DNA of 64,000 nucleotides from Phycisphaeraceae bacterium D3-23 (GTDB lineage Bacteria; Planctomycetota; Phycisphaerae; Phycisphaerales; Phycisphaeraceae): assembly GCA_039555135.1 (NCBI GenBank), contig CP114179.1:1488001-1552000 (forward strand). The letters are read 5' to 3'. Both the position numbers and the translations under genes were made by a program. Below the pieces are notes generated by a model. It was given only the letters and a program-made list of their open reading frames with translations. It was not told the DNA's origin and searched no databases. Positions 1 through 64,000 of this stretch are shown piece by piece; position 1 is the stretch's first letter; every line of letters starts with the position of its first letter.

Positions 1-62
1 CACACGGATTCACACCGATGAGACGGGGGGCAATCTGTGTGGATCGGTGTGCATCGGTGGTT
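1..62. repeat. Degenerate inverted/direct repeat at window start
   Basis: The first 60 bases hold several copies of a CACACCGATG/CATCGGTG-type word in both orientations, with the related words CACACGGATT and CAATCTGTGTGG. It lies just downstream of the VWA gene, whose stop is at 61. It belongs with the short-period intergenic repeats seen elsewhere in the window (around 11 kb, 15.3 kb and 29.2 kb). No gene is seen in it. Confidence 0.45.
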
Positions 63-3000
63 ACTTCTCTTCCTTGTCGTTCAGTTTTTCCTGCGCTCGG
101 CGTTTGGCGTCGAGGAGGCGGGAGGTCGTTGGGCCCTGGTCTTTTTCACTCTTGCGTTGGGCGGCGCTCACGATGGGCTTGGCTTCGACGCCTTCTTTGG
201 CACCGCCGACGGCTGATGTGAAGTCGGTGCCGGCCTTGGCGAGGTCTTCTTCGCTGGCGACGAACTTTCTTGTGCGCGAGCTGGCAGGTTTTTGCTTGGG
301 CTGCTTGGCGGGCTTGCCGTCTTGTGTCTGCTGCGCGTTTTGTTTGACGCGGGAGGCGAGCGATCCCAGCGGTGTGCTCGCCGCGGGCTCGGCCTGGTCG
401 AGTTCGGCGCTGGTCGCGGCGTGCTTGGCTTTGAGCGCGGCCATGGTGTTGCCGCCTTCGACTTTGCGGGTGGACATCGTGCCGGCGATCGTGTTGAGCC
501 GGCCCTTGGCCCATTCGCCGATCTCGCGGGCGTCCCAGGCGATGCGTCGGCAGGCGACATCCAACAGCAGGAGGAGCAGCAGGAACGGCATCAGTTGTCG
601 CGTACCCAGCGGCCTTGTCGAGACGGACTCGAAGGGGTGGGCGGGGTCGCGGTCGAAGAGCATCGCGGTGGCGGGGTCGACGGGGTCGAGCATGCGCCCG
701 CCGGTGAGGTCGGCGATTTCCTGGAGCACGGCCCGGTTGGAGGTGAAGGTGCGCAGCTCGCCGCCGGCCTGGTTGCTGGTGCCGCCGATGACGCGGCGTC
801 TGCTGCCGTCGCGGCCGGTCATGACGAGGTCGGCGATGTAGCTGCCGGCCTCGTGCGCGGGGATGCGTGCCTCGTAGAGCCCGGGGCCGACTTGGGCGAG
901 TCGGACGGTGCTGACCGAGCCGTCAGGCCGGGTGATCGCGCCGCGGACGTCGAGGTCGTTGCCGAAGGATGCGCCCTGTCCGCCGGCGGGCGCGTCGAAC
1001 TCGAGGTCGCCCGCGGCGTCGAGCTGGAGGACGAGGGTATCGCCGTCGACACGGGTCGAGAGGTCGGCTTCGAGCGAGGCGGGCGGGCGCGAGATCTGGC
1101 GGATGGTGCGTCCCCAGAAGTCGGCGTATCCGCCCCAGTCGAGCCAGTCCGCGCCCCAGCGGTTGTTGGCGTCGGAGGTGAACGCGGCCGCGCGGCCCAG
1201 CCCGACCTGGTGGTGGGCGAAGATCGGTTCGCCCTCGGGGCCGATGAGCGGCGTGAAGATACGTGGGTCGTCTTTATGGCCGGTGAGGACGAAGCCCTGC
1301 AGTGGGGGGACGGCGCTGACGCCGGTCATGATGGGCGAGCCGGTGCTTCGGAGCCCGGGGGTGAAGAGCAGCTCGCGGATGAGGTTTTTGCGGATGAGGC
1401 GGGCTTCTTTGATGAAGACCTGGGGGAGGTTGTTGGGGTCGTTGACGGGGTAGAACTGCCCGTTGCCGGTCGTTGCGAGGTTGTAGAGGTTGCCCGCGTC
1501 GTGGCCGTCGCCGACGCCGACGGTGGAGATGGTGATGTTCTGCTGGGCGAGTGTCGCGCCGAGCGTGAGCATATTGGGCATGTTCCCGTGGCCGTCGGTG
1601 ATGACGATGATGTGTTTGACGGCGGCGTCGGCGGTGTTGATGTTGCTGAGCGCGGCGACGGCGGCCTGGACACCCGAGTTGATGTCGGTACCGCCGCCGG
1701 GCTGCATGGATCGGACGCGCTGCGCGGTGTCGCTGGGGTTGGAGTTCATGCCGAGCTTGACCAGCCAGTGCGCACTGCTGTCGAAGGCGACGACGCCGAC
1801 GAGGTCCTGCGGATATAGCGTAGAGAGCGCGAGCACGGCGGCCTCGGACGCGACGTTCTGCTGCGAGAGCCCGGCGCCGCCGACATTGCCGAACATGGAG
1901 CCCGAGCGGTCGATGACGAGGACGAGCGCGCCCGACGGGAGCTGGACCTGGCTGGGGATCTGGCAGGCGACGGGGAGGATGTACTTGTCGATGTCGGTGT
2001 TGGTCCAGCCGCCCGGGCCAAACGAGTCGGGCCCGCCGACCATGAGGAAGCCGCCGCCGAAGTCGTGGACGTAGCGCGCGAGGTTCTGCTGGACGAAGGG
2101 GGGGACGGCCTCGGCGGGGACGTTCTGGAGGATGATCGCGTCGTAGCCCTGCATGTCGGTGAGCCGGCGGGGCATGCCCTCGGGCGGGACGGTGCGGACG
2201 ACGACGCCGTGGGACGCGATCGCGCTGGGCAGGATGTCGCCGGGCGTGCCGCCGACGCCGTCGACGACAAGCACTGCGCCGCGGCCGGCGACGAGGGTGA
2301 AGGCCTCGGCCTTGTCGTTGGCGACGACGGTATTGACCGAGCCGTCGGTCAGGGCCGGCTCGAAGATGACTTCATAGCGGTGGACGCCGGCCTCGTACAT
2401 CGGGCGGTCGACGTAGGTCCGCAGGATGTAGTCGCCAAAGCCGGTGTCCCCGCCGTCCTCGGCGTCGCGGTTGACGCGCTGCCAGCGCCCGGCGGGGATG
2501 AGCCGGCCCGTGCCCGGCGTGTCGGGGCCGTTGAGATCGACCAGCTGATTCGTCGAGCCCACGCGGTGGCGCAGCTGGATGTAACCGGCGACGGGCGCGG
2601 TGCCGCGCAGCACGACCTCGATCGGCACGGTCTGGCCCTCGCGTGCTTCGCTGGGCACGTAGACGCCCTCGACCATGACCTCGTTCTCGATGCTGTACTC
2701 GAGGGGCAGCACGTCGATCGGGATGTTCGCGGCGGCGGCGGCGCGGGCGGCCTCCATCACGTTGCCGTCGGTGAAGTTGCCGTCGCTGGCGAGCAGCAGG
2801 CGGAGCGCCGAGTCGGCGCTCTGCTTGGAGGCCATGCCCGACTCGATCGCGCGTTGTGCGTTGGTGCCCTCGTAGGGCTGCTCGACCACGGCGTCGGGGA
2901 AGGACGGCGCGCCCCGGCTGGGCGCACCGATGACGGTCGGCCGGCCGTCGAAGACCTGGGCGCCAAAGGCGTCGCCCTGCCGGCCGCCCTGCGCGGCGGC

Positions 3001-3471
3001 GAGGATGTGGCGCTGGGCCCAGTCGCGGACGGTGAGGGGCTGGCCCGACTCGTCGGTCGCGCCGCCGGGCGCGCGGGCGAATCGCTGGACCGACTCGCTC
3101 GTGTCGATGAGCGCGACGACGGTGAGCTCGTCGTGCCGCTGCACCGTACGAAACCCCGCGAGCAGGATCACGGCCATGAACAAGAGGAGCAGCCGGATGT
3201 ACACCGCCGACCACCGGCGCGGGGGCTCGAGCTGCTGGAGCGACCATGCGCCCAGCGCGAAGAACGGGACCGCCGCGAGCCCGAAGAGCAGGAGGATCGG
3301 CCGGTCGAAGTCGAGGATGTCGGTGAGCCCGAAGCCGAACCAGACGGCCGCTGCGAGTGCGATCATGACGCCCAGTGCGATGGCCTGTTTGGTGACTGAC
3401 TTGGGCTGTTCTTCGCGGTCGGAAAGGATGCCGAGGCCCGCCCACGCGAGCCAGAGCGCGAGCAGCACCAT
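61..3471 (-). CDS. VWA-domain membrane protein with glutamine-amidotransferase-like region
   Basis: A protein of about 1136 residues. Four hydrophobic segments lie near residues 1-15, 28-50, 57-75 and 88-107. A first, degenerate VWA-like region starts near residue 118 with DTSES. A Rossmann-like region near 400-500 (DGVGGTPGDILPS, GGGFLMVGGPDSFG) resembles class I glutamine amidotransferases without the catalytic Cys. A second VWA domain starts near 515 with an intact metal site, DRSGS. A last membrane segment is near 960 and is followed by a basic, low-complexity tail. This layout is common in BatA-like planctomycete proteins found beside MoxR and DUF58 genes. The role is probably envelope-associated protein interaction; substrate unknown. 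The start is uncertain: the frame stays open upstream to a stop at 3541-3543 and encodes more of the first membrane helix. It is the last gene of a minus-strand group with the two genes above it. Confidence 0.8.
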   Translation of the reverse strand: MVLLALWLAWAGLGILSDREEQPKSVTKQAIALGVMIALAAAVWFGFGLTDILDFDRPILLLFGLAAVPFFALGAWSLQQLEPPRRWSAVYIRLLLLFMAVILLAGFRTVQRHDELTVVALIDTSESVQRFARAPGGATDESGQPLTVRDWAQRHILAAAQGGRQGDAFGAQVFDGRPTVIGAPSRGAPSFPDAVVEQPYEGTNAQRAIESGMASKQSADSALRLLLASDGNFTDGNVMEAARAAAAANIPIDVLPLEYSIENEVMVEGVYVPSEAREGQTVPIEVVLRGTAPVAGYIQLRHRVGSTNQLVDLNGPDTPGTGRLIPAGRWQRVNRDAEDGGDTGFGDYILRTYVDRPMYEAGVHRYEVIFEPALTDGSVNTVVANDKAEAFTLVAGRGAVLVVDGVGGTPGDILPSAIASHGVVVRTVPPEGMPRRLTDMQGYDAIILQNVPAEAVPPFVQQNLARYVHDFGGGFLMVGGPDSFGPGGWTNTDIDKYILPVACQIPSQVQLPSGALVLVIDRSGSMFGNVGGAGLSQQNVASEAAVLALSTLYPQDLVGVVAFDSSAHWLVKLGMNSNPSDTAQRVRSMQPGGGTDINSGVQAAVAALSNINTADAAVKHIIVITDGHGNMPNMLTLGATLAQQNITISTVGVGDGHDAGNLYNLATTGNGQFYPVNDPNNLPQVFIKEARLIRKNLIRELLFTPGLRSTGSPIMTGVSAVPPLQGFVLTGHKDDPRIFTPLIGPEGEPIFAHHQVGLGRAAAFTSDANNRWGADWLDWGGYADFWGRTIRQISRPPASLEADLSTRVDGDTLVLQLDAAGDLEFDAPAGGQGASFGNDLDVRGAITRPDGSVSTVRLAQVGPGLYEARIPAHEAGSYIADLVMTGRDGSRRRVIGGTSNQAGGELRTFTSNRAVLQEIADLTGGRMLDPVDPATAMLFDRDPAHPFESVSTRPLGTRQLMPFLLLLLLLDVACRRIAWDAREIGEWAKGRLNTIAGTMSTRKVEGGNTMAALKAKHAATSAELDQAEPAASTPLGSLASRVKQNAQQTQDGKPAKQPKQKPASSRTRKFVASEEDLAKAGTDFTSAVGGAKEGVEAKPIVSAAQRKSEKDQGPTTSRLLDAKRRAQEKLNDKEEK

Positions 3472-3604
3472 GCCGGTGAAGTAGCCGACGGCCAGGATGA
3501 GGAGAAACGCATCGAAGATCGCCCGGGCTCCTGAGGACGTTTAGATCGTAGCACGCCGAGCGCGGCAGCACAGCCATGGGGCGCGAATTCTCTGCGGGCG
3601 GCAG

Positions 3605-4183
3605 CTAATCATCGTCTCGGCTGGCGATCTCGTCGAGGCGGGCACGCAGCTCGGCGGGGAGCGCGTCGCGGACCGCATCGCTCACGAGCCCGACTTCGAT
3701 CAGGTCGGCGATGTGGACCCGGTCGATATCGCGGAACGAGGTCAGCTTCATGCGCACCAGTGCCGGCAGGTCGAGGATCGTAAAGCCCTCGGGGTCGCGT
3801 ACGCCTTCATCCGTCGAGGGTGACGGGCAGACGTACGACGGCCGGATGAGCGTGTCGGCCCAGACGAGGTGGACGCCCGACCGCTTGCTGGGCTCTTCGG
3901 GGTCGATAAACAAGACCAGCCGACGCAGGTCTTCGCGCCGGAACCCGAGCCCGGCCATGACCTCGGCGATGCGCGGGTCGTCCTCTCGGCGGACGAGGAT
4001 GTCCACGTCTTTGGTCGCGCGCGTCGCGGCGGGGTCGATGCGCGCGACCCATGCGGCCACGGCATTGCCACCGACGATGGCGTAAGGGATGCCCGCCTCG
4101 TCGAGCGCCGCCGATACCTGACGCAGCCGTTTCTCGACGCGGTCCATCGCCATGACAAAACTCGAGTAGCCCTTCGCGATCAT
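3605..4183 (-). CDS. Nucleotidyltransferase-fold protein
   Basis: A 192-residue soluble protein. Residues about 30-60 fit the nucleotidyltransferase pattern: a glycine pair (VGGNAVAAW) followed by a DVDILV metal-binding motif (TKDVDILVRR). Such proteins (MNT/AbiEii-like and related) transfer a nucleotide or are toxin/antitoxin-related enzymes. No partner toxin or antitoxin lies beside it. It starts 18 nt after the stop of the Gln-rich DUF4175-like gene and is followed by the VWA gene, so it is likely co-transcribed with them. The fold is fairly sure; the substrate is not known. Confidence 0.7.
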   Translation of the reverse strand: MIAKGYSSFVMAMDRVEKRLRQVSAALDEAGIPYAIVGGNAVAAWVARIDPAATRATKDVDILVRREDDPRIAEVMAGLGFRREDLRRLVLFIDPEEPSKRSGVHLVWADTLIRPSYVCPSPSTDEGVRDPEGFTILDLPALVRMKLTSFRDIDRVHIADLIEVGLVSDAVRDALPAELRARLDEIASRDDD

Positions 4184-4201
4184 GCCTCACTCACCGCCGC
4201 C

Positions 4202-6307
4202 CTACTCCCCGCCGCTCTCCGCCGGCGTCGCCTGGCCCGGGGCATCCGGCATCGACTCGAAGTAGTCGCGGATGCTGTCGTGGTAGCGGCGCGGCACGCG
4301 GTCTTCGGTCACGGCCCGCTCGGCGGCGCTGCGCGCCTCGGTCACGGCGTGGTTGTACTCGACCTGCGCCTCACCCGACGCCATCTCGCCATTTTCGGTC
4401 CACGACGCGATGACCCGGCCTTCGCCGTTCTGGATGTCGTTGGCGGCGTGGGTGTTCGTCGGGTTGTAGGTCGAGTGCTGGCCGTACGGGTTGCCGCCCG
4501 AGCCGGTGCCCCACTGCCCGGGGGTGCCGCCCTGGCCACCCTGCTGGTTGAGCTGCTGCATGGCCTGCTGCATCGACTGCTGCTGCTGCTGCATGCGTTG
4601 GAGCTGGTTCTGCATCTGCGCCATCTGGTTGAGCGCCTGCTGCGCGGACTGGCCGCCGCCTTGGCCCTGTTGGCCCTGGCCTTGCCCTTGGCCCTGTCCT
4701 TGTTGGCCTTGCTGTCCCTGTTGGCCTTGTTGGCCTTGCTGCCCCTGCTGTCCTTGTTGGCCCATCTGCTGCGCCATTTGCGAGAGCCCCTGGGCGAGCT
4801 GCTGCTGCATCTGCCCGGCCTGTCCCTGGCCCTGTCCCTGCTGCATCTGTTGTTGTAGCTGCTGCGTCATTTGCTGCGCTTGCTGCTGCGCCTGCTGCTG
4901 GCTCATGCCCTGCTGCTGGAGTTGTTGCTGCAGCTGCTGCTGCATCTGTTGCATCTGCTGCGGGCTGGGCTGCTGACCGCCGGGCTGCTGGCCGCCCTGT
5001 TGTTGCTGGCCCTGTTGACCTTGTGGCTGACCCTGCTGCTGGCCTTGTTGGCCCTGGCCCTGCTGTTGCTGCTGGCCTTGTTGCTGGCCCTGCTGGTTTT
5101 GCTGGCCCTGGTTCTGTTGGCCCTGCTGGTTTTGTGGGTTCTGCTGGCCCTGCTGCTGCTGGTTCTGCGGGTTCATCGCGTTCTGCATCTGCTGGGTCAT
5201 CTGCTGCGCGGTTTGCTGCGCCTGCTGCTGGCTCATGCCGCTTTGCTGCAGCTGCTGCTGCAGGTTCTGCTGGGCCTGCTGCTGTGCGTTCTGCTGGGCC
5301 TGCTGCTGGTTCTGGGCGTGCTGCTGCAACTGCTGCGCCAGATTGTTGAGCTGCTGCTGTGCCTGCTGGCGCTCCTCATCGGTCATGTCTTCCGCGTTCT
5401 CGATCTGCTCCTCAAGCTCTTCGATCGCCTCGGCCGCCTGCTCGAAGTCGTTACGCCGCATCGCGGACTCGAACGCGCTCGCCGGGCCGTCCATCCCCGA
5501 GTCCAGCTGGCTGTTGCTGTTCTCCAGCGGGCGGTAGGTCGCCTCGACCACGTCCGACTCCTGCGCCAGCCGGCTCTCCTCTTCGCTCGCCAGCGCCGCG
5601 GCCTCGCGCAGCAGTTCCTCGGCCCGCTCGGGGTTCGCGCGGATCTCGTCCGACAGCGACACCATCTCTTCCTCAAACGCCGACAGCTCGCCCTCGGCGA
5701 ACTGCGCCTCCTCGGGGTCCTCGCCCTCGGGCAAACTCTGCGTCGTGTTGATGATGATCTCCTCGGCCTGCTCCGCGATGCGGATCTGCTCTTCCTTGGC
5801 CTCCTGCTTGGCGACCTGCTCCAGCGGGTCGGCCTCGGGCACGAACACGGCCGCGACCACCAGCCCCATCACGACCGGCACGAAGTTCCACACCTTCGTG
5901 AAACGCATCGGCACGGCCTGGGCCACCATCGTCCCGGCGCGCTGCGCCGCCTGGTCCGCTTCCTGCGCGACCTGCCGGGTCAGCTCGGTCTGCTCGGGCA
6001 GCGTCTGCGTGTAAAGGGCCGTGCCCAGCTTGTCCTTGAGTTTCAGCTTGTCATCGAGCAGCACCGCCGCGTCCGCATCGCTCGGCATCGCGCGCAGCGC
6101 CAAGAGCGCCGCGCCCACCACGCCGATCGCCAACGGGATCGCGTACGCCCACAGCGGCACGTAACGAAGCGGCAGCATCTGGTCCGCCACGCGCATCACA
6201 CACGCGGCACAGAGCGCCAGCAGCAAGCCCCAGCCCAGCCAGTGCACCATCGACACCCACACCACACGCCGCTTGGCCTTGGCTACGCTCCGCTGGATCG
6301 AGGTCAT
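4202..6307 (-). CDS. DUF4175-like membrane protein with long Gln-rich tract
   Basis: A 701-residue protein. Two N-terminal membrane helices (about 19-40 and 50-70) and a third near 138-155 are followed by an acidic helical region (about 160-300). A very long Gln-rich region spans about residues 306-586, made of QQQ, QQGQQG, QQQAQQ and SQQQAQQ units and mostly coded by CAG. The C-terminal 100 residues are normal in composition. DUF4175 (TIGR02302-type) proteins share this plan of N-terminal helices and a Q-rich tail, so I assign it there tentatively. It heads the minus-strand group with the nucleotidyltransferase and VWA genes, a context like MoxR/VWA clusters. The Gln tract is unusual in length and could drive self-association. 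Confidence 0.65.
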   Translation of the reverse strand: MTSIQRSVAKAKRRVVWVSMVHWLGWGLLLALCAACVMRVADQMLPLRYVPLWAYAIPLAIGVVGAALLALRAMPSDADAAVLLDDKLKLKDKLGTALYTQTLPEQTELTRQVAQEADQAAQRAGTMVAQAVPMRFTKVWNFVPVVMGLVVAAVFVPEADPLEQVAKQEAKEEQIRIAEQAEEIIINTTQSLPEGEDPEEAQFAEGELSAFEEEMVSLSDEIRANPERAEELLREAAALASEEESRLAQESDVVEATYRPLENSNSQLDSGMDGPASAFESAMRRNDFEQAAEAIEELEEQIENAEDMTDEERQQAQQQLNNLAQQLQQHAQNQQQAQQNAQQQAQQNLQQQLQQSGMSQQQAQQTAQQMTQQMQNAMNPQNQQQQGQQNPQNQQGQQNQGQQNQQGQQQGQQQQQGQGQQGQQQGQPQGQQGQQQQGGQQPGGQQPSPQQMQQMQQQLQQQLQQQGMSQQQAQQQAQQMTQQLQQQMQQGQGQGQAGQMQQQLAQGLSQMAQQMGQQGQQGQQGQQGQQGQQGQQGQGQGQGQGQQGQGGGQSAQQALNQMAQMQNQLQRMQQQQQSMQQAMQQLNQQGGQGGTPGQWGTGSGGNPYGQHSTYNPTNTHAANDIQNGEGRVIASWTENGEMASGEAQVEYNHAVTEARSAAERAVTEDRVPRRYHDSIRDYFESMPDAPGQATPAESGGE

Positions 6308-6511
6308 GGCTGGTTCCTTTGTGTTGAAGCCCTCGGAAACAAGATCGGCCGATTACGGGCCCCCGCTCAACCGATGCGCGGCCGGGCATCCTTCTATGTA
6401 GACGCACGACGCGCCCAATCGATCCCACAGGCCGACAGCCGGGCGTAACCCCGGCCACCCCATCTTAGCCCTCCCCGGCCCGGCATACCACTATTGTCCC
6501 GCAATACACCC

Positions 6512-6576
6512 CGCAAAAACGCAAACGACGGCCGAGAAACCCCGTTGCTGGGAACTCGGCCGCCGGTTGCGTTTGA
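6512..6576 (-). terminator. Long-stem intrinsic terminator after the selenoprotein gene
   Basis: Arms at 6517-6536 and 6555-6574 can pair over about 20 bp with two mismatches (AAACGCAA..GGCCGAG against its complement). On the minus strand the stem is followed by GTTTTTGCGG. It lies about 50 nt past the stop of the redoxin gene. A smaller GGCCGACTTCGGCC hairpin lies between them. The rest of the 6308-6622 gap shows no gene. Confidence 0.7.
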
Positions 6577-6622
6577 AGGAGTACGTTTCGTATGCAGGCC
6601 GAAGTCGGCCTCGGCGTGGGGT

Positions 6623-7219
6623 CTACTCCGTGTCCTGCTCGATCACCGTCGCCAAGGCCTCCATGATCGCCTCGCTGCCGGGGCGGGTGCGGACCGTGCC
6701 GCCCAGCTCCGCGCGGACGACGCCGGCGGGGTCGAGGATGTAGGTCTTAAAGCCCTCTTGGCTGTACGCACCGGTCACCGCCGCCTCATAGTCGGTCAGC
6801 AGCACGATGCCCGGGCCGACCTCGGCGCGGACTTTCGTGAGCCCGCCGACCCCCTCCTCATCTTCACGGAACACACTCACGATCTTGGCGTCGAGGTCAT
6901 CGATCTCACCGACCGCGTCCTGCAGCTCACCGAGCTGGCGGAGGCAGAACGGTCACCAGTGCCCGCGGTTGAAGACGAGAACGACGTAGTGGTCGGCGTT
7001 GAGCTGTGACAAGGCCTGCGGCGTATCGTTGTCGTCGGTCAACTCGAAGCCCGGCGCGACCCGGCCGAGTTCGACCGTGCCGTCGGCTTCCATCGCCGCG
7101 GGGCCGGTGTTATCGGTATCGGTGCCTGTTTCGGTTTCGGGCTCGGCGTATGTCACCGTATTCTGCGAGCCACAACCCAACAGCAGGCAGAACGTCGTCA
7201 ACAGGGCAAACAGTCGCAT
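6623..7219 (-). CDS. Redoxin/peroxiredoxin-like lipoprotein, predicted selenoprotein (UGA = Sec)
   Basis: The reading frame is interrupted by one TGA at 6955-6953. Read through, it gives a 198-residue protein with a lipoprotein signal (LCLLLGC-type lipobox: TTFCLLLGC), a linker rich in Thr/Glu, then an AhpC/TSA-redoxin domain. The TGA falls exactly where the family has its first active-site Cys: NRGHW-[TGA]-PFCLRQL corresponds to the usual RGxWCPFCxxQL. Downstream residues (KIVSVFRED, TYILDPAGVV) continue the fold without a frame change. A hairpin just after the TGA looks like a bacterial SECIS. The start at 7219 is chosen because GGAG lies 6 nt upstream and it gives a clean signal peptide. 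The likely role is reduction of peroxides or disulfides at the envelope. A plain nonsense mutation is the alternative, but the position and hairpin argue against it. The selA/B/C/D genes are not in this window. Confidence 0.85.
6916..6955 (-). promoter_or_regulatory. Candidate bacterial SECIS element
   Basis: Counting from the base after UGA on the minus strand, nucleotides 2-8 pair with 31-37 (7 bp, one G-U). Nucleotides 9-15 form a bulge. Nucleotides 16-21 (CAGCUC) pair with 25-30 (GAGCUG), closing a GGU loop at 22-24. A G-containing apical loop about 16-37 nt after UGA, on a stem closed by G-C pairs, is what SelB recognises in known bacterial SECIS elements such as E. coli fdhF. The structure was folded by eye. 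Confidence 0.75.
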
Positions 7220-7418
7220 CGGGAGCTCCATCGGTGTGATCGTTGCGTACACCCATGCAACGCGCCCACGCAGCCGGATATTCCACCGCATCCCGATGAC
7301 CCGCGCCACCATTGCCACCCGCAGGCCTCAACAAGTTGAAAAACTTGCAGTCGCGCGGCTTATCCCGCCTACCTAAGCCGCCGATAACGGCCAGGACGAG
7401 GCGCGGAGAGCAGACCCT

Positions 7419-8348
7419 ATGGCAATCGAAACCTGTCAGTTCCGAGTGGTCGGTGTCGACATGGACACCGGTGAAGACGTGTCGGTCGTGATCGAGGCGG
7501 CGACCAAGGCGGCCGTCGAGGTCAAGGCCGAGAAGATGAATATCGACACGACGCACATCGTCCGCATGAAACGCGCCGACGACTTGGTCGCCGACGAGCA
7601 CACGCAGTACCTGCTCGACGCGGCCGAGGCACGCTCGACCACCCCGACCGACAAGCTCATCGAAGAAGTCGTCCCGCCCGAGACGCCGCGCGAAACGCTG
7701 ACGCCCGCGCCCAAGCCCAAGCCCGCCGCGCTGACGCCGCACGTACCGGCCCCGGCGCCGCCGCCCGCGCAGGAGCCCGTCGTCCTCGCCGCGGTGAGTC
7801 GGCCCAACTACGCCTCACCCAGCGTGAAGTGTTCGGGCCCCAGGCCCACCGGCAAGAGCGCGCTCGTGTTCGTCGCCGCCGTGCTCTTCGGCATCGCGGC
7901 CGGGGGGTACTACGTCCTGGTCCAGCAGCCGATGTCCGCCAACGCCGACGAGGCCCTGCTCTACGGCGACGACCTGTTCGACGCCCCCGACACCGACGTC
8001 ACCCAAACGCAAAACAGCCAGCAGCCCCGGCTCAACAACGCCAACGCCTTTGGCCAACGCCCGGGCAACACACCCAACGCGACATCCAGCCATGCGCAGC
8101 AGCCGACGACGAACAACGCCGCACAGGGCGAGCGCCCCGCGCCGGCCACGCAGCGCGTCCGGCTCGAGCTCCAGTCCGTCGTCGTCAGCCACGAAGGCCG
8201 ATTCGCCGTCATCAACGGCAAGCTCACCCCCCAGGGTGACACCGTCGCCGGCTGCAAACTCGTCAACGTCGCCGACGACTGGGTCCTGATGGAACACGAC
8301 GGCGAACAGTTCATCCTGCGCATCATCCCCAACACGCCCGGGCAGTAA
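7419..8348 (+). CDS. Unknown single-pass membrane protein
   Basis: A 309-residue protein that I do not recognise. The first 60 residues (ETCQFRVVGVDMDTGED...) look like a small folded cytoplasmic domain. A Pro/Ala/Lys-rich linker follows (PAPKPKPAALTPHVPAPAPP). One membrane helix lies near 147-168 (SALVFVAAVLFGIAAGGYYV). An Asn/Gln-rich stretch leads to a C-terminal domain of about 55 residues (VRLELQSVVVSHEGRFAVINGKLTPQGDTV) that resembles the PilP/GspC-type periplasmic hairpin domain, similar to the PilP-like gene near 58 kb. GGAGAG lies just before the ATG. It is monocistronic, with a terminator right after it. Confidence 0.6.
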   Translation: MAIETCQFRVVGVDMDTGEDVSVVIEAATKAAVEVKAEKMNIDTTHIVRMKRADDLVADEHTQYLLDAAEARSTTPTDKLIEEVVPPETPRETLTPAPKPKPAALTPHVPAPAPPPAQEPVVLAAVSRPNYASPSVKCSGPRPTGKSALVFVAAVLFGIAAGGYYVLVQQPMSANADEALLYGDDLFDAPDTDVTQTQNSQQPRLNNANAFGQRPGNTPNATSSHAQQPTTNNAAQGERPAPATQRVRLELQSVVVSHEGRFAVINGKLTPQGDTVAGCKLVNVADDWVLMEHDGEQFILRIIPNTPGQ

Positions 8349-8376
8349 CACACACGACAACAATGCCACCCCGAAG

Positions 8377-8403
8377 CCCACGGATTCCATCCGTGGGTTT
8401 TCT
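8377..8403 (+). terminator. Intrinsic terminator / family-F hairpin
   Basis: A perfect 9-bp stem CCCACGGAT with loop TCC, followed by TTTTCTT, about 30 nt after the stop of the 7419 gene. The same hairpin family recurs at 14650, 17221, 28480, 30362 and 33715. Confidence 0.75.
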
Positions 8404-8420
8404 TATCGCTCAAATGAAAG

Positions 8421-8457
8421 CAACAAAAAAACAAAACACCACGCAAACCGCGTGGTG
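8421..8457 (-). terminator. Intrinsic terminator (minus strand)
   Basis: The stem CACCACGC/GCGTGGTG (8437-8457) is followed on the minus strand by TTTTGTTTTTTTG. It would end transcripts of the coiled-coil gene at 8554-9006, converging with the plus-strand terminator at 8377. Confidence 0.8.
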
Positions 8458-8553
8458 CTTTGCTCCAAGTCAGTGCTGTGCGAATCGCCTAGGCCGCACG
8501 CTTGGCGCGGTGTTTGTTCTTCTTGCCCGATTGCTGCGGCTTGATGTCGCCGA

Positions 8554-9006
8554 TCACCGACGGGGCCTGTCGAGCCCGGCCACGGCATCCATCAAACGCT
8601 GCGTCTGGTCCGCCGCGCGGCTGCGCTGCTGCTCCAGCTCCGTCGCGGCGAGCTCGGCCTGCTCACGCGCGCTGCGCGCCGCGGCCAACTCCTCGTCCAG
8701 CGTCGAAAGGCGCGACTGCAAGGCCGACGCCGCCTGCTTGAGCTGCTCACGCTGGCGGTCCGCCGCTTCCTGACGGGCCGCGTAGCTCGCCTGCGCCTCA
8801 CGGGCCTCGCGCTGCGCCGACGCGAGCGATGCACGCTCACGCCAGAGCTCTTCTTCGTACTGCTTCTTCTCGGACGCGAACGCCGACGCCTGACGCTCGT
8901 GCCACGCCATCAGCTCCGTCATCTTCGACTCCACCGCCGACACCAGCCCGCTGACATCCGTCGCGGGCGGCCCGGCCGGCTTGCTCGTTTCCTGCTGCTG
9001 CGCCAT
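8554..9006 (-). CDS. Coiled-coil protein of unknown function
   Basis: A 150-residue protein. Residues about 30-145 form one long Ala/Glu/Arg/Gln-rich coiled coil (EREQLKQAASALQ, DEELAAARSAREQAELAA). There is no signal peptide or membrane segment. AGGAGG lies about 9 nt before the ATG, which supports the start. The frame ends at LDRPRR. A neighbouring frame continues for about 20 more codons as VIGDIKPQQSGKKNKHRAKR to a stop at 8489-8491, a plausible basic C-terminus, so a frameshift near 8555 is possible. The function is unknown. Confidence 0.65.
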   Translation of the reverse strand: MAQQQETSKPAGPPATDVSGLVSAVESKMTELMAWHERQASAFASEKKQYEEELWRERASLASAQREAREAQASYAARQEAADRQREQLKQAASALQSRLSTLDEELAAARSAREQAELAATELEQQRSRAADQTQRLMDAVAGLDRPRR

Positions 9007-9160
9007 CGTTTTCGCCTCCTCGGGGCAAGGGTTGCGTTCCTAACCCGCAAGATCGGCACAACCGGAACCCGACTTAAGGCCCACACAAAACGAAAAACAA
9101 AACCGCGCGCCTCACCCTCATGCCCGCGGCGTCGCCCCTGCGATGCCGCGGGATCACGCC

Positions 9161-11008
9161 CTACGCCTCGCTCGCGCGAATAAACTGCCGGTACAGGTGC
9201 GCATAGCGCCCGCCCGCCTCAAGCAGTTCGTTATGGCTGCCGCGTTCGACGATCTTCCCCGCCTCCAGCACCAGCACCACCCCCGCGTGGCGGATCGTGC
9301 TCAAGCGGTGCGCAACGACAAAACTCGTCCGCCCCGCCAGCAGCTTCGTCAGCGCATCCTGCACCCGCTGCTCGGTCATCGTGTCCACCGCGCTGGTCGC
9401 CTCGTCCAGGATCAGCACCCGCGGGTCCGCCAGCATCGCGCGGCAGAAACAAACGAGCTGCCTTTGCCCCAGCGACAAGCTCCCGCCCTTCTCGCCCACG
9501 TCCGTCATCATGCCGTCCGACAGCGACTCGAAGATATCGAGACAGCCAAGCCCCCGCGCCGCTTCGACGACTTCATCATCCGTCGCATCAGGTCGGCCGA
9601 TGCGGATGTTGTCCATCACGTTGCCCGAGAACAGGTAGTTGCTCTGGAGCACGATCCCGAGCTGCCGCGCGAGCGAATCGCCCGTCACCTTCCGCGTGTC
9701 GTAGCCGTCGATCAGCACCCGCCCGCTCGTGGGCAGGTAGAACTTCGCGATCAGCGAGATAATCGACGTCTTGCCGCTGCCCGTGTGGCCCACGAGCGCG
9801 ACCGTCTGCCCGGGCTCGGCGACAAACGAGATGCCGTGCAGCACGGGCTTGCCTTCCACGTACGCGAACGTCACATCCTCCAACTCCACCCGGCCGTCGA
9901 TGCGCGGCAGCTCGATCGCGCCTTCATCATCCAGACGCTCGGGCTCGGTATCGAGCAGCCCGAACACGCGCTCGGCCCCGGCCATCGCCGTGAGCGCGTC
10001 GTTGTACTGCCGGCCGATCGTCGCGATCGGGTTGAAGAACTGCGGCATCAATAGCGCAAACACCACGAGCGCCCCAAACAACTCCTGCGGCGAGCCGCCC
10101 GCCCAGCCCGCGAAGAACTGCGCCCGCAACACCTGCACCCCGCCCAGCGCAAGCAGGATCGCCATGAAGAACTGGCTGTTGAGTTCCAGGAACGGCAGGA
10201 ACACCGCCTGCAGCTTCGACGACTTCACGTGGTACTCGGCGTGGTCCTCCACCAGCCCGCCGAAGAGCTCCGCGTTGACATCCTGCCGCACAAACCCCTG
10301 CGTCACGCGGATGCCGTTGATCGACTCCGCCAGCGTCGCCGTCACCCGGCTGTAGCTCTCCTGCGTCGCGCGGTACATCACGCTCAAGCGATCCCGGAAG
10401 AACTTGCTCACCCACCACAGGAGCGGCCCCATCGCGAGCACCACCAGAAACAGCGGCGGGTCGTACCACAGCATGATCGCGGCCGAGACGATCATCATCC
10501 CCACCTGCACCATCGACACGAACACGACGTTCTGCACCCCAAGCCGGACCGCCTCCGCATCGGAGGTGATCCGCGAGATGATGCGGCCCAGCTTCGTCTT
10601 GTCATAAAACGACATCGACATGTCCTGCAGGTGGTCGAATACCTGCGCCCGCAGGTCCTGCACGACCGCCTCGCCCAGCCCGAGCGCGAGCTTCATGCGG
10701 AAGTGGAACACCGCGGCCGTGGACAGCGCGAGCCCCAAGAACCCCAGCGCCCCCAGCCAGACCCCGCGCATGTCCTGCGCGAGCACGGGCCCGTTGAGCA
10801 CCGCGCCCAGGCACCACGCCAATGCCGGGAGCTGGGCCCCGCGCAGGATAACGAGCACGATCAGCCAGTTCCGCGTCCGGGCGTGCGGCGCCGTGTACCC
10901 CCACAGCCGACGGATGATCGCCATGCTGAGTGGCCGCTGCTTCTGCTCGCGGTCGGACTTATCGACATGCGTCAGCACAGGCGGATTTGGGGGTGAGGTG
11001 TCAGACAT
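9161..11008 (-). CDS. ABC exporter half-transporter (permease + ATPase fusion)
   Basis: 615 residues. The N-terminal exporter transmembrane domain has six helices over about residues 45-330. The nucleotide-binding domain has Walker A GHTGSGKTS, signature LSLGQRQ, Walker B LILDEATSAVD and H-loop AHRLS. It is of the MsbA/BmrA type, exporting lipids, peptides or drugs from the inner membrane. The upstream gene on the same strand (11479-13380) is a second half-transporter, so the two probably form a heterodimer. A GxxExxY cassette lies between them, and its left inverted repeat sits right against this start codon, which has no clear Shine-Dalgarno. Confidence 0.93.
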   Translation of the reverse strand: MSDTSPPNPPVLTHVDKSDREQKQRPLSMAIIRRLWGYTAPHARTRNWLIVLVILRGAQLPALAWCLGAVLNGPVLAQDMRGVWLGALGFLGLALSTAAVFHFRMKLALGLGEAVVQDLRAQVFDHLQDMSMSFYDKTKLGRIISRITSDAEAVRLGVQNVVFVSMVQVGMMIVSAAIMLWYDPPLFLVVLAMGPLLWWVSKFFRDRLSVMYRATQESYSRVTATLAESINGIRVTQGFVRQDVNAELFGGLVEDHAEYHVKSSKLQAVFLPFLELNSQFFMAILLALGGVQVLRAQFFAGWAGGSPQELFGALVVFALLMPQFFNPIATIGRQYNDALTAMAGAERVFGLLDTEPERLDDEGAIELPRIDGRVELEDVTFAYVEGKPVLHGISFVAEPGQTVALVGHTGSGKTSIISLIAKFYLPTSGRVLIDGYDTRKVTGDSLARQLGIVLQSNYLFSGNVMDNIRIGRPDATDDEVVEAARGLGCLDIFESLSDGMMTDVGEKGGSLSLGQRQLVCFCRAMLADPRVLILDEATSAVDTMTEQRVQDALTKLLAGRTSFVVAHRLSTIRHAGVVLVLEAGKIVERGSHNELLEAGGRYAHLYRQFIRASEA

Positions 11009-11013
11009 TGTTT

Positions 11014-11045
11014 AACCACGAAGGCACGAAGTTCACGAAGAGAAG
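11014..11045. repeat. Left inverted repeat of GxxExxY cassette
   Basis: AACCACGAAGGCACGAAG followed by TTCACGAAG: a run of CACGAAG words at about 9-10 nt spacing. It is matched in inverted orientation at 11446-11475 on the other side of the GxxExxY gene. Confidence 0.85.
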
Positions 11046-11048
11046 CAG

Positions 11049-11432
11049 CTAGTGGATAATGCGTTGGATTCCGTCTTTGAGAACAGTCGTGTTGAAGTTC
11101 ATCAATAGACCGAGCCGTAGGCCCGTTGCTTTTAGATAGGGAAGCACCTGGGCACGATGGATGTCCGCAATCGCCTCTACGGTTTTCAATTCAACAATGA
11201 GGTGGTCGGTGATGAGGATGTCGGCCCGCCCATCCCCAACATCAACACCTCGATACAGGATCTTGACGGGGGACTCAACACGGTGCTCGATCCCCTCGTG
11301 ATCCAGTTCCACCGACAACGAACGCTGATAGACCTTCTCCAGAAACCCAGGACCGAGTGTTCGGTGCACCTCGATCGCAGCGCCAATCACGCGTCGCGCC
11401 AAATCTTCGGTCTTCGGGTCTAAATCAAACAT
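11049..11432 (-). CDS. GxxExxY family protein (PDDEXK-like)
   Basis: 127 residues. The family motif is seen as GPGFLEKVY. The PDDEXK-nuclease-like core follows as GRADILITDHLIVELKTVE, with D, E and K in place. The family is common in planctomycetes and related bacteria; its role is not established, though a nuclease fold is predicted. The gene sits on the same strand between two ABC half-transporter genes and is bounded by inverted CACGAAG repeats. It therefore looks like an inserted cassette rather than part of the transporter operon. Confidence 0.88.
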   Translation of the reverse strand: MFDLDPKTEDLARRVIGAAIEVHRTLGPGFLEKVYQRSLSVELDHEGIEHRVESPVKILYRGVDVGDGRADILITDHLIVELKTVEAIADIHRAQVLPYLKATGLRLGLLMNFNTTVLKDGIQRIIH

Positions 11433-11445
11433 GGGTTCGCATGCC

Positions 11446-11475
11446 TTTCTTCGTGTCCTTCGTGCCTTCGTGGTT
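11446..11475. repeat. Right inverted repeat of GxxExxY cassette
   Basis: The inverted copy of the 11014 repeat: TTCTTCGTGTCCTTCGTGCC continuing into TTCGTGGTT. The two arms match at all but a few positions over about 28 nt. Confidence 0.85.
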
Positions 11476-11478
11476 GTT

Positions 11479-13380
11479 TTAGTCCCCGATCCCCAACAAA
11501 CGCCGCGACTCCTCGTCCGCCATCTGGACCTCGGCCGCGCTTCGGTAGTGGTCGCTCGTCTCCATCAGCTCGTCGTGCGTGCCGACCTCGGTGATGCGGC
11601 CGTCCTCCATCACGACCACGCGGTCGGCGCGCTTCAATGTCGAGAAGCGGTGCGCGACGATAAACGTCGTGCGGTTCTGCATCGCGCGGTCCATCGCCTG
11701 CATGATGAGGTGCTCGGTCTCCGGGTCGATCGCGGCCGTCGGGTCGTCCATCAAGAGGATCGGCGGGTCGAGCAGAATCGCCCGCGCGATCGCGAGGCGT
11801 TGACGCTGCCCGCCCGAGAGCCCGTTGCCGCCCTCGGTCAAGACGGTGTCGTAACCTTCATCCAGCTCGTCCATCACGAAGCCGTGCGCCTGCGCGATGG
11901 TCGCCGCCTGCTCGACCTGCTCGTCCGTCGCCTCGGGGTGGCCAAACGCGACATTGAACCGCACGGTATTGGAGAACAGGAAGGTCTCCTGGAACACGAT
12001 GCCGACGTTTCGGCGTAGGTCGTCGAGGTCGTAGTCGCGGAGGTCGATACCGTCGATCAGCACCCGGCCCTGCTGCGGGTCGTAGAACCTGGGGATCAGC
12101 GACAGCAGCGTGCTCTTCCCCGAGCCCGTCGCGCCGAGGATCGCGATCGTCTCGCCGGGCATCACCTCAAGCGACACGTCCGCCAGCGCCTCGGCCTCTT
12201 CGCTGTAGCCAAACCCGACGCCCTCAAACGCGACACGCCCCTCGGCCCGGCCAAGCGGTTTCGCATCGTCAGCATTCGTGATCTCGACCTCTTCATCAAG
12301 CACCTCGAACACGCGCTGCGCGCCGGTCATCGACCGCTGCACCGCGTTGGCGATCTGGGCGAGGTTGCCGACCTGGCTCGAAAACTGCTGCAAAAGCCCG
12401 GCAAACACGAACAGCCCCGAGCCGAACGAGAACGCCGGGTCGTGGATGTAGAGGTACCCGCCGTAGACCAGCAGCACAAGCAGATTGATCGACGTGATGA
12501 TGCCGACCGTCGGGACGAACAGCGCGACCCGCCCAAACACCCAGCGGTGCTGGTCCGCGACCTCGTCGTTGGCGCGCTTGAACTTTTCGCGCTCGCGTGC
12601 TTGCAGCGCGAAGCCCTTGACGACGTGGACGCCCTGCGCGTTTTCAGAAAGGACGAGCACCGCCTTGTCGAACAGCTCGCGGTTCTTGCGGTAGGCGGGG
12701 CGGACGATCTTCGAGAACATCGTGGTCAATACCCAGAGCACGGGCGTCGTCGCGAGGCAGGCGAGCGTGAGCTTGACGTGGATGCTCAGCATGTAGCCCA
12801 GGAAAAACGCGAGCGAGATGACGAGCATGACGACCTCGATCATCACGCCGTCGATAAACCGGCGGACCGCCTGGACATCACCCGTGACGCGGTTGATGAT
12901 CGAGCCCGACTCGTTGGCGTCGAAGAAGCGGAAGCTCAGCCGCTGCATCTTGTCGTAGACCTCTTTGCGCAGGTCGACGACGATGTCGCGGACGAGCACG
13001 GCCTTGCTGATCCACGACTGCCGATCCAGCGCGAAGCGGACCGAGGCGATCACGAACACGGCGAGCGCGATGATGAGCACGCGCTGCATCGGCGACCAGG
13101 ACGCGGGCGGCTCGAAGCCCAAAGGCCAGCGCGGGGTCTTGCTGCCCATGCCGATGGCCTCGCCCATGACGTCGAGCCCGAGGCCGATGAGCCCCAGCCC
13201 GCTGAGCGCGAGGGCGAGGAGCCCCATCTGCAGGAGGATGATGGTGAGGACGCCGCGTTTGTACACCCAGCTGAGTCTGACGAGGCGCAGGATGAGCGCC
13301 GCGGTCGAGGCCTGTTCGGGCTCCGGGCTGGCATTTGCGGTCGCGGATTGTGCGGGGGTATCGTCGGCCAAGCGGACCAC
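11479..13380 (-). CDS. ABC exporter half-transporter (permease + ATPase fusion)
   Basis: About 633 residues from a GTG at 13380. An open frame reaches 13782, but that extension runs through the repeat at 13454-13530 and its residues are Arg/Pro shadow sequence, so the later start is preferred. The six-helix transmembrane domain spans about residues 30-310. The ATPase has Walker A GATGSGKST, signature LSGGQRQ, Walker B ILLMDDPTAAID (Asp-Pro in place of the usual catalytic Glu) and H-loop AHRFS. The missing catalytic Glu is typical of the degenerate partner in heterodimeric exporters, with the 9161 gene then supplying the active site. It acts in the inner membrane; substrate unknown. Confidence 0.92.
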   Translation of the reverse strand: MVRLADDTPAQSATANASPEPEQASTAALILRLVRLSWVYKRGVLTIILLQMGLLALALSGLGLIGLGLDVMGEAIGMGSKTPRWPLGFEPPASWSPMQRVLIIALAVFVIASVRFALDRQSWISKAVLVRDIVVDLRKEVYDKMQRLSFRFFDANESGSIINRVTGDVQAVRRFIDGVMIEVVMLVISLAFFLGYMLSIHVKLTLACLATTPVLWVLTTMFSKIVRPAYRKNRELFDKAVLVLSENAQGVHVVKGFALQAREREKFKRANDEVADQHRWVFGRVALFVPTVGIITSINLLVLLVYGGYLYIHDPAFSFGSGLFVFAGLLQQFSSQVGNLAQIANAVQRSMTGAQRVFEVLDEEVEITNADDAKPLGRAEGRVAFEGVGFGYSEEAEALADVSLEVMPGETIAILGATGSGKSTLLSLIPRFYDPQQGRVLIDGIDLRDYDLDDLRRNVGIVFQETFLFSNTVRFNVAFGHPEATDEQVEQAATIAQAHGFVMDELDEGYDTVLTEGGNGLSGGQRQRLAIARAILLDPPILLMDDPTAAIDPETEHLIMQAMDRAMQNRTTFIVAHRFSTLKRADRVVVMEDGRITEVGTHDELMETSDHYRSAAEVQMADEESRRLLGIGD

Positions 13381-13453
13381 TGTAGCGCTGTGGGCGGTAG
13401 AAGCAAGCGGGCGGGGCACGGACCCGCCCGAAACCCGGGGATACCGCTGCCCC

Positions 13454-13530
13454 CGTTTAGCCCACCGCCCAGCGGGCGGGGCGTGGTCAGTGCGGACGCG
13501 GCGCGCCGCCCGTTGGGCGACGGCTAAACG
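13454..13530. repeat. Dispersed inverted repeat, family C
   Basis: The arms CGTTTAGCCCACCGCCCAGC and CGTTGGGCGACGGCTAAACG enclose about 35 nt rich in CGCGCCGCC words. Further copies lie at 42695-42770 and 48217-48292. It sits between the exonuclease-type gene stop and the ABC gene start. Confidence 0.85.
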
Positions 13531-13544
13531 ATCAGGGCCGATCC

Positions 13545-14600
13545 CTACTCCGCCAACCGAATCTCCACAAAAAGCGGCCGATGGTCCGACCCGGTCGCGT
13601 CGCCGAGGGTGCGTTCGACGACCACCGCGCCGCCGCGGGTCAGGCAGTGGTCGATCGGGATCATGCCCAGCGACAGCAGACCGGCCGGCCAACTCGCGCC
13701 GCGCCCCTTGAACCCGCCCCGGCTGCTGAGTGAATCCGACAGCCCGCCGTCGCGCACCATTGCGCGGTAGCTCGCCGACCACGGCGTCGCGTTGAGGTCG
13801 CCGATCAGGACGAACGGACCGGCGGTATCGTTGGCGATCCCCGCCGCGCCGACGAGCTGTGCATCACGCGCTTCCGCGTAGACCCCATTCACCGGCGGCA
13901 GCGTGTGCAGCGAAACCAGCCGGATGTCGCAGCCACTAAACCGGACGACGGTGTCGATCGCGTCGACCTGTGCACTGCCGGCGGAGAGGTCGGTAAGGCG
14001 CGTCGATACAACCTCGACCCCGCTGCCGGTGCGCACCCATATACCGATGCCGAAGTTGTCGCTGCGCGGGTCGAGCAGCACCGGCTCGTAGCCCGCGAGG
14101 TCGTTCTCCATCGCATCGACCCACACCCGGTTGATCTCCTGCAGGAACACGATGTCCGCCCCGCTGCTGCGGATGTACGCGGCGACGTCCTGCTTACGCG
14201 GGTTGGCGGTGTGGACGTTGAAGTGCAGGAGCGTAATGGCCGGGGCGTCGGCGTCCGCGCGCAGCTCGGCCGCGCGGCGGGCCTCGGCGTTGGGCAGGTA
14301 CAGCGGCACGACGAACCACGCATTAAACAACAGCCCGACACACGCCACCGCCGCCATCTTCTTCCACTTGAGTAGCCAGAGCCCCGGCAGCGTCACGCCG
14401 AACGCCGCGAGATACTGGAACCGGAAGTGCGTCAACAGATCCCACTGCCAGTCGAACGCCGCGAACAGCGACATGGTGTTGAGTACGGCCAGGAAGACGA
14501 CGCCCGCCGAGACGGTGAGGCCGATGAGGAGGTTGGAGGCGCTGCGCGGTTTGGGGGTGGGCACGGATGTGGAATCGTCGTCTACGTCGTCATGCTCCAT
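13545..14600 (-). CDS. Endonuclease/exonuclease/phosphatase family membrane protein
   Basis: About 351 residues from the ATG at 14600, which has GGGAG 7 nt upstream. An acidic, Ser/Thr-rich N-terminus is followed by three membrane helices (about 20-100). The metal-dependent EEP domain has LLHFNVHTANP, VFLQEINR with the catalytic Glu, a GDLNATPWS motif and SDHRPLFVEI near the C-terminus. EEP proteins hydrolyse phosphodiester or phosphomonoester bonds in nucleic acids or lipids. The domain is predicted outside the membrane. The substrate is unknown. Confidence 0.88.
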   Translation of the reverse strand: MEHDDVDDDSTSVPTPKPRSASNLLIGLTVSAGVVFLAVLNTMSLFAAFDWQWDLLTHFRFQYLAAFGVTLPGLWLLKWKKMAAVACVGLLFNAWFVVPLYLPNAEARRAAELRADADAPAITLLHFNVHTANPRKQDVAAYIRSSGADIVFLQEINRVWVDAMENDLAGYEPVLLDPRSDNFGIGIWVRTGSGVEVVSTRLTDLSAGSAQVDAIDTVVRFSGCDIRLVSLHTLPPVNGVYAEARDAQLVGAAGIANDTAGPFVLIGDLNATPWSASYRAMVRDGGLSDSLSSRGGFKGRGASWPAGLLSLGMIPIDHCLTRGGAVVVERTLGDATGSDHRPLFVEIRLAE

Positions 14601-14649
14601 GGTGATGCTCCCGCCCCTGCTTTGCCGGTAGCATACTGCGCGATCGAAG

Positions 14650-14670
14650 CCCACGGATTGCATCCGTGGG
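14650..14670. repeat. Family-F hairpin between divergent genes
   Basis: CCCACGGATTGCATCCGTGGG is preceded by GAAG and followed by a second palindrome around GCGTCGCGTCGCGACGC (about 14690-14708). It lies between two divergent starts (14600 minus, 14761 plus), so a role as terminator for either gene is unlikely. Confidence 0.75.
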
Positions 14671-14760
14671 CCATTCCGCGAGGCAACGGCGTCGCGTCGC
14701 GACGCGGCTATTCACACACGCTTGTACACGTCACTCGCCAGCACCCAATACGACTCAACT

Positions 14761-15300
14761 ATGAAATCCATCTGCGTCTACTGCTCGTCGTCGGACAACA
14801 TCGACCCCGCGTTCCGCGCGCCCGCGAAACGGCTGGGGCAGCTCATCGCCGAGCACGGCGACCGGCTCGTCTACGGCGGGGGCAGCGTGGGGCTCATGGG
14901 CGACTGTGCCCGGGCCGTCCACGCCCACGGCGGGACGGTCGTGGGCGTCATCCCCGAGTCGCTCACGCTGGCCGAGGTCGCCTACCACGAAGCCGACGAG
15001 CTGATCGTCACGCAGACCATGCGCGAGCGCAAGCAGATCATGGACGACCGGGCCGACGCCTTCATCGTCCTGCCCGGCGGGTTCGGCACGCTCGAAGAAC
15101 TGGCCGAGATCCTGGTCCTGAAAATCCTCGGCTACACCGACCGCCCGCTCATCGTCGTCAACCCCGACGGCTTCTACGACCCACTGCACGTCCTGTTCCA
15201 ACACTTCATCGAGCACGGCTTCGCGAAACCCAAGCACCTGGAGCTGGTGCGGTTTGTGGAGGAAGTGGACGCGGTGTATGGGGTGATCGGGGGGAAGTAG
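14761..15300 (+). CDS. LOG family protein (TIGR00730), cytokinin-type nucleotide phosphoribohydrolase
   Basis: 179 residues starting MKSICVYCSSSDN. The LOG/lysine-decarboxylase-like signature is clear: YGGGSVGLMGDCA, then MRERKQIM and LPGGFGTLEEL. Proteins of this family cleave nucleoside 5'-monophosphates to base and ribose 5-phosphate. Length is normal for the family. The frame is open upstream to 14722, but family alignment puts the start at 14761. It is transcribed alone and diverges from the EEP gene. Confidence 0.92.
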   Translation: MKSICVYCSSSDNIDPAFRAPAKRLGQLIAEHGDRLVYGGGSVGLMGDCARAVHAHGGTVVGVIPESLTLAEVAYHEADELIVTQTMRERKQIMDDRADAFIVLPGGFGTLEELAEILVLKILGYTDRPLIVVNPDGFYDPLHVLFQHFIEHGFAKPKHLELVRFVEEVDAVYGVIGGK

Positions 15301-15388
15301 CTACAGATTTTACAGATGGCACAGATTCTGAACCACGAAGACATGAAGCGGGGCATTGCATTACTTTGTGCTGTCACTTCTTCGTGGA
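15301..15388. repeat. Degenerate repeats in intergenic region
   Basis: ACAGATTTTACAGATGGCACAGATT (three ACAGAT words at about 10-nt spacing), then AACCACGAAGACATGAAG and, in inverse orientation, CTTCTTCGTGGATC. The second pair resembles the arms of the GxxExxY cassette at 11 kb, here with no gene between them. Confidence 0.55.
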
Positions 15389-16099
15389 TCAAGACCAATA
15401 AATGTCGATTATGGCCTCTTCGTTAGTCGGCGACACCCGCACATTGGCCCATTGGCTGTTATGGCGCGCCGGGTACTTATAGACCCGCCAATCAGATACA
15501 TCTATGACAGGTTCTCTGGATGAGAGGCCAGGACTTTCGGCTATCCACGATATGATATTCGCCGCATGATCTTTGAACGGATGGACGTATTTTCGCTTTG
15601 ATGGCTCCCCAGAAACCTCGAGCGCTAAATCCCGATTGCGTAGACCTACCGGATCTAACAAACTTGCATATGCTAGCATCATTTGGGCAAGGATCATCTC
15701 GGCGCAAGACCGAAGTTCTTCGTCTTCGCATTGATACAGATCGATCAGCTTTTCTTCATACCGCTCAAAGGTGTCAAGCAGAGAGCTCCCCCAGCCATCG
15801 TCCTGGAAATGGACACTGAACTGAAACAAGATGTCCATCAATTCTTGCTGGACTAATGGCAATGATCCTTCGAACAACTCCATCAGAAACAGCGTCGTTG
15901 GGATCGCGCTATCGCAGGCATTGCCTTGATGGGCGACTACATTCCAGAGTCGATGGGCAGCATCCATCGCTCCTTTGGAATCACTGGACTGGGTTTGAAT
16001 CAACAGCATAGGCACCTCGCGCTGGTCGAACCCGCACGGGTGCTTGAACTCGCCCCAACTGACCTCAGCCAAGCGTCGTTGAAAATCTCGATCTACCAT
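15389..16099 (-). CDS. Unknown protein of atypical base composition
   Basis: 236 residues, not recognised. It is soluble and helical, rich in Leu, Glu and Trp, with segments such as AMDAAHRLWNVVAHQG, FLMELFEGSLP and EMILAQMMLAYASLL that suggest HEAT-like or other alpha-helical repeats. Its codon use and GC are visibly lower than those of its neighbours, which suggests recent acquisition. It starts 3 nt after the serC stop on the same strand, so it may be co-transcribed. The look is that of immunity proteins of polymorphic toxins, but no toxin is nearby and this is only a guess. Confidence 0.6.
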   Translation of the reverse strand: MVDRDFQRRLAEVSWGEFKHPCGFDQREVPMLLIQTQSSDSKGAMDAAHRLWNVVAHQGNACDSAIPTTLFLMELFEGSLPLVQQELMDILFQFSVHFQDDGWGSSLLDTFERYEEKLIDLYQCEDEELRSCAEMILAQMMLAYASLLDPVGLRNRDLALEVSGEPSKRKYVHPFKDHAANIISWIAESPGLSSREPVIDVSDWRVYKYPARHNSQWANVRVSPTNEEAIIDIYWS

Positions 16100-16102
16100 T
16101 GT

Positions 16103-17197
16103 TCACCCGTTCTTCGCCGCGAAGTCGGCCATGAAGTCGGCGAGCGCTTTCGCCCCCTCGATCGGCATGGCGTTGTAGATGCTGGCGCGGCAGCCGCCGA
16201 CGCTTCGGTGGCCCTTCAAGCCCGACATGCCGTTGGCTGCCGCTTCTTCGACGAACTTCGCGTCGAGGTCGGCGCTGGGGGTCGTGAACACGACGTTCAT
16301 CGTCGAGCGGTAGCGTTCGTCGACCGGGCATTTGTAGAAGCCGCTGTGCTTGTTGACCGCGTCGTAGAGCAATCCGCTGCGTTGGTCGGCCATGTCCTTG
16401 GCCCAGGCGATGCCGCCCTTGGCTTTGAGCCACTCCATCACGAGCTTGATGAGGTAGACCTGGAACACCGGCGGGGTGTTGGCCATGGACTGGCCCTTGA
16501 CGTGGCTGGCGTAGTTGAGGTAGTTGACCAGATTGCCGGGGCACTGATCGACGATGGACTGCTTGATCATCACCAGCGCGCAGCCGGCGGGCCCGATGTT
16601 TTTCTGTGCACCTGCGTAGATGAGCCCGAACTTCTCAAAGTCGAGCGGCCGGCTCATGATGTCGCTGGACATGTCGGCGACGATGGGCGTGTCAATGGCT
16701 GGGAAGTCTTTCCACTGCACGCCGCCGATGGTTTCGTTGCTGGTGAGGTGGAGGTAGACGGCGTCGTCGCTCGCCTTCACCGCCGCGGGGTCGGGGAGGG
16801 TCGTGAAGTTGGAGTCCGTGCCATTAAAGACGAGGTTGACCTTGCCGACGGCCTTGGCGTCGGCGATCGCCTTCTTCGCCCAGGCGCCCGAGTGGGTGTA
16901 GTCGGCTGTTTTTCCGCCGTGCAGCAGGTTCATCGGGATCATGCCCGACTGGAAGGTCGCGCCGCCGCCGAGGAAGAGGATGTGCATGTCGTCGGGCACA
17001 TCAAGCAGCTCGCGGATGAGCGACTGCGCCTGCTCGAAGATGCTGACGACGGTCTTGCTGCGGTGGGACATCTCGATGAGGGAGAGGCCCTCGCCCTGGA
17101 AGCTGGGGAGGTCGTCGGCGACCTGTTCGAGCACTTCGAGCGGGAGGGTGCAGGGGCCGGCGGAGAAGTTGTGGATGCGGTGGGTGGTGGTGGGCAT
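16103..17197 (-). CDS. serC: Phosphoserine aminotransferase
   Basis: 364 residues, the normal length. It begins THRIHNFSAGPCTLPLEVLE, the SerC N-terminus, with LGGGATFQ as the PLP-phosphate loop, YAGAQKNIGPAG holding the Schiff-base Lys, and GHRSVGGCRASIYNA near the C-terminus. It converts 3-phosphohydroxypyruvate and glutamate to phosphoserine in serine synthesis, and serves in pyridoxine synthesis in some bacteria. No serA or serB is adjacent. Confidence 0.97.
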   Translation of the reverse strand: MPTTTHRIHNFSAGPCTLPLEVLEQVADDLPSFQGEGLSLIEMSHRSKTVVSIFEQAQSLIRELLDVPDDMHILFLGGGATFQSGMIPMNLLHGGKTADYTHSGAWAKKAIADAKAVGKVNLVFNGTDSNFTTLPDPAAVKASDDAVYLHLTSNETIGGVQWKDFPAIDTPIVADMSSDIMSRPLDFEKFGLIYAGAQKNIGPAGCALVMIKQSIVDQCPGNLVNYLNYASHVKGQSMANTPPVFQVYLIKLVMEWLKAKGGIAWAKDMADQRSGLLYDAVNKHSGFYKCPVDERYRSTMNVVFTTPSADLDAKFVEEAAANGMSGLKGHRSVGGCRASIYNAMPIEGAKALADFMADFAAKNG

Positions 17198-17220
17198 ACG
17201 GAAAGATTAGCAGAGGGGGA

Positions 17221-17241
17221 CCCACACATGAAATGTGTGGG
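17221..17241. repeat. Family-F hairpin between sulP and serC
   Basis: CCCACACATGAAATGTGTGGG followed by CTTCGG, a variant of the family-F element. It could act as a terminator or processing hairpin between the SulP gene (stop 17270) and serC (start 17197); there is no clear U tract on the minus strand. Confidence 0.65.
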
Positions 17242-17269
17242 CTTCGGGGGGAATGATATTGAGCGGGCG

Positions 17270-18922
17270 CTACCCGAGGCGGTCGGTGGCGACGTGGTAG
17301 TGCGGGTCTTCGCTGATGTTGACCTCGACCAGGTCGCCGGCATCCGCGAGCAGCTTCGCGCACTCCTCGCTGAGGTGGACCAGGTGCAGGCGTTTGTCGT
17401 GGGCGCGGTACTTCTCGGCGATGGTGTGGATCGCTTCGAGGCCCGACTGGTCGTAGACGCGGGTGTAGTAGAAGTCGATGACGACGTCGTCGGGGTCGTC
17501 GGCGGGGTTGAAGAGCTGCTTGAAGGATTCGACGGAGGCGAAGAACAGCGGGCCGTGGAGCTGGTAGACCTTGGAGCCGTGCTCATTGAGTTTGGTGTCT
17601 GCGCCCATGTGGGTGGCGTGCTGCCAGGCGAAGACGAGTGCGGCGACGATCACGCCGACGAGCACGGCGAGCGCGAGGTTGTGCATGAAGACGGTGATGA
17701 GGACGACGGTGACCATGACGAACATGTCGGCCCTGGGCATGCGTTTGAACATCTTGATCGAGGCCCACTCGAAGGTGCCGATGACGACCATGAACATGAC
17801 GCCGACGAGCGCGGCCATGGGGATCATGCCGATCCACCGCCCGAGGAAGAGGATAAACGCGAGGAGGCAGAGCGCGGCGACGAGGCCGGAGAGGCGGTTG
17901 CGTCCGCCGGAGTTCACGTTGATGAGGGACTGGCCGATCATGGCGCACCCGCCCATGCCGCCGAAGAACCCGCAGGCGACGTTGGCGACGCCTTGGCCGA
18001 CGCACTCGCGGTTGCCGCGGCCGCGGGTCTCGGTCATCTCGTCGATGAGGGACATGGTCATGAGTGACTCGATGAGCCCGACGCCGGCGAGGATGACGGC
18101 GTAGGGCAGGACGACCATGAAGGTTTCCCACGCGCCGCCGAGCGTAAACATGCCGGGCGGGAAGATCGCGGGGGTGATGAGCTCGAAGAGCCCGCCCTTG
18201 ATTTGCCCGGCCATGCCCGCGACATCCGGCGTCGGCAGCCCCACCGGCCGCAGGACAAGGATGGCGATGCCCGAGACGACCACGATCGCCGCAAGCGACG
18301 ACGGGATCGCCTTGGTGAACTTGGGGAGGAAGTGGATGATGGCCATCGTCAGCAGCACCAGCACGGCCATGATGCCGATCGTCGGCCCGCTGAACCACTC
18401 GCCGTCGTTGGTCTTGAAGCTGCCCAGCTGCGCCATGCCGATGACGATGGCGAGCCCGTTGACGAAGCCGAGCATGACGGGGTGGGGGACCATGCGGATG
18501 AGCTTGCCCAGCCGGCAGACGCCGACGCCGATCTGGATGATGCCGCAGAGGATCACGGCGGGGAAGAGGTACGTGATGTCGTGCTCGATCACGAGGGCGA
18601 CGACGACGACGGCCATCGCGCCGGTCGCGCCGGAGATCATGCCCGGCCGGCCGCCGAAGATGCTGGTCAGGAGCCCGATCATAAAAGCGCTGTAGAGCCC
18701 GACCATCGGCGGGACGTCGGCGACGATCGCAAACGCGACGGCCTCGGGCACCAGCGCCAGCGCGACGGTGATGCCCGACAAGATGTCGGCCTTGGGGTTA
18801 CGCGGGAAGTAGGAGTCGAGCCCCTCCCGGCTGATCGCGGGGATGCCGAAAAGGCGGGTCGGCGGCGCGTGCGGGATGTCGGCGTCGGCGGGCGAATCGG
18901 GAAGTTCGATATCGGAGGGCAT
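17270..18922 (-). CDS. SulP family inorganic anion transporter with STAS domain
   Basis: About 550 residues from the ATG at 18922. The SulP signature is seen near residue 30 ([20 protein letters not shown], then [10 protein letters not shown]). There are about 12 membrane helices, with [20 protein letters not shown] in the conserved mid region. The C-terminal STAS domain (about 430-545) contains YDQSGLEAI. The family moves sulfate, bicarbonate or other anions across the inner membrane. No carbonic anhydrase or sulfate gene is adjacent, so the anion is not known. A longer start at 18982 is possible but less likely. Confidence 0.94.
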
Positions 18923-19048
18923 GGGTGCTCTCTGGGCAAGCGTCGGGCGTGTGGAGGTCGCCGGCATGAAGCCGTTGGGCAAGGACGGCCGAGTGCTCGG
19001 CGGAATCGCGTAGTTTAGCAGAGTCTTGCGTTGCGCGATAACGACGCG

Positions 19049-20191
19049 CTACTGACCTTGCCCGTCTGCCGGGGCGACGACGCGTTCACCGATGACGTAG
19101 CCGACGCCGCCGTGGCCCAGCCAGGCGCGGGCGAGCTCTTCTTTCTTGTAGACGATGGCCTCGCCGCCTTCGCGGAAAGCCGGGTCGTTGACGATCGCAT
19201 CCCCTTCGGCGGTGAGCCCACGGATCACGATCAGGTGCCCGGCGGTGGACGACATCGGATTGCTCGGGAACTCGCCTTCGCGAAAGCGGATCGACGCGAT
19301 GATCGGCTGGCCGGTTTCGAGTGTGTCGCGCACCTGCGCCCAGGTGCGGAAGCGCGCCAGCTCGGCATCAAAGCCCAGCTCCCCGGCCCGGGCGACGGCC
19401 CGTCCCCAGTTGCCGTAGATGTCGTACTCCGCGTCAAAAATGCGCTCGGCGTTCTCCAGCGTCGGCCCGTCCGCGCCGCGGAACGCGAGCACCATCGACG
19501 TCGAGGTCGGCGAACAGGTCCGCGACCGCAACGCCGCGGGCAACGCCTGCTGCGTGCGGTATGGGACGGCGAGGTCGATCGGGTCGTACGCAGCCCGTGG
19601 GTCCGGCTTCGACTCCATCACGATGATGTCGCGCCCCTGCGGGTCACCAATCGTGCCCGACACCACCGCGACCAGCTTGCGCACCTGCGGCCAGGCCGCA
19701 AGGTCTTCGGACTCGTCCCCCGAGTGCTCGAACACGATGCGCAGCTCGAACGCATCCGCCGGCCGATCCAGCACGAGGTAGTCGACCTTGACCTCGCCGT
19801 GCTCGAAGTCGGTGGTGTCCTTGCCCGCGTCCGTCGTCGCGCCCCACGACCCGGTGTAGAGCCAGGGCGACCATTCGCCGGCCTCGGCGTCGCGTGTCCT
19901 GACAAACAGCTTGACGCCCGACGCCTCGCCGACGTTCACATTCCACGACGGCAGCAGCTCGGTAAACGGGAAGGCGGTCGTCACGGGCGCGGACTGCCAG
20001 TGCGCGGTCGGCGGGGGCGTATCGGCGTCCGCGTTGGACACGGGTGGCCCGATCGGCCCGTCGAAGCGGTGGGTCTGGTCGGCCATGCCCAGCGGGTTGT
20101 TGAGCCAGTCGCGCTGCGGCGTGGCGCAGCCGACGAGGAGCAGGACGAGGCAGGCGAGCGCGGACAACCGGTAGGCGGGGTGCTTGTGCAT
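19049..20191 (-). CDS. C39-like peptidase lipoprotein
   Basis: 380 residues. Lipoprotein signal LACLVLLLVGC. The first half (about 60-200) is a beta-rich, Trp-containing region. The C-terminal half fits the peptidase C39-like (C39_2) papain fold: VPYRTQQ with the oxyanion Gln, RSRTCSPTS with the catalytic Cys, STAGHLIVIRG with the His and IVNDPAF with the Asn/Asp. It is probably a cell-envelope cysteine peptidase or amidase. It follows another lipoprotein gene on the same strand with a 74-nt gap. Confidence 0.85.
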   Translation of the reverse strand: MHKHPAYRLSALACLVLLLVGCATPQRDWLNNPLGMADQTHRFDGPIGPPVSNADADTPPPTAHWQSAPVTTAFPFTELLPSWNVNVGEASGVKLFVRTRDAEAGEWSPWLYTGSWGATTDAGKDTTDFEHGEVKVDYLVLDRPADAFELRIVFEHSGDESEDLAAWPQVRKLVAVVSGTIGDPQGRDIIVMESKPDPRAAYDPIDLAVPYRTQQALPAALRSRTCSPTSTSMVLAFRGADGPTLENAERIFDAEYDIYGNWGRAVARAGELGFDAELARFRTWAQVRDTLETGQPIIASIRFREGEFPSNPMSSTAGHLIVIRGLTAEGDAIVNDPAFREGGEAIVYKKEELARAWLGHGGVGYVIGERVVAPADGQGQ

Positions 20192-20265
20192 GATGGGCTT
20201 ATCGTACCGCGTCGGCCACCGCCGCCGGTAGCGCTAACCGCCGACCGATAGCCGACGGACGCCGG

Positions 20266-21051
20266 CTATTCGATCTCATCCGAATGGTATCTTTGGGCCA
20301 ACGCCTCACCTCGGATACCAAGCAGCGCCGCAAACGGCGGGTCGTAGGGCACCAGCCGACCGCTCCGGAGCTGCAGCCAGTCCGCCCCGGCCCGCCGGCC
20401 CGCGTCGGGCCCGGCGGTGTGGCGCAGGTACAACCGCAGATACGCCGCAAGCAGCGTCGGCGTCATCACACGCAGCTGCGGCGGCAGGTCCGTCGGGTCG
20501 GCCGTGATGTTCATAAACCCCGGCAGCCCCGCGACCCCGCCCAAGCTATGGCAGCCGACGCTCGAACACTGGCGGTGCGTCAGCTCATAGCGGATGTCGT
20601 CCCGCGCCATCGTTGCGTACGTCCGCGACCAGTACGCGCGCAGCGCCTGCGCCTCGTCCGCCGTGATGTCGGCGGTGAAGATCGCGATGACGCTGCCGTC
20701 GGGGTGGACACGCTCGGGCAGCGAGTCGAGTACCTGCGCGAGGGTGTAGTCGGCGTGGCCGTCTTGTTCCGGGTCGTCCCACCACGGCCCGGCCGGGGAC
20801 CCGAGCCCCTGCAAACGCTGCTTGCTCGAAACACGGTTCGGCCCGAAGTCCCAGTACTCCTCATCGATCGCGATGCCCGTGTGGCCCGTGATGCCCAGCG
20901 GCACGGCGCTCATCGCGATGACCACCGTGAGGCGGTGCGCCGGCACGTCGGCTTGCCCAGCATCAACGACCTGCGACTGACGCGACGCGCAGCCGAGGCA
21001 CAGCATCGTGCAGAGCAACACTGCAAAACAGGTGGCGAACGGTTTCATCAC
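20266..21051 (-). CDS. Lipoprotein, possibly a permuted papain-like cysteine hydrolase
   Basis: 261 residues. Lipobox LCTMLCLGC. GHTGIAIDEEYWDFGPN near residue 48 and YELTHRQCSSVGCHSLGG near 150 give a His-acidic-Cys order, as in permuted NlpC/P60-like and DUF4105-type proteins. That assignment is inference. It lies 15 nt downstream of the DUF2339 gene and just upstream of a C39-like lipoprotein gene, all on the minus strand, so the three may form one envelope-related operon. Confidence 0.6.
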   Translation of the reverse strand: MMKPFATCFAVLLCTMLCLGCASRQSQVVDAGQADVPAHRLTVVIAMSAVPLGITGHTGIAIDEEYWDFGPNRVSSKQRLQGLGSPAGPWWDDPEQDGHADYTLAQVLDSLPERVHPDGSVIAIFTADITADEAQALRAYWSRTYATMARDDIRYELTHRQCSSVGCHSLGGVAGLPGFMNITADPTDLPPQLRVMTPTLLAAYLRLYLRHTAGPDAGRRAGADWLQLRSGRLVPYDPPFAALLGIRGEALAQRYHSDEIE

Positions 21052-21066
21052 GAAGCTCCTTGTTGT

Positions 21067-24000
21067 TTACGCCTGTATCGCAGCCGTATCCGAGTCCACC
21101 GCTTGCTCATCGTCCGGCGCCGGCTTGCGGAAGACAAAGCGTTGGTAGGTGTAGCCCAGCAGCAGCAGCGTGATACCCAGCCCGAGGAAGCTGAACACAC
21201 GGAGCAGCCCCGAGAGCTGCGCGGTGTCGAGCGCGAAGACCTTGGCGACCGCGAGCAGCATCACGGCGAGCGAGCCGTAACGCAGCGTGTCGAGCCCACT
21301 GAGGACGCCCGCGACGAGCAGCCCGAGGCCGAGCACGACCCACGCCAGCGAATACGCGTACCACTCGTCGCCGCTGGGCAATGCCGTCAGCGTGAGTACG
21401 CCGTCGGCGCTGAAGCCCTGTCGCACGAGCAGCGACAGCAGGAAGAACCCGACCGCGATCGCGCCGCCGCCCACGGCATGTGCCTCGGCCCGAAGCCCCG
21501 CACGGCGCAGCCGACGCGCGAGGACGGCGAGCGCGAGGATCGTCGGGCCGTAGAGATACCACAGCCCATTGGCGATCGGCAGCGCACCGACGCCTTGCCG
21601 GGTCCACAGCGGGTTGTCGATGAGCAGTGTGCCCAGCATCGCCGAGCCGATCCCGAGCAGCGCGACGCACAGCCCGGCCCGGCGCAGCAAACTCCGGTCG
21701 GTCAGCCAACGCCCCGCCAGCGCGAACAGTGCGCCCAGCGCCATCCACACGAGCCCGTACGTCGCCCACTCGAAGCGCGTGATGTCGAAGGCGTGGAGGT
21801 TGTCGAGGTGGAATCCGTTGCGCACCTGCAAGCCGACGCAGGCCGTCGTAAGCGCGATCGCGCCCAGCCGGAGGAACCGGCCGATGGGCCAGGACGCCTC
21901 GGGATCGATCGCCCGTGCGTAAAGCCAGCCCAGCACCGCGGGGATGACATACGCAAAGCACAGCCCGAAAACAAGCCAGCGCCCGCCGTCCAGCGCCGTG
22001 TCCAGCAGCGGGTTGCCAACCACCAGCATCACGCCCAGCGACACGCCCATCCCCGCCGCCGCGACCGCTCGGCCCGCACGTTTCGCGAAGCCAGACCCGA
22101 CCACCCGTGCGTAACTAAACAGCACCCACGCAAGCCCGAGCAGCGCCAGCCCATACGTCCCGCGCTCGTAGAACCCGACTCGCGGGTGCCGCAGGTCGGT
22201 CCAGTTGTAGCCGTTGCGCACCTGCATCAGCACGAACACGCAGCCCAGCAGCACCGCCCCGCCGCGCAGTGCGAACGCAACGCCCTCTTCATCGCTGCGC
22301 TCGAACGAGCACGCGAGCAGGTATACCCCCACCGCCGGCAAGGCATAGAGGTAAAGCATCCCAAACGCGAGCGATCCGCCGCCCGACACTTCGGCGTAAA
22401 GCACCGGGTTGCCGAACAGCACGGGCCCCGCGATCGACAGCGCCGCGCCAAACATCCCGGCGCACGCTGCGACAAGCCCGACCGTCACCAGACCGAGCCG
22501 ACGCGCGAGGTAGCCCGCGCCTAAGCCCACCGCCAACAGCACCACGGCGTACGTCGGCCACTCGTAGAGGAACACCGCCGGGGCCCGGAATGCTTCGGGG
22601 TGGAACCCGTGGCGCACGAGCACGACGCAACCGACCGCGAGCGCGCCGAGCGCGAGCCCCTGCAGCGGCCGACTCAACTCGGCTTGGCCCGCGCGGTGCG
22701 CGGCGTAGGCCGTGACGCCGTAGGCGAGCGCGGCGAGTGCGTAGACGATCAGCAAGACGTTAAACACGATGGTGCTGCCTGTCTCGATCGTGAACGGCCC
22801 GGGCACGACCAGCAACACCGCCGACAGCGCTGCGAGCGCGGCCGACGCATACGTCAACACGATCAGGCGTAGCTGCCAACCCAGCACGGCCGCGAGCGCG
22901 CCCAGCAGCGCCCAACCCACGGCGAGCCAAGGGTGGTTCAGCCCCTGCGCAACCGCGAGCGTGCCCAGCACAATCGACGCCAGGCCGAAGGCCGAAGCCG
23001 ACCAGATATCGTCGCCGCGCTGCGCCCCTGCGTGTGCGCCCGGCCGAAGCACACCGCGCCAGACCAGCGGCCAGGCCGCGAGCGCGTACGCAAGCGCCAC
23101 GCCCAGCGACCACAGCCACCAGCCCTCACGCAGCCCCGAAAGCTGCCCGATCCCCAGCACCCCGCCCCCGACCACCGCGATCCCCAAAAACGCCGGACCC
23201 GCCAACGCCGCCATCAGCGCGAACCCGCGCCGACGCGCCGGCCACCACTGCGCGGCATACCCGCCCACCCCGACCAACAGACCAAACGCCAGCGCCCCGC
23301 CGTAGAGAACACGTAAGTCCACCGCCGCGAACGACAGCCACTCGCCCCACCACGCCGACACCCCCGCGCCCAGCACAACGACCGCGCTGAGCCCCGACGC
23401 GACCCAGGCGATCGGCATGTACTTCGCGTTCAGCCGCGCGAGCACCAACGCGCCCGCGGTCATCACCCACAGCATCACCAGGTCCTGCGTCGTGTAGCCG
23501 TTGCGGATGACGAGCAGCGCCAACATCGCCGCCGCCGAACCCGCCGCGCCCAGCGCGAGCCAGAGCGTCTGGCGGACCTTCGAGGCGTCCTTGCCGGGTT
23601 CGCGCTGCTGCGCGAAGGCCGCGTTCAAGACAAAGATGACCGCCGTCGCCATGATGAGTACCGCCGTGAACCCGCGGTCCATCGCGCTGTCGCTGCCGAA
23701 CACGACATAGCTCAGCGACCAGATGACCCAGCCCAGCATCGTCAGCACGCTGATGCCCATCCACCCGCGCTTGCGTGTCACCGCCAACACGCCGAGCTCG
23801 AGTGCGAGCAGGTACACCACCATCGCCGGCCGACCCGGCGTCTCCGCGCCCAGCAGCGGCGGCAATGCAAACCCGCCGACCAGGCCCAGCAGCGCCACGA
23901 GCGGCCCGAACCGCAGCGACAGCACCACCGCACTCGCGGTCACCAGAACGAGCAGCGTGTAGCCCAGGGCAGGCGGGAGCAGGCCGTACATGTTTTGCCC

Positions 24001-24948
24001 GGCGTAGATCGTGCCGAACAACACCGCGACCCCCGCCGCGCATAGCGCCTCGGCGATGCCCGCCGACCTGCGGCGCAGCCCGAACGCGCCGCCGACCATG
24101 ACGCAGCCAAAGACGCCCGCGAGGATCACGCGCGCCGCGTCGCTGATCGTATAGTTGTCGATGCCGTACTTCAGCAGAAACGCGCCGGTCAGCACCAGCG
24201 CGATCGCGCCGAGCCAGACGAACACCTTGCCGCCCAGGAGCTGCTCGAAGCTGAGGCCCGAGAGGCCACTGCGGGCGGGTGGTTCGCTCGCACCCACCGT
24301 AGGGCCAACATTGCTTTTCGTCGGGCGGGCATCATGTTTCGTGGGGCAGACATTCTTGTCTGCCACCGGCCCCAGGCCGGCCGTGTCAGAGCAAGCGGCG
24401 TGAGCGCCTGTCACCGGCTGAAGTTCTTCCAGCGGCTCGTCGCTGCCTTGCGCCGCTTGCGGACTACCCGCATCGCCAGCACCCTTCGGCTGCGCCGATC
24501 GGCCGACAGGAATGTCTGCCCCACGATCGGAAACTTCTTCCCCCTTTTCGTTCGTCGCGACATGCGCATCCGCCGCCTGCGCCTTTTCCTTCGCCCGGCG
24601 GAACGCCGCGAGCGACGCGTTGAGCTCGGCGGGCTTGATCAGTTCTTCACCGTCCCAAGGCACATCGCTTGCTTCCACCTGACCGGCCGACGACCCGGAC
24701 TCGGGCTGACTGGCTTGCGGTGTCGCGGGCCCCGCGCTGGGCCGTGCTGCGGCCGCCGCCTCCTCCAGCCGACCCAGCCGGCCCGACAGCACATCCAGGT
24801 GTCGCAGGTGCTGGCGTTCGAGCGTGGTCATCCGCCCCTGCGTCGCCGACAGCCGCCCCGCCAGCGAGAACGAAAACACGCCCAGCGCGACCACCGCCGC
24901 GAGCAAGAGCAGCACGAACAAGATGGACACCACAAGGATTTCAGACAT
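21067..24948 (-). CDS. DUF2339 multi-span membrane protein
   Basis: 1293 residues. One N-terminal membrane helix (about 5-28) is followed by a short coiled coil (LERQHLRHLDVLSGRL) and a hydrophilic linker to about 230. The DUF2339 core then has well over 30 hydrophobic segments to the C-terminus, beginning at SFEQLLGGKVFVWLGAIALV, which is typical of the family. The function of DUF2339 is unknown. Residues of about 142-203 in the linker are coded by a family-E palindromic element and contain repeated N/D-V/A-x-PT words (NVCPT, DARPT, NVGPT). A TetR-type regulator gene lies 116 nt upstream on the same strand with a palindrome between them. Confidence 0.88.
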   Translation of the reverse strand: MSEILVVSILFVLLLLAAVVALGVFSFSLAGRLSATQGRMTTLERQHLRHLDVLSGRLGRLEEAAAAARPSAGPATPQASQPESGSSAGQVEASDVPWDGEELIKPAELNASLAAFRRAKEKAQAADAHVATNEKGEEVSDRGADIPVGRSAQPKGAGDAGSPQAAQGSDEPLEELQPVTGAHAACSDTAGLGPVADKNVCPTKHDARPTKSNVGPTVGASEPPARSGLSGLSFEQLLGGKVFVWLGAIALVLTGAFLLKYGIDNYTISDAARVILAGVFGCVMVGGAFGLRRRSAGIAEALCAAGVAVLFGTIYAGQNMYGLLPPALGYTLLVLVTASAVVLSLRFGPLVALLGLVGGFALPPLLGAETPGRPAMVVYLLALELGVLAVTRKRGWMGISVLTMLGWVIWSLSYVVFGSDSAMDRGFTAVLIMATAVIFVLNAAFAQQREPGKDASKVRQTLWLALGAAGSAAAMLALLVIRNGYTTQDLVMLWVMTAGALVLARLNAKYMPIAWVASGLSAVVVLGAGVSAWWGEWLSFAAVDLRVLYGGALAFGLLVGVGGYAAQWWPARRRGFALMAALAGPAFLGIAVVGGGVLGIGQLSGLREGWWLWSLGVALAYALAAWPLVWRGVLRPGAHAGAQRGDDIWSASAFGLASIVLGTLAVAQGLNHPWLAVGWALLGALAAVLGWQLRLIVLTYASAALAALSAVLLVVPGPFTIETGSTIVFNVLLIVYALAALAYGVTAYAAHRAGQAELSRPLQGLALGALAVGCVVLVRHGFHPEAFRAPAVFLYEWPTYAVVLLAVGLGAGYLARRLGLVTVGLVAACAGMFGAALSIAGPVLFGNPVLYAEVSGGGSLAFGMLYLYALPAVGVYLLACSFERSDEEGVAFALRGGAVLLGCVFVLMQVRNGYNWTDLRHPRVGFYERGTYGLALLGLAWVLFSYARVVGSGFAKRAGRAVAAAGMGVSLGVMLVVGNPLLDTALDGGRWLVFGLCFAYVIPAVLGWLYARAIDPEASWPIGRFLRLGAIALTTACVGLQVRNGFHLDNLHAFDITRFEWATYGLVWMALGALFALAGRWLTDRSLLRRAGLCVALLGIGSAMLGTLLIDNPLWTRQGVGALPIANGLWYLYGPTILALAVLARRLRRAGLRAEAHAVGGGAIAVGFFLLSLLVRQGFSADGVLTLTALPSGDEWYAYSLAWVVLGLGLLVAGVLSGLDTLRYGSLAVMLLAVAKVFALDTAQLSGLLRVFSFLGLGITLLLLGYTYQRFVFRKPAPDDEQAVDSDTAAIQA
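24341..24524. repeat. Family-E palindromic element inside the DUF2339 coding region
   Basis: The left end GTGGGGCAGACATTCTTGTC and the right end GACAGGAATGTCTGCCCCAC are inverted copies, with a smaller GGCCCCAGGCCGGCC palindrome inside. The frame stays open through it. Related copies are intergenic at 53687-53780 and 55153-55250. Confidence 0.8.
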
Positions 24949-24961
24949 GCCACACTCCTAA

Positions 24962-24977
24962 GTAAGTTAGTACTTAC
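24962..24977. promoter_or_regulatory. Candidate TetR operator upstream of DUF2339
   Basis: Inverted repeat GTAAGT-N4-ACTTAC, followed by ATA, 14 nt upstream of the DUF2339 start on the minus strand. It shares the TGTAAG word with the palindrome in front of the TetR gene. Confidence 0.4.
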
Positions 24978-25064
24978 ATATCAGTCTAAAAAACAATCCG
25001 TGCCGACTCCCGCTTCCTTTTAGCAACATACGATCCCTGCCGCGGGTGACGCGACGCAAACCGG

Positions 25065-25679
25065 CTACCCGCCCCGCCCGCCTTCGAGCAGGCACCGCCC
25101 CGCCTGCGCAACCAGCTGCTTGCGCTTGGCGGCGCTCATAAGCCCGGTCTCCCGACCGATGTCTGCGGCGGTCGCGACCCCCAACACCGCCCACGCCGCA
25201 ACCGCCCCCGGGAGAACATCCTCGGCATCGGGCGACCCCTCGGCCGCGCGGTGGCCGTCGATCTGCGACTCGATCACGCCCGAAAAATTCCGATACATCC
25301 GGCGAAGCGCCGCGCGTACATCCGGGTCGTCCGTCTCACTCAACGCCGCGAACGTAATGCGGTAAAAACCCGACTCGCCCCGGTGCGCCGCGTCATACGC
25401 CAGCAGCCGCTCGGCCGCGCTCGGGCCCGCAGGCTCGTCCTCGGCCGCGTCGATCATCCCCTGCCAACGCTCAATCGTCGCATCAAACAGGTAGTCGATC
25501 GACGCGACAAACATCGCCTTCTTGTCCGCCCACAGACGGTACAGGATGTTCTCCTGCACCCCGCACCGCGCAGCCAGCGCCTTGGTCGTCGCCTTGCGGT
25601 AGCCCAGCTCGCTGAACGCCGACGCCACGATCGGCAGCAGCTCGGCGCGTTTTTCGTTCGATCGATTCGGTCGGGCCAT
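25065..25679 (-). CDS. TetR family transcriptional regulator
   Basis: About 204 residues from ATG 25679 (a GTG lies three codons earlier). The N-terminal helix-turn-helix is seen in ELLPIVASAFSELGYRKATT then AARCGVQENILYRLWADKK, the standard TetR pattern. The C-terminal ligand domain is variable. It lies upstream of DUF2339 on the same strand, with palindromes in front of both genes, so it probably represses itself and DUF2339. The ligand is unknown. Confidence 0.9.
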   Translation of the reverse strand: MARPNRSNEKRAELLPIVASAFSELGYRKATTKALAARCGVQENILYRLWADKKAMFVASIDYLFDATIERWQGMIDAAEDEPAGPSAAERLLAYDAAHRGESGFYRITFAALSETDDPDVRAALRRMYRNFSGVIESQIDGHRAAEGSPDAEDVLPGAVAAWAVLGVATAADIGRETGLMSAAKRKQLVAQAGRCLLEGGRGG

Positions 25680-25709
25680 GGGGTTCACCGGGGGTGGATC
25701 TCAGTTTCG

Positions 25710-25727
25710 TATGTGTAAGCATACATA
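25710..25727. promoter_or_regulatory. Candidate TetR autoregulatory operator
   Basis: TATGTGTAAGCATACATA is an 18-bp imperfect palindrome with perfect TATGT/ACATA arms, about 30 nt before the TetR start. Confidence 0.5.
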
Positions 25728-25749
25728 ACGGGTATCGGCAAGTCAAGGG

Positions 25750-25935
25750 GGACAGCTTGAGGGGGAGGGATCGGGTCGCGGGTGCCGGGGCTGGGGCCGG
25801 ACCCTGGCACCGGCTCCAATCGCGTGGTGAAAATCACGGCTACCCAGCCGCCTATCCCCCAGCCCGCTACAGTTTGCGGGCAAAGACTATGCCCCCCAGA
25901 CCCGAAACCCAAGACCCGAAACCCAGACCCGCCCG
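25750..25935. repeat. Low-complexity repeats before senB
   Basis: About 25790-25830 carries GGACCCTGGCACCGGCTCC and similar words. About 25896-25934 carries three CCCGAAACCC/AGACCCG units directly before the senB start. A related AGACCCGAAAC tract lies before the OppF-type gene (33808-33842). No gene is seen here. Confidence 0.4.
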
Positions 25936-26898
25936 ATGCCCATCCGCTTCGCACTCCCCCGACTCACCGCCGGCCGCAACGGCATGACCGCGACCCGCGA
26001 CCGCTGGGCCGAACTGCTCCGTGACACAAGCCATGCTGTCGCGCCCCCGGGACAGGCCGATACGCCCAGCGCTTTCCAGCCCGGCGACACGGCCGTCGTC
26101 CTCAACGGCTACAAGTCACGCGACACCATCCACGCCCTCCGCGCGGAACACGGCGACGCGATCACCCTCGTCGTCTGCATGACCGGCACGGACCTCTACC
26201 GCGACCTGCCCGCGCACCCCGGGTGCTATAGCACGCTCGACTTGGCCGATGCGCTCGTGCTGCTCCACCCCGGGGCAGAGCAAGCCCTGCCCGAGCGCTT
26301 CCACGGCAAGGCGACGGTCATCGTGCAGTCGGCTGAGGTTGCTGCGCATGATGTACCGCACGACCCCCACCACTTCGACCTCTGCGTGTTGGGCCACCTG
26401 CGTGATGTGAAAGACCCGATGCGCGCGGCAGAGGCGTCGCGCCTCATGCCCGCAAGCTCACGCCTGCGCATCCTGCACGCGGGCAAAGCACTCACGCCCG
26501 AGTACGAAACACTCGCCCGGCGCGAGATGGCGGAGAACCCGCGATACCGCTGGCTGGGCGAGCAGGACCGCGCGGGCACCGAGCGCACACTCTTGCAGAG
26601 CCGGGGCATGGTGCTGTCGTCGAAGCTCGAAGGCGGCGCGAACGTCATCGGCGAAGCCGTCGTCGCGGGCCGACCGGTGCTGAGTTCGCGTACGGCTTGT
26701 GCCGTCGGGCTGCTGGGCGGGGACTACCCGGGGCTGTTCGACATCGGCGACACCCGCGTGCTAACAGCGCTGATGCACCGGCTCGAGGTCGACGACACGT
26801 TCCGCGACGACCTCGCCACGCGATGCGATGCGCTGCGACCGCTGTTCGATCCCGCGACCGAACGCGCGGCGCTCCAGGCGTTTTTCGATGCGCTCTAG
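25936..26898 (+). CDS. senB: SenB-like selenosugar synthase (glycosyltransferase, TIGR04348 type)
   Basis: 320 residues. The sequence follows SenB closely: MTGTDLYRDLPAHPG, DLCVLGHLRDVKDPMRAA, NPRYRWLGEQ, SSKLEGGANVIGEA and LLGGDYPGLFDIGDT. SenB makes a 1-seleno-sugar from a UDP-sugar and selenophosphate, the first dedicated step of selenoneine synthesis in the sen pathway. The partner genes senA and selD (senC) are not adjacent. The N-terminus is a little divergent from what I remember of the family. With the predicted selenoprotein at 6.6 kb it indicates that this organism makes selenophosphate. Confidence 0.85.
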   Translation: MPIRFALPRLTAGRNGMTATRDRWAELLRDTSHAVAPPGQADTPSAFQPGDTAVVLNGYKSRDTIHALRAEHGDAITLVVCMTGTDLYRDLPAHPGCYSTLDLADALVLLHPGAEQALPERFHGKATVIVQSAEVAAHDVPHDPHHFDLCVLGHLRDVKDPMRAAEASRLMPASSRLRILHAGKALTPEYETLARREMAENPRYRWLGEQDRAGTERTLLQSRGMVLSSKLEGGANVIGEAVVAGRPVLSSRTACAVGLLGGDYPGLFDIGDTRVLTALMHRLEVDDTFRDDLATRCDALRPLFDPATERAALQAFFDAL

Positions 26899-26902
26899 GC
26901 CC

Positions 26903-27008
26903 GGGTGCCACACAACTGCCCTGCTCTGAGGGCTGCTGTGTGCGGCGGCGAACTCGTTGCTTCAAACGCACACAGCAGCCCTGCGGACAGGGCAGTTGTG
27001 TGGCACCC
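26903..27008. repeat. Dispersed inverted repeat, family A
   Basis: The outer arms GGGTGCCACACAACTGCCCT and AGGGCAGTTGTGTGGCACCC are perfect, and GGCTGCTGTGTGCGG / GCACACAGCAGCCCTGCGG follow inside, with a variable centre. Copies lie at 30224-30332 and 36618-36725, with a half-copy at 52421-52460. It sits between convergent genes and could act as a bidirectional terminator. Confidence 0.9.
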
Positions 27009-27027
27009 TACAGCTAGCAATCGTCCC

Positions 27028-27486
27028 CTACACCCCGATATCCTCGTTCCACAAGTCCGGCTTCTGGGCGATGAACTCCGACATCAACGCCTTGCACCCC
27101 GCGTGGTCCCGGTGCACCAGTTCCACCCCGCGCTCCTCAAGCAGGTCCTCGGCCCCCAGAAAATTCTCGTTCTCCCCGATCACGATGCGCGGGATGCGGT
27201 ACAGCAGCGCCGTGCCGCTGCACATAATGCAGGGGCTCAGCGTCGTCACCAATGTCAGCTTGTGCCAGTCGCGCCGCCGGCCCGCATTGCGCAGGCAGTC
27301 GGTCTCGCCGTGCGACGTCGGGTCGCCGTTCTGGACGCGCTTATTGTGACCCAGCGCGACGACCTGCGTCTCCAGCGTCGGCCGCGACGGGTCCACCAGC
27401 GCCGCGCCGATCGGCAGCCCGCCCTCGTCATAGCTCTTCTGCGCCTGAGCGAGCGCCGCCTCCAGCCAGTCGTCGAAACGATCCAT
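27028..27486 (-). CDS. Cytosine deaminase-like nucleoside/base deaminase
   Basis: 152 residues from ATG 27486, with AAGGAG upstream. The zinc site is complete: SHGETD (His and the proton-shuttle Glu) and TTLSPCIMC (two Cys). The end KPDLWNEDIGV and GENENFLGAEDLL strongly resemble the yeast FCY1 cytosine deaminase group. It would hydrolyse cytosine or a related base or pterin in the cytosol. A longer frame reaches 27735 but overlaps the divergent hydrolase gene and lacks a sensible N-terminus. Confidence 0.9.
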   Translation of the reverse strand: MDRFDDWLEAALAQAQKSYDEGGLPIGAALVDPSRPTLETQVVALGHNKRVQNGDPTSHGETDCLRNAGRRRDWHKLTLVTTLSPCIMCSGTALLYRIPRIVIGENENFLGAEDLLEERGVELVHRDHAGCKALMSEFIAQKPDLWNEDIGV

Positions 27487-27556
27487 CACACACTCCTTCA
27501 TCCGCTGCAATACATATAACCCACGCGTCAACAACCCAAAGTATCCTACGGCCCCC

Positions 27557-28456
27557 ATGCCCGAACTGCTTATCCTCTTCGCCGTCGCGTTCGTGCTGAT
27601 CTCGCTGCTCGGCTCCGCGGCGCTCCTGCTCACCATCCACCGCCCACGCCGAAAGACCTTCGCCGTCGCACTCGCGCTGGGCAACCCCACCGACCCCAGC
27701 GACCTCGATCTCGAAGGCGAAGAGGTCCTTTTCAACCTGCCCGGGCCCGGCAGCGGCTACACCTCGCCGGGCTGGATCATCCAGGGCGAGTTGGCAGACG
27801 GCCCGACCGTCCTCATCCTCCACGGCCACCGCGACGCACGCTTCGGCGCACTCACCCGCGCCAGAAAACTCGCACGCTACGCCAGCCACCTCGTCGTCTT
27901 CGACTGGCCGGCGCACGGCGAATGCACCGCGCCGTGGATGCAGTTCGGCCAGCGCGAGGTCGGCGATGTCCTGGCGGTCCTCGACGGTTTGCCCGACGAA
28001 CTCACCCAGGAAAAGCCCGTGCTGTTCGGCTACTCGCTGGGGGCGCAGATCGGTATGAAGACCGCGGCGCTGCACGACCGGTTCGCCGGGCTCATCGCCG
28101 ACGGTCCCTACCGCCACTGGGACTCGCCCATCCGTACCCGCATGAAATTGATGCGCCTGCCCGCGTGGGTCTTCATCTACCCGACCGCGGTGTTCTATCT
28201 CCTGCGCGGCTGGCTGCCGGGGTTCGACCGCCTGCGCTTCGCGGAAAAACTCAAGTGCCCGCTGCTCGTGATCCACGGCACGCTCGACCCGATCTGCCCC
28301 TTCGAGGAAGGCAAGGAACTCGCCCAAGGCGCACCCGACGGCACATTCGTCCCCATCGAGGGCGGCGGCCACATCGACCTCGCGGGGCTCGAACCCGAGG
28401 TGTACCACGCGGCGCTGTCGGCCTTCTTCGAGCGGCTAAACAGTCAATCCCAGTAA
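27557..28456 (+). CDS. Membrane-anchored alpha/beta hydrolase
   Basis: 299 residues. An N-terminal membrane helix (about 4-26) is followed by an alpha/beta hydrolase domain: oxyanion region ILHGHRDAR, nucleophile elbow GYSLGAQ, acid GTLDPICP and base GGGHIDL. The substrate is unknown; the family includes esterases and acylaminoacyl-peptidase-like enzymes. It diverges from the deaminase gene with 70 nt between the starts. There is no clear Shine-Dalgarno; a TATCCT box lies 9 nt before the ATG. Confidence 0.87.
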   Translation: MPELLILFAVAFVLISLLGSAALLLTIHRPRRKTFAVALALGNPTDPSDLDLEGEEVLFNLPGPGSGYTSPGWIIQGELADGPTVLILHGHRDARFGALTRARKLARYASHLVVFDWPAHGECTAPWMQFGQREVGDVLAVLDGLPDELTQEKPVLFGYSLGAQIGMKTAALHDRFAGLIADGPYRHWDSPIRTRMKLMRLPAWVFIYPTAVFYLLRGWLPGFDRLRFAEKLKCPLLVIHGTLDPICPFEEGKELAQGAPDGTFVPIEGGGHIDLAGLEPEVYHAALSAFFERLNSQSQ

Positions 28457-28457
28457 A

Positions 28458-28506
28458 GCCCGGCCATGGCATGGCCGGGGACCCTCGGATGAATTCCGTG
28501 GGCTTC
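28458..28506. repeat. Double hairpin (family F) between hydrolase gene and deoC
   Basis: GCCCGGCCATGGCATGGCCGGG (28458-28479) is followed by a degenerate family-F hairpin (ACCCTCGGATGAATTCCGTGGG). On the minus strand this reads GAAGCCCACGGAATTCATCC and then the second palindrome, the composite structure described under findings. Confidence 0.7.
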
Positions 28507-28522
28507 GCTTACAATCCCCCCC

Positions 28523-29224
28523 ATGAACTTCGCCCCCCTTATCGACCACACGATCCTCAAAGCCGAGGCGACGCGCGACGACGTGCTCGCGCTCTGCGAC
28601 GAAGCCATCACGCACGGCTTCGCCTCCGTCTGTGTCAACGGGTGCTTCATCCCGGACGTCCGCGCCAAGCTCGCCAATTCGCAAGTGAAGACCTGCGGCG
28701 TGGCGGGCTTCCCGCTGGGCGCGATGAAGCCGATGGTCAAGGCCATCGAGGCGGTGTCCCTGGTCAAAGACGGCGCAGACGAGGTCGACTTCGTCGCACA
28801 CCTGCCGCACCTGCTCAATGAAGATGTGAAGTCGGCGAAAGCGGAGTTCGCGGAGCTGGTCAAGGCCGTGCGCAGCGTGCTGCCCAGCGTCGTGGTCAAG
28901 GTCATCATCGAGTCGGCGGCGCTGATGAAGGACGTGGATGAAGCGACCTTCGAGCGGCGGATCGTCACGGCCTGCTCGGCCGCGCAGGAGTCGGGCTGCG
29001 ATTTTGTCAAGACCTCGACCGGCTTCCACCCCGCCGGCGGCGCGAGCGTCGAGGCGGTCACGCTGATGAAGAAGCACGCGGGCCCGATGAAGGTCAAGGC
29101 CTCGGGCGGCATCCGCACCGCCGAGGATGCCAAGCGCATGGTCGACGCCGGGGCCGACCGCCTGGGCTGCTCGGCGGGCGTCGCGATCGTGTCGGGCGCT
29201 GAGACGGCGGGCTCCGGCTACTAA
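28523..29224 (+). CDS. deoC: Deoxyribose-phosphate aldolase
   Basis: 233 residues, a little longer than the 210-220 typical of the short bacterial form. It opens NFAPLIDHTILKAEATRDDV, has CGVAGFPLGAM, DFVKTSTGF with the Schiff-base Lys, and VKASGGIRTAEDA with the second key Lys. It cleaves 2-deoxyribose 5-phosphate to glyceraldehyde 3-phosphate and acetaldehyde. A TACAAT box lies 7 nt before the ATG with only C residues between, so the mRNA may be leaderless. No other deo gene is adjacent. Confidence 0.96.
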   Translation: MNFAPLIDHTILKAEATRDDVLALCDEAITHGFASVCVNGCFIPDVRAKLANSQVKTCGVAGFPLGAMKPMVKAIEAVSLVKDGADEVDFVAHLPHLLNEDVKSAKAEFAELVKAVRSVLPSVVVKVIIESAALMKDVDEATFERRIVTACSAAQESGCDFVKTSTGFHPAGGASVEAVTLMKKHAGPMKVKASGGIRTAEDAKRMVDAGADRLGCSAGVAIVSGAETAGSGY

Positions 29225-29238
29225 TGGTTATATCTTTT

Positions 29239-29353
29239 TGACAGGATGGCAGGATTTTTCAGGATCGACAGGATCAGATGCAGATCATGTTCATCCTCCA
29301 ACATCCTGTCATCCTGTCTAGTTCCCCTTTGCGGCTTTGCGCCTTTGCGTGAG
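29239..29353. repeat. Short-period inverted repeats before kdsA
   Basis: The left arm has GACAGGAT/CAGGAT words at 29239-29274 (about 11-nt period). The right arm has inverted ATCCTGTCATCCTGTC at 29304-29319. It is followed by TTTGCGGCTTTGCGCCTTTGCG (9-nt period), ending 10 nt before the kdsA ATG. Confidence 0.7.
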
Positions 29354-29362
29354 GCAAGAACC

Positions 29363-30208
29363 ATGAACGAAATCAAACTCCAGAACCTCACCATCGGCCC
29401 CGCGCGGGCGCTGACGATTATTGCCGGGCCCTGCCAGATCGAGAGCAAGGACCTGTGCGTGCAGGTCGGCGAGGCGGTGCAGCAGAAGTGCGCCGAGCTC
29501 GGCCTGCAGTTCATCTTCAAGGCCAGCTTCGACAAGGCCAACCGCTCGTCGATCCATACCGAGCGCGGCCCGGGCGTTGAGGAAGGGCTGCGGACGCTGG
29601 AAGATGTGGGTAAACAGCTCGGCGTGCCGGTGACGACGGACGTGCACGAGCCGGGCCAGGCGACGGTCGCAGGCCAGGCGGTGGACCTCTTGCAGGTCCC
29701 CGCGTTCCTGTGTCGGCAGACGGACCTGCTGGTCGCGGCGGCGAAGACGGGGCGCGCGGTGAATGTGAAGAAGGGCCAGTTCCTGTCACCGGCAGAGATG
29801 AAGAACGTCGTCGGGAAGTTGAGTGAAGCTGGGGCCGAACAAGCCGGCATGATGCTCACAGAGCGCGGCACGTTCTTTGGCTACCACCGCCTGGTCAACG
29901 ACTTCTGCGGGCTGGAGGACATGATGGAATACGGCTGGCCGGTGTGTTTCGATGTGACGCACTCGACCCAGCAGCCCGGCGCGGAGGGCAATCAGTCCGG
30001 CGGCCGACCCGAGCGTGCCCCGCTGCTCGCGCGCTGCGCGATCGCGGCGGGGGTGCAGGCCCTCTTCATCGAGACCCACCCGGACCCGAAGAACGCGGCC
30101 TCCGACGGCGCGACGATGCTGCAGCTGGACCGCATGCTCGCACTGCTCGAAGAGCTCGCCCGGCTGCACCAGGCGATGCGCTCCGTCGGCCGGCGCGTCG
30201 GGGTGTGA
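29363..30208 (+). CDS. kdsA: 3-deoxy-8-phosphooctulonate synthase (Kdo-8-P synthase)
   Basis: 281 residues from ATG 29363; the frame is open upstream, but this start fits the family. It shows IIAGPCQIES, FKASFDKANRSS, TDVHEPGQA, VPAFLCRQTDLL, NVKKGQFLSP and CFDVTHSTQQPG, all classic KdsA segments. It condenses phosphoenolpyruvate and arabinose 5-phosphate to Kdo-8-phosphate, the inner-core sugar of lipopolysaccharide. This supports a diderm envelope. The other Kdo genes are not nearby. Confidence 0.97.
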   Translation: MNEIKLQNLTIGPARALTIIAGPCQIESKDLCVQVGEAVQQKCAELGLQFIFKASFDKANRSSIHTERGPGVEEGLRTLEDVGKQLGVPVTTDVHEPGQATVAGQAVDLLQVPAFLCRQTDLLVAAAKTGRAVNVKKGQFLSPAEMKNVVGKLSEAGAEQAGMMLTERGTFFGYHRLVNDFCGLEDMMEYGWPVCFDVTHSTQQPGAEGNQSGGRPERAPLLARCAIAAGVQALFIETHPDPKNAASDGATMLQLDRMLALLEELARLHQAMRSVGRRVGV

Positions 30209-30223
30209 GTTGGGGGATGGGGT

Positions 30224-30332
30224 GGGTGCCACACAACTGCCCTGCTCGGAGGGCCGCTGTGTACGGGGGTTCAAGGGCCGTTGTTTCATCCGCACACAGC
30301 AGGCCTGCGGACAGGCCAGTTGTGTGGCACCC
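30224..30332. repeat. Dispersed inverted repeat, family A
   Basis: The outer arms GGGTGCCACACAACTGCCCT / AGGCCAGTTGTGTGGCACCC match the copies at 26903 and 36618. The centre differs. It begins 15 nt after the kdsA stop. Confidence 0.9.
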
Positions 30333-30361
30333 GGCAACCGCCGCGTCATGCGCGGGGGTGA

Positions 30362-30382
30362 CCCACGGAGCAAACCCGTGGG
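30362..30382. repeat. Family-F hairpin before panB
   Basis: CCCACGGAGCAAACCCGTGGG followed by CTTCTTTCTC. It could terminate kdsA transcripts. Short CCTGTCTCCTGACTTC-type words fill 30405-30440. Confidence 0.65.
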
Positions 30383-30466
30383 CTTCTTTCTCGGCACCAA
30401 TCCTCTGTCCCCTCGCTCCTGTCTCCTGACTTCTATCTTCGCCCCCCTTCCTCCTACAATACTCCC

Positions 30467-31333
30467 ATGACCACCGCGACCCCCACCGACATCACCACCG
30501 ACCCCGGCAAGCGCATCACGCTGCGCGACTGGCGCCGGTGGGCCCGCGACAAGCAGACCTTCGGCATGCTCACGTGCTACGACGCAACCACCGCCCGCTG
30601 GCTCTGGCGCGGCGGGGTCCACAGCTTCCTCGTCGGCGACACGGCCGCGCAGATGGTCTTCGGCCACGACTCGACGCTCCCCGCCACGATGGAGCAACTG
30701 CTCGCGCTCACCGCGGCCGTGCGACGCGGCGCGCCCAACGCGCTCGTCATGGCCGACATGCCCTTTGGCAGCTACCACGAGAGCGACGCCCAGGCCGCGC
30801 GCAACGCGATCGCGTTTCTGAAAGACGCGGGGGCCGACCTCGTGAAGCTCGAAGTCGACCACACACACGCGGCGCTCGTTGAAAAACTCGCGCACGCCGG
30901 CGTCCCCGTCGTCGCGCATATTGGTAGCCGGCCCCAGCAGGTCCGCGCGACCGGGGGGTTCCAGTCGGCCGGGCGAAAACACGACGAGGCGGACGTCATC
31001 GTCGACACCGCCGAGCTCATGCTCGCCAAGGGCGCAAGCGCGCTCCTGGTCGAGGCGGTGCCGGACGAAGTCAGCGAGCGCATCATGGCCAAGGCCGTCG
31101 ACCCGGTCACGGGCGAGCGCATCCCCGTCGTCGGCTGCGGCGCGGGCCCGGCGTGTGACGGCCACGTCGTCGTGCTGCACGACCTCCTGGGGCTCAGCGA
31201 CTGGCAGCCGCCCTTCGCCCCGCCGGTGACGGACCTGGGCGAGCAGATCCAGCTCGCCGCGAAGAAGTGGGCCGACCAGTGCGCCGACGGCAAGTACCTC
31301 GCCGACGGCGGGGTGTATGGGATGAAGGATTAG
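30467..31333 (+). CDS. panB: 3-methyl-2-oxobutanoate hydroxymethyltransferase
   Basis: 288 residues. PanB features are MLTCYDATTARWL, the metal-binding VGDTAAQMVFGHDSTLP, ADMPFGSYHES, DLVKLEVD, VVAHIGSRPQQVRATGGF, and the catalytic Glu region LLVEAVPDEVS. It transfers a hydroxymethyl group from methylene-tetrahydrofolate to 2-ketoisovalerate in pantothenate (CoA) synthesis. TACAAT lies 6 nt before the ATG. No panC or panD is adjacent. Confidence 0.96.
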   Translation: MTTATPTDITTDPGKRITLRDWRRWARDKQTFGMLTCYDATTARWLWRGGVHSFLVGDTAAQMVFGHDSTLPATMEQLLALTAAVRRGAPNALVMADMPFGSYHESDAQAARNAIAFLKDAGADLVKLEVDHTHAALVEKLAHAGVPVVAHIGSRPQQVRATGGFQSAGRKHDEADVIVDTAELMLAKGASALLVEAVPDEVSERIMAKAVDPVTGERIPVVGCGAGPACDGHVVVLHDLLGLSDWQPPFAPPVTDLGEQIQLAAKKWADQCADGKYLADGGVYGMKD

Positions 31334-31340
31334 GCGAGCT

Positions 31341-31724
31341 ATGTTCCCCGCCGCCAACATCCCAGCAGATGACTGGAGCCAATTGAAATCAGTTGGCTAT
31401 TGGTGGTCTGAGAACGAGCCCGAACTCCCACACCCAAAGCAATTCGTCGATCTGCAATGGAGCGAGACAGAACGCGCGAAGGTAGTTAGATACCTGAGCG
31501 ACTCCTATTCGATGCCCTACATCTTGATGGGCCCCTCTTGGTGTCGTTTTGAGTGCGGCGTCAATGATATGGGCTGTCTCGATCTGACCGATGGCACATG
31601 GATCTACCCGGAGGGATTCGCACACTACGTTGACAAACACAGCGTCAAGCCCACCGAAGAGTTTCTCAATCACCTACGGGCCATCGATTTTCGCATGCCC
31701 CGGATACCGATGCTTGATGAATAG
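31341..31724 (+). CDS. Small unknown protein of atypical composition
   Basis: 127 residues, starting 8 nt after panB. Segments GYWWSENEPELPHP, MGPSWCRFECGVND and LTDGTWIYPEGFAHYVDKH recall an uncharacterised bacterial family with a DGT-x-x-x-PEG-x-x-HY-x-x-x-H core. Base composition is lower in GC than the neighbours. There is no signal peptide. Its function is unknown; recent transfer into the spot after panB is likely. Confidence 0.65.
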   Translation: MFPAANIPADDWSQLKSVGYWWSENEPELPHPKQFVDLQWSETERAKVVRYLSDSYSMPYILMGPSWCRFECGVNDMGCLDLTDGTWIYPEGFAHYVDKHSVKPTEEFLNHLRAIDFRMPRIPMLDE

Positions 31725-31733
31725 AAGATTCGT

Positions 31734-31919
31734 TCACCGCTGGGCGATCACCTCGCGCACCTGATCCGGCGAATACGTCTTGGCCCCGGGTTGCTCTGCC
31801 TCGTCCAGCCGCTTCTCAATCAGATTGACGTAGAAAAGCTGATCCAGAAACTCCTCCATCGAACAGTCCTCGGGCAGCTTTTCGAGGACGCGGCGGATCG
31901 TGTCTTTCGTGCTGAACAT
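31734..31919 (-). CDS. Small antitoxin-like protein
   Basis: 61 residues from ATG 31919, with AGGAG 7 nt upstream. The sequence (TIRRVLEKLPEDCSMEEFLDQL, then LIEKRLDEAEQPG and a short acidic/basic tail) resembles small antitoxins encoded with RelE/ParE-type toxins. No toxin gene follows: its stop at 31734 faces the convergent 31341 gene. It may be a remnant or a solitary antitoxin. Confidence 0.6.
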   Translation of the reverse strand: MFSTKDTIRRVLEKLPEDCSMEEFLDQLFYVNLIEKRLDEAEQPGAKTYSPDQVREVIAQR

Positions 31920-31979
31920 CACTGGCTCCTGAGCAGATAAGGGATTGTAACCCGCCCGGTGGCGATACGGCAGCCCCAA

Positions 31980-32151
31980 TTCCCCAGAATTACACTGGAA
32001 CCCCCGCGTCTAGCCGACGTATCATTCTAGTGCCCGCACTGGCCAAACCGCCTGCGGGATGGCATGCTTGAGGGGATCGTCCGCGCAGTCCGGCGGCGTG
32101 CCCGCCGATTCTTCGCTGTGAAACCCGCTTCCGGGGGCTTGGAGTGACCGC
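31980..32151. other. Intergenic region without recognised gene
   Basis: This 170-nt stretch separates two divergent genes and should hold promoters for both. GCTTGGAGTGACCGC before 32152 supplies a GGAG ribosome site. No repeat family of this window is seen. Confidence 0.4.
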
Positions 32152-33669
32152 ATGAACCGACTCCGCTGGTACGGCCCGTCGATATTGCTGCTCGTGACGG
32201 TTGTCCTCGCGATGGCGGTCGGGCCCAGCGTGGTCCGCAAGATCGCCCGGGCCCAGGAACGCCAGCACGTCGAACAGGTCCGCCAGGGGCTGCTCGACAA
32301 CCCGACCCTCGCGACGATGTCGGACGCCTTCAAAGACGTCGCCACCGTCGTCCGCCCCTCGCTCACCAGCATCACCCTTTACTACCGCAACGCATCCCAC
32401 CGGGATCAGAGGCAGGGCAACGGTTCGGGCTGGGTCTACCGGCACTACCCCGACCCGGGTAGCCCCGACCGCTACGACGACTACATCATCACCAACCATC
32501 ACGTGGTCAAGGACTTCCTCCCCGGGTCGAACGGCGAGCCGGGCCAAGCCAACCGCCTGGTCGTCCGCTTCGCTGACGGCGGGGACTACTACGCCAGCGT
32601 CGTGGGCACCGACCCGCAGACCGACATCGCCGTGCTCGAGATCGACCGCGAGGACATGATCCCCGCCGTCATCGCCACCGGCACCGCGAAACAAGGCGAG
32701 ATCGTCTTCGCGTTCGGCTCGCCGTTCCAGTTCGACTTCTCGATGAGCCAGGGCGTCGTCAGCGCGACGGGCCGACAGCTCCTCGGCGGACTGGGCGCAC
32801 GCTCGGACAGCTACGAGGACTACATCCAGACCGACGCCGCCATCAACCCCGGCAACTCGGGCGGACCGCTCACCAACGTCCGCGGCGAAGTCATCGGCAT
32901 GAACACCGCCATCGCCACCGAACTCAACCCCGCCGCCTCGTTTTCCGGCCTGGGCTTCGCCATCCCCGCCGACATGATTGTCAACACCGTCGAACAGCTC
33001 ATCGCCCACGGCGAGGTCCGGCGCGGCTACCTCGGCGTCTACATCCACAACATCGACTCACGCACCGCCAACGAACTCGGGCTCGATGGCAACGGCGTCC
33101 TCTGCTCCCCCGCGCCCGGCAGCCCCGCCGAGGTCGCCGGCATCGAGCTCGGCGACGTCATCACACACATCGAGGGCACCGCCATCCCCAACAGCGAGAA
33201 GCTCCGCATCGAGATCTCGCGACACGCCCCGGGCAGCATGGTCGATGTCCGCCTGCTGCGATATGGCATCGAGAAGCGCGTCAGCGTCGAACTCGTCGAG
33301 CGCCCCGGCCTCTCCGCCAGCCGATTCATCCCCGGCCAATGGAATAGCCCGCTGCAGACAACGCTCAGCAAGCTCGGGCTCGACGGCCTCGAAGACTACA
33401 CCCCCGGCGAGGCCGAGGTCCGAAACTGGGCCTACACCCACGGCGCACTGATCCGCATGGTCCGCCAGCGCTCCACCGCCAACGCCGCCGGCCTCGAACG
33501 CATGATGGTCATCTCCCATGTCAACGGCGTCGCCATCAACCAGGCCCAGGACCTCGCCGACTGGCTCGACCCGCTCAGCACCGGCGAAGTCGTCGAGCTC
33601 TCTGTCAAAGCGTGGGACAGCACCGCCGACCGCTTCCGCACCTTCGACGTCGAACTCGTCGTGCCGTGA
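32152..33669 (+). CDS. DegP/HtrA-type serine protease with PDZ domains
   Basis: 505 residues. One N-terminal membrane helix (about 7-26) anchors it facing the periplasm. The trypsin-like domain has His in ITNHHVVKD, Asp in DPQTDIAVLEI and Ser in INPGNSGGPL. A first PDZ domain covers about 285-385 (GYLGVYIHNIDS, SPAEVAGIELGDVI). A second, divergent PDZ covers about 400-500 (NAAGLERMMVISHVNGVAI). It is probably an envelope quality-control protease. It has its own ribosome site and seems to be transcribed alone. Confidence 0.93.
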   Translation: MNRLRWYGPSILLLVTVVLAMAVGPSVVRKIARAQERQHVEQVRQGLLDNPTLATMSDAFKDVATVVRPSLTSITLYYRNASHRDQRQGNGSGWVYRHYPDPGSPDRYDDYIITNHHVVKDFLPGSNGEPGQANRLVVRFADGGDYYASVVGTDPQTDIAVLEIDREDMIPAVIATGTAKQGEIVFAFGSPFQFDFSMSQGVVSATGRQLLGGLGARSDSYEDYIQTDAAINPGNSGGPLTNVRGEVIGMNTAIATELNPAASFSGLGFAIPADMIVNTVEQLIAHGEVRRGYLGVYIHNIDSRTANELGLDGNGVLCSPAPGSPAEVAGIELGDVITHIEGTAIPNSEKLRIEISRHAPGSMVDVRLLRYGIEKRVSVELVERPGLSASRFIPGQWNSPLQTTLSKLGLDGLEDYTPGEAEVRNWAYTHGALIRMVRQRSTANAAGLERMMVISHVNGVAINQAQDLADWLDPLSTGEVVELSVKAWDSTADRFRTFDVELVVP

Positions 33670-33714
33670 TAAGTGGGGCCTGACCCCAACAGCAATCAAA
33701 AAAACAACCCGAAA

Positions 33715-33800
33715 CCCACAGATTCCATCTGTGGGACTGCTCCCCCGCAACGCCCCCACAACGCCCGGCATCGCGTCGCGATACGGCGATTGCCAACCCC
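33715..33800. repeat. Family-F composite hairpin
   Basis: CCCACAGATTCCATCTGTGGG (33715-33735) is followed about 35 nt later by a CGGCATCGCGTCGCGATACG palindrome. The same two-part order is seen at 14650-14710. An A-rich stretch precedes the first hairpin. Confidence 0.65.
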
Positions 33801-33860
33801 GCGCCCCCAGACCCGAAACGCGGCACCCCAAACCCAACCGCCCCCCGGTATCATGTCCCC

Positions 33861-34934
33861 ATGACCGCAACCGCCACCGCAACGTCACACACTATCCCCG
33901 CCACCGAAGGCAACCCCCTGCTCTCGGTCAAGCACCTCAAGACCTACTTCCCCGTCAAACGCGGCCTCCTCCGCACCCAGGTCGGCAACGTCAAGGCCGT
34001 CGACGACGTCTCCTTCGACGTCGGACACCGCGAGACCCTCGGCCTCGTCGGCGAGTCGGGCTGCGGCAAGTCCACCGTCGGCCGATCCATCCTCCGGCTC
34101 ATCCCCGCCACCGACGGCAGCGTCCACTTCCAGGGCGAAGACGTCCTCGACGCACCGGCCTCCCGCATGAAGCAGCTGCGACGCGAGATGCAGATCATCT
34201 TCCAGGACCCCGGCGGCTCGCTCAACCCCCGCATGACCGTCGGCCGAATTGTCGGCGAACCCCTCAGCGTCCACCGCATCTGCTCGGGCAGCGAACAACA
34301 AGACCGCGTCGCCACCCTGCTCAAAAAGGTCGGCCTCCAGCCCGACCACATCTACCGCTACCCCCACGAGTTCTCCGGCGGCCAAAAACAACGCATCGGC
34401 ATCGCCCGCGCGCTCGCCCTCGAACCCGAGTTCATCGTCTGCGACGAGCCCGTCTCCGCGCTCGACGTCTCGGTCCAGTCGCAGGTCCTCAACCTCATGG
34501 CCGACCTCCAGGAAGAGTTCGGCCTGAGCTACCTCTTCATCGCGCACAACCTCGCCGTCGTCGAGCACTTCTGCGACCGCATCGCCGTGATGTACCTGGG
34601 CAAGATCGTCGAGATCGCCGACCGCGACACGCTCTACCACAACCCGATGCACCCGTACACAAGGGCGCTCCTCTCGGCCGCGCCCAACCCCGACCCCAAC
34701 CAGAACAAGCGGCGCATCATGCTGCTGGGCGATGTGCCAAGCCCCATCAGCTACTTCAAAGACGAGCTCGCCGGCCGGAGCCACTCGATCACCGCCGACG
34801 AAAAAGCCGAGCTAGACGCCCAGCGCGAAGAAGGTGTCGAATACGTCACCCGCGCGTCCCTGCTCGACCGCCCGCCGCTCAAAGAAGTCCCTGGCGAACC
34901 GGGCCACTTCGTGAGCACGCACGGGTTTAAGTAA
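33861..34934 (+). CDS. Oligopeptide-type ABC transporter ATP-binding protein
   Basis: 357 residues. Walker [10 protein letters not shown], signature [15 protein letters not shown], Walker [13 protein letters not shown], then the C-terminal oligopeptide/dipeptide extension ([18 protein letters not shown]). This is the OppF/DppF type. It should work with an OppD partner, two permeases and a binding protein, but none is next to it, so it is an orphan here. A TATCAT box lies 6 nt before the ATG. Confidence 0.93.
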
Positions 34935-34942
34935 CCCCCGCC

Positions 34943-35007
34943 GGTGGCACAGGCATCCTGCCTGTTTGACCTCCACAACAACGAGCCGCGACTGTCAGGG
35001 AGCGGAC
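34943..35007. repeat. Family-D half element and CAGGCATCCTGCCTG palindrome
   Basis: GGTGGCACAGGCATCCTGCC leads into TGTTTGACC. It is followed at 34976-35007 by AACAACGAGCCGCGACTGTC continuing to AGGGAGCGGACC. The latter matches the left arm of the element inside the TrmD-acetyltransferase gene (39347-39376). Confidence 0.8.
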
Positions 35008-35038
35008 CGACCACGACAACCTAAACGGGGACCCACCC

Positions 35039-35590
35039 ATGACGCTCAACCGCTGGCAACACGCAATGCCAATGCTGTTGGCGCTGATGTGCGTCTGCCT
35101 GCTCGCCGGCTGCGGCAACCAGCCCCGAACAATTCTTCCACCCCAAGCTCCAACTGTCCCGAACGCGCCAGACTCGGTCACGCTGTATGCCATCGACGGC
35201 CCAGTGATGGAAGGCGCAGGGTTCGACTTGGGCAATGGGCCATACGATCCGCTTGCCGATTACACCCCCGACGAACTCTTCCACGACTACCCCATCCTCG
35301 GGCACGTCGATCTCACCGGCACACCGGAAGGGGCACACCTCGCCCGCCTGATCGAGCAGGCACGTGACCGCCCACAAGGCCTCATCGCCGGCTGTTTCAC
35401 GCCACGCCACGCGCTGCGTGTAGTACGCGGCGGTGTCACGGTTGATTACGTAGTCTGCTTTGAGTGCGACCAGTTCCAATGGTTCGTAGGCCAACCAGCG
35501 CAATGGGCCGGCACCCAATACTTCCATCCAACCTATCGTGACGCCTTCACCGCCCCACTCACCGCGGCGGGGATCCAACTCGCGGAGTAG
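35039..35590 (+). CDS. Unknown lipoprotein
   Basis: 183 residues. Signal peptide with lipobox VCLLAGC. The rest is a single domain without a motif I recognise (TLYAIDGPVMEG, AGCFTPRHALRVVRG, CFECDQFQWFVG). It may be exported to the outer-membrane face. The epimerase gene follows 79 nt later under its own promoter. Confidence 0.75.
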   Translation: MTLNRWQHAMPMLLALMCVCLLAGCGNQPRTILPPQAPTVPNAPDSVTLYAIDGPVMEGAGFDLGNGPYDPLADYTPDELFHDYPILGHVDLTGTPEGAHLARLIEQARDRPQGLIAGCFTPRHALRVVRGGVTVDYVVCFECDQFQWFVGQPAQWAGTQYFHPTYRDAFTAPLTAAGIQLAE

Positions 35591-35630
35591 GCGGGGCCGC
35601 CGGGCACGACATACCCACCGCAAATCGGGC

Positions 35631-35686
35631 TGGACAAGCCGACACTTGTGTCGTATAGTTATTTCTGTCATGACAGAAATAACTAT
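35631..35686 (+). promoter_or_regulatory. Promoter with perfect 32-bp operator palindrome over the start codon
   Basis: TGGACA (35631-35636), a 17-nt spacer and TATAGT (35654-35659) make a near-consensus sigma-70 promoter. A perfect palindrome runs 35655-35686; its left half is ATAGTTATTTCTGTCA and its right half is the exact complement. The ATG of the epimerase gene (35670) sits at the centre. A dimeric repressor bound here would block both the -10 box and the start site. Confidence 0.75.
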
Positions 35687-36602
35687 CAAAAGCGTCCTCG
35701 TCGCCGGCGGGACCGGGTTCCTCGGGCGGGCCGTGGCGCGCCATCTCGTGGCCAAGGGGTACAGCGTGACGATCCTGTCGCGTAACGAACCGGGCGGGGA
35801 GTACGCCGGCCGATGGCTTCGCTGGGACGGGCGGACGGTGGGCGCCGACTGGCTCGCGGCGCTCGACGGCGCGGCGGCGGTGGTCAACCTCGCGGGGCGG
35901 ACGGTGGACTGCCGCAAGACGCCCGACCGGTGCGACGAGATCCTGCGCTCGCGCGAAGACAGCGTGCATGCGATCGGCGAAGCGATGAAGCAGTGCGAGC
36001 AGCCGCCGCCCGTGTGGGTTCAGGCGGGTACCGCGCATATCTACGGCGATCCGCCGGATAAGGTCTGCGACGAAAGCACCACACCCGGCTACGGCCTCGC
36101 GCCGTTCGTTGCGGAGCGCTGGGAAGACGCATTTAGCACCGCCCTGCCCGCCGACACGCGCGGCGTCGTCCTCCGTACCAGCTTCGTCATCGGCAACACC
36201 GGCGGCGCGCTGCCCGTCCTCACCCGCCTCGCAAAGCTCATGCTCGGCGGGACGATCGGGAACGGCCGACAATGGATCAGTTGGCTGCACATCGAAGACT
36301 TCTGCCGCATCGTCGAACGCGCGATCACCGACGATCGGATGCAAGGCGTCTACAACGTCACCTCACCTAAGCCCGCGACCAACCGCGAATTCATGCGCAA
36401 GCTCCGCCGCGCAACGGGTCGGCCGATCGGCGTGCCCGCGCCGAGCTGGCTGGTACGGCTCGCCGCAGCGATGCTGCTCGACACCGACCCGGAGCTCGTG
36501 CTCTTTGGGCGCAACATCGCCCCGCAGCGCCTCAACGACATGGGCTACGGCTTTGCGTTCCCTTCGCTCGACGCGGCGCTGGCGGACCTGCTGGCACGGT
36601 AA
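35670..36602 (+). CDS. TIGR01777 family epimerase (extended SDR, SulA/YfcH type)
   Basis: 310 residues. NAD(P)-binding VLVAGGTGFLGRAVARHL at the N-terminus, VVNLAGRTVDCRKTPDRCDEI typical of the family, then GTAHIYGDP and a C-terminal DUF1731-like end (PQRLNDMGYGFAFPSLDAAL). The substrate of the family is not known. The start at 35670 lies at the centre of a perfect palindrome, and the transcript predicted from the -10 box would have only a few untranslated bases. A frame open to 35538 is a shadow within the lipoprotein gene. Confidence 0.9.
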   Translation: MTEITIKSVLVAGGTGFLGRAVARHLVAKGYSVTILSRNEPGGEYAGRWLRWDGRTVGADWLAALDGAAAVVNLAGRTVDCRKTPDRCDEILRSREDSVHAIGEAMKQCEQPPPVWVQAGTAHIYGDPPDKVCDESTTPGYGLAPFVAERWEDAFSTALPADTRGVVLRTSFVIGNTGGALPVLTRLAKLMLGGTIGNGRQWISWLHIEDFCRIVERAITDDRMQGVYNVTSPKPATNREFMRKLRRATGRPIGVPAPSWLVRLAAAMLLDTDPELVLFGRNIAPQRLNDMGYGFAFPSLDAALADLLAR

Positions 36603-36617
36603 AACTCGGCCGCTGAT

Positions 36618-36725
36618 GGGTGCCACACAACTGGCCTGTCCGCAGGCCTGCTGTGTGCGGGGCACCGATAGACTTGGCGCCATCGCACACAGCAGCCCCG
36701 GGGACGGGGCAGTTGTGTGGCACCC
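36618..36725. repeat. Dispersed inverted repeat, family A
   Basis: The outer arms GGGTGCCACACAACTGGCCT / GGGCAGTTGTGTGGCACCC and inner TGCTGTGTGCG/CGCACACAGCA match the copies at 26903 and 30224. It lies between the convergent epimerase and oxidoreductase genes. The rest of 36602-36824 shows no gene. Confidence 0.9.
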
Positions 36726-36824
36726 GGAATCGCGCCGCGCCGCGCGGCAGGCACGGCCGACCGCTCCGAGCAGCGAATCGAGCGTTGCACCGGCTGTGCG
36801 CGTGTGTGCGGAAAGCGTTTCTCG

Positions 36825-37988
36825 CTACTCCCCCGGCCCCGCCAACTCCACCCGCACCCCTTCCGCCGCGGACTTCCTTGCCGCGTCGAGGATTTCGACG
36901 ACCAGTAGGTTGTTTTCGACGCCCGACAAGCCGCCGGGTTCGAGTTCGCCGCGCGCCACGGCCGCGAGGTAGGCGAACGGGTCGTGCGTGGGCTCGGCCA
37001 GCGGCGGGTGCGATTCGGCGTCGTCGGCCGCGCCGCCGAGGTCGCCTAAGCGCGTGCCGCTGTTGCCGATCGTTTGCACGTAGTCGGCCGTGCCGTAGAC
37101 CGCGATGTCTTTGCGGTTGACGGTCCAGTTCCACGACGCCTGCACGATCGCGACCGCGTCGGGGTACTCGATCACGATCGTCGCCTCGTCGTCGACGTTC
37201 GGATACACGTCCGGCTTGATCTGCTGGGTCACGGCCGTGACCGCGACGGGGCGCTGGCCGTCCATCAGCCAGGTCGCGAGGTTCGCTCCGTAGCAGCCGA
37301 AGTCGGTCAGCGCCCCGCCGCCGTTCAAGACCGGGTCGGTGAGCCAGGCGAGGAACTCCTCACTGCACCCGATCTCGCGCGGGCCGGGGTGGCCCATGTG
37401 GACGACGATGCGTCGCAGCTCGCCGAGCGTGCCGTCTTCAGCCATCGCGCGCACCGCGTGGTTGCTCGGGTACCACGTCGTCTCGTAGTTGGTCAGCAGG
37501 TGGACGCCGTGCTGCTCGGCCGCGTCCGCCATCGCGCGGGCGTGTTCCATGCTGACCGCCAGGGGTTTTTCGACCATGACATGCGCGCCGCGCTCGGCGG
37601 CGAAGATCGTGTGTTCGCGGTGGTCGAAGATGCTGCCAAACAGGCACGCGGCCTCGGGGTCGGTTTGGTCGAACATGGCGTCCAGGTCGGTGAAGTGGAT
37701 CGCCGGGTCGAGATTATGCTGGCGGAGGAGCCGGCCCGCGAGGTCTTCGTCGGGCTCGTAGACGCCGACGAGCTCGAAGTCGTCGCGGCCGCGCGCGGCC
37801 TCGTTCAAGACCCAGTGGACGTGGGCGTGGGTCGCGCCGATCACGACGACCCGCACGGGCGGCGCGGCGGCGGCGGGCACGGGCTCGGGCTCGGCGGTCG
37901 GCTGGGCCCGCGCCGGCACCGAGCAGCCCATGAGCAAGACCAAGGAACACACCAAAAACCCGCTAAAAAGGACGCTCCCGCCCATCAT
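36825..37988 (-). CDS. Gfo/Idh/MocA family oxidoreductase lipoprotein
   Basis: About 387 residues from ATG 37988, with AAAGGTGG upstream. Lipobox LVLLMGC. After a Pro/Ala linker the Rossmann NAD(P) domain begins VRVVVIGATHAHVHW. EKPLAVSMEHA is the conserved EKP motif of the family. The C-terminal alpha/beta domain includes HMGHPGPREIG and GGALTDFGCYG. The enzymes oxidise or reduce sugars and related compounds. Export as a lipoprotein is unusual for an NAD(P) enzyme but occurs in this phylum. The substrate is unknown. Confidence 0.88.
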   Translation of the reverse strand: MMGGSVLFSGFLVCSLVLLMGCSVPARAQPTAEPEPVPAAAAPPVRVVVIGATHAHVHWVLNEAARGRDDFELVGVYEPDEDLAGRLLRQHNLDPAIHFTDLDAMFDQTDPEAACLFGSIFDHREHTIFAAERGAHVMVEKPLAVSMEHARAMADAAEQHGVHLLTNYETTWYPSNHAVRAMAEDGTLGELRRIVVHMGHPGPREIGCSEEFLAWLTDPVLNGGGALTDFGCYGANLATWLMDGQRPVAVTAVTQQIKPDVYPNVDDEATIVIEYPDAVAIVQASWNWTVNRKDIAVYGTADYVQTIGNSGTRLGDLGGAADDAESHPPLAEPTHDPFAYLAAVARGELEPGGLSGVENNLLVVEILDAARKSAAEGVRVELAGPGE

Positions 37989-38152
37989 GCCCACCTTTCT
38001 ATCGTCAAAAAAGCCGCGATCTTGCCCGCACCCCGGCCCCAAGCTACACTATGCGGCTCGCCCTGGCGAAGGTCGCCTCGGCACAACATCCACGGTCACG
38101 CCCACCCGGAAGTAGCAACCGCGCTTCCGCAAGGCCCCCCGGAGACTGCATT

Positions 38153-38419
38153 ATGGTCCGCATCCGAATGAAACGCTTTGGCCGAACCCACGCCCCGACC
38201 TATCGCCTGTGCGCGATGGACAAGCGCTCGCCCCGCAACGGCCGGGCGATCGAGGAGCTGGGCTACTACCACCCGTGCAACAAGAACGAAGACGAGCAGG
38301 TCAAGCTCAACGAAGAGCGCATCAAGTACTGGCTGAGCGTCGGTGCCCAGCCCAGCAAGACCGCCGCGAACCTGATGAAGAAGCACGGCATCGACCCCAC
38401 GCCGGGGAAGAAGGCGTGA
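38153..38419 (+). CDS. rpsP: 30S ribosomal protein bS16
   Basis: 88 residues, normal length. VRIRMKRFGRTHAPTYRLCA and ELGYYHPCNKNEDE are clear bS16 sequence. The ATG at 38153 has GGAG upstream. It is followed by trmD, as in the usual rpsP-rimM-trmD-rplS operon, but rimM and rplS are missing here and an inverted repeat fills the gap. Confidence 0.97.
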   Translation: MVRIRMKRFGRTHAPTYRLCAMDKRSPRNGRAIEELGYYHPCNKNEDEQVKLNEERIKYWLSVGAQPSKTAANLMKKHGIDPTPGKKA

Positions 38420-38424
38420 GGCGT

Positions 38425-38577
38425 TGTTAGGCGCTAGGGCCTAGGGCCTAGGGCCTAGGCCGCAACCCGAACGCAAGGTACCAACATCGACCCACTCGGC
38501 GGCTTGGCGATTGCCAAGCCGCTTTTCGTTTACAGTCACACTACGGAATCCAACCTAAGCCCTAGGCCCTAGCGCCT
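38425..38577. repeat. Inverted repeat between rpsP and trmD
   Basis: AGGCGCTAGGGCCTAGGGCC with further GGGCCTA units (7-nt period) at 38428-38460 is matched in inverse by CCTAAGCCCTAGGCCCTAGC at 38556-38575. A CGGCTTGGCGATTGCCAAGCCGCTTTTCG hairpin lies between (about 38500-38528) and could be an intrinsic terminator after rpsP. Confidence 0.75.
38500..38528 (+). terminator. Terminator after rpsP
   Basis: GGCTTGGC GATT GCCAAGCC, followed by GCTTTTCGTTT. The stem is 8 bp and has a moderate U-rich tail. It would separate rpsP from trmD transcripts in part. Confidence 0.65.
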
Positions 38578-38592
38578 TACCCCTACCGCCCC

Positions 38593-39960
38593 ATGCGCAT
38601 CGACGTCGTCACCCTGTTCCCCGGCATGTTCGACTCGGTCCTCGGGTCGAGCATCCTGAAACGCGCGGCGCAGCCTGTGGCGAACCCCGCCGACGCGGGC
38701 GTTATCCGGGAGCCGGTCGTGTCGTACCACCTGCACGACCCGCGCGCGTACTCGACGGATAAGCACGGCAAGGTGGACCAGTCGCCCTACGGCGGCGGGC
38801 CGGGCATGGTGCTGCAGTGTCAGCCGATCTTTGATTGCGTCGTCGCGGCCGAGGCGCAGCAGCCCGAGTTGAAGGCGACGCGCATCGTGATGACGCCCAA
38901 GGGGGCCCCGCTGACCCAGCCGATGGCGGAGCATCTTGCGAAGCAGGAACGTCTGCTCATCATTGCCGGGCACTACGAGGGGTTCGACCAGCGTGTGCTC
39001 GATGAGCTTGAGCCGATCGAGGTGAGCGTGGGCGACTACGTCCTCACCGGCGGCGAGCTGCCCGCGATGGTGCTGATCGACGCGGTGGTGCGTCTGCTGC
39101 CGGGGGCGCTGGGCGATAGCGACTCGTCACACCACGACAGCTTCTCGCCGGGCAGTGCAAACGACGCGGGCCAACGCCTGCTCGACCACCCGCACTACAC
39201 CCGGCCGGCCGAGTGGCGCGGGCGCGATGTGCCGGAGGTCCTGCTGTCCGGGGACCACGGCAAGATCGCGGCGTGGCGGAAAGAGCGTGCGCTAGAGCTG
39301 ACGCAGGCGCGGCGGCCTGACTTGTTGCGATCAGATCCCTTGACCGACAACGAGCCGCGACCGTCAGGGAGCGGACCTGCGTGTGCGTCAAACTCGGGCA
39401 CAGGGTCCGCTCCCTCACGGCCGCCGCTCGTTGTTTTACGTGATATGCTGCCCGGCGATGCGGACGCGATCGACGCGGTACTGCGGGCCGCATTCCCCAG
39501 CGACGATGAAGCAAGACTCGTCCGCACGCTGCGCGAGCAAGGCGACCTCCCCATCGAACTCGTCGCGGAGGTTGGCGGCAATATCGTCGGGCACGTCGCG
39601 TTCAGCCCCGTGACGGTCGCACCAACACCGGATGCGGGCGGGCAAGCGTTCAGCAACCCGCACTTCCGCGCACTCGCGCTCGCACCCCTGGCCGTCCACC
39701 CCCACCACCAGCGGCGCGGCATCGGCCACGCGCTGGCAAGCCTCGGGCTGCGCACCTGCGACGACGCGCGCATCGCCGGGGTCTTCGTACTCGGCGAGCC
39801 CGGCTACTACGCCGCGCTGGGCTTTGAACCCGCCGAGCCGCTGGGCTACACCAACCCGTTCGGCGGCGGCGACGCCTTCCGCGTCCGTCTGTTCAACCAG
39901 GCCGAGCCCGCGGTCGGGGCGGTCCAATACGCCCCGGCGTTCGACGCGCTGGGTGCGTAG
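38593..39960 (+). CDS. trmD: TrmD tRNA (guanine-N1)-methyltransferase fused to GNAT acetyltransferase
   Basis: 455 residues. Residues 1 to about 240 are TrmD: RIDVVTLFPGMFDSVLGSSI, SPYGGGPGMVL, IAGHYEGFDQRV and VGDYVLTGGELPAMVLIDA (SAM knot), ending AWRKERALELTQARRPDLL. TrmD methylates G37 of tRNAs. Residues of about 280-455 are a GNAT domain (LAVHPHHQRRGIGHALASLG; GVFVLGEPGYYAALGF), like YhbS-type N-acetyltransferases. Residues of about 252-281 are a Pro/Ser/Gly-rich linker coded by a family-D palindromic element. Reading is continuous, with no stop in the element. TrmD usually stands alone, so this looks like a fusion by element insertion. An internal ATG (codon in RDMLPG, near 39446) could still give a separate GNAT protein. 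Confidence 0.9.
   Translation: MRIDVVTLFPGMFDSVLGSSILKRAAQPVANPADAGVIREPVVSYHLHDPRAYSTDKHGKVDQSPYGGGPGMVLQCQPIFDCVVAAEAQQPELKATRIVMTPKGAPLTQPMAEHLAKQERLLIIAGHYEGFDQRVLDELEPIEVSVGDYVLTGGELPAMVLIDAVVRLLPGALGDSDSSHHDSFSPGSANDAGQRLLDHPHYTRPAEWRGRDVPEVLLSGDHGKIAAWRKERALELTQARRPDLLRSDPLTDNEPRPSGSGPACASNSGTGSAPSRPPLVVLRDMLPGDADAIDAVLRAAFPSDDEARLVRTLREQGDLPIELVAEVGGNIVGHVAFSPVTVAPTPDAGGQAFSNPHFRALALAPLAVHPHHQRRGIGHALASLGLRTCDDARIAGVFVLGEPGYYAALGFEPAEPLGYTNPFGGGDAFRVRLFNQAEPAVGAVQYAPAFDALGA
39347..39434. repeat. Family-D palindromic element inside trmD-GNAT
   Basis: Left arm 39347-39376 (ACAACGAGCCGCGACCGTCA then GGGAGCGGACC). Right arm 39403-39434 (GGTCCGCTCCCTCACGGCCG then CCGCTCGTTGTT). The arms are inverted copies with a few mismatches and a 26-nt centre. 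A single arm occurs in intergenic DNA at 34976-35007. Confidence 0.85.
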
Positions 39961-40011
39961 CCGCGCGGCGGGCTATCATGTCCGTTTCGCTACACACGCC
40001 CGGAGTACACG

Positions 40012-40785
40012 ATGCAATCGAAGATGTTTGACTTGACCGGCCAGGTCGCCGTGGTCATCGGCGGGACCGGCGTCCTCTGCGGCGAGATGGCGCGCGGGCT
40101 CTGCGCGGCCGGGGCGCACAGCGTGCTTGTCGGCCGGGACGAGAACAAGGCCCAGCAACACCTCGACGTGATCGCCTCGACGGGCACAGGGTCCGCGTCG
40201 TTTGAAAAATGCGACGTCGCCGACCGCGATGCGCTCCAGTCCCTCTGCGACCGCGTCGCCAAGCAGCACGGCCGGATCGACATCCTCATCAACGGCGCGG
40301 GCATCAACGCCGCGACGCCCTTCGTCGACATCCCCGGCGACGAGCTCGACCGCCTCATCGACATCAACTTCAAGGCCGTCGTCCGCGCCTGCCAGGTGTT
40401 CGGCAAGTACTTCCTCGAACAGGGCACCCCCGCGTCGATCATCAACGTCGGCTCGGCGTCGGGGGTCACGCCGCTAAGCCGGGTGTTCATCTACTCGGCG
40501 ACGAAGGCCGCGGTCCACAACCTGAGCAAGAACCTCGCGCGTGAATGGGCAGAGCAGGGCATCCGCGTCAACACGCTCGTGCCCGGCTTCATCCCCGCCG
40601 AGCAGAACAAAAAAGTCCTCACCCCCGAACGCACCGCAAGCATCATGGGCCACACGCCGATGAATCGCTTTGGCAAACCCGAAGAACTCACCGGCGCGGT
40701 GCTGCTGCTCGCGTCGCAGGCCGGGAGCTTTATCACCGGCAGCGAGCTCGTCGTCGACGGCGGGTTCAACGCGATGACGATTTAG
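40012..40785 (+). CDS. SDR family oxidoreductase (sugar-acid type)
   Basis: 257 residues. NAD(P) motif [24 protein letters not shown], the catalytic Ser in NVGSASGV and YSATKAA with Tyr and Lys. C-terminal [13 protein letters not shown]. The form with GVLCG resembles D-mannonate oxidoreductase and gluconate 5-dehydrogenase-like members. It is followed by a gluconokinase and a LarA-type racemase, so it probably acts on an aldonate or keto-aldonate. Confidence 0.9.
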
Positions 40786-40788
40786 AAA

Positions 40789-40877
40789 GGGGCTAAGGGG
40801 CCTGGGTCCAAGGGGCCAAGTGCCGTGTCCCTTCTATCACTTGGCCCCTCGCCCCCTTGGCCCCACGGCCCCTTTCC
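40789..40877. repeat. Short-period inverted repeat before gluconokinase
   Basis: AAAGGGGCTAAGGGGCCTGG and GGTCCAAGGGGCCAAGTG are matched in inverse by CACTTGGCCCCTCGCCCCCT and TGGCCCCACGGCCCCTTTC. The right arm ends 15 nt before the start codon and includes the CCTCCTAGAG segment just upstream of it. Confidence 0.75.
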
Positions 40878-40891
40878 TCCTAGAGTAAATC

Positions 40892-41380
40892 ATGGTCTAC
40901 ATCATCATGGGCGTCAGCGGTTGCGGGAAGACAACGGTCGGCGAGGTGCTCGCCGAGCGGCTGGGCGTCGCGTTCTACGACGCGGACGGCTACCACCCGG
41001 ACGCGAACCGTCGGAAGATGGCGGCCGGGACACCGCTCAACGACATGGACCGTCGGCCGTGGCTGGAGAACCTGGCCGAGCACATCGTGCAGTGGAACGC
41101 GGAAGGCGATGCGGTGCTCGCGTGCTCGGCGCTCAAGCAGTCCTACCGCAACATCATGGGCCGGCGCGGCGGCGTGCGGTACATCTACCTGCAGGGCTCA
41201 CGCGACGTGATCGCCCAGCGCCTCGACGACCGCACGGGCCATTTCTTCCCCGCCGACCTGCTCGACTCGCAGTTTGCCGACCTCGAACCGCCGACGAACG
41301 CCGTCGTCGTCGCCGTCGATCAGCCGATCAACGCGCAGGTCGAGCAGATCGTCGGCGCGATCGGGGTCGGCCATGCCTAA
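40892..41380 (+). CDS. gntK: Gluconokinase
   Basis: 162 residues. Walker A MGVSGCGKTT at the start, then YDADGYHPDANRRKMAAGTP and DMDRRPWLENLAEH, which are GntK/IdnK-family motifs, and ACSALKQSYRNIM. It phosphorylates D-gluconate to 6-phosphogluconate. Its last codons overlap the LarA-homologue start by 8 nt (ATGCCTAA), which implies translational coupling. Confidence 0.94.
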   Translation: MVYIIMGVSGCGKTTVGEVLAERLGVAFYDADGYHPDANRRKMAAGTPLNDMDRRPWLENLAEHIVQWNAEGDAVLACSALKQSYRNIMGRRGGVRYIYLQGSRDVIAQRLDDRTGHFFPADLLDSQFADLEPPTNAVVVAVDQPINAQVEQIVGAIGVGHA

Positions 41381-42671
41381 GTACCTTAGCGTCGGCGGCG
41401 CGGGCTCGGCCATCGACCGCGCCGCCCTCGAAGCACACCTGGACACGCTGATCGATCGGCTGATCACACAGCCCGGCGCGGAGCGCCTGCTCATCGTCCC
41501 GCCCGACATCACCCGGCTCAATTCACGGGCCGGGGAGATCACCGCGTATCTCTGGGACAAGCTGCACGAGACGGTCCACATCGACATCCTCCCCGCGCTG
41601 GGCACGCACAAGCCGATGACCCCCGGACAATGTGAGAAGCTGTTTGGTCCGACAGTGCCTTTTGACCGGGTGATCGCGCACGACTGGCGCAACGACCTCG
41701 CGCCTCTGGGCGAAGTCTCGGCCCAGCGCATGGGCGAGCTCTCCGGCGGCCGATTCGCGGAGCCGATGCGGGTCGCCATCAACAAACGCCTGATGGAGGG
41801 CGGCTACGACCGCATCCTCTCCATCGGCCAGGTCGTCCCGCACGAAGTCATCGGGATGGCGAATTACACGAAGAACATCATGATCGGTGTGGGCGGCAAG
41901 GACACGATCGACAAGTCGCACTTCCTCGGCGCGGTGTGCGGCATGGAGTCGATCATGGGCCAGGCCGACACCCCGGTGCGCCGCGCGCTCAACGGCGCGT
42001 ACGACACGTTGGTGCGCGACCGACTGCCGATCACGTTCATCCTGACCGTCATCGGCGACAGCGCGGACGGGCTCGTGATGCGCGGGCTCTATGCGGGTGA
42101 TGGGGACGACACGTTTGAGCAGGCGGCCGCGCTGAGTAAGCAAGTGAACTTCGATGTGCTCGACGCCCCGATCAAGCGATGCGTCGTGTACCTCGACCCC
42201 GACGAGTTCCACTCGACCTGGCTGGGCAACAAGGCGATCTACCGGACGCGCATGGCGATGGCGGACGATGGCGAGCTCATCGTCCTCGCCCCGGCGGTCA
42301 ACACCTTCGGCGAAGACGCCGACATCGACACGCTCATCCGAAAGCACGGCTACCGCGGCACCCCCGGAACCTTGCAGGCGTTAGATCAAGACGCCGACCT
42401 GGCGGGCAACCTCTCGGCCGCGGCGCACCTGATCCACGGATCGACCGAGGGCCGGTTCACCGTCACCTACTGCACGACCGACGCCCTGCCGCGCGAAGCG
42501 ATCGAGCAGGTCGGCTATCAACACCGCGACTACGCCGACGCCGTGAAACAATACCCGCCCGAACAACTCGGCCACTCCGCCGGTTGGCACACCGACGCCG
42601 ACGGCGAACCGTTCTTCTACATCCCCAACCCGGCGCTGGGACTGTGGGCGGCGCGGGCGCGCTTGTCGTAA
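41373..42671 (+). CDS. LarA-family nickel-dependent racemase/epimerase homologue (DUF2088)
   Basis: 432 residues. It shows VPPDITRLNS near residue 50, ALGTHKPMT and VPHEVIGMANYTKNIMIGVGGKDTIDKSHF. These supply the His and Lys positions expected to hold the nickel-pincer nucleotide. LarA is lactate racemase; relatives act on other 2-hydroxy acids, including a gluconate 2-epimerase. With gluconokinase overlapping upstream and an SDR before that, a D-gluconate/D-mannonate 2-epimerase is the best guess. The larB/C/E genes for cofactor synthesis are not in this window. Confidence 0.87.
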   Translation: MPKYLSVGGAGSAIDRAALEAHLDTLIDRLITQPGAERLLIVPPDITRLNSRAGEITAYLWDKLHETVHIDILPALGTHKPMTPGQCEKLFGPTVPFDRVIAHDWRNDLAPLGEVSAQRMGELSGGRFAEPMRVAINKRLMEGGYDRILSIGQVVPHEVIGMANYTKNIMIGVGGKDTIDKSHFLGAVCGMESIMGQADTPVRRALNGAYDTLVRDRLPITFILTVIGDSADGLVMRGLYAGDGDDTFEQAAALSKQVNFDVLDAPIKRCVVYLDPDEFHSTWLGNKAIYRTRMAMADDGELIVLAPAVNTFGEDADIDTLIRKHGYRGTPGTLQALDQDADLAGNLSAAAHLIHGSTEGRFTVTYCTTDALPREAIEQVGYQHRDYADAVKQYPPEQLGHSAGWHTDADGEPFFYIPNPALGLWAARARLS

Positions 42672-42694
42672 CGAAGCACAAGTGCATCACACCA

Positions 42695-42770
42695 TTTAGC
42701 CGCCGCCCAGCGGGCGGCGCGCGATGGCCTTGTAGTGACAACGCGCCGCCCGTTGGGCGACGGCTAAACG
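42695..42770. repeat. Dispersed inverted repeat, family C
   Basis: The arms TTTAGCCGCCGCCCAGCGGG and CCCGTTGGGCGACGGCTAAA match the copies at 13454 and 48217. It lies between the convergent LarA-homologue and metal-operon genes. Confidence 0.9.
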
Positions 42771-42869
42771 AGTGTCGTCTGCGTCGTTGCTTTTCGGCCG
42801 TACCCCGATGAAAAAGCGGGACGGGTGTTGCCACCCGCCCCACCGTGATGATCGCTGTGATCGACCGGG

Positions 42870-43436
42870 TTAGTGGTCATGGTCGTGATCGCCGCCTTCG
42901 CCGTGGTCGTGGCCATGGTCGTCGTCATGGTCTTCATCATGCCCGTCGCCCGCTTCGTCGTGGTGGTCTTCGCCGTCTTCATCGTGGTGGTCTTCGATCG
43001 GCGTGGTCGCGGTGTAGGTTTCGCCGCCGACTTCGATCTCGACGCCGAGGACCGCACCCTCAAGGTCGGCCGGGGCTTCGAGGTCGACGATTGGGTGGTC
43101 TTGATCTATCCCGGTGACGTTGCCCTTGAGCGCATCTTCGCCCGAGGCGTCGCCGATCCAGATGCGCATCTTGTCGACGGTGTCGCCCGTGACGGTCAGG
43201 TGGCAGTGCGCGTAGGTCTTGCCGGCTTCGAGTTCGCCGGGGATATTGACGGTGACGCTGCGGCCTTCGATGTTGACGGTGCCCAGCGTGTGTTCGCCGT
43301 GGCCATGCTCGCCGTGCTCGCCGGTCTCGGGGTTGGGTGTGTCGGTCGTGCCCGAGTCGCAGCCGACGGCGAAGACGGACATCGCGGCGATCGCGAGGGC
43401 GGCGGTGGTGAGACGCAGGGGGTTGAAACGTGTCAT
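42870..43436 (-). CDS. Histidine/aspartate-rich metal-binding lipoprotein
   Basis: 188 residues from ATG 43436, with AAGGAG upstream. Lipobox MSVFAVGC, then a HGEHGHGEH cluster, a beta-rich middle domain (TVNIPGELEAGKTYAHCHLTV), and a C-terminal tail of about 45 residues that is nearly all His, Asp, Glu and Gly (HHDEDGEDHHDEAG, DDDHGHDHGEGG). It should bind divalent metal in the periplasm or on the outer membrane. It is the last gene of the RND efflux operon. Confidence 0.85.
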   Translation of the reverse strand: MTRFNPLRLTTAALAIAAMSVFAVGCDSGTTDTPNPETGEHGEHGHGEHTLGTVNIEGRSVTVNIPGELEAGKTYAHCHLTVTGDTVDKMRIWIGDASGEDALKGNVTGIDQDHPIVDLEAPADLEGAVLGVEIEVGGETYTATTPIEDHHDEDGEDHHDEAGDGHDEDHDDDHGHDHGEGGDHDHDH

Positions 43437-43526
43437 GGGTAGCTCCTTGTCGGGGGGTGGACGGTTTGTCCGTGGGGAGGAAGGATGCGCGCCGGTCACA
43501 AACCGTAACGCATCGCGTGAAGAAAA

Positions 43527-46500
43527 TCAGGGGGCGGCGGCCGGGAGCGGCTCTGCCGCCCAGTCGGTGGTGTTTTTCGCGGCCGCGGCGGCCTCGGGTT
43601 TGGCCTTGAAGATCATGTAGAACCCTGCGGGGACAACGACCAGGTTCAGGAACGTCGAGGTCAAAAGCCCGCCGAGCACTACGACGGCCAGCGGCGCGAG
43701 AAGTTCCCCGCCGGGCTGGCCCAGCGCCATGGCCATCGGGACGAGCCCGAGCGCCGCGCTGATCGCCGTCATCAGGATCGGCACGAGCCGCTCGGTCGAG
43801 CCCTGGACCACCGCCTCACGCAGCGTCTTGCCTTCCTCAACCATCAGGTGCTGGTAGTGGTTCACGAGCAGGATGCCGTTTCGCACCGCGATGCCGAAGA
43901 GCGTGATGAACCCGACGAGCGAGGCGATCGAGATGACCGGCGCTTCGTAGACGCGTCCGCCGAGGTGCAAGAGCGCGAGGGTGTTGTCGATCGCGCCGCC
44001 GCCCTCGGTGAGGAAGACCGCGACGATCCCGCCGATGAGCGCGAGGGGCATGTTGACCATGACGAGGAGCCCCGCGCGGAAAGAACCCGTCGAGACCTGG
44101 AGCATCATCAACATCAGCACCGCGACGCCGAGCCCGGTGAGGAGGATCGTTTTGCTCGCAGACTGCTGGGCCTCGAACTGCCCGCCGTAGGAGACGATGT
44201 AGCCCGGGCGTTCCTGGATGATCGGGTCGACCTTTTCCTTGACCTGCGCGACGAGGTCGCCGAGGTTGTGGCCCTCGGCGACGTTGAGCGAGATGACTGC
44301 CTTACGCTGCGCGTTCTCGCGTGAGATGAGATTGCTTGCCTCCTGGGGCCCGAGGTCGGCGACCTCGCGCAGGCGGACGCGCTGGCCCGTCGGGGAGATG
44401 AGCATCAGCTCGCGTATGTCGTCGATCTCCTGGCGCAGCGCCGGGTCAAGCCGGACGACGAGCTCGTACTGCCGGACGTCCTGGTTGACGGTCGCGACGG
44501 TCTCGCCGAAGAGCGCCTGGCGTACTTGTTTCGCCGCCTCGCCGGGCGTGAGTCCCACGGCCTGGAGGTCGTCGGGCCGGTACACGATCGGCAGCGTCGT
44601 GACCATGACTTCGCGATTGGCGCGGACATCGCGTGCGCCGGGCAGCTCGGCCAGGGCTTGCTCTACTTCTTTGGCGATCTTGCGCAGCTCGTCGAGGTCG
44701 TTGCCGTAGACATTGATGGCGATCGCGTCGGGGGTGCCCGAGAGCATGTGCGAGAGACGGTGTTCGATCGGTTGGCCGACCATCGGTGTGACGCCGGGCA
44801 CATCGCCGAGGATCCGGTCGATCTGTGCACGGACCGTGTCTTTGTCCGCGCCGTCCAGCAAGGCGACCTCGATCTCCGAGCTGTTCACCGGCTCGGCGTG
44901 CTCGTCGCGCTCGGCCCGGCCGGTCCGGCGGACAACGCTCTTGACACCCTCGATCTCGCTCATCCGGCGCTCGACACCCGTCGCCATGCGGTCGGACTCG
45001 TCGAGCGACGTGCCGGGCGGTGCGATGAGGAAGACGGTGAAGGTTCCCTCGTTGAAGGTCGGCAAAAACGACGAGCCGAACGTCGAGCCCAGCCAGAGCG
45101 ACCCGGCCGTGGCGAGCGCGGCGACCAGCAGGATCGCCCAGCGCAGGGTCAACGCCTTCTCGATCATGGGTGTGTAGAGCCGTTTGATGAACCGGACCAG
45201 GAAGCCGTCCTCGTGCTTGTCGCCGCCGAGCTTACCCTTCAGGAGCAGCCGACACATCGCGGGGGTGACGGTGAGCGCGACGATGAGCGACGCGATGATG
45301 GACGTGACGTACATCAGTCCGAGCGGGCGGAAGAACCGGCCTTCGAGTCCCTGCAGAAACAGCAGCGGGATAAAGACCATCACGATGATGAGCGTGGCGA
45401 AGACCATCGCGGGCCGGATCTCGTTGCTCGCGTCGTAGATCACACGCAGGCGGTTGACGCGCTGGGCCTCGGGCCGGTGCTGGTTCTGCTTGAGCCGGCG
45501 GAACACATTTTCGACATCGATGATCGCGTCATCCACGATCACGCCGACCGCGACAGCGAGGCCGCCGAGCGTCATCACATTAATCCCCCAGCCCATCAGG
45601 TCGGTCAGCAGCAACGCGACGGCGACCGACACCGGCATCGCCGTAAGCGTGATGAGGGTCGTGCGCACGTTGAGCAGGAACAGGATGATGATGACCGCGA
45701 TAATCACGACCGCTTCGAGCAGGATCTTGCGCACGTTGGAGACCGAGCGGTTGATGAAATGCGACTGGCGGACGACGTCGCGGTTGAGCACGATGCCCTC
45801 GGGCAGGCCGGTGGACTCGAGCTGGCTGAAGAGTGCGTCGATCTCGTCGGTGAGTTCGAGCGTGTTCACGCCGGGCGACTTCTGGACCGAAAGCACGACG
45901 GCCCGGTGCCCGTTCTCTGAGCCCGTGCCGCGTTTGAGCGCGGGGCCGAGTTGGACATCCGCGACCTGTCCGATCGTGACGGGCGCGCCGTTGTGGTAGG
46001 CGACGATTGTGTTCTCGATGTCGCCGACCTCCTGCACCCGCGTCTGCTGGCGCATCGGGAGCTCGCGGCTCTGCACGTTGGGCAGGTACCCGGCCGAGGC
46101 GGTGCTGTGCGCCTGGCTTGCAGCGTCGATGACCTCCTGTGTGGTGAGGTCGTAGAGGCGGAGCCGATCGGGATCGACATGCACCTGGTACTCGGGCAGC
46201 TCGCCGCCGATCGCGACGCACTGCGCGACGCCGGGCACCGCGAGCAGCTTGTTTCTAAGCTCGAACTCGGCATAGCTGCGCAGCTCAAGATCGCTGACCG
46301 TGCCGTCGGGCGAGGAGAGCGAGACGAGCATGATCTCCCCGGCGATCGAGGTGACGGGGGTGATCTCGGCGTGGGTCTCCTCGGGCAGCGACTCGCGCAC
46401 CGCGTCGAGGCGTTCGCTGACGAGTTGGCGAGCGCGGTAGAGGTCTTCACCCCAGTCGAGATCGATCCAGACGATGGAGAGCCCGATCGCGCTGGCCGAG

Positions 46501-46748
46501 CGCACCCGCCGGACGCCGGTGACGCCGTTGACCGCGGTCTCGATGGGGAAGGTGACGTACTGCTCGACCTCATCGGCGGACAGCCCGCCGGCCTCGGTCA
46601 TGACGACGACCGTCGGCGCATTGAGCTCGGGGAACACGTCCACCGGCATCTTCGGCAGGCGGTACATCGCGAAGCCGACCAGCAGCACCGCGGCGAGCAG
46701 GACGAAGAGGGCATAGTCGATGGAGAATTTGATGAGTGATTTCAACAT
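43527..46748 (-). CDS. Heavy-metal efflux RND permease (CusA/CzcA family)
   Basis: 1073 residues from ATG 46748. N-terminus LKSLIKFSIDYALFVLLAAV, then LPKMPVDVFPELNAPTVVV and ETAVNGVTGVRRVRSASAIG, which are hallmarks of the heavy-metal RND group. Twelve membrane helices and two large periplasmic domains are present. GWGINVMTLGGLAVAVGVIVDDAIIDVENV is in the TM4 region, where the proton-relay acidic residues lie. It pumps metal cations from the periplasm through the adaptor and outer-membrane partners. Which metal is not clear from sequence. The frame to 46895 is a shadow of the adaptor gene. Confidence 0.95.
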   Translation of the reverse strand: MLKSLIKFSIDYALFVLLAAVLLVGFAMYRLPKMPVDVFPELNAPTVVVMTEAGGLSADEVEQYVTFPIETAVNGVTGVRRVRSASAIGLSIVWIDLDWGEDLYRARQLVSERLDAVRESLPEETHAEITPVTSIAGEIMLVSLSSPDGTVSDLELRSYAEFELRNKLLAVPGVAQCVAIGGELPEYQVHVDPDRLRLYDLTTQEVIDAASQAHSTASAGYLPNVQSRELPMRQQTRVQEVGDIENTIVAYHNGAPVTIGQVADVQLGPALKRGTGSENGHRAVVLSVQKSPGVNTLELTDEIDALFSQLESTGLPEGIVLNRDVVRQSHFINRSVSNVRKILLEAVVIIAVIIILFLLNVRTTLITLTAMPVSVAVALLLTDLMGWGINVMTLGGLAVAVGVIVDDAIIDVENVFRRLKQNQHRPEAQRVNRLRVIYDASNEIRPAMVFATLIIVMVFIPLLFLQGLEGRFFRPLGLMYVTSIIASLIVALTVTPAMCRLLLKGKLGGDKHEDGFLVRFIKRLYTPMIEKALTLRWAILLVAALATAGSLWLGSTFGSSFLPTFNEGTFTVFLIAPPGTSLDESDRMATGVERRMSEIEGVKSVVRRTGRAERDEHAEPVNSSEIEVALLDGADKDTVRAQIDRILGDVPGVTPMVGQPIEHRLSHMLSGTPDAIAINVYGNDLDELRKIAKEVEQALAELPGARDVRANREVMVTTLPIVYRPDDLQAVGLTPGEAAKQVRQALFGETVATVNQDVRQYELVVRLDPALRQEIDDIRELMLISPTGQRVRLREVADLGPQEASNLISRENAQRKAVISLNVAEGHNLGDLVAQVKEKVDPIIQERPGYIVSYGGQFEAQQSASKTILLTGLGVAVLMLMMLQVSTGSFRAGLLVMVNMPLALIGGIVAVFLTEGGGAIDNTLALLHLGGRVYEAPVISIASLVGFITLFGIAVRNGILLVNHYQHLMVEEGKTLREAVVQGSTERLVPILMTAISAALGLVPMAMALGQPGGELLAPLAVVVLGGLLTSTFLNLVVVPAGFYMIFKAKPEAAAAAKNTTDWAAEPLPAAAP

Positions 46749-46750
46749 TT

Positions 46751-48136
46751 TTAGTGTTCCCCCTCGTGGAAGGTGCCGTCGGCGTGGAAGTGGCCGCCCT
46801 TGTCGAGGGTGGTGCTGGACGCGGCGAGGAGCTGGTAGACGCCGTCGATGACGATCTCGTCGCCTTCGCGTGCGCCGGAGAAAATCTCGATCCACTTGCC
46901 GTCGTGTCGGCCGGTGTCGGCGACGACACGCTGGACGCGGTCGGGGTCGTCGGGGAAGCGTCGGAAGAAGACGAACTCAAGCCCGTCACGCACGAGCGCA
47001 CGGCGGGGGATCGCGAGCTCCGTCTCGGCGTCGGGGTCGAGGTTGATCTCGAGGTAGCCCGCGACGCCCGCGCGGGCCCAGTCGGGGACGGTATCGGGCG
47101 TGAGGTAGAGCGAGACCGCGCGGTCCTCGGCGTGCGCGACGGGGCCGATGACGAGCGCGCCGCGCGCGGCGGTGGTGTCGTCGGGTTGGCCCAGCGCGAG
47201 CCCGGTGCCCGTGGGCGGCGCGATGGCTGCGGGCAGGCCGTCTTGGAGCTTGCCCAGGTCGGCGAGCAGCGCCTCGGCGCGGAAGCGGAGTTGGCGCGGC
47301 GCGATCGCGGTGAGCAGGTGGTCGCCCGTCTCGGCCCACTGGCCGCTGGTGACATCAAGCGTGTCGATCACCCCCGCCGACTTGGCGAGCACGGCGACAC
47401 GGTCGATCGTCTGCCACAGCGCGATGGGTTTGCCGTTTTCATCCTGCTCGACTTCAAGCATCAGCTCTTGGACCGATACGCCGGTGAGGGACGACGCCAC
47501 CAGCAGCAGCGACCGCACCTGCATCGCGGCGCTGTCTTCGCCCACCTGCGCGGCCTGGGCCTCGGCACGCAGGCGCGGCAGCGAGAGCTCGGCCTGTGCG
47601 AGGTCGGTCTCCAGCTCGATCCGCCGGACCTCGGCCGAGGCGAGGCGCTCGATGCGCTCGGCCAACAACGCGACGAGCTGGACACGTTCATCAAGCACCG
47701 CGCGGGCGGTCGCCGTCGCGGCCTGGGCGGTGAGGATGTTGGCCTGGGCCTGCGCGAGTTCGGACTGGTGCTCGTGCCACGCGGGCGAGTCGATGGTCGC
47801 GAGTAGGTCGCCCGGCTCGACGGTGTCGTACTGCCGGATGTGCAGCTCGACCCGGCCGTTGAGCGCGGCGTGGTAGTCGCGCCGCCCGCTGGGGACCAGC
47901 TCGAACTGGCCGGGCACACGCAGGGTCTGCTGCACCGCGCGGCGCTCGACGCGCTCGAACGTGATGCCCAGGTTGTTGCGCACCGCCTCGCCCACGGCGA
48001 GCCCGGGCTTGCCCGCCTCCTCGGCGTCTTCCTCGGCGTGTGTATCTGTTTCGGTGGCCGCGCCGCCGCAGCCGGGGAGCATGTTCAGCGCGAAGGCGGC
48101 AGCGCCGAGGATCGCGATCAGGTGTCGTGTTTTCAT
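46751..48136 (-). CDS. RND efflux periplasmic adaptor (CusB/CzcB family)
   Basis: 461 residues. Lipobox NMLPGC, then a Glu/Ala-rich linker. The barrel-sandwich and helical hairpin parts follow (RVPGQFELVPSGRRDYHAAL; YDTVEPGDLLATIDSP; a long helix region 110-200), and then C-terminal beta domains. It bridges the permease (2-nt gap downstream) and the TolC-type channel (upstream). The 173-nt gap on its upstream side is taken up largely by a family-C repeat. Confidence 0.92.
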   Translation of the reverse strand: MKTRHLIAILGAAAFALNMLPGCGGAATETDTHAEEDAEEAGKPGLAVGEAVRNNLGITFERVERRAVQQTLRVPGQFELVPSGRRDYHAALNGRVELHIRQYDTVEPGDLLATIDSPAWHEHQSELAQAQANILTAQAATATARAVLDERVQLVALLAERIERLASAEVRRIELETDLAQAELSLPRLRAEAQAAQVGEDSAAMQVRSLLLVASSLTGVSVQELMLEVEQDENGKPIALWQTIDRVAVLAKSAGVIDTLDVTSGQWAETGDHLLTAIAPRQLRFRAEALLADLGKLQDGLPAAIAPPTGTGLALGQPDDTTAARGALVIGPVAHAEDRAVSLYLTPDTVPDWARAGVAGYLEINLDPDAETELAIPRRALVRDGLEFVFFRRFPDDPDRVQRVVADTGRHDGKWIEIFSGAREGDEIVIDGVYQLLAASSTTLDKGGHFHADGTFHEGEH

Positions 48137-48216
48137 GGTCGAAGGTTCCGGGGTTCCGGGCCGGGGTCCGGCCGAGTGGACTTGGGTTATGTGTATAGGG
48201 TTGCGTTGGTGCTACT

Positions 48217-48292
48217 CGTTTAGCCGCCGCCCAACGGGCGGCGCGTTGGACTCGCCCGCCGCGTCGCGCCGCCCGTTGGGCGGCGGCTAAAC
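48217..48292. repeat. Dispersed inverted repeat, family C, inside the metal operon
   Basis: The arms CGTTTAGCCGCCGCCCAACG and CGTTGGGCGGCGGCTAAAC lie in the 173-nt gap between the channel gene (stop 48310) and the adaptor gene (start 48136). It could lower read-through or stabilise the 3' end of the channel message. Confidence 0.9.
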
Positions 48293-48309
48293 ATGGGGCG
48301 TACGTGCGA

Positions 48310-49734
48310 TCACTCTTCGGGGTGCACCGGCTGGGGGACGGCCCACCTCGGGTTGGCGATCGATTCAATCCGGGCGGCGGCTTCGGCCCTTGCCTGCATG
48401 GCATCGACCGCCGCCAGCTCGGCCTCGACGACTCCCGCCAGCGCCTCGCGCAGCAGCAGCACATCCACCTCGCCGAGTTCCGCGAGGCCGCGGAGCTCTT
48501 CGAGCTGCGCTTCCACCAGCGGCCACAGCAAGCGCGGGGTCTGGAACGCGAGGTCCGATGCCGCCTCCCAGGTCACCGAGGTCGCATGGAACTCGGCACG
48601 CAGCCGCTGCAACACCGCGTCCACCTCGGCCGCGGCGGCGTCACGCTGGGCCAGCGCCTCGGCGATGCCGCGATGGTTCCTGTTCCACAGCGGCAGCGGG
48701 AGCCCGAAGCCGAGGCCCAAACGCGACTGGCCCTCTTCATCCTCGAAGCGCGGGCCGATCGTGAGGTCCGGGTACTGCTTAACGATCTCGCGATCGAGCG
48801 CCAGCTCGGCCCGGTCGTAAGCCGCCTGGGCGAGGCGGGCGTCGGGGTGGGCGGCGAACGCCTCAATCTCGCTGATGTCGGGGACATGCGTCCCCTCGTC
48901 CCAAAGCGAGACCGGGATCAGTTCGATGTCCGCCTCCGCGGTCAGCCCCATGAGCGTCAACAACTCAAGTCGGGCGCGCTCTTCCTGCGACGCGAGGCGG
49001 GCCCGCTCGAACGTACGCCGGACCCGGTCGATCTCGAGCAGACGCGCAGAAGCCGGATCGACCTCGCCGACTTCCACCAGGCGGCTCACCGACTCGGCCA
49101 GGGGGGTAAGCTCGGCCAGGTAGTCGTCAAGGATTCTGACCCTCCACTCCAACGCCGACCAGTCGATCCACTTCACGCGCAGCGCTTCGAGCAGCTCCCA
49201 CTCCGACTTCGCCGCGGTCAGCCAGGCGTGCTCGGCCTCGGCCCAGGCCTGGTCTTCCTCGACACGCAGCCGACCCGACAGCGGGACGGTAAAGCTGATG
49301 CCCAGCCCGAGGATCCACGGGTCGTCCATGCTGTTGAGAAAACGCAGCAGGTCGCCGTCCAGCTCCGGGTCGTCCCAGAGCCCGGCGAACTCGGCCCCCG
49401 CGAGCGGCACCTGCGCCCGCAGGCGCTGGGCCCGGAGGTCGGGGCTGAAGACCAGCGCGACCGGCTCGGCCTCGCGCAGCGACAGACCGTCGGCCGGGTC
49501 GTAGGGCCACTGGTCTTCGATGCCGCTAGTCCGCCGGCGTGCCTCGCCCTCGGCGGTGTCCGGGAAGCGCGCCGCGAGTTGAGCGATCGCCGGGTCGTCC
49601 AGCGAACGCTGCGCCCATTCGGCGGCGCGCTGCTGGAGGTCGAGCGGCATGGGCGAATAGGTCTGGCAGCCCGCCAGGAAGAGCGTCAATGTGATGAGCG
49701 CCGCGCATCGCGGTGTGCAGTGTGGTCGTTGCAA
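48310..49734 (-). CDS. TolC-family outer-membrane channel (CusC/CzcC type)
   Basis: 474 residues. Lipobox TLTLFLAGC. Long amphipathic helices typical of outer-membrane efflux proteins (VSRLVEVGEVDPASARLLEI; LALDREIVKQYPDLTIGPRF; AEALAQRDAAAAEVDAVLQ), with the repeated two-half layout. It forms the outer-membrane exit for the CusAB-like pump encoded downstream. Confidence 0.9.
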   Translation of the reverse strand: MQRPHCTPRCAALITLTLFLAGCQTYSPMPLDLQQRAAEWAQRSLDDPAIAQLAARFPDTAEGEARRRTSGIEDQWPYDPADGLSLREAEPVALVFSPDLRAQRLRAQVPLAGAEFAGLWDDPELDGDLLRFLNSMDDPWILGLGISFTVPLSGRLRVEEDQAWAEAEHAWLTAAKSEWELLEALRVKWIDWSALEWRVRILDDYLAELTPLAESVSRLVEVGEVDPASARLLEIDRVRRTFERARLASQEERARLELLTLMGLTAEADIELIPVSLWDEGTHVPDISEIEAFAAHPDARLAQAAYDRAELALDREIVKQYPDLTIGPRFEDEEGQSRLGLGFGLPLPLWNRNHRGIAEALAQRDAAAAEVDAVLQRLRAEFHATSVTWEAASDLAFQTPRLLWPLVEAQLEELRGLAELGEVDVLLLREALAGVVEAELAAVDAMQARAEAAARIESIANPRWAVPQPVHPEE

Positions 49735-49820
49735 AGCAAGGCCCCTTGAGGGTCAGCGGTCCGTTCGGGCCGGGCGCAGCAGAACGCGCGGCCGAGGAAG
49801 TCGGCTGTCTCAGGGGTGCT

Positions 49821-50276
49821 TTACAGGCGGAAGATGGTGGTATCGACAACCAAGAGCCCGGGCTCAATCCCGGGGGGTTGGCCGTCGAATAGCTCAGAGC
49901 GGGCGGTGCTTAGCGCCAACGCGGATTCAGGCGCGAGCCAGGCCGTCACCGGCAGGAGTGGCGCGTCGGGCAGGTCGAGCGTGTTGCTGTGGAGTTGTGT
50001 CGGGGCGGGCTCGATCTCGATCGGCGTATCGTCGCAGGGCGACTCGGGGTGGTCGGCCGGGGCGGGCGCTGGGTCCGGGGCGCTGTGCGCGTCGTCGCCG
50101 CAGCAGCAGTTCGCATCGGCGTCGGGCTGTTCGTGGTGGTTCACGGCGGCGAGGTGGGCCGAGGCGTCCGCGTGTTCGCAGCGCACGATCCCGCGGGCCA
50201 TACCCATCGCCGCGGGCATCATCGCCAGCAGGACGAGCAGCATCGGCAGCGGGATGGAGCGGATCAGGCGGGTCAT
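49821..50276 (-). CDS. Small Cys/His-rich exported protein at head of metal operon
   Basis: 151 residues, not recognised as a family. N-terminal signal or anchor (PMLLVLLAMMPAAMGMA), then a segment with metal ligands: RCEHADASAHLAAVNHHEQ, ANCCCGDDAH and SPCDDTP. Its place directly upstream of the channel gene, on the same strand, suggests metal sensing or sequestration outside the cytoplasm. Confidence 0.65.
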   Translation of the reverse strand: MTRLIRSIPLPMLLVLLAMMPAAMGMARGIVRCEHADASAHLAAVNHHEQPDADANCCCGDDAHSAPDPAPAPADHPESPCDDTPIEIEPAPTQLHSNTLDLPDAPLLPVTAWLAPESALALSTARSELFDGQPPGIEPGLLVVDTTIFRL

Positions 50277-50326
50277 GGTCTTAGGTATACGTCGGTCTAG
50301 CGGGGTGGTTCGGTTGAGTCGTCAAA

Positions 50327-50737
50327 CTAGCGGCAGTGGTATCCGCCGTACCCGGTGCCGAAGTGGATGAAGCCGCCGCCGTGCCCGCGGTGGCCATAGT
50401 GTGATCGGTGGGTGTTGTGGTAGCCGCCGTGGTACCCGCCGTGTCGGTAGCCCGAATGGTAGCTACCGTGGCCGTAGTGCGTGGTGTGCCCGATGGAGAT
50501 GTAGCTGCCGCGGCTGCGGTAGCCGGTGCGGTACCCGACGTCGTAGCCGGTGCTGTAGTGGCGGTGGGCGCGCGGGCGCGGCTTAGGGGTCTCGGTGATG
50601 ACGTAGCCGGTGTGGTAGCCGTCGCTGATGCCATCGAACTGGTAGCCATAGCTCGACGAGCTGGACTGGCAGCCGCCCAGCACGAGCAGCGCGCCGAGCA
50701 TCAGGGCCGCCATCGAAAACAGTTTGGTTCGTTTCAT
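50327..50737 (-). CDS. His/Tyr/Gly-rich lipoprotein
   Basis: About 136 residues. Lipobox ALLVLGGC. The mature part is almost entirely Gly, Tyr, His, Ser and Arg with repeated GYH, YRTGY and HGGYHGGYH words. It ends in Cys-Arg. It may bind metal ions or form a surface coat. It lies upstream of the Cys/His-rich gene of the metal operon on the same strand, so it may be co-regulated. The start could be at 50746. Confidence 0.7.
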   Translation of the reverse strand: MKRTKLFSMAALMLGALLVLGGCQSSSSSYGYQFDGISDGYHTGYVITETPKPRPRAHRHYSTGYDVGYRTGYRSRGSYISIGHTTHYGHGSYHSGYRHGGYHGGYHNTHRSHYGHRGHGGGFIHFGTGYGGYHCR

Positions 50738-50822
50738 ATGCATCATCCTGTGCCTCGCTTTCGCGTCATTCTAGCACCCGTCAAGGACGTATCCAAGCCC
50801 GGTGCCTTACAAATGCACTGCC

Positions 50823-51494
50823 TCAGCCACGAAATATGCGCTGCATGGACATATGCCGGTCGGTATCGACCACGACCTCGGCATCGGCCAGGCCCGCCTC
50901 GTGTGCCAAAGCGCCCAGCTCATCGGGCGTCAGCGCGGCGTGTAACGATTGGGCAAAGAGCTGCCGCTGGGCCGCGTCCTCATCCGCGGCGTGCTCGGCG
51001 ACGAGGGCTTCGAGCCCTTCCAGACTATCGGGCCGACGCAGGTCGCGGATCAGCAAAAGCCCACCGGGCCGAAGCACCCGCGCCGCCTCTTTCAGCATCG
51101 CCAACGGCTCGGGGATGTGGTGCAGGATGGTGTTGCTGAACACCGCGTCGAACGAAGCGTCGGCAAAGTCAAGCGATTTAACATCCATCAGACGCAGGTC
51201 GATCCGGTCGCCCAGCCCCGCCGACGTGACCTTGGGCCCGGCCAGGTCAAGCATCGTCTGCGCCAGGTCGATCGCCACCACGCTCGGCCGACCCACCGAC
51301 CGACCGCACAACAGCACCGGGATATCGCCGGGCCCGGTGCCCAGGTCCAGCGCCAAGCCACACCGCCCCACCCCGAGCTCCACCAGCCGATCCACAAACG
51401 CCGCGTTGGGCGCTGCGTGATCCATCGCGTCGTACGACACCGACTCGTCGGCATCGTCCATCACCTCGGGTTCAAGCACACGTTCCAGCATCAT
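50823..51494 (-). CDS. Class I SAM-dependent methyltransferase
   Basis: 223 residues from ATG 51494. Motif I LALDLGTGPGDIPVLL, then VVAIDLAQTMLDLA, and FDAVFSNTILHHIPEPLAMLKE, which is the UbiE/Methyltransf_11 pattern. LRPGGLLLIRDL follows. The substrate is unknown. It diverges from the TrmH-family gene with 56 nt between starts. Confidence 0.88.
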   Translation of the reverse strand: MMLERVLEPEVMDDADESVSYDAMDHAAPNAAFVDRLVELGVGRCGLALDLGTGPGDIPVLLCGRSVGRPSVVAIDLAQTMLDLAGPKVTSAGLGDRIDLRLMDVKSLDFADASFDAVFSNTILHHIPEPLAMLKEAARVLRPGGLLLIRDLRRPDSLEGLEALVAEHAADEDAAQRQLFAQSLHAALTPDELGALAHEAGLADAEVVVDTDRHMSMQRIFRG

Positions 51495-51550
51495 CGGTCC
51501 CCGTTTTGAAATGAAACGAGTCGTCCTCCACTGCACTACGATACGCCGCG

Positions 51551-52417
51551 ATGCAAGTTCACGAGATCACCAGCACGCAGAACCCCCGGCTCAAGGCGAC
51601 GGCAAAGCTGCGCGACCAGCGCGGTCGGCGCAGGGCGGGCCTGTTCATCGCCGAGGGCCGACGCGCGGTCGACCGGGCGCATGCGGCGGGGCTGGTGTTC
51701 CGCGAGGTGTGGGTGTGCCCGGCCCTGCTGTCGCCGACCCGGGAGCAGGCGCAGTACGAATACGAGGCACTCGTCCGCCGGCACGCCGGGGTATGGATCG
51801 GTTCGTGCAGCCCGGCGGTCTTGCGCAAGCTGGCGTATGTGCGCGAGCCCGAGGGGGTGCTGGCGGTATGTGAGCCGCCGGCGTGGGACGTGGGGCTGCT
51901 GGGGCGGGTCGATGACACGACGATGGATTTGATCGCGGTGGGCACGGAGAAGCCGGGCAACCTCGGCGCGATGGTGCGGACGGCCGACGCCGCGGGCTGC
52001 CGCGCGGTCGTCGCGGCCGGCACGCCGGTGGACGCGATGAACCCCAACGCGATCCGCGCCTCGACCGCCGCGGTATTCACGCTACCGACACTATCTCTCA
52101 CCGAAGACGAGGCCCTGTCCCGCTTGCGCGATTCGGGCCACCGTGTCATCGCCGCCTACCCGGATGCGGAGCCCGCCCCTGTTCGCGATGCACTCGAATC
52201 CATCGGGCATACGCGGGCTGACTACGCCGGCCCGGTCGCGATCGCGGTAGGCCCCGAGGACCGCGGGCTCGATGCGCGCTGGGCGGAGCTGGCCCACGCG
52301 ACCGGCGGCGCGCTGGTGCGCATCCCGATGCACGGCCGGGCCGACTCGCTCAACGCCTCGGTCGCCGCGGCGGTGCTGCTGTACGAAGCCGAACGCCAGC
52401 GGCGGGGTGCCGACTAA
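51551..52417 (+). CDS. TrmH/SpoU family RNA 2'-O-methyltransferase
   Basis: 288 residues. N-terminal substrate-binding domain (EITSTQNPRLKATAKLRDQR, GLFIAEGRRAVDRA). The SPOUT catalytic domain has TEKPGNLGAMVRTADAAGC, VAIAVGPEDRGL and RIPMHGRADSLNASVAAAVLL, the three SpoU motifs. It methylates a ribose in rRNA or tRNA. A TACGAT box lies 8 nt before the ATG. Confidence 0.94.
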   Translation: MQVHEITSTQNPRLKATAKLRDQRGRRRAGLFIAEGRRAVDRAHAAGLVFREVWVCPALLSPTREQAQYEYEALVRRHAGVWIGSCSPAVLRKLAYVREPEGVLAVCEPPAWDVGLLGRVDDTTMDLIAVGTEKPGNLGAMVRTADAAGCRAVVAAGTPVDAMNPNAIRASTAAVFTLPTLSLTEDEALSRLRDSGHRVIAAYPDAEPAPVRDALESIGHTRADYAGPVAIAVGPEDRGLDARWAELAHATGGALVRIPMHGRADSLNASVAAAVLLYEAERQRRGAD

Positions 52418-52420
52418 TCG

Positions 52421-52460
52421 GGGTGCCACACAACTGCCCTGTCCGCAGGGCTGCTGTGTG
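52421..52460. repeat. Half copy of family-A element
   Basis: GGGTGCCACACAACTGCCCT then GTCCGCAGGGCTGCTGTGTG: one complete arm with no partner arm. It starts 4 nt after the TrmH-family stop. Confidence 0.85.
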
Positions 52461-52514
52461 TCGAGGGTGCAGCACACCATGGTCCCGCTTGGCGAAGTCG
52501 TCAAGTGAAAAGCA

Positions 52515-52589
52515 GCCCGCAGCAAACTGCTGCGCGGTGAGCAAGCGAACAGAAGTTTCTCACCCCCGCGCAGCAAGTTTGCTGCGGGC
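52515..52589. repeat. Long imperfect hairpin
   Basis: GCCCGCAGCAAACTGCTGCG / CGCAGCAAGTTTGCTGCGGGC arms, extended by GGTGAG/CTCACC, with about 17 nt in the centre. A different sequence family from A, C, D, E and F. It lies between the TrmH-family gene and the next gene. The rest of 52418-52672 shows no gene; a TACAAT box at 52660-52665 precedes the next ATG. Confidence 0.75.
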
Positions 52590-52672
52590 TATTCATTGAG
52601 CTCAAGTTGCATCGCCGTGGCAGAGCCGTCGCGTGACACCCGACATGCAACCACCACGCTACAATCTGCGCT

Positions 52673-53137
52673 ATGACCACCACCGACACCCTCAACACCA
52701 TCTTCGACCAGGCGATCAAGCCGCTGACCGACGCCGACGCATTCGACACCGTCCAGCGCACCGCCGACGGCCTGCGCTGCGATGCGCTCCACGTCGAAGA
52801 AGAGTGCTACTACGCCGCCACCACCGAGCCCGATGGCAGAGTCTGGGTCGGCTGGTACACGCCCGACCGCTGGCTGAGCGAGTCCGTCGAGGCCGACCTC
52901 GTCCACCTGGGCGACAAGATCGACGAGCTGCTCGAAGAAGAACTCCTCGACGTCGGTTACACGGGCAAGCTCGCGATCGAACACTTCCGCAACGACGACA
53001 AGGTCTTCGTCTTCCGCTCGCGGCTCGACCTGCCCGACGATGTCGAGGCCGCAGCCAAGACCATCACCCTCACGCTGCTCGCCTACCAGGCCTGCTTCGT
53101 CGAGCTCGGCGACATGGGGCCCGACGAAGACGACTGA
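52673..53137 (+). CDS. Unknown soluble protein (YbjN/chaperone-like look)
   Basis: 154 residues with no signal peptide. The alternating pattern (DGLRCDALHVEEECYYAATT, GRVWVGWYTPDRWLSESVEA, VFVFRSRLDLPDDVEAAAKT) resembles the YbjN / type III secretion chaperone-like alpha-beta fold, but this is only a guess. Acidic. TACAAT lies 7 nt before the ATG, so the mRNA may be leaderless. Confidence 0.65.
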   Translation: MTTTDTLNTIFDQAIKPLTDADAFDTVQRTADGLRCDALHVEEECYYAATTEPDGRVWVGWYTPDRWLSESVEADLVHLGDKIDELLEEELLDVGYTGKLAIEHFRNDDKVFVFRSRLDLPDDVEAAAKTITLTLLAYQACFVELGDMGPDEDD

Positions 53138-53249
53138 TGGATGATGGATCGATTGATGATTCATGCATGCAAAACGTGAGTAGAGCATTCGTCGCGCGAC
53201 TGGACGAGTCCCCCCAATCATCAATTCCCCCCGGCATGGAGGCCGACGG

Positions 53250-53681
53250 ATGAAAAACGATTTTTCCTATGGCGTGATCCCGTACCGCGTCGTCGCAGGG
53301 CGGCGCGAGTATCTGCTGGTGCAGCACCACGCCGGTCACTGGGCGTTTCCCAAGGGCCACGCCGACGAAGGCGAGTCGCCCCTTGAAACCGCCAAGCGCG
53401 AGATGCTCGAAGAGACCGGGATTGCACCGGACCGGGCGGCCGAGCAGCCGGCCTTCGAGGAGCAGTACAAGTTCACAAAGCGCTCGGGCAAGAAGGTGCG
53501 TAAGTACGTGACCTATTACCTGTGCGAGGTCGCAACCGACGCCGAGGTCAAGGTGCAGCCCGAGGAGATCGCCGACCACTTCTGGGGCGACGCCGACGCA
53601 ACGCGTCAGCGCATCACGTTCGAGGAGGGGCGTGAACTGTTTGATGAGGTGGAGCAGTACCTCGACGCCCCGCCCCAGTAG
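53250..53681 (+). CDS. NUDIX hydrolase
   Basis: 143 residues. Complete Nudix box: GHADEGESPLETAKREMLEE then TGI. The start SYGVIPYRVVAGRREYLLVQ and HWAFPKGH fit the diadenosine tetraphosphate hydrolase-like (MutT/NudA) group. It cleaves nucleoside diphosphates linked to another moiety. Confidence 0.93.
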   Translation: MKNDFSYGVIPYRVVAGRREYLLVQHHAGHWAFPKGHADEGESPLETAKREMLEETGIAPDRAAEQPAFEEQYKFTKRSGKKVRKYVTYYLCEVATDAEVKVQPEEIADHFWGDADATRQRITFEEGRELFDEVEQYLDAPPQ

Positions 53682-53686
53682 GCCCC

Positions 53687-53780
53687 GTGGGGCCGACACT
53701 CCTGTCTACCGACTGGCGCAGCCAGAATCAAGCGTACCTATCCGGCTTACGCCGGCGGCAGACAGGAGCATCTGCCCACG
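53687..53780. repeat. Family-E palindromic element (intergenic)
   Basis: GTGGGGCCGACACTCCTGTC at the left and GGCAGACAGGAGCATCTGCC at the right are inverted; CCGGCTTACGCCGG is a small internal hairpin. Related to 24341 and 55153. Confidence 0.8.
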
Positions 53781-54169
53781 TTCCAACGCTACATCGAGAC
53801 TACTACCACGTGCAATCGTGTGGATTCAATGAGTCCTAACGGTCGCGCCGCGCACGACCGCGCTTTGCGTGCCTTTCCCGGCACGCCCGCTTGCATTGCG
53901 CGCCCCTGAATCCGTTACTCAACTCGCAACAGCGTTGCAACCGGCACAGCCCGCCTCGGCAAGTTGTTCTTGCCAACCGCGAAGGTCAAGTCGGGGCCGG
54001 GCCCTTCCGATATCGGGTCTGGAACACCTGCGTTACCCCCCCGCCCTGCGGCCCCTTGGCCCACCCGAGCGGAGAACCCCAGGTCCGGGGGCTAGCGCAT
54101 GTAGGCGTGTTGTCCGGGTCGTGTTGACCCGGCACGCCGAACCAAGTCAATCTCTAGAGAGGAGAAGTT
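53781..54169 (+). promoter_or_regulatory. Structured leader/promoter region of the pilin gene
   Basis: About 390 nt without a credible gene. Several hairpins can be seen: GGCAAGTTGTTCTTGCC (53958-53974), GTTGCAAC (53933-53940) and CCGGGTCGTGTTGACCCGG (54115-54133). Just before the pilin ATG is GAGAGGAGAAGTT, a strong ribosome site. It should hold the promoter and possibly a regulatory leader. I do not see a match to a known riboswitch. Confidence 0.5.
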
Positions 54170-54652
54170 ATGCGAGCACGTAAGATGGTGGCCAAGGGCT
54201 TTACCCTGGTCGAAATCCTGATCGTCGTTGTGATCCTGGGCATTCTTGCCGCGATCGTCATCCCGCAGTTCACCAACGCGTCCGAGGCGGCCAAGTTCTC
54301 GAACATGGTGAGCCAGCTGCAGACCGTCCGCAGCCAGATCGCGCTGTACCAGAACCAGCACAACGATGCGTTCCCGACGCTGACGACCAACTGGGACCAG
54401 CTCACCGGTGAGACCGAGCTCGACGGCACCGCGCCCGAAGCCGGCGACATCACCTACGGCCCCTACCTGCAGAAGACGCCCATCAACCCCTTCACCGACT
54501 CCAGCGCAGTCAGCGGCACGCCTTCTTCCGATGGCACCGCCAGCGCCACCGTCGGCTGGGTCTGGGACGGCGGCGTCCTCAAGGCATCGATGACCACCGC
54601 CAAGGCCGCCGAGCTGGGTGCGGACACGACCAACGATGTCGTCACCTACTAA
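54170..54652 (+). CDS. Type II secretion / type IV pilus major pseudopilin (GspG-like)
   Basis: 160 residues. The prepilin site is complete: short basic leader, then KGFTLVEILIVVVILGILAA with Glu at position 5, and AIVIPQFTNASEAAKFSNMV. The C-terminal part (GPYLQKTPINPFTDSSAV) fits the GspG-type fold. It is processed by a prepilin peptidase (not in the window) and assembled into a pilus or pseudopilus. A strong terminator follows, so it is probably a separate, abundant transcript. Confidence 0.92.
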   Translation: MRARKMVAKGFTLVEILIVVVILGILAAIVIPQFTNASEAAKFSNMVSQLQTVRSQIALYQNQHNDAFPTLTTNWDQLTGETELDGTAPEAGDITYGPYLQKTPINPFTDSSAVSGTPSSDGTASATVGWVWDGGVLKASMTTAKAAELGADTTNDVVTY

Positions 54653-54682
54653 GCAACGCTTAGTGACTCGAAGCAAACCGAA

Positions 54683-54720
54683 CGCAGCCGAGGCCTCACC
54701 GCCTCGGCTGCGCTTATTCC
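54683..54720 (+). terminator. Strong terminator after pilin gene
   Basis: CGCAGCCGAGGC-CTCACC-GCCTCGGCTGCG, a 12-bp perfect stem followed by CTTATTCC. A second perfect hairpin, GACTGGTTGC-TTAG-GCAACCAGTC, lies at 54742-54765. Confidence 0.8.
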
Positions 54721-54845
54721 CGGACCCGACGAATCCCCGGGGACTGGTTGCTTAGGCAACCAGTCCAACCCCCACCACCCCTAAACACGCGCCCCCAACA
54801 CGCCGATGTCTCGATGTGGGAGTCCCCCACACAGGAAACACCGCC

Positions 54846-55145
54846 ATGACCGCCTCTAAGTACCTCAACTCCGTCCTCACCCTGATCGCCGTCCTCCTCG
54901 GGCTCAACCTCTGGACCGGCATGCACACCAGCCCGGCCGCCAGCGCGCTGGACCCCGCGACCGACGCGCACGCCCAGGGCCGCGCCAACCCCGCCGAGGA
55001 ACGCCAGGCCATCATCCACAAGCTCGACGAAGTCGTCTCGTCGGTCGACGCGATCGCCGGCAAGGTCGACGCCATGACCAACCGCGCCGGCCAGGTCCGC
55101 GTCGCGATCGAAGTCATGCCCGACAACGGCGGCGAAGAAGACTAA
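54846..55145 (+). CDS. Small membrane protein in pilus cluster
   Basis: 99 residues, not recognised. One N-terminal membrane helix (YLNSVLTLIAVLLGLNLW) and a hydrophilic helical part outside (EERQAIIHKLDEVVSSVDAI, AGKVDAMTNRAG). Preceded by CAGGAAACACCGCC. Its position between two pseudopilin genes suggests a role in pilus or secretion assembly. Confidence 0.7.
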   Translation: MTASKYLNSVLTLIAVLLGLNLWTGMHTSPAASALDPATDAHAQGRANPAEERQAIIHKLDEVVSSVDAIAGKVDAMTNRAGQVRVAIEVMPDNGGEED

Positions 55146-55152
55146 GCCCGCT

Positions 55153-55250
55153 GTGGGGCAGACACGCCTGTCTGCCAAGGACGCAGGCCTTCTATACCCA
55201 CACCGCGAACCCCGGCTTTGCCGGGCGGCAGACAGGAGCCCCTGCCCCAC
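55153..55250. repeat. Family-E palindromic element before gspH-like gene
   Basis: GTGGGGCAGACACGCCTGTC at the left; GGCAGACAGGAGCCCCTGCC then CCAC at the right; CCCCGGCTTTGCCGGG inside. It ends 9 nt before the next ATG, so it supplies the start of that gene's leader. Confidence 0.85.
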
Positions 55251-55259
55251 AAAACCGCT

Positions 55260-55799
55260 ATGAAACAACAAGCCCGCACAACCCGACGCCCAACCGCCGC
55301 CTACACCCTGGTCGAAGTGATCATCACCGTCACGATCATGGGGCTCGCCGCGGCGGTCGTCGTGCCCAACATGCTGCACGGCGGGACGCTCGGCGTCCAG
55401 GCCGGCGCACGCATGATCGTCGCCGACACCCTCTACGCCCAGAACGAAGCGATGGCGCAGAACGACGCGCGGCGTGTCCTCTTCGACCCGGCGGGCAACA
55501 GCTACACCGTCCAGCACTACGACTCCGACGCCGGCGCATGGGTCGCGGACCAGAACCCGGTCCTCGGCGGCAACGCCACAACCAACTACATCATCGACTT
55601 CGATACCGACAACCGCTTCCAGGGTGTCGAGATCGTCAGCGCCGACTTCGGCGGCGAAACATGGGTCGAATTCGACGACCTGGGCAACCCGTCCTCGGGC
55701 GGCACCGTCCGCATCCAGTTCGGCCAGCACCGCTACGACATCAAGATCGCGCCGTTCTCGGGGCGATTGACCGTCACCGCGCTCAACCCCGGGGACTAG
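55260..55799 (+). CDS. Minor pseudopilin (GspH/FimT-like)
   Basis: 179 residues. Prepilin-like N-terminus: AAYTLVEVIITVTIMGLAAA, with Ala in place of Gly at the cleavage site and Tyr instead of the usual Phe, but Glu at +5 kept. The C-terminal beta-rich part (FEGVEIVSADFGGETWVEFD-like region, GTVRIQFGQHRYDIKI) resembles GspH/FimT. A minor tip subunit is likely. Confidence 0.85.
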   Translation: MKQQARTTRRPTAAYTLVEVIITVTIMGLAAAVVVPNMLHGGTLGVQAGARMIVADTLYAQNEAMAQNDARRVLFDPAGNSYTVQHYDSDAGAWVADQNPVLGGNATTNYIIDFDTDNRFQGVEIVSADFGGETWVEFDDLGNPSSGGTVRIQFGQHRYDIKIAPFSGRLTVTALNPGD

Positions 55800-55855
55800 C
55801 ACAAGACTCACGCATCACAACAGGGCACCACAGATCCACGAAAGGGACGCCCAGC

Positions 55856-56803
55856 ATGTTCGGAGGCAACAACAAGAAATCACGCCGGCCCATCGGCGTG
55901 GCCGTCACACCGACCGGGGTCCGGCTGGCACAGGTCGGCAAGACGGCCGACGGTATCGCGCTGACCGCAACCGGGCACGCGCTGCTGCCCGAGCATATCG
56001 GGGTCGGCGACTCGAACTATAGCCGCGAGCTGGGCTACGCCATCCACTGCGCCCTCAAGAGCGCAAACTTCGTCGGCAAGCAAACCGTCAGCGCCATGCC
56101 CGCCGAGTCGATGCACTACAAGAACATCCGGCTGCCCAAGATGCCCGAGACCGAGCTCGCCCAGGCCGTCGCGTGGGAAGCCAAAGAGCGGATCGTCCTG
56201 GGCGAACCCGCCTCGGTCCAGTACTACTACGCAGGCGAGGTCCGCCAGGGCCAAGACAAACGCTGCGAGGTCGTCCTGCTTGCCGCGAAGCAGTCCGCGA
56301 TCCAGGCCCACGTCCAAGGCCTCACCCAGGCCGGCCTCGAACCCATCGCCGTCGATGCCACCGGCGCCGCGCTCGCGCGGGTCAGCTCGGGGCACGACAG
56401 GATTACCTTTACGGTCAATGTCCAGGAACACCACCTCGAAGTCGTCATCGCAGACGCCGGCCGCGTCCTGCTCAATAAGCTGCTGCCCCTGGACGTCGGC
56501 GGGCTCAACGCCGCCGACCCCAAGGAGCTGGCCCGCGAAGTCGGGCTCTGCCTGCGCTACCACACCGTCACGTTCCGCGGCGAAAAGCCCACACAAATGC
56601 TCCTCACCGGCGAGCCCGCCCCCGAGGTACTCATCGAAGAGATGTCGGCCGCGCTCGGGCTGCCCGCCTTCACACTGGACCAGGCCGGCGCCCTCGCCCC
56701 GAACGCCGGCCCCGGCGCGGCGACGCCGCACAGCCCGTGGGCCATCGCCGCCGGGCTGTCGATGCGTGGCCTCACCGCCCAGACGCAGCGAGGTGCCGCA
56801 TGA
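55856..56803 (+). CDS. pilM: PilM-like type IV pilus assembly ATPase-fold protein
   Basis: 315 residues. N-terminal GVAVTPTGVRLAQV and IRLPKMPETELAQAVAWEAK are typical of PilM (SHS2/actin-like). QGLTQAGLEPIAVDATGAAL and LLTGEPAPEVLIEEMSAALG fit the second half. PilM is cytoplasmic and binds the PilN N-terminus. The stop overlaps the pilN start (ATGA). Confidence 0.9.
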   Translation: MFGGNNKKSRRPIGVAVTPTGVRLAQVGKTADGIALTATGHALLPEHIGVGDSNYSRELGYAIHCALKSANFVGKQTVSAMPAESMHYKNIRLPKMPETELAQAVAWEAKERIVLGEPASVQYYYAGEVRQGQDKRCEVVLLAAKQSAIQAHVQGLTQAGLEPIAVDATGAALARVSSGHDRITFTVNVQEHHLEVVIADAGRVLLNKLLPLDVGGLNAADPKELAREVGLCLRYHTVTFRGEKPTQMLLTGEPAPEVLIEEMSAALGLPAFTLDQAGALAPNAGPGAATPHSPWAIAAGLSMRGLTAQTQRGAA

Positions 56804-57465
56804 ACTCAATCAACTTCCTGCCCGAGCGCTACGTCGAGCTCGCCGAACGCAGCCGACGCCGACCGATGAACTTCATCGCCATCGGCATCACCGCGGTCGC
56901 GCTGGTCGGCACCTGGGTCCTAAGTGATCGGTCCCAGGCGGTCGCCCACCGCGCCGAGCAGCTCGAAGCCAGGGTCCACGTGATCGAGGCCGAGAACGCA
57001 CAGGCCGACACCATCCGCAAAGAGATCGCCGACATCCAGGTCGAGCGCGAAATCGCGCGGGAGATCGGCCAGCCCGTTTCTGCGGCACAAGTCCTCGCCA
57101 CCATCGCACAGGTCGCGCCCCCGGCCATCAAGCTCACCGACCTGCAAGTCATCGCCCACCGCCCCACCCCGGCCAAGCCCGCCACCGCCGATGCAGACGA
57201 CCGCCCCCCGCCCGAATACAAGTTCGAGCCCACCTGGTTCGAGGTCTCGCTCGTGGGCGTCGCGCCCGAGCAGAACGACATCGTCGAACTCACCCGCGCG
57301 CTCTCCGAGCACCCGCTGTTCACGCAGGTCCGCCTGCGCGCCTCGGGCAACGCACAGGCCGAGCACTTCGAGGCCCGCTCGTTCGTGATCGCGATCCGCA
57401 TCGACCTCGACCGGGAATTTGTGACCCATCCAACGCAAGGGGGGGAAACCCATGCAAGTCCCTAA
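56800..57465 (+). CDS. pilN: PilN-like inner-membrane protein
   Basis: 221 residues. It opens with NSINFLPERYVEL, the PilN motif that binds PilM. One membrane helix (about 25-42), a coiled coil, then a periplasmic ferredoxin-like domain (WFEVSLVGVAPEQNDIVELT). It overlaps pilM by 4 nt and the next gene by 14 nt. Confidence 0.88.
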   Translation: MNSINFLPERYVELAERSRRRPMNFIAIGITAVALVGTWVLSDRSQAVAHRAEQLEARVHVIEAENAQADTIRKEIADIQVEREIAREIGQPVSAAQVLATIAQVAPPAIKLTDLQVIAHRPTPAKPATADADDRPPPEYKFEPTWFEVSLVGVAPEQNDIVELTRALSEHPLFTQVRLRASGNAQAEHFEARSFVIAIRIDLDREFVTHPTQGGETHASP

Positions 57466-57994
57466 GTCAGACCGGATCAAGACCGCCGGCATCATCGCGC
57501 TGATGGTCGCGGGCTACGCCCTGCTCATCTACCGCCCCGGCGTGCAGCAACGCAACGCCGAACACGAGCGCGTCGCCCAGCTGCAGGAACAGATCAACGG
57601 CTTTGACCAGCCCGACCTGATCGCGCTGCGCTACGAGGCCGACCAGGCCCAGGCCCGGCTCGACGCCGTGCGCTACACGATGCCCGCCGAGCAGGAGGTC
57701 TTCCTCGTGCTCGACGGCGTGACGGGCTCGCTCGAAGCCCAGGGCATCCTCGACCACACCGCCTCGCAGAGCGACCCCAGGTGGTTCGCCGACTACGCCG
57801 TCCAGCCGATCCACCTCGAATTCAACGGCGACTTCACCGACGCCTTCGCCGCGCTCCACGCGATCGAGACGATGGATCGGCCCGTCCGTGTCGACCGGCT
57901 CGAACTGGTCGGCAACACCAACGACACGAGCGGCCACATCACCGCCGTCGTCCAGCTCAGCGCGTTCTTCGACGGGGAGCAAGGCCATGAATAA
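57452..57994 (+). CDS. pilO: PilO-like inner-membrane protein
   Basis: 180 residues. One N-terminal membrane helix (GIIALMVAGYALLIYRPGV), a coiled coil (QQRNAEHERVAQLQEQINGF), then a periplasmic domain (IHLEFNGDFTDAFAALHAIE). Position after pilN, with overlap, and fold pattern support PilO, which forms a complex with PilN. Confidence 0.85.
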   Translation: MQVPKSDRIKTAGIIALMVAGYALLIYRPGVQQRNAEHERVAQLQEQINGFDQPDLIALRYEADQAQARLDAVRYTMPAEQEVFLVLDGVTGSLEAQGILDHTASQSDPRWFADYAVQPIHLEFNGDFTDAFAALHAIETMDRPVRVDRLELVGNTNDTSGHITAVVQLSAFFDGEQGHE

Positions 57995-58550
57995 GAAACT
58001 CAACCGCCTCTGGCGGCAGATGACCGCAGACAAGAAACGCTTCGGGATTATGTGCGCCTGCCTCGCGGCCGGCCTGCTCTTATGGGGCCGGCTGATCCTG
58101 CTCGAAAAAGTGCCGCGTGTCGCGACCGCCGACGACCCCGAGCAGGCCGAACAAGCCGAGCCCACGCCCACGCGTGCGGTGCCCGAGCGGCCGACGGTCG
58201 CGATCGACCTGCCCGACACGCTCGCGATGGACCTCTTCGAACTACGTCCTAATCGTTACACACCGATTAAAGACCCCACTTTGGGCGAAGACGAGGTTCA
58301 GGAGGACAACGGACCGACCGATGAGTGGCTCCAGCGGGAAGCGCTCAAGGAAGCAGCCCGCGAAATGACCCTCGATGGGGTCGTCCGCGGCGAACGTCCT
58401 TTCGCCATCATCAACGGCGTACGCGTGTACGTCGGCCAAAGGATCGACGGATTTGTACTCACCGGGCTCAGCTACCAAGAGCGTAAGGCCCGGCTCAATT
58501 GCGAACAGTTCGAAGACCTCGTAGTCATTCTCAGGATGTCCGACGGCTGA
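57987..58550 (+). CDS. PilP-like periplasmic/inner-membrane protein
   Basis: 187 residues. One membrane helix (FGIMCACLAAGLLLWGRL), a Glu/Pro linker, and a C-terminal domain (REMTLDGVVRGERPFAIING, VYVGQRIDGFVLTGLS) that fits the PilP/GspC HR-like beta fold seen to contact the secretin. It overlaps pilO by 8 nt. No lipobox is present, unlike classic PilP. Confidence 0.75.
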   Translation: MNKKLNRLWRQMTADKKRFGIMCACLAAGLLLWGRLILLEKVPRVATADDPEQAEQAEPTPTRAVPERPTVAIDLPDTLAMDLFELRPNRYTPIKDPTLGEDEVQEDNGPTDEWLQREALKEAAREMTLDGVVRGERPFAIINGVRVYVGQRIDGFVLTGLSYQERKARLNCEQFEDLVVILRMSDG

Positions 58551-58597
58551 AAACCAGCCCACCAGAAACCGGGAACACCGGTAAGGAGTCGAAGCCC

Positions 58598-60898
58598 ATG
58601 CGTAGTATGTTCACAACAAAACAGGTATTGGCCGCTTTCGTATGCGCGGCGGGGTTGGGTTATGCCGGTCAGGCGAATGCGCAAGGCCAGGGCGGTAATC
58701 CCGATGAGGTCGAGGCGGCAGAGCTGTTCGAGAACGGGGCCCAGGGTGAGGGCGGCGTCGAGATCGATGCCGAAGGCACGTTCGATATCCACGTCAAGGA
58801 CCTGGACATCACCCAGGTGCTCCAGCTCCTGAGCATCCAGGCCGAACGCAACATCGTCGCCTCGCGTGACGTGTCGGGCAAGGTCAGCGCCGACCTGTTC
58901 AACGTCAACTTCGAGGAAGCCCTCGACATGATCCTCCTGCGCAACGGCTTCCGTTGGGTGGAGGAAGGCAACTTCATCAGCGTCATCAGCGAAGAAGACT
59001 GGGAAGCCGAGCAGGAAGCCAACCGCGTCATGGTGACGCATGTGCACCGCCTGAGCTACCTCCGTGCCGAAGACGCCGCGGGCTTTGTCGAGTCCCTGCT
59101 CTCCGAGAACGGCTCGATCGCCGCCAGCGGCAGCGTCGAAGACGGCTTCGAAGCCAGCATGGAAGACGGCGGCGCCGACAACTTCTCCGGCGCCCCGACC
59201 CTCGTCATCCGTGACTACGAAGACAAGGTCGAAGAGATCGTCGGCACCATCGCGATGCTCGATGTCCGGCCCAAGCAGGTCATCATCGAAGCCACCGTCC
59301 TCAGCGCATCGCTCACCGAGGCCAACGCCTTCGGCGTCGACTTCGCGCTGTTCAGCGACCTGGGCGCACTCACCACCCCGCTCAACGTGGTCGACGACCT
59401 CATCACCGGCGGGCTGGGCCTGGGCGACGGCAGCAACATCGGCGGCGTTCAATCCGGCGTCGGCAACGTCGCCTCGGGCGACGCCGGCGTCAAGATCGGC
59501 TTCGCCTCGGGCGACTCGGCCGTGTTCATCCGTGCACTCGACTCCGTCACCGACACGACACTGATCGCCAGCCCGAGCATCACCGTGCTCGACCGCCAGC
59601 GCGGCCACATCCTCGTCGGTCAGGAAGTCGCCTACCTCTCGACCACCGTCACCGAGACCAGCGAGACCCAGACCGTCGAGTTCCTCGAGGTCGGTACCCA
59701 GCTCAATGTGCGTCCCTTCGTCGCCGAAGACGGCTCGATCCGCCTTGAGCTCCAGCCCAGTGTCTCCGACGCGACCATCCGAAACATCGGCACGACCACC
59801 GCGCCCGATACCGAGACGGTCTCCCTCATCACCAACGTCATCGTCGAGTCCGGCCAGACTGTCGTGCTCGGCGGGCTCTTCGTCGACGACTCGACGATCG
59901 ACCGCAGCCAGGTCCCCGGCCTGGGCGATGTCCCCTGGATCGGCGCCGCCTTCCAGGGCCAGGACGACGACGTCAAGCGCTCCGAAGTGATCTTCCTGGT
60001 CAAGGCCACCGTCGTCGAGAGCGACGTGCTCATCGCGATGGGCGACGACGCCCGCGCCCAGGTCGATATCGCCGGCGTCGCACAACGCGAACGCCTGCTG
60101 CCCTGGTCCAAGAGCAAGCTCACGTCCCAACACATGATCAACGCACGCCAGCTCTACGACGAAGCCATGGCGATGCCCGAGGGCGAAGAACGCAACGCCG
60201 TCCTGGCCGAGTCGCTCTACTGCGTCGACATGGCGCTGCACCTCGATCCCTCGATGGTCGACGCCCTGATCCTCAAGCAGTCCATCACCGGCGAGCAGAT
60301 CTACATCTACCACGACAGCATCATGGCCCGTACCTTCGGGTCGACGATGGACGAGGAGATGCAGTCGCTAGGTGTCCCCGCACTGCCCGCCGAAGACACG
60401 ACGTTTGATGCACCGGCCGACGAAGCGTTCGACCCGTTCGAGCAGGCCCTGATCAACGACCCCGCCACCGGCGAGTTCGAGGAAGACTTCAACAACAACG
60501 AAGACGACGCACTCACGGGTGTGGATGTGGACCAGCAGTGGCTCGACGACTTCATGTCGGGCGAAGGCGAGTTCGAGCAGGCCCCCGCACAGGACGACAC
60601 GTTCCTGGACGAGGCGCTCGAAGACGAGATGCGTTCTGAGCTGGAAGGCCAGCCCGAGAACGCGGACGACGCCGACACCCAGGTCGCCGAGGCGGCCGAC
60701 GCCGGCGAAGAGTTCCTCTTCCCCTCGGGCCGGTTCCTCGGGGTCGCCTGGCGATCGCTGAGCACCGCACAGCTCCTGGAGCTGGCATCGAGCGCCGCGA
60801 ACGAAGAAGAGCAGTCCGACGCCGACGACGCCGTGGTCGAAGTCGACCCCGCCGAGGCCTTCGAGTGGGACGACGTCTACTACCCCGAAGAAGACTAG
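58598..60898 (+). CDS. Secretin (PilQ/GspD-like) with long acidic C-terminal extension
   Basis: 766 residues from ATG 58598, with AAGGAG upstream. Signal peptide (FVCAAGLGYAGQANAQ). An STN/N0-like domain (IHVKDLDITQVLQLLSIQAE), N1 (VHRLSYLRAEDAAGFVESLL), then the secretin domain (LIASPSITVLDRQRGHILVG, QLNVRPFVAEDGSIRLELQP, VLGGLFVDDSTIDRSQVPGL, VKRSEVIFLVKATVV), ending near residue 490. The last 275 residues are unusual: a TPR-like helical part and a strongly acidic stretch. It should form the outer-membrane pore of the pilus or secretion machine. Confidence 0.92.
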   Translation: MRSMFTTKQVLAAFVCAAGLGYAGQANAQGQGGNPDEVEAAELFENGAQGEGGVEIDAEGTFDIHVKDLDITQVLQLLSIQAERNIVASRDVSGKVSADLFNVNFEEALDMILLRNGFRWVEEGNFISVISEEDWEAEQEANRVMVTHVHRLSYLRAEDAAGFVESLLSENGSIAASGSVEDGFEASMEDGGADNFSGAPTLVIRDYEDKVEEIVGTIAMLDVRPKQVIIEATVLSASLTEANAFGVDFALFSDLGALTTPLNVVDDLITGGLGLGDGSNIGGVQSGVGNVASGDAGVKIGFASGDSAVFIRALDSVTDTTLIASPSITVLDRQRGHILVGQEVAYLSTTVTETSETQTVEFLEVGTQLNVRPFVAEDGSIRLELQPSVSDATIRNIGTTTAPDTETVSLITNVIVESGQTVVLGGLFVDDSTIDRSQVPGLGDVPWIGAAFQGQDDDVKRSEVIFLVKATVVESDVLIAMGDDARAQVDIAGVAQRERLLPWSKSKLTSQHMINARQLYDEAMAMPEGEERNAVLAESLYCVDMALHLDPSMVDALILKQSITGEQIYIYHDSIMARTFGSTMDEEMQSLGVPALPAEDTTFDAPADEAFDPFEQALINDPATGEFEEDFNNNEDDALTGVDVDQQWLDDFMSGEGEFEQAPAQDDTFLDEALEDEMRSELEGQPENADDADTQVAEAADAGEEFLFPSGRFLGVAWRSLSTAQLLELASSAANEEEQSDADDAVVEVDPAEAFEWDDVYYPEED

Positions 60899-60914
60899 GC
60901 ACAACTGAAAAACA

Positions 60915-60944
60915 CGACGCCGGCGCGGAAACGCGCCGGCGTCG
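60915..60944 (+). terminator. Perfect 13-bp hairpin after the secretin gene
   Basis: CGACGCCGGCGCG-GAAA-CGCGCCGGCGTCG with a GAAA tetraloop. It is followed by ATTCGG, not by a U tract, so it may act with Rho or as a 3'-end stabiliser between the secretin and the lipoprotein gene. Confidence 0.6.
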
Positions 60945-61020
60945 ATTCGGTCCTGAACCGTCCCCCCTCCCGGCCATGTGCGATGTGCACCGCTGCCGGC
61001 GACGAACCAAGGAGCCCTCG

Positions 61021-62232
61021 ATGTTTCGCAAGCCCCTCACGTACGCCCTCCTCGCGGCCTGTTCGACCCCGCTATTGCTCACCGGCTGCAACAGCACCCA
61101 GCAAGGCAACCACGAGCAGTGGGTCGAAGACGCCGACAACAAATGGACGGCCCTGAAGTCCGACCTCGCCATGGAGATGGCCGAGCAGCAGTTCGCCACC
61201 GGCCAGCTCACGCTGGCGCTGAAGACGGTGCGCGACCAGTTAGTGATGGACCCGGAGAACCCCCGGCTGTGGCTGATGGCCGGGCGCGTGGCGTTGGAGA
61301 ATTCTGAGCTCGAGCGCAGCTTCGGCTACCTGGGCAAGGCGATCGAGTACGACCCCAAGCTGGCCGAGCCCTACTACTACCAGGGCATCATCCACCAGCG
61401 CTGGCAGCAGTACGAGCAGGCGCATGCCCGGTACATCGACGCACGCGAGCGCGACGCGGACAACCCGTCCTACACCCTCGCCGAGGCCGAGATGCTCGCG
61501 CAGCTTGGCCGGCTGGACGAAGCCGTCGCGATGCTGCAGGAGAAGGCGACGTACTTCGATCAGAACGCGGCGATCCGCGCGATGCTCGGGCACATCCACC
61601 GCCGAAACACCAACCACGACCAGGCCACCTTCTGGTTCAAGCAGGCCTCCATGCTCGCGCCCGACGACCACAAGCTCGCCGAGGAGCTCGCGCGGTCGTA
61701 CATGACCATCGGCAGCTACCGCGAGGCCGCGAGCACCCTGAGCCAGCTGCTCTACACCGACTACGGCACGGACCGCGACGACCTGCGCCGCATGCTCGCC
61801 CAGGCCTACACCAACAACGGCCAGTTCCGCGAAGCCAAGGTCGTCTGCCAGCAACTCACCCGCGACGACCCGACCAGCGTCGAAGACTGGTTCCAACTGG
61901 GCGAACTCAACTACCGGCTCGAAGACTATTCGAACGCGTTGCAGGCGGCCAACCGCCTGATCAACCTCGCGCCCGACGACCACCGCGGCTACACCCTGGC
62001 CGGCATGGTCTGGAACAAACGCAACCGGCTCGACCGGGCGCTGACGATGTTCGACCGCGCCGCCGAGGTCGCCCCCGATAACACGACGCCCCTCATCCTC
62101 CGCGGCATGGCGCTCCAGCGCGACGAGCGCCCCGCCGCCGCCGCCGAGGCCTACCGCCAGGCCCTCGAAGTCGACCCCGGCGACCACCGCGCCCAGCGCC
62201 TGCTCGCCTCGGTCAGCGAAGACCTGCACTAA
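61021..62232 (+). CDS. TPR-repeat lipoprotein
   Basis: 403 residues from ATG 61021. Lipobox LLLTGC. Then about nine tetratricopeptide repeats (ARYIDARERDADNPSYTLAE; GRLDEAVAMLQEKATYFDQN; AARVALDPE-like pairs, e.g. PRLWLMAGRVALENSELERS). Such PilF/PilW-like lipoproteins help to assemble the secretin in the outer membrane, and the position right after the secretin gene fits. An intrinsic terminator follows. Confidence 0.88.
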   Translation: MFRKPLTYALLAACSTPLLLTGCNSTQQGNHEQWVEDADNKWTALKSDLAMEMAEQQFATGQLTLALKTVRDQLVMDPENPRLWLMAGRVALENSELERSFGYLGKAIEYDPKLAEPYYYQGIIHQRWQQYEQAHARYIDARERDADNPSYTLAEAEMLAQLGRLDEAVAMLQEKATYFDQNAAIRAMLGHIHRRNTNHDQATFWFKQASMLAPDDHKLAEELARSYMTIGSYREAASTLSQLLYTDYGTDRDDLRRMLAQAYTNNGQFREAKVVCQQLTRDDPTSVEDWFQLGELNYRLEDYSNALQAANRLINLAPDDHRGYTLAGMVWNKRNRLDRALTMFDRAAEVAPDNTTPLILRGMALQRDERPAAAAEAYRQALEVDPGDHRAQRLLASVSEDLH

Positions 62233-62254
62233 AACGTGCAACCCATCCAAACGG

Positions 62255-62290
62255 ACAGGCCGGGCTTAACCCCGGCCTGTTTCTTTCCGA
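62255..62290 (+). terminator. Intrinsic terminator after TPR lipoprotein
   Basis: ACAGGCCGGG-CTTAAC-CCCGGCCTGT followed by TTCTTTCC. The stem is 10 bp. The gap 62290-62398 then holds the start of the next transcript. Confidence 0.85.
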
Positions 62291-62398
62291 AAACAGACAC
62301 AGCGTCACGACTCGCCTCGCACAACGCAAGCGACACCCCCATCGGTCCGGCAGGAGGCAACCCGCCGGACCGAGCCAAACGGGGAGGAGACCCAGGGC

Positions 62399-62791
62399 AT
62401 GAACCCGCCGCGCATTCTGGTTGTGGATGATGAGCAGCACATCGTGCAGGTGTTGTCGCTCACGCTACGCCGCGCCGGGTACAGCGTCGAGACCGCCACC
62501 GACGGCGACGCCGCATGGCGGGCGATCCAGACCGACCGCCCCGACCTCGTCATCACCGACCAGTCCATGCCCGGCATCACCGGCACACAGCTCGTCGAGC
62601 GCCTACAACACGCGACAGACGGTGCGTCGCTGCCGGTCCTCATCATCACCGCCAAGCGGATGGCCATCGAGCCCAACGAGAACCACGCCGTCACCGCCAT
62701 CCTGCCCAAGCCCTTTAGCCCACGCGAAGTGCTGTCCAAGGTCTACGACCTGGTCGGCCCGGGCGTCGCGCCACAGGAGATCGAACTATGA
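62399..62791 (+). CDS. Single-domain response regulator (REC)
   Basis: 130 residues, only a receiver domain. VVDDEQH gives the acidic pocket, LVITDQSMPG the phosphorylated Asp (near residue 52), and LIITAKRMA / LPKPFSPREV the Thr-equivalent and Lys. There is no output domain. Its stop overlaps the STAS gene start by 4 nt, so the two are coupled. The place in front of the pilus ATPase suggests control of pilus or secretion activity. Confidence 0.93.
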   Translation: MNPPRILVVDDEQHIVQVLSLTLRRAGYSVETATDGDAAWRAIQTDRPDLVITDQSMPGITGTQLVERLQHATDGASLPVLIITAKRMAIEPNENHAVTAILPKPFSPREVLSKVYDLVGPGVAPQEIEL

Positions 62792-63123
62792 AAATCACCT
62801 ACGAAGACCGCGGCCCGGTGACCGTCTTTTCAGTCACAGGCGACCTCTCCATCGACGACGCCGACCGCTTCCGCCGCGAAGCCATGCAGCGGCTCGACGA
62901 GGACATCCGCGACTTCGTCCTCGACTTCGAAGGGCTCGAGTTTATCGACTCCCGCGGGCTCGAGACCCTGCTCTGGCTCCAGGACCGATGCGCCGAACTG
63001 CTCGGCCAGGTCCGCATCGCCAGCTGCCCCGACCACGTCAACAAGGTCCTCGAAATCACCCGCCTCTCCGCACGTTTTGAATGCCACGACAATATCGACC
63101 GCGCTATCAAGAGTCTCGGGTAA
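62788..63123 (+). CDS. STAS-domain protein (anti-sigma-factor antagonist type)
   Basis: 111 residues. GPVTVFSVTGDLSIDDADRF, FVLDFEGLEFIDSRGLETLL (the conserved Ser in DSRGLE) and a C-terminal helix (VLEITRLSARFECHDNIDRA) are the STAS/SpoIIAA pattern. A switch kinase would phosphorylate this Ser; none is in the window. Translationally coupled to the REC gene. Confidence 0.93.
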   Translation: MKITYEDRGPVTVFSVTGDLSIDDADRFRREAMQRLDEDIRDFVLDFEGLEFIDSRGLETLLWLQDRCAELLGQVRIASCPDHVNKVLEITRLSARFECHDNIDRAIKSLG

Positions 63124-63168
63124 CACGAACTCAACGCCAGGAAGCAACCCGTGGGGGGGAGCAACGCT

Positions 63169-64000
63169 ATGGGCAACGAAAGTCCCACCAACCGAAAACC
63201 GGTCACCGCGCCGCCGCGCGTCGGCGACCTGCTGCTCGAACGCGGCCTGATCACGCAGCAGCAGATCGACCAGGCGCTCGACTACCAACGCGCATCCGGC
63301 AAGAAGGCGCTCCTGGGCGAGGTCCTCGTCGAACTCGAGTTCGTCACCGAAGCGCAGGTCATGGAGGCCATCGCGCAGAGCTACGGCGTCCCGTTCGCAA
63401 GCATCACGCCGTCGCTCATCGACCCCAAGACCCTCGAGATCCTCGACCGCGCGTTCTGCGAAAAACACCTGATCGTCCCGCTCTTCCTGATCGAGGGCCG
63501 GCTCACCGTCGCCGTCAGCGAGCCCGCCAACGTCTTCATCACCGAAGAAGTCGAGCGCATGACCGGACACCCCGTCCAGGTCGTCGCCTCGACCCCCGCC
63601 GACATCCGCCAGGCACTGGCCGGGCTGCAGTCGGCCGACAGCGACGCCGTCTTCGTCATCGACGACATGATGGACGACTTCGAGGCCAGCGACCTCGACA
63701 TCGTCGAGCAGGAGATCACCGACCTCTCCGACCTCGAAGACTCCGCGGGCGAGTCGCCGGTCATCAAGCTGGTCAACTACATCATCTTCTCGGCCGTCAA
63801 AGAGGGCGCAAGCGATATCCACGTCGAGCCCGACGACGGCCGACTGCGCATCCGCTTCCGCGTCGATGGTCGGCTGTTTGAAAAACTCACCCCGCCCCAC
63901 CACATGCTCGCCGCCATGGTCTCGCGCATCAAGATCATGTCCGCGCTCGACATCTCCGAACGCCGCATCCCCCAGGACGGCGCGATCACGATCCGCATCG
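63169..64000 (+). CDS. GspE/PilB-type secretion ATPase, 5' part only (runs off the window)
   Basis: The frame opens at ATG 63169, with GGGGGGAGCAACGCT just upstream, and stays open to the last base (277 codons). The N-terminal N1/MshEN-type domain is seen as GDLLLERGLITQQQIDQALD, LGEVLVELEFVTEAQVMEAI and YGVPFASITPSLIDPKTLEI, a form that can bind c-di-GMP in MshE-like ATPases. The catalytic part begins SPVIKLVNYIIFSAVKEGAS, DIHVEPDDGRLRIRFRVDGR and ends within ALDISERRIPQDGAI. Walker A and B lie beyond the window. It powers pilus or T2SS assembly. Confidence 0.93.
   Translation, partial: MGNESPTNRKPVTAPPRVGDLLLERGLITQQQIDQALDYQRASGKKALLGEVLVELEFVTEAQVMEAIAQSYGVPFASITPSLIDPKTLEILDRAFCEKHLIVPLFLIEGRLTVAVSEPANVFITEEVERMTGHPVQVVASTPADIRQALAGLQSADSDAVFVIDDMMDDFEASDLDIVEQEITDLSDLEDSAGESPVIKLVNYIIFSAVKEGASDIHVEPDDGRLRIRFRVDGRLFEKLTPPHHMLAAMVSRIKIMSALDISERRIPQDGAITIRI

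Follow-up and report, generated by a model that had tools for sequence, protein, structure and literature searches.

A redoxin gene on the minus strand of the Phycisphaeraceae bacterium D3-23 chromosome is interrupted by one in-frame TGA, and the question raised by this locus is whether the gene is broken by a stop codon or is intact and reads that codon as selenocysteine (Sec). The gene lies in a stretch of 64,000 nucleotides (contig CP114179.1, positions 1,488,001 to 1,552,000), hereafter the window, for which an earlier note had suggested a selenoprotein. The analyses described here indicate that the gene is very probably intact, its internal stop being read as Sec. It almost certainly encodes a redoxin lipoprotein with the active site Sec89-Pro-Phe-Cys92, in which the UGA would be decoded by SelB and tRNA-Sec under the direction of a hairpin (Table 1).

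Table 1. Coordinates of the features of the redoxin locus (window positions) and of the TGA redox genes beside selC in relatives (positions within the named loci).
Feature	Location	Strand	Remark
Redoxin lipoprotein gene (predicted), 198 aa with UGA read as Sec (U89)	6623..7219	-	ATG at 7219, TAG stop 6625-6623
In-frame TGA, proposed Sec codon	6953..6955	-	residue 89, U89 of U-P-F-C
TGC, Cys92	6944..6946	-	second residue of UxxC, aligned with the 'afspvC' Cys of PDB 2cx3
Shine-Dalgarno-like GGAG	7226..7229	-	candidate from the sequence, 5' of the ATG at 7219
Hydrophobic signal and lipobox-like LLGC (Cys16)	7166..7219	-	putative, as read from the sequence
SECIS-like apical hairpin	6923..6937	-	stem nt 16-21/25-30 after UGA, loop GGU nt 22-24
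Whole predicted 51-nt fold with lower stems	6905..6955	-	z -2.22
Three kinds (T-U-P-P-F, W-U-A/Q-G-C, U-P-F/Y-C) beside selC	L073 4140-7915		
Three kinds (T-U-P-P-F, W-U-A/Q-G-C, U-P-F/Y-C) beside selC	L072 4062-8010		
Two kinds beside selC	L071 4647-7267		
Two kinds beside selC	L080		by motif
One kind beside selC	L077, L078, L081		by motif; 5' part of the L077 redoxin gene runs off the contig

Re-reading of the frame confirmed that TGA is its sole internal stop and that it falls at the first Cys of the redoxin motif, in the context N-R-G-H-W-U89-P-F-C92-L-R-Q-L, exactly as had been noted. The protein begins with a hydrophobic segment that contains a putative lipobox-like LLGC, with Cys16 as its cysteine; a linker and the redoxin domain follow. 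With the TGA read as Cys, the product matches the Pfam families AhpC-TSA (PF00578, 54.3 bits, cut-off 26) and Redoxin (PF08534, 33.7 bits, cut-off 26.6). Scored with a profile made from 39 homologues that have Cys, the whole protein reaches 100.3 bits, with 35.8 bits for residues 1–88 and 42.1 bits for residues 90–198 taken separately. Since the latter part matches the profile by itself, the redoxin sequence carries on in frame past the TGA, and the claim of good redoxin sequence on both sides holds. The predicted splitting of the gene by standard gene calling was also borne out, for a listing of open reading frames of at least 80 aa cuts it into ORFs of 121 and 85 aa.

Between positions 6300 and 7500, no terminator-like sites were found on the strand of the redoxin gene and no promoter-like sites on either strand. 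AlphaFold2 prediction of the window protein together with three alphaproteobacterial Cys relatives gave a mean pLDDT of 37.8 and was left unused. The adjoining gene (window 4202-6307, minus strand) encodes a 701-aa protein with long glutamine-rich stretches, and its DNA can be aligned to the syntenic region in G002, a genome of the same genus.

The host genome, a single contig of 4.62 Mb, contains all four genes of the Sec machinery; a lack of selB or selC would, according to the earlier note, have spoken against a Sec reading. They are selA (TIGR00474, 522.5 bits, cut-off 267.9), selB (TIGR00475, 361.5 bits, cut-off 242.25), selD (TIGR00476, 367.1 bits, cut-off 125) and selC, which was recognized both by the tRNA-Sec model RF01852 (65.3 bits, gathering 47) and by ARAGORN, as a tRNA-SeC with anticodon TCA. 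These genes span about 8.4 kb of the same chromosome as the redoxin gene, in the order selD (3,621,249), three ABC transporter genes, selB, selA (3,628,330) and selC (3,629,527). By its gene content, the host is able to decode Sec. TGA also ends ordinary genes: it is the stop codon of selB, of selA and of three neighbours, and selD, besides its internal TGA, ends in one too. Among 14 genes inspected, the stops are TAG in five, TGA in five and TAA in four, with TGA in none of the eight checked within the window. PEP-CTERM-like and prepilin-like proteins would fit a planctomycete host.

Three other features of this genome were observed. The transporter between selD and selB (L010 313-4031) is a putative selenate ABC transporter; its binding protein passes the model for a putative selenate ABC transporter substrate-binding protein (TIGR04553, 264.5 bits, cut-off 250), and its PhnC- and PhnE-like partners fall below the cut-offs of their models. 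The selD gene (L042 1477-2532) is itself a TGA gene, with the motif DCGG-U-AGK, a predicted hairpin after the TGA and an ordinary TGA stop. A second TGA redoxin, TlpA/ResA-like and with the TGA in F-F-A-T-W-U-G-P-C, was found at L032 (C1:4519993-4520505). Its G002 counterpart is 82% identical and keeps the TGA; past this codon, the two genes differ at 7, 6 and 30 first, second and third codon positions over 99 codons, so that the frame downstream of the TGA looks selected.

The exchange of TGA and Cys at the same site was followed among relatives. A search of 400 genomes from the same order gave matches to the window protein at E 1e-6 in 90, and matches with one TGA occur in six of them (the host of the window, G326, G331, G058, G368 and G123). 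When the best 28 matches were translated, the site was TGA in five and Cys in 23; close relatives lacking both residues, which the earlier note had named as contrary evidence, were not found among these. Related loci retrieved from genome contigs have Cys at the site in three of three cases. A profile of the six TGA proteins, searched against 392 genomes of the phylum, returned further TGA matches, with one more in G237. Altogether 35 loci were scored, the window's included, and the first position of the motif is TGA in 22 (21 of the 34 others) and Cys in 12, L128 having no motif; TGA rows without a scored locus, such as the second ones in G594, G529 and G498, lie outside these counts. Homologues with neither U nor C were seen among weaker, more distant matches, namely L128 and L021, the latter a peroxiredoxin-type protein without Cys at the site.

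The TGA form goes with SelA. In the order, SelA is present in 25 of the 400 genomes: in five of the six with TGA matches versus one of the 84 with TGA-free matches only (Fisher p 8e-7, on the assumption that both surveys drew the same 400 genomes), and the association persists without the window's genome (p 1e-5). The link is one-way: by profile search, W-U-P-F/Y-C was found in six of the 25 genomes with SelA in the order, and also in G331. In the phylum set, which covered 24 of the 28 genomes behind L105–L132 (G749, G400, G054 and G437 left out), SelA reaches at least 350 bits in 14 of 15 TGA genomes, with none in G544. Among nine genomes taken for a short Cys form of the protein, one has SelA at 424 bits, six have weaker SelA-family matches (104–240 bits) and two have none. 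The line of 350 bits was drawn after seeing the scores, and all 21 matches pass the Pfam cut-off. Overall, the TGA-locus genomes without SelA are two of 22, G331 and G544, both of them many-contig drafts.

The hairpin proposed as a SECIS element stood in part. Its GGU loop and stacked stems are present as described, with a 6-bp upper stem (CAGCUC/GAGCUG) atop further stems. The fold of the 40 nt after the TGA, suggested as a check, prefers a different structure, and the described hairpin is given by the 51-nt fold, with an MFE of -24.8 kcal/mol and a z of -2.22 against dinucleotide shuffles (5 of 200 as good). A stem this long arises in 16% of synonymous-codon shuffles of the window locus (P 0.16), and by itself this hairpin is weak evidence, unlike its recurrence throughout the family. 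Requiring an ungapped stem of at least six pairs, G-U allowed, with a loop of 3–7 nt around nt 22–24, we found a stem at the SECIS position in 21 of 22 TGA loci versus three of 39 Cys loci, the Cys rows having been chosen for a motif that has Cys there (L128 and the 12 loci L014–L025 left out). Because the encoded Q-L-x-x-L itself favours palindromes, the comparison was made with shuffles of synonymous codons, which over 2000 rounds gave a mean of 5.5 and a maximum of 12 of the 22 TGA loci, and a mean of 1.8 of the 39 Cys loci. The exceptions among TGA loci are L129, without a hairpin, and L126, in which it is shifted and the loop lies at 23–29.

In the alignment of the 22 TGA rows, 91.6% of cells are paired and five of seven pairs have changed on both sides, the pair next to the loop turning from C-G to G-C in eight rows. 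At 0.308, covariation scores higher than in any of the 500 shuffles, which ignore the relatedness of the rows (mean 0.152, sd 0.023). Slid versions score lower (0.022–0.114), one of them also with five pairs changed on both sides. A hairpin of the bacterial SECIS type, with G or GU in the apical loop shortly after the UGA, is therefore present family-wide. A scan of the window at the Rfam gathering thresholds found nothing; Rfam is not known to hold a general bacterial SECIS model, and an empty scan would then be expected.

A 61-row tree places the window protein as sister (support 99/83) to nine short Cys redoxins of the same phylum, with the motif W-C-P-F/Y/A-C (L111–L116, L118, L119 and L121). 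These form its nearest clade and differ from it in having Cys at the place of Sec; a stem of at least 6 bp occurs at the site in three of the nine. The enclosing clade (support 100/97) comprises 27 rows, 18 Sec and nine Cys, and the Sec/Cys label needs two changes on it. The tree was rooted at its midpoint, which does not give the direction of these changes, and a Sec-to-Cys loss in the short clade would be the simplest reading. Identity between the window protein and its relatives ranges from 24% to 38%, the highest value being that with L114. Three Cys redoxins (L115, L116 and L118) have a 7-bp hairpin with a GUC or GUU loop at the SECIS position; we do not claim them as SECIS relics, as 24–33% of synonymous shuffles do as well and all three belong to one genus.

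A decaying Cys gene would also account for the interrupted frame, if a point mutation had lately created a nonsense codon that lies at the active site by coincidence. No TGA-bearing match to the window protein was found in four genus mates. In one of these, G002, which has SelA, the flanks of the locus align with window positions 4245-6338 (78% identity) and 7380-8332 (72%) and lie about 0.33 kb apart, versus about 1.04 kb in the window, with no redoxin found between them. The gene is thus dispensable, and may have been either gained in the window's genome or lost in G002. The branch of the window protein (1.43, the second longest of the 27-row clade) also fits decay. Against this, the single TGA falls exactly where 21 other loci carry TGA, the frame has no further stop, its downstream half still scores as a redoxin and the genome holds a full Sec machinery, so we regard decay as very unlikely. 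Some bacteria read UGA through a near-cognate tRNA-Trp or a reassigned code, and readthrough by such a route would leave the gene intact without Sec. We give this still less credence, given the tRNA-Sec with a TCA anticodon, the use of TGA to end ordinary genes of this genome and the residue at the site in the 23 TGA-free matches among the best 28, which is Cys in all and Trp in none. Reading the UGA as Sec, as the earlier note had thought likely, is supported by the sel genes, the family-wide exchange of TGA and Cys, the covarying hairpin and the co-occurrence with SelA.

From sequence, we infer Sec insertion, membrane anchoring and the chemistry of the redoxin as follows. SelB and tRNA-Sec, guided by the hairpin 16–30 nt 3' of the UGA, would decode this codon as Sec, and the product would be a short extracytoplasmic redoxin lipoprotein, anchored as its lipobox-like start suggests. 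Sec89 would act as the nucleophile, standing where the thioredoxin-type CxxC has its N-terminal Cys, and Cys92, presumably the position of the peroxidatic Cys of peroxiredoxins, would resolve the selenenylsulfide. A thiol/selenol oxidoreductase that forms a selenenylsulfide is likely, given the place of Sec89 and the alignment of Cys92 with the Cys of 2cx3. The protein could also be a real selenoprotein that works mainly as a peroxidase of the peroxiredoxin type, a reading that bears on its chemistry alone and agrees with Sec insertion. The thiol peroxidase group of 2cx3 is its sole solved sequence relative at E <=0.001 (E 2.5e-4), the 'afspvC' Cys of which lies under Cys92, and PF00578 is matched. 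On the other hand, U89 corresponds in position to the first Cys of CxxC, the ResA-type model PRK03147 is matched too, at 22 bits where its cut-off is 170, and the peroxidase model PRK09437 is matched as weakly (20.4 of 140 bits). We lean modestly towards disulfide or repair chemistry; a chiefly peroxidatic role is a substantial possibility, somewhat less favoured.

Selenoproteins of this kind have been predicted before. Table 1 of a 2026 review (PMC13188914) lists a predicted 'Prx-like thiol:disulfide oxidoreductase' (PF00578, UxxC/UxxU) and a predicted 'Redoxin family protein' (PF08534, UxxC), and both entries recur in a 2022 review (PMC9312934). Table 2 of the GOS survey counts 225 Sec (UxxC) and 2,740 Cys sequences of Prx-like 1 (PMC2398784), and Sec machinery and selenoproteins have been reported in planctomycetes (PMC4807772). 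The window protein shares PF00578 and UxxC with the first of these families as listed (compare Prx-like 1), a likeness by domain and motif; its lipoprotein-like start is its own particular. The Redoxin family also matches above its cut-off, but PF00578 is the better match. As UxxC Prx-like selenoproteins are already listed, the window protein, with its predicted Sec, is a further member of a predicted kind. Membership in the SelL-related proteins (NF040769) was rejected, the window protein reaching 30.4 bits of a cut-off of 120; all six members of alignment A1 match that model weakly (best E 8.5e-9). The TxxU peroxiredoxin selenoproteins were rejected as well, Sec being at the first position of the motif and Cys92 at the second.

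In three relatives (G326, G123 and G058), two or three TGA-containing redox genes lie beside selBAC. In G326, selC is followed by a deiodinase-like gene with T-U-P-P-F, a W-U-A-G-C gene and a U-P-F-C redoxin gene, which share their strand with selBAC. All three kinds recur in G123, and the deiodinase-like and redoxin ones in G058. The sel-linked redoxins have about 120–130 more residues before the Sec than that of the window. When 15 sel loci were scanned by motif, seven had one or more of these kinds and eight had none, the sel locus of the window's genome being among the eight. The deiodinase assignment rests below the Pfam cut-off (21.1 bits of 27, one protein tested), as do the TPR repeats of the G326 W-U-A-G-C protein (one protein tested). 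No description of such a cluster was found in the titles and abstract starts returned by literature searches, in passages of PMC13188914, PMC4807772, PMC9312934 and PMC2398784, or by word search of PMC12013277, a small negative and not a proof. We tentatively propose, as a possibility that we consider less likely than not, that in these relatives the deiodinase-like protein, the thioredoxin-like W-U-A-G-C protein and the U-P-F/Y-C redoxin form an extracytoplasmic Sec-dependent redox module next to selB-selA-selC, perhaps a selenol/thiol relay that helps to keep Sec decoding alive. The window lipoprotein would then represent a short form standing by itself, with its nine nearest short Cys redoxins derived from Sec ancestors.

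The sel-linked TGA redox genes of the three relatives are a more original result than the window gene, which adds one more instance of a single redox site where Sec and Cys are exchanged. As a plain ORF list splits the redoxin gene, the use of selenium by this lineage is easily missed. The sel-linked gene clusters give a testable hint of what may maintain Sec decoding in these bacteria.
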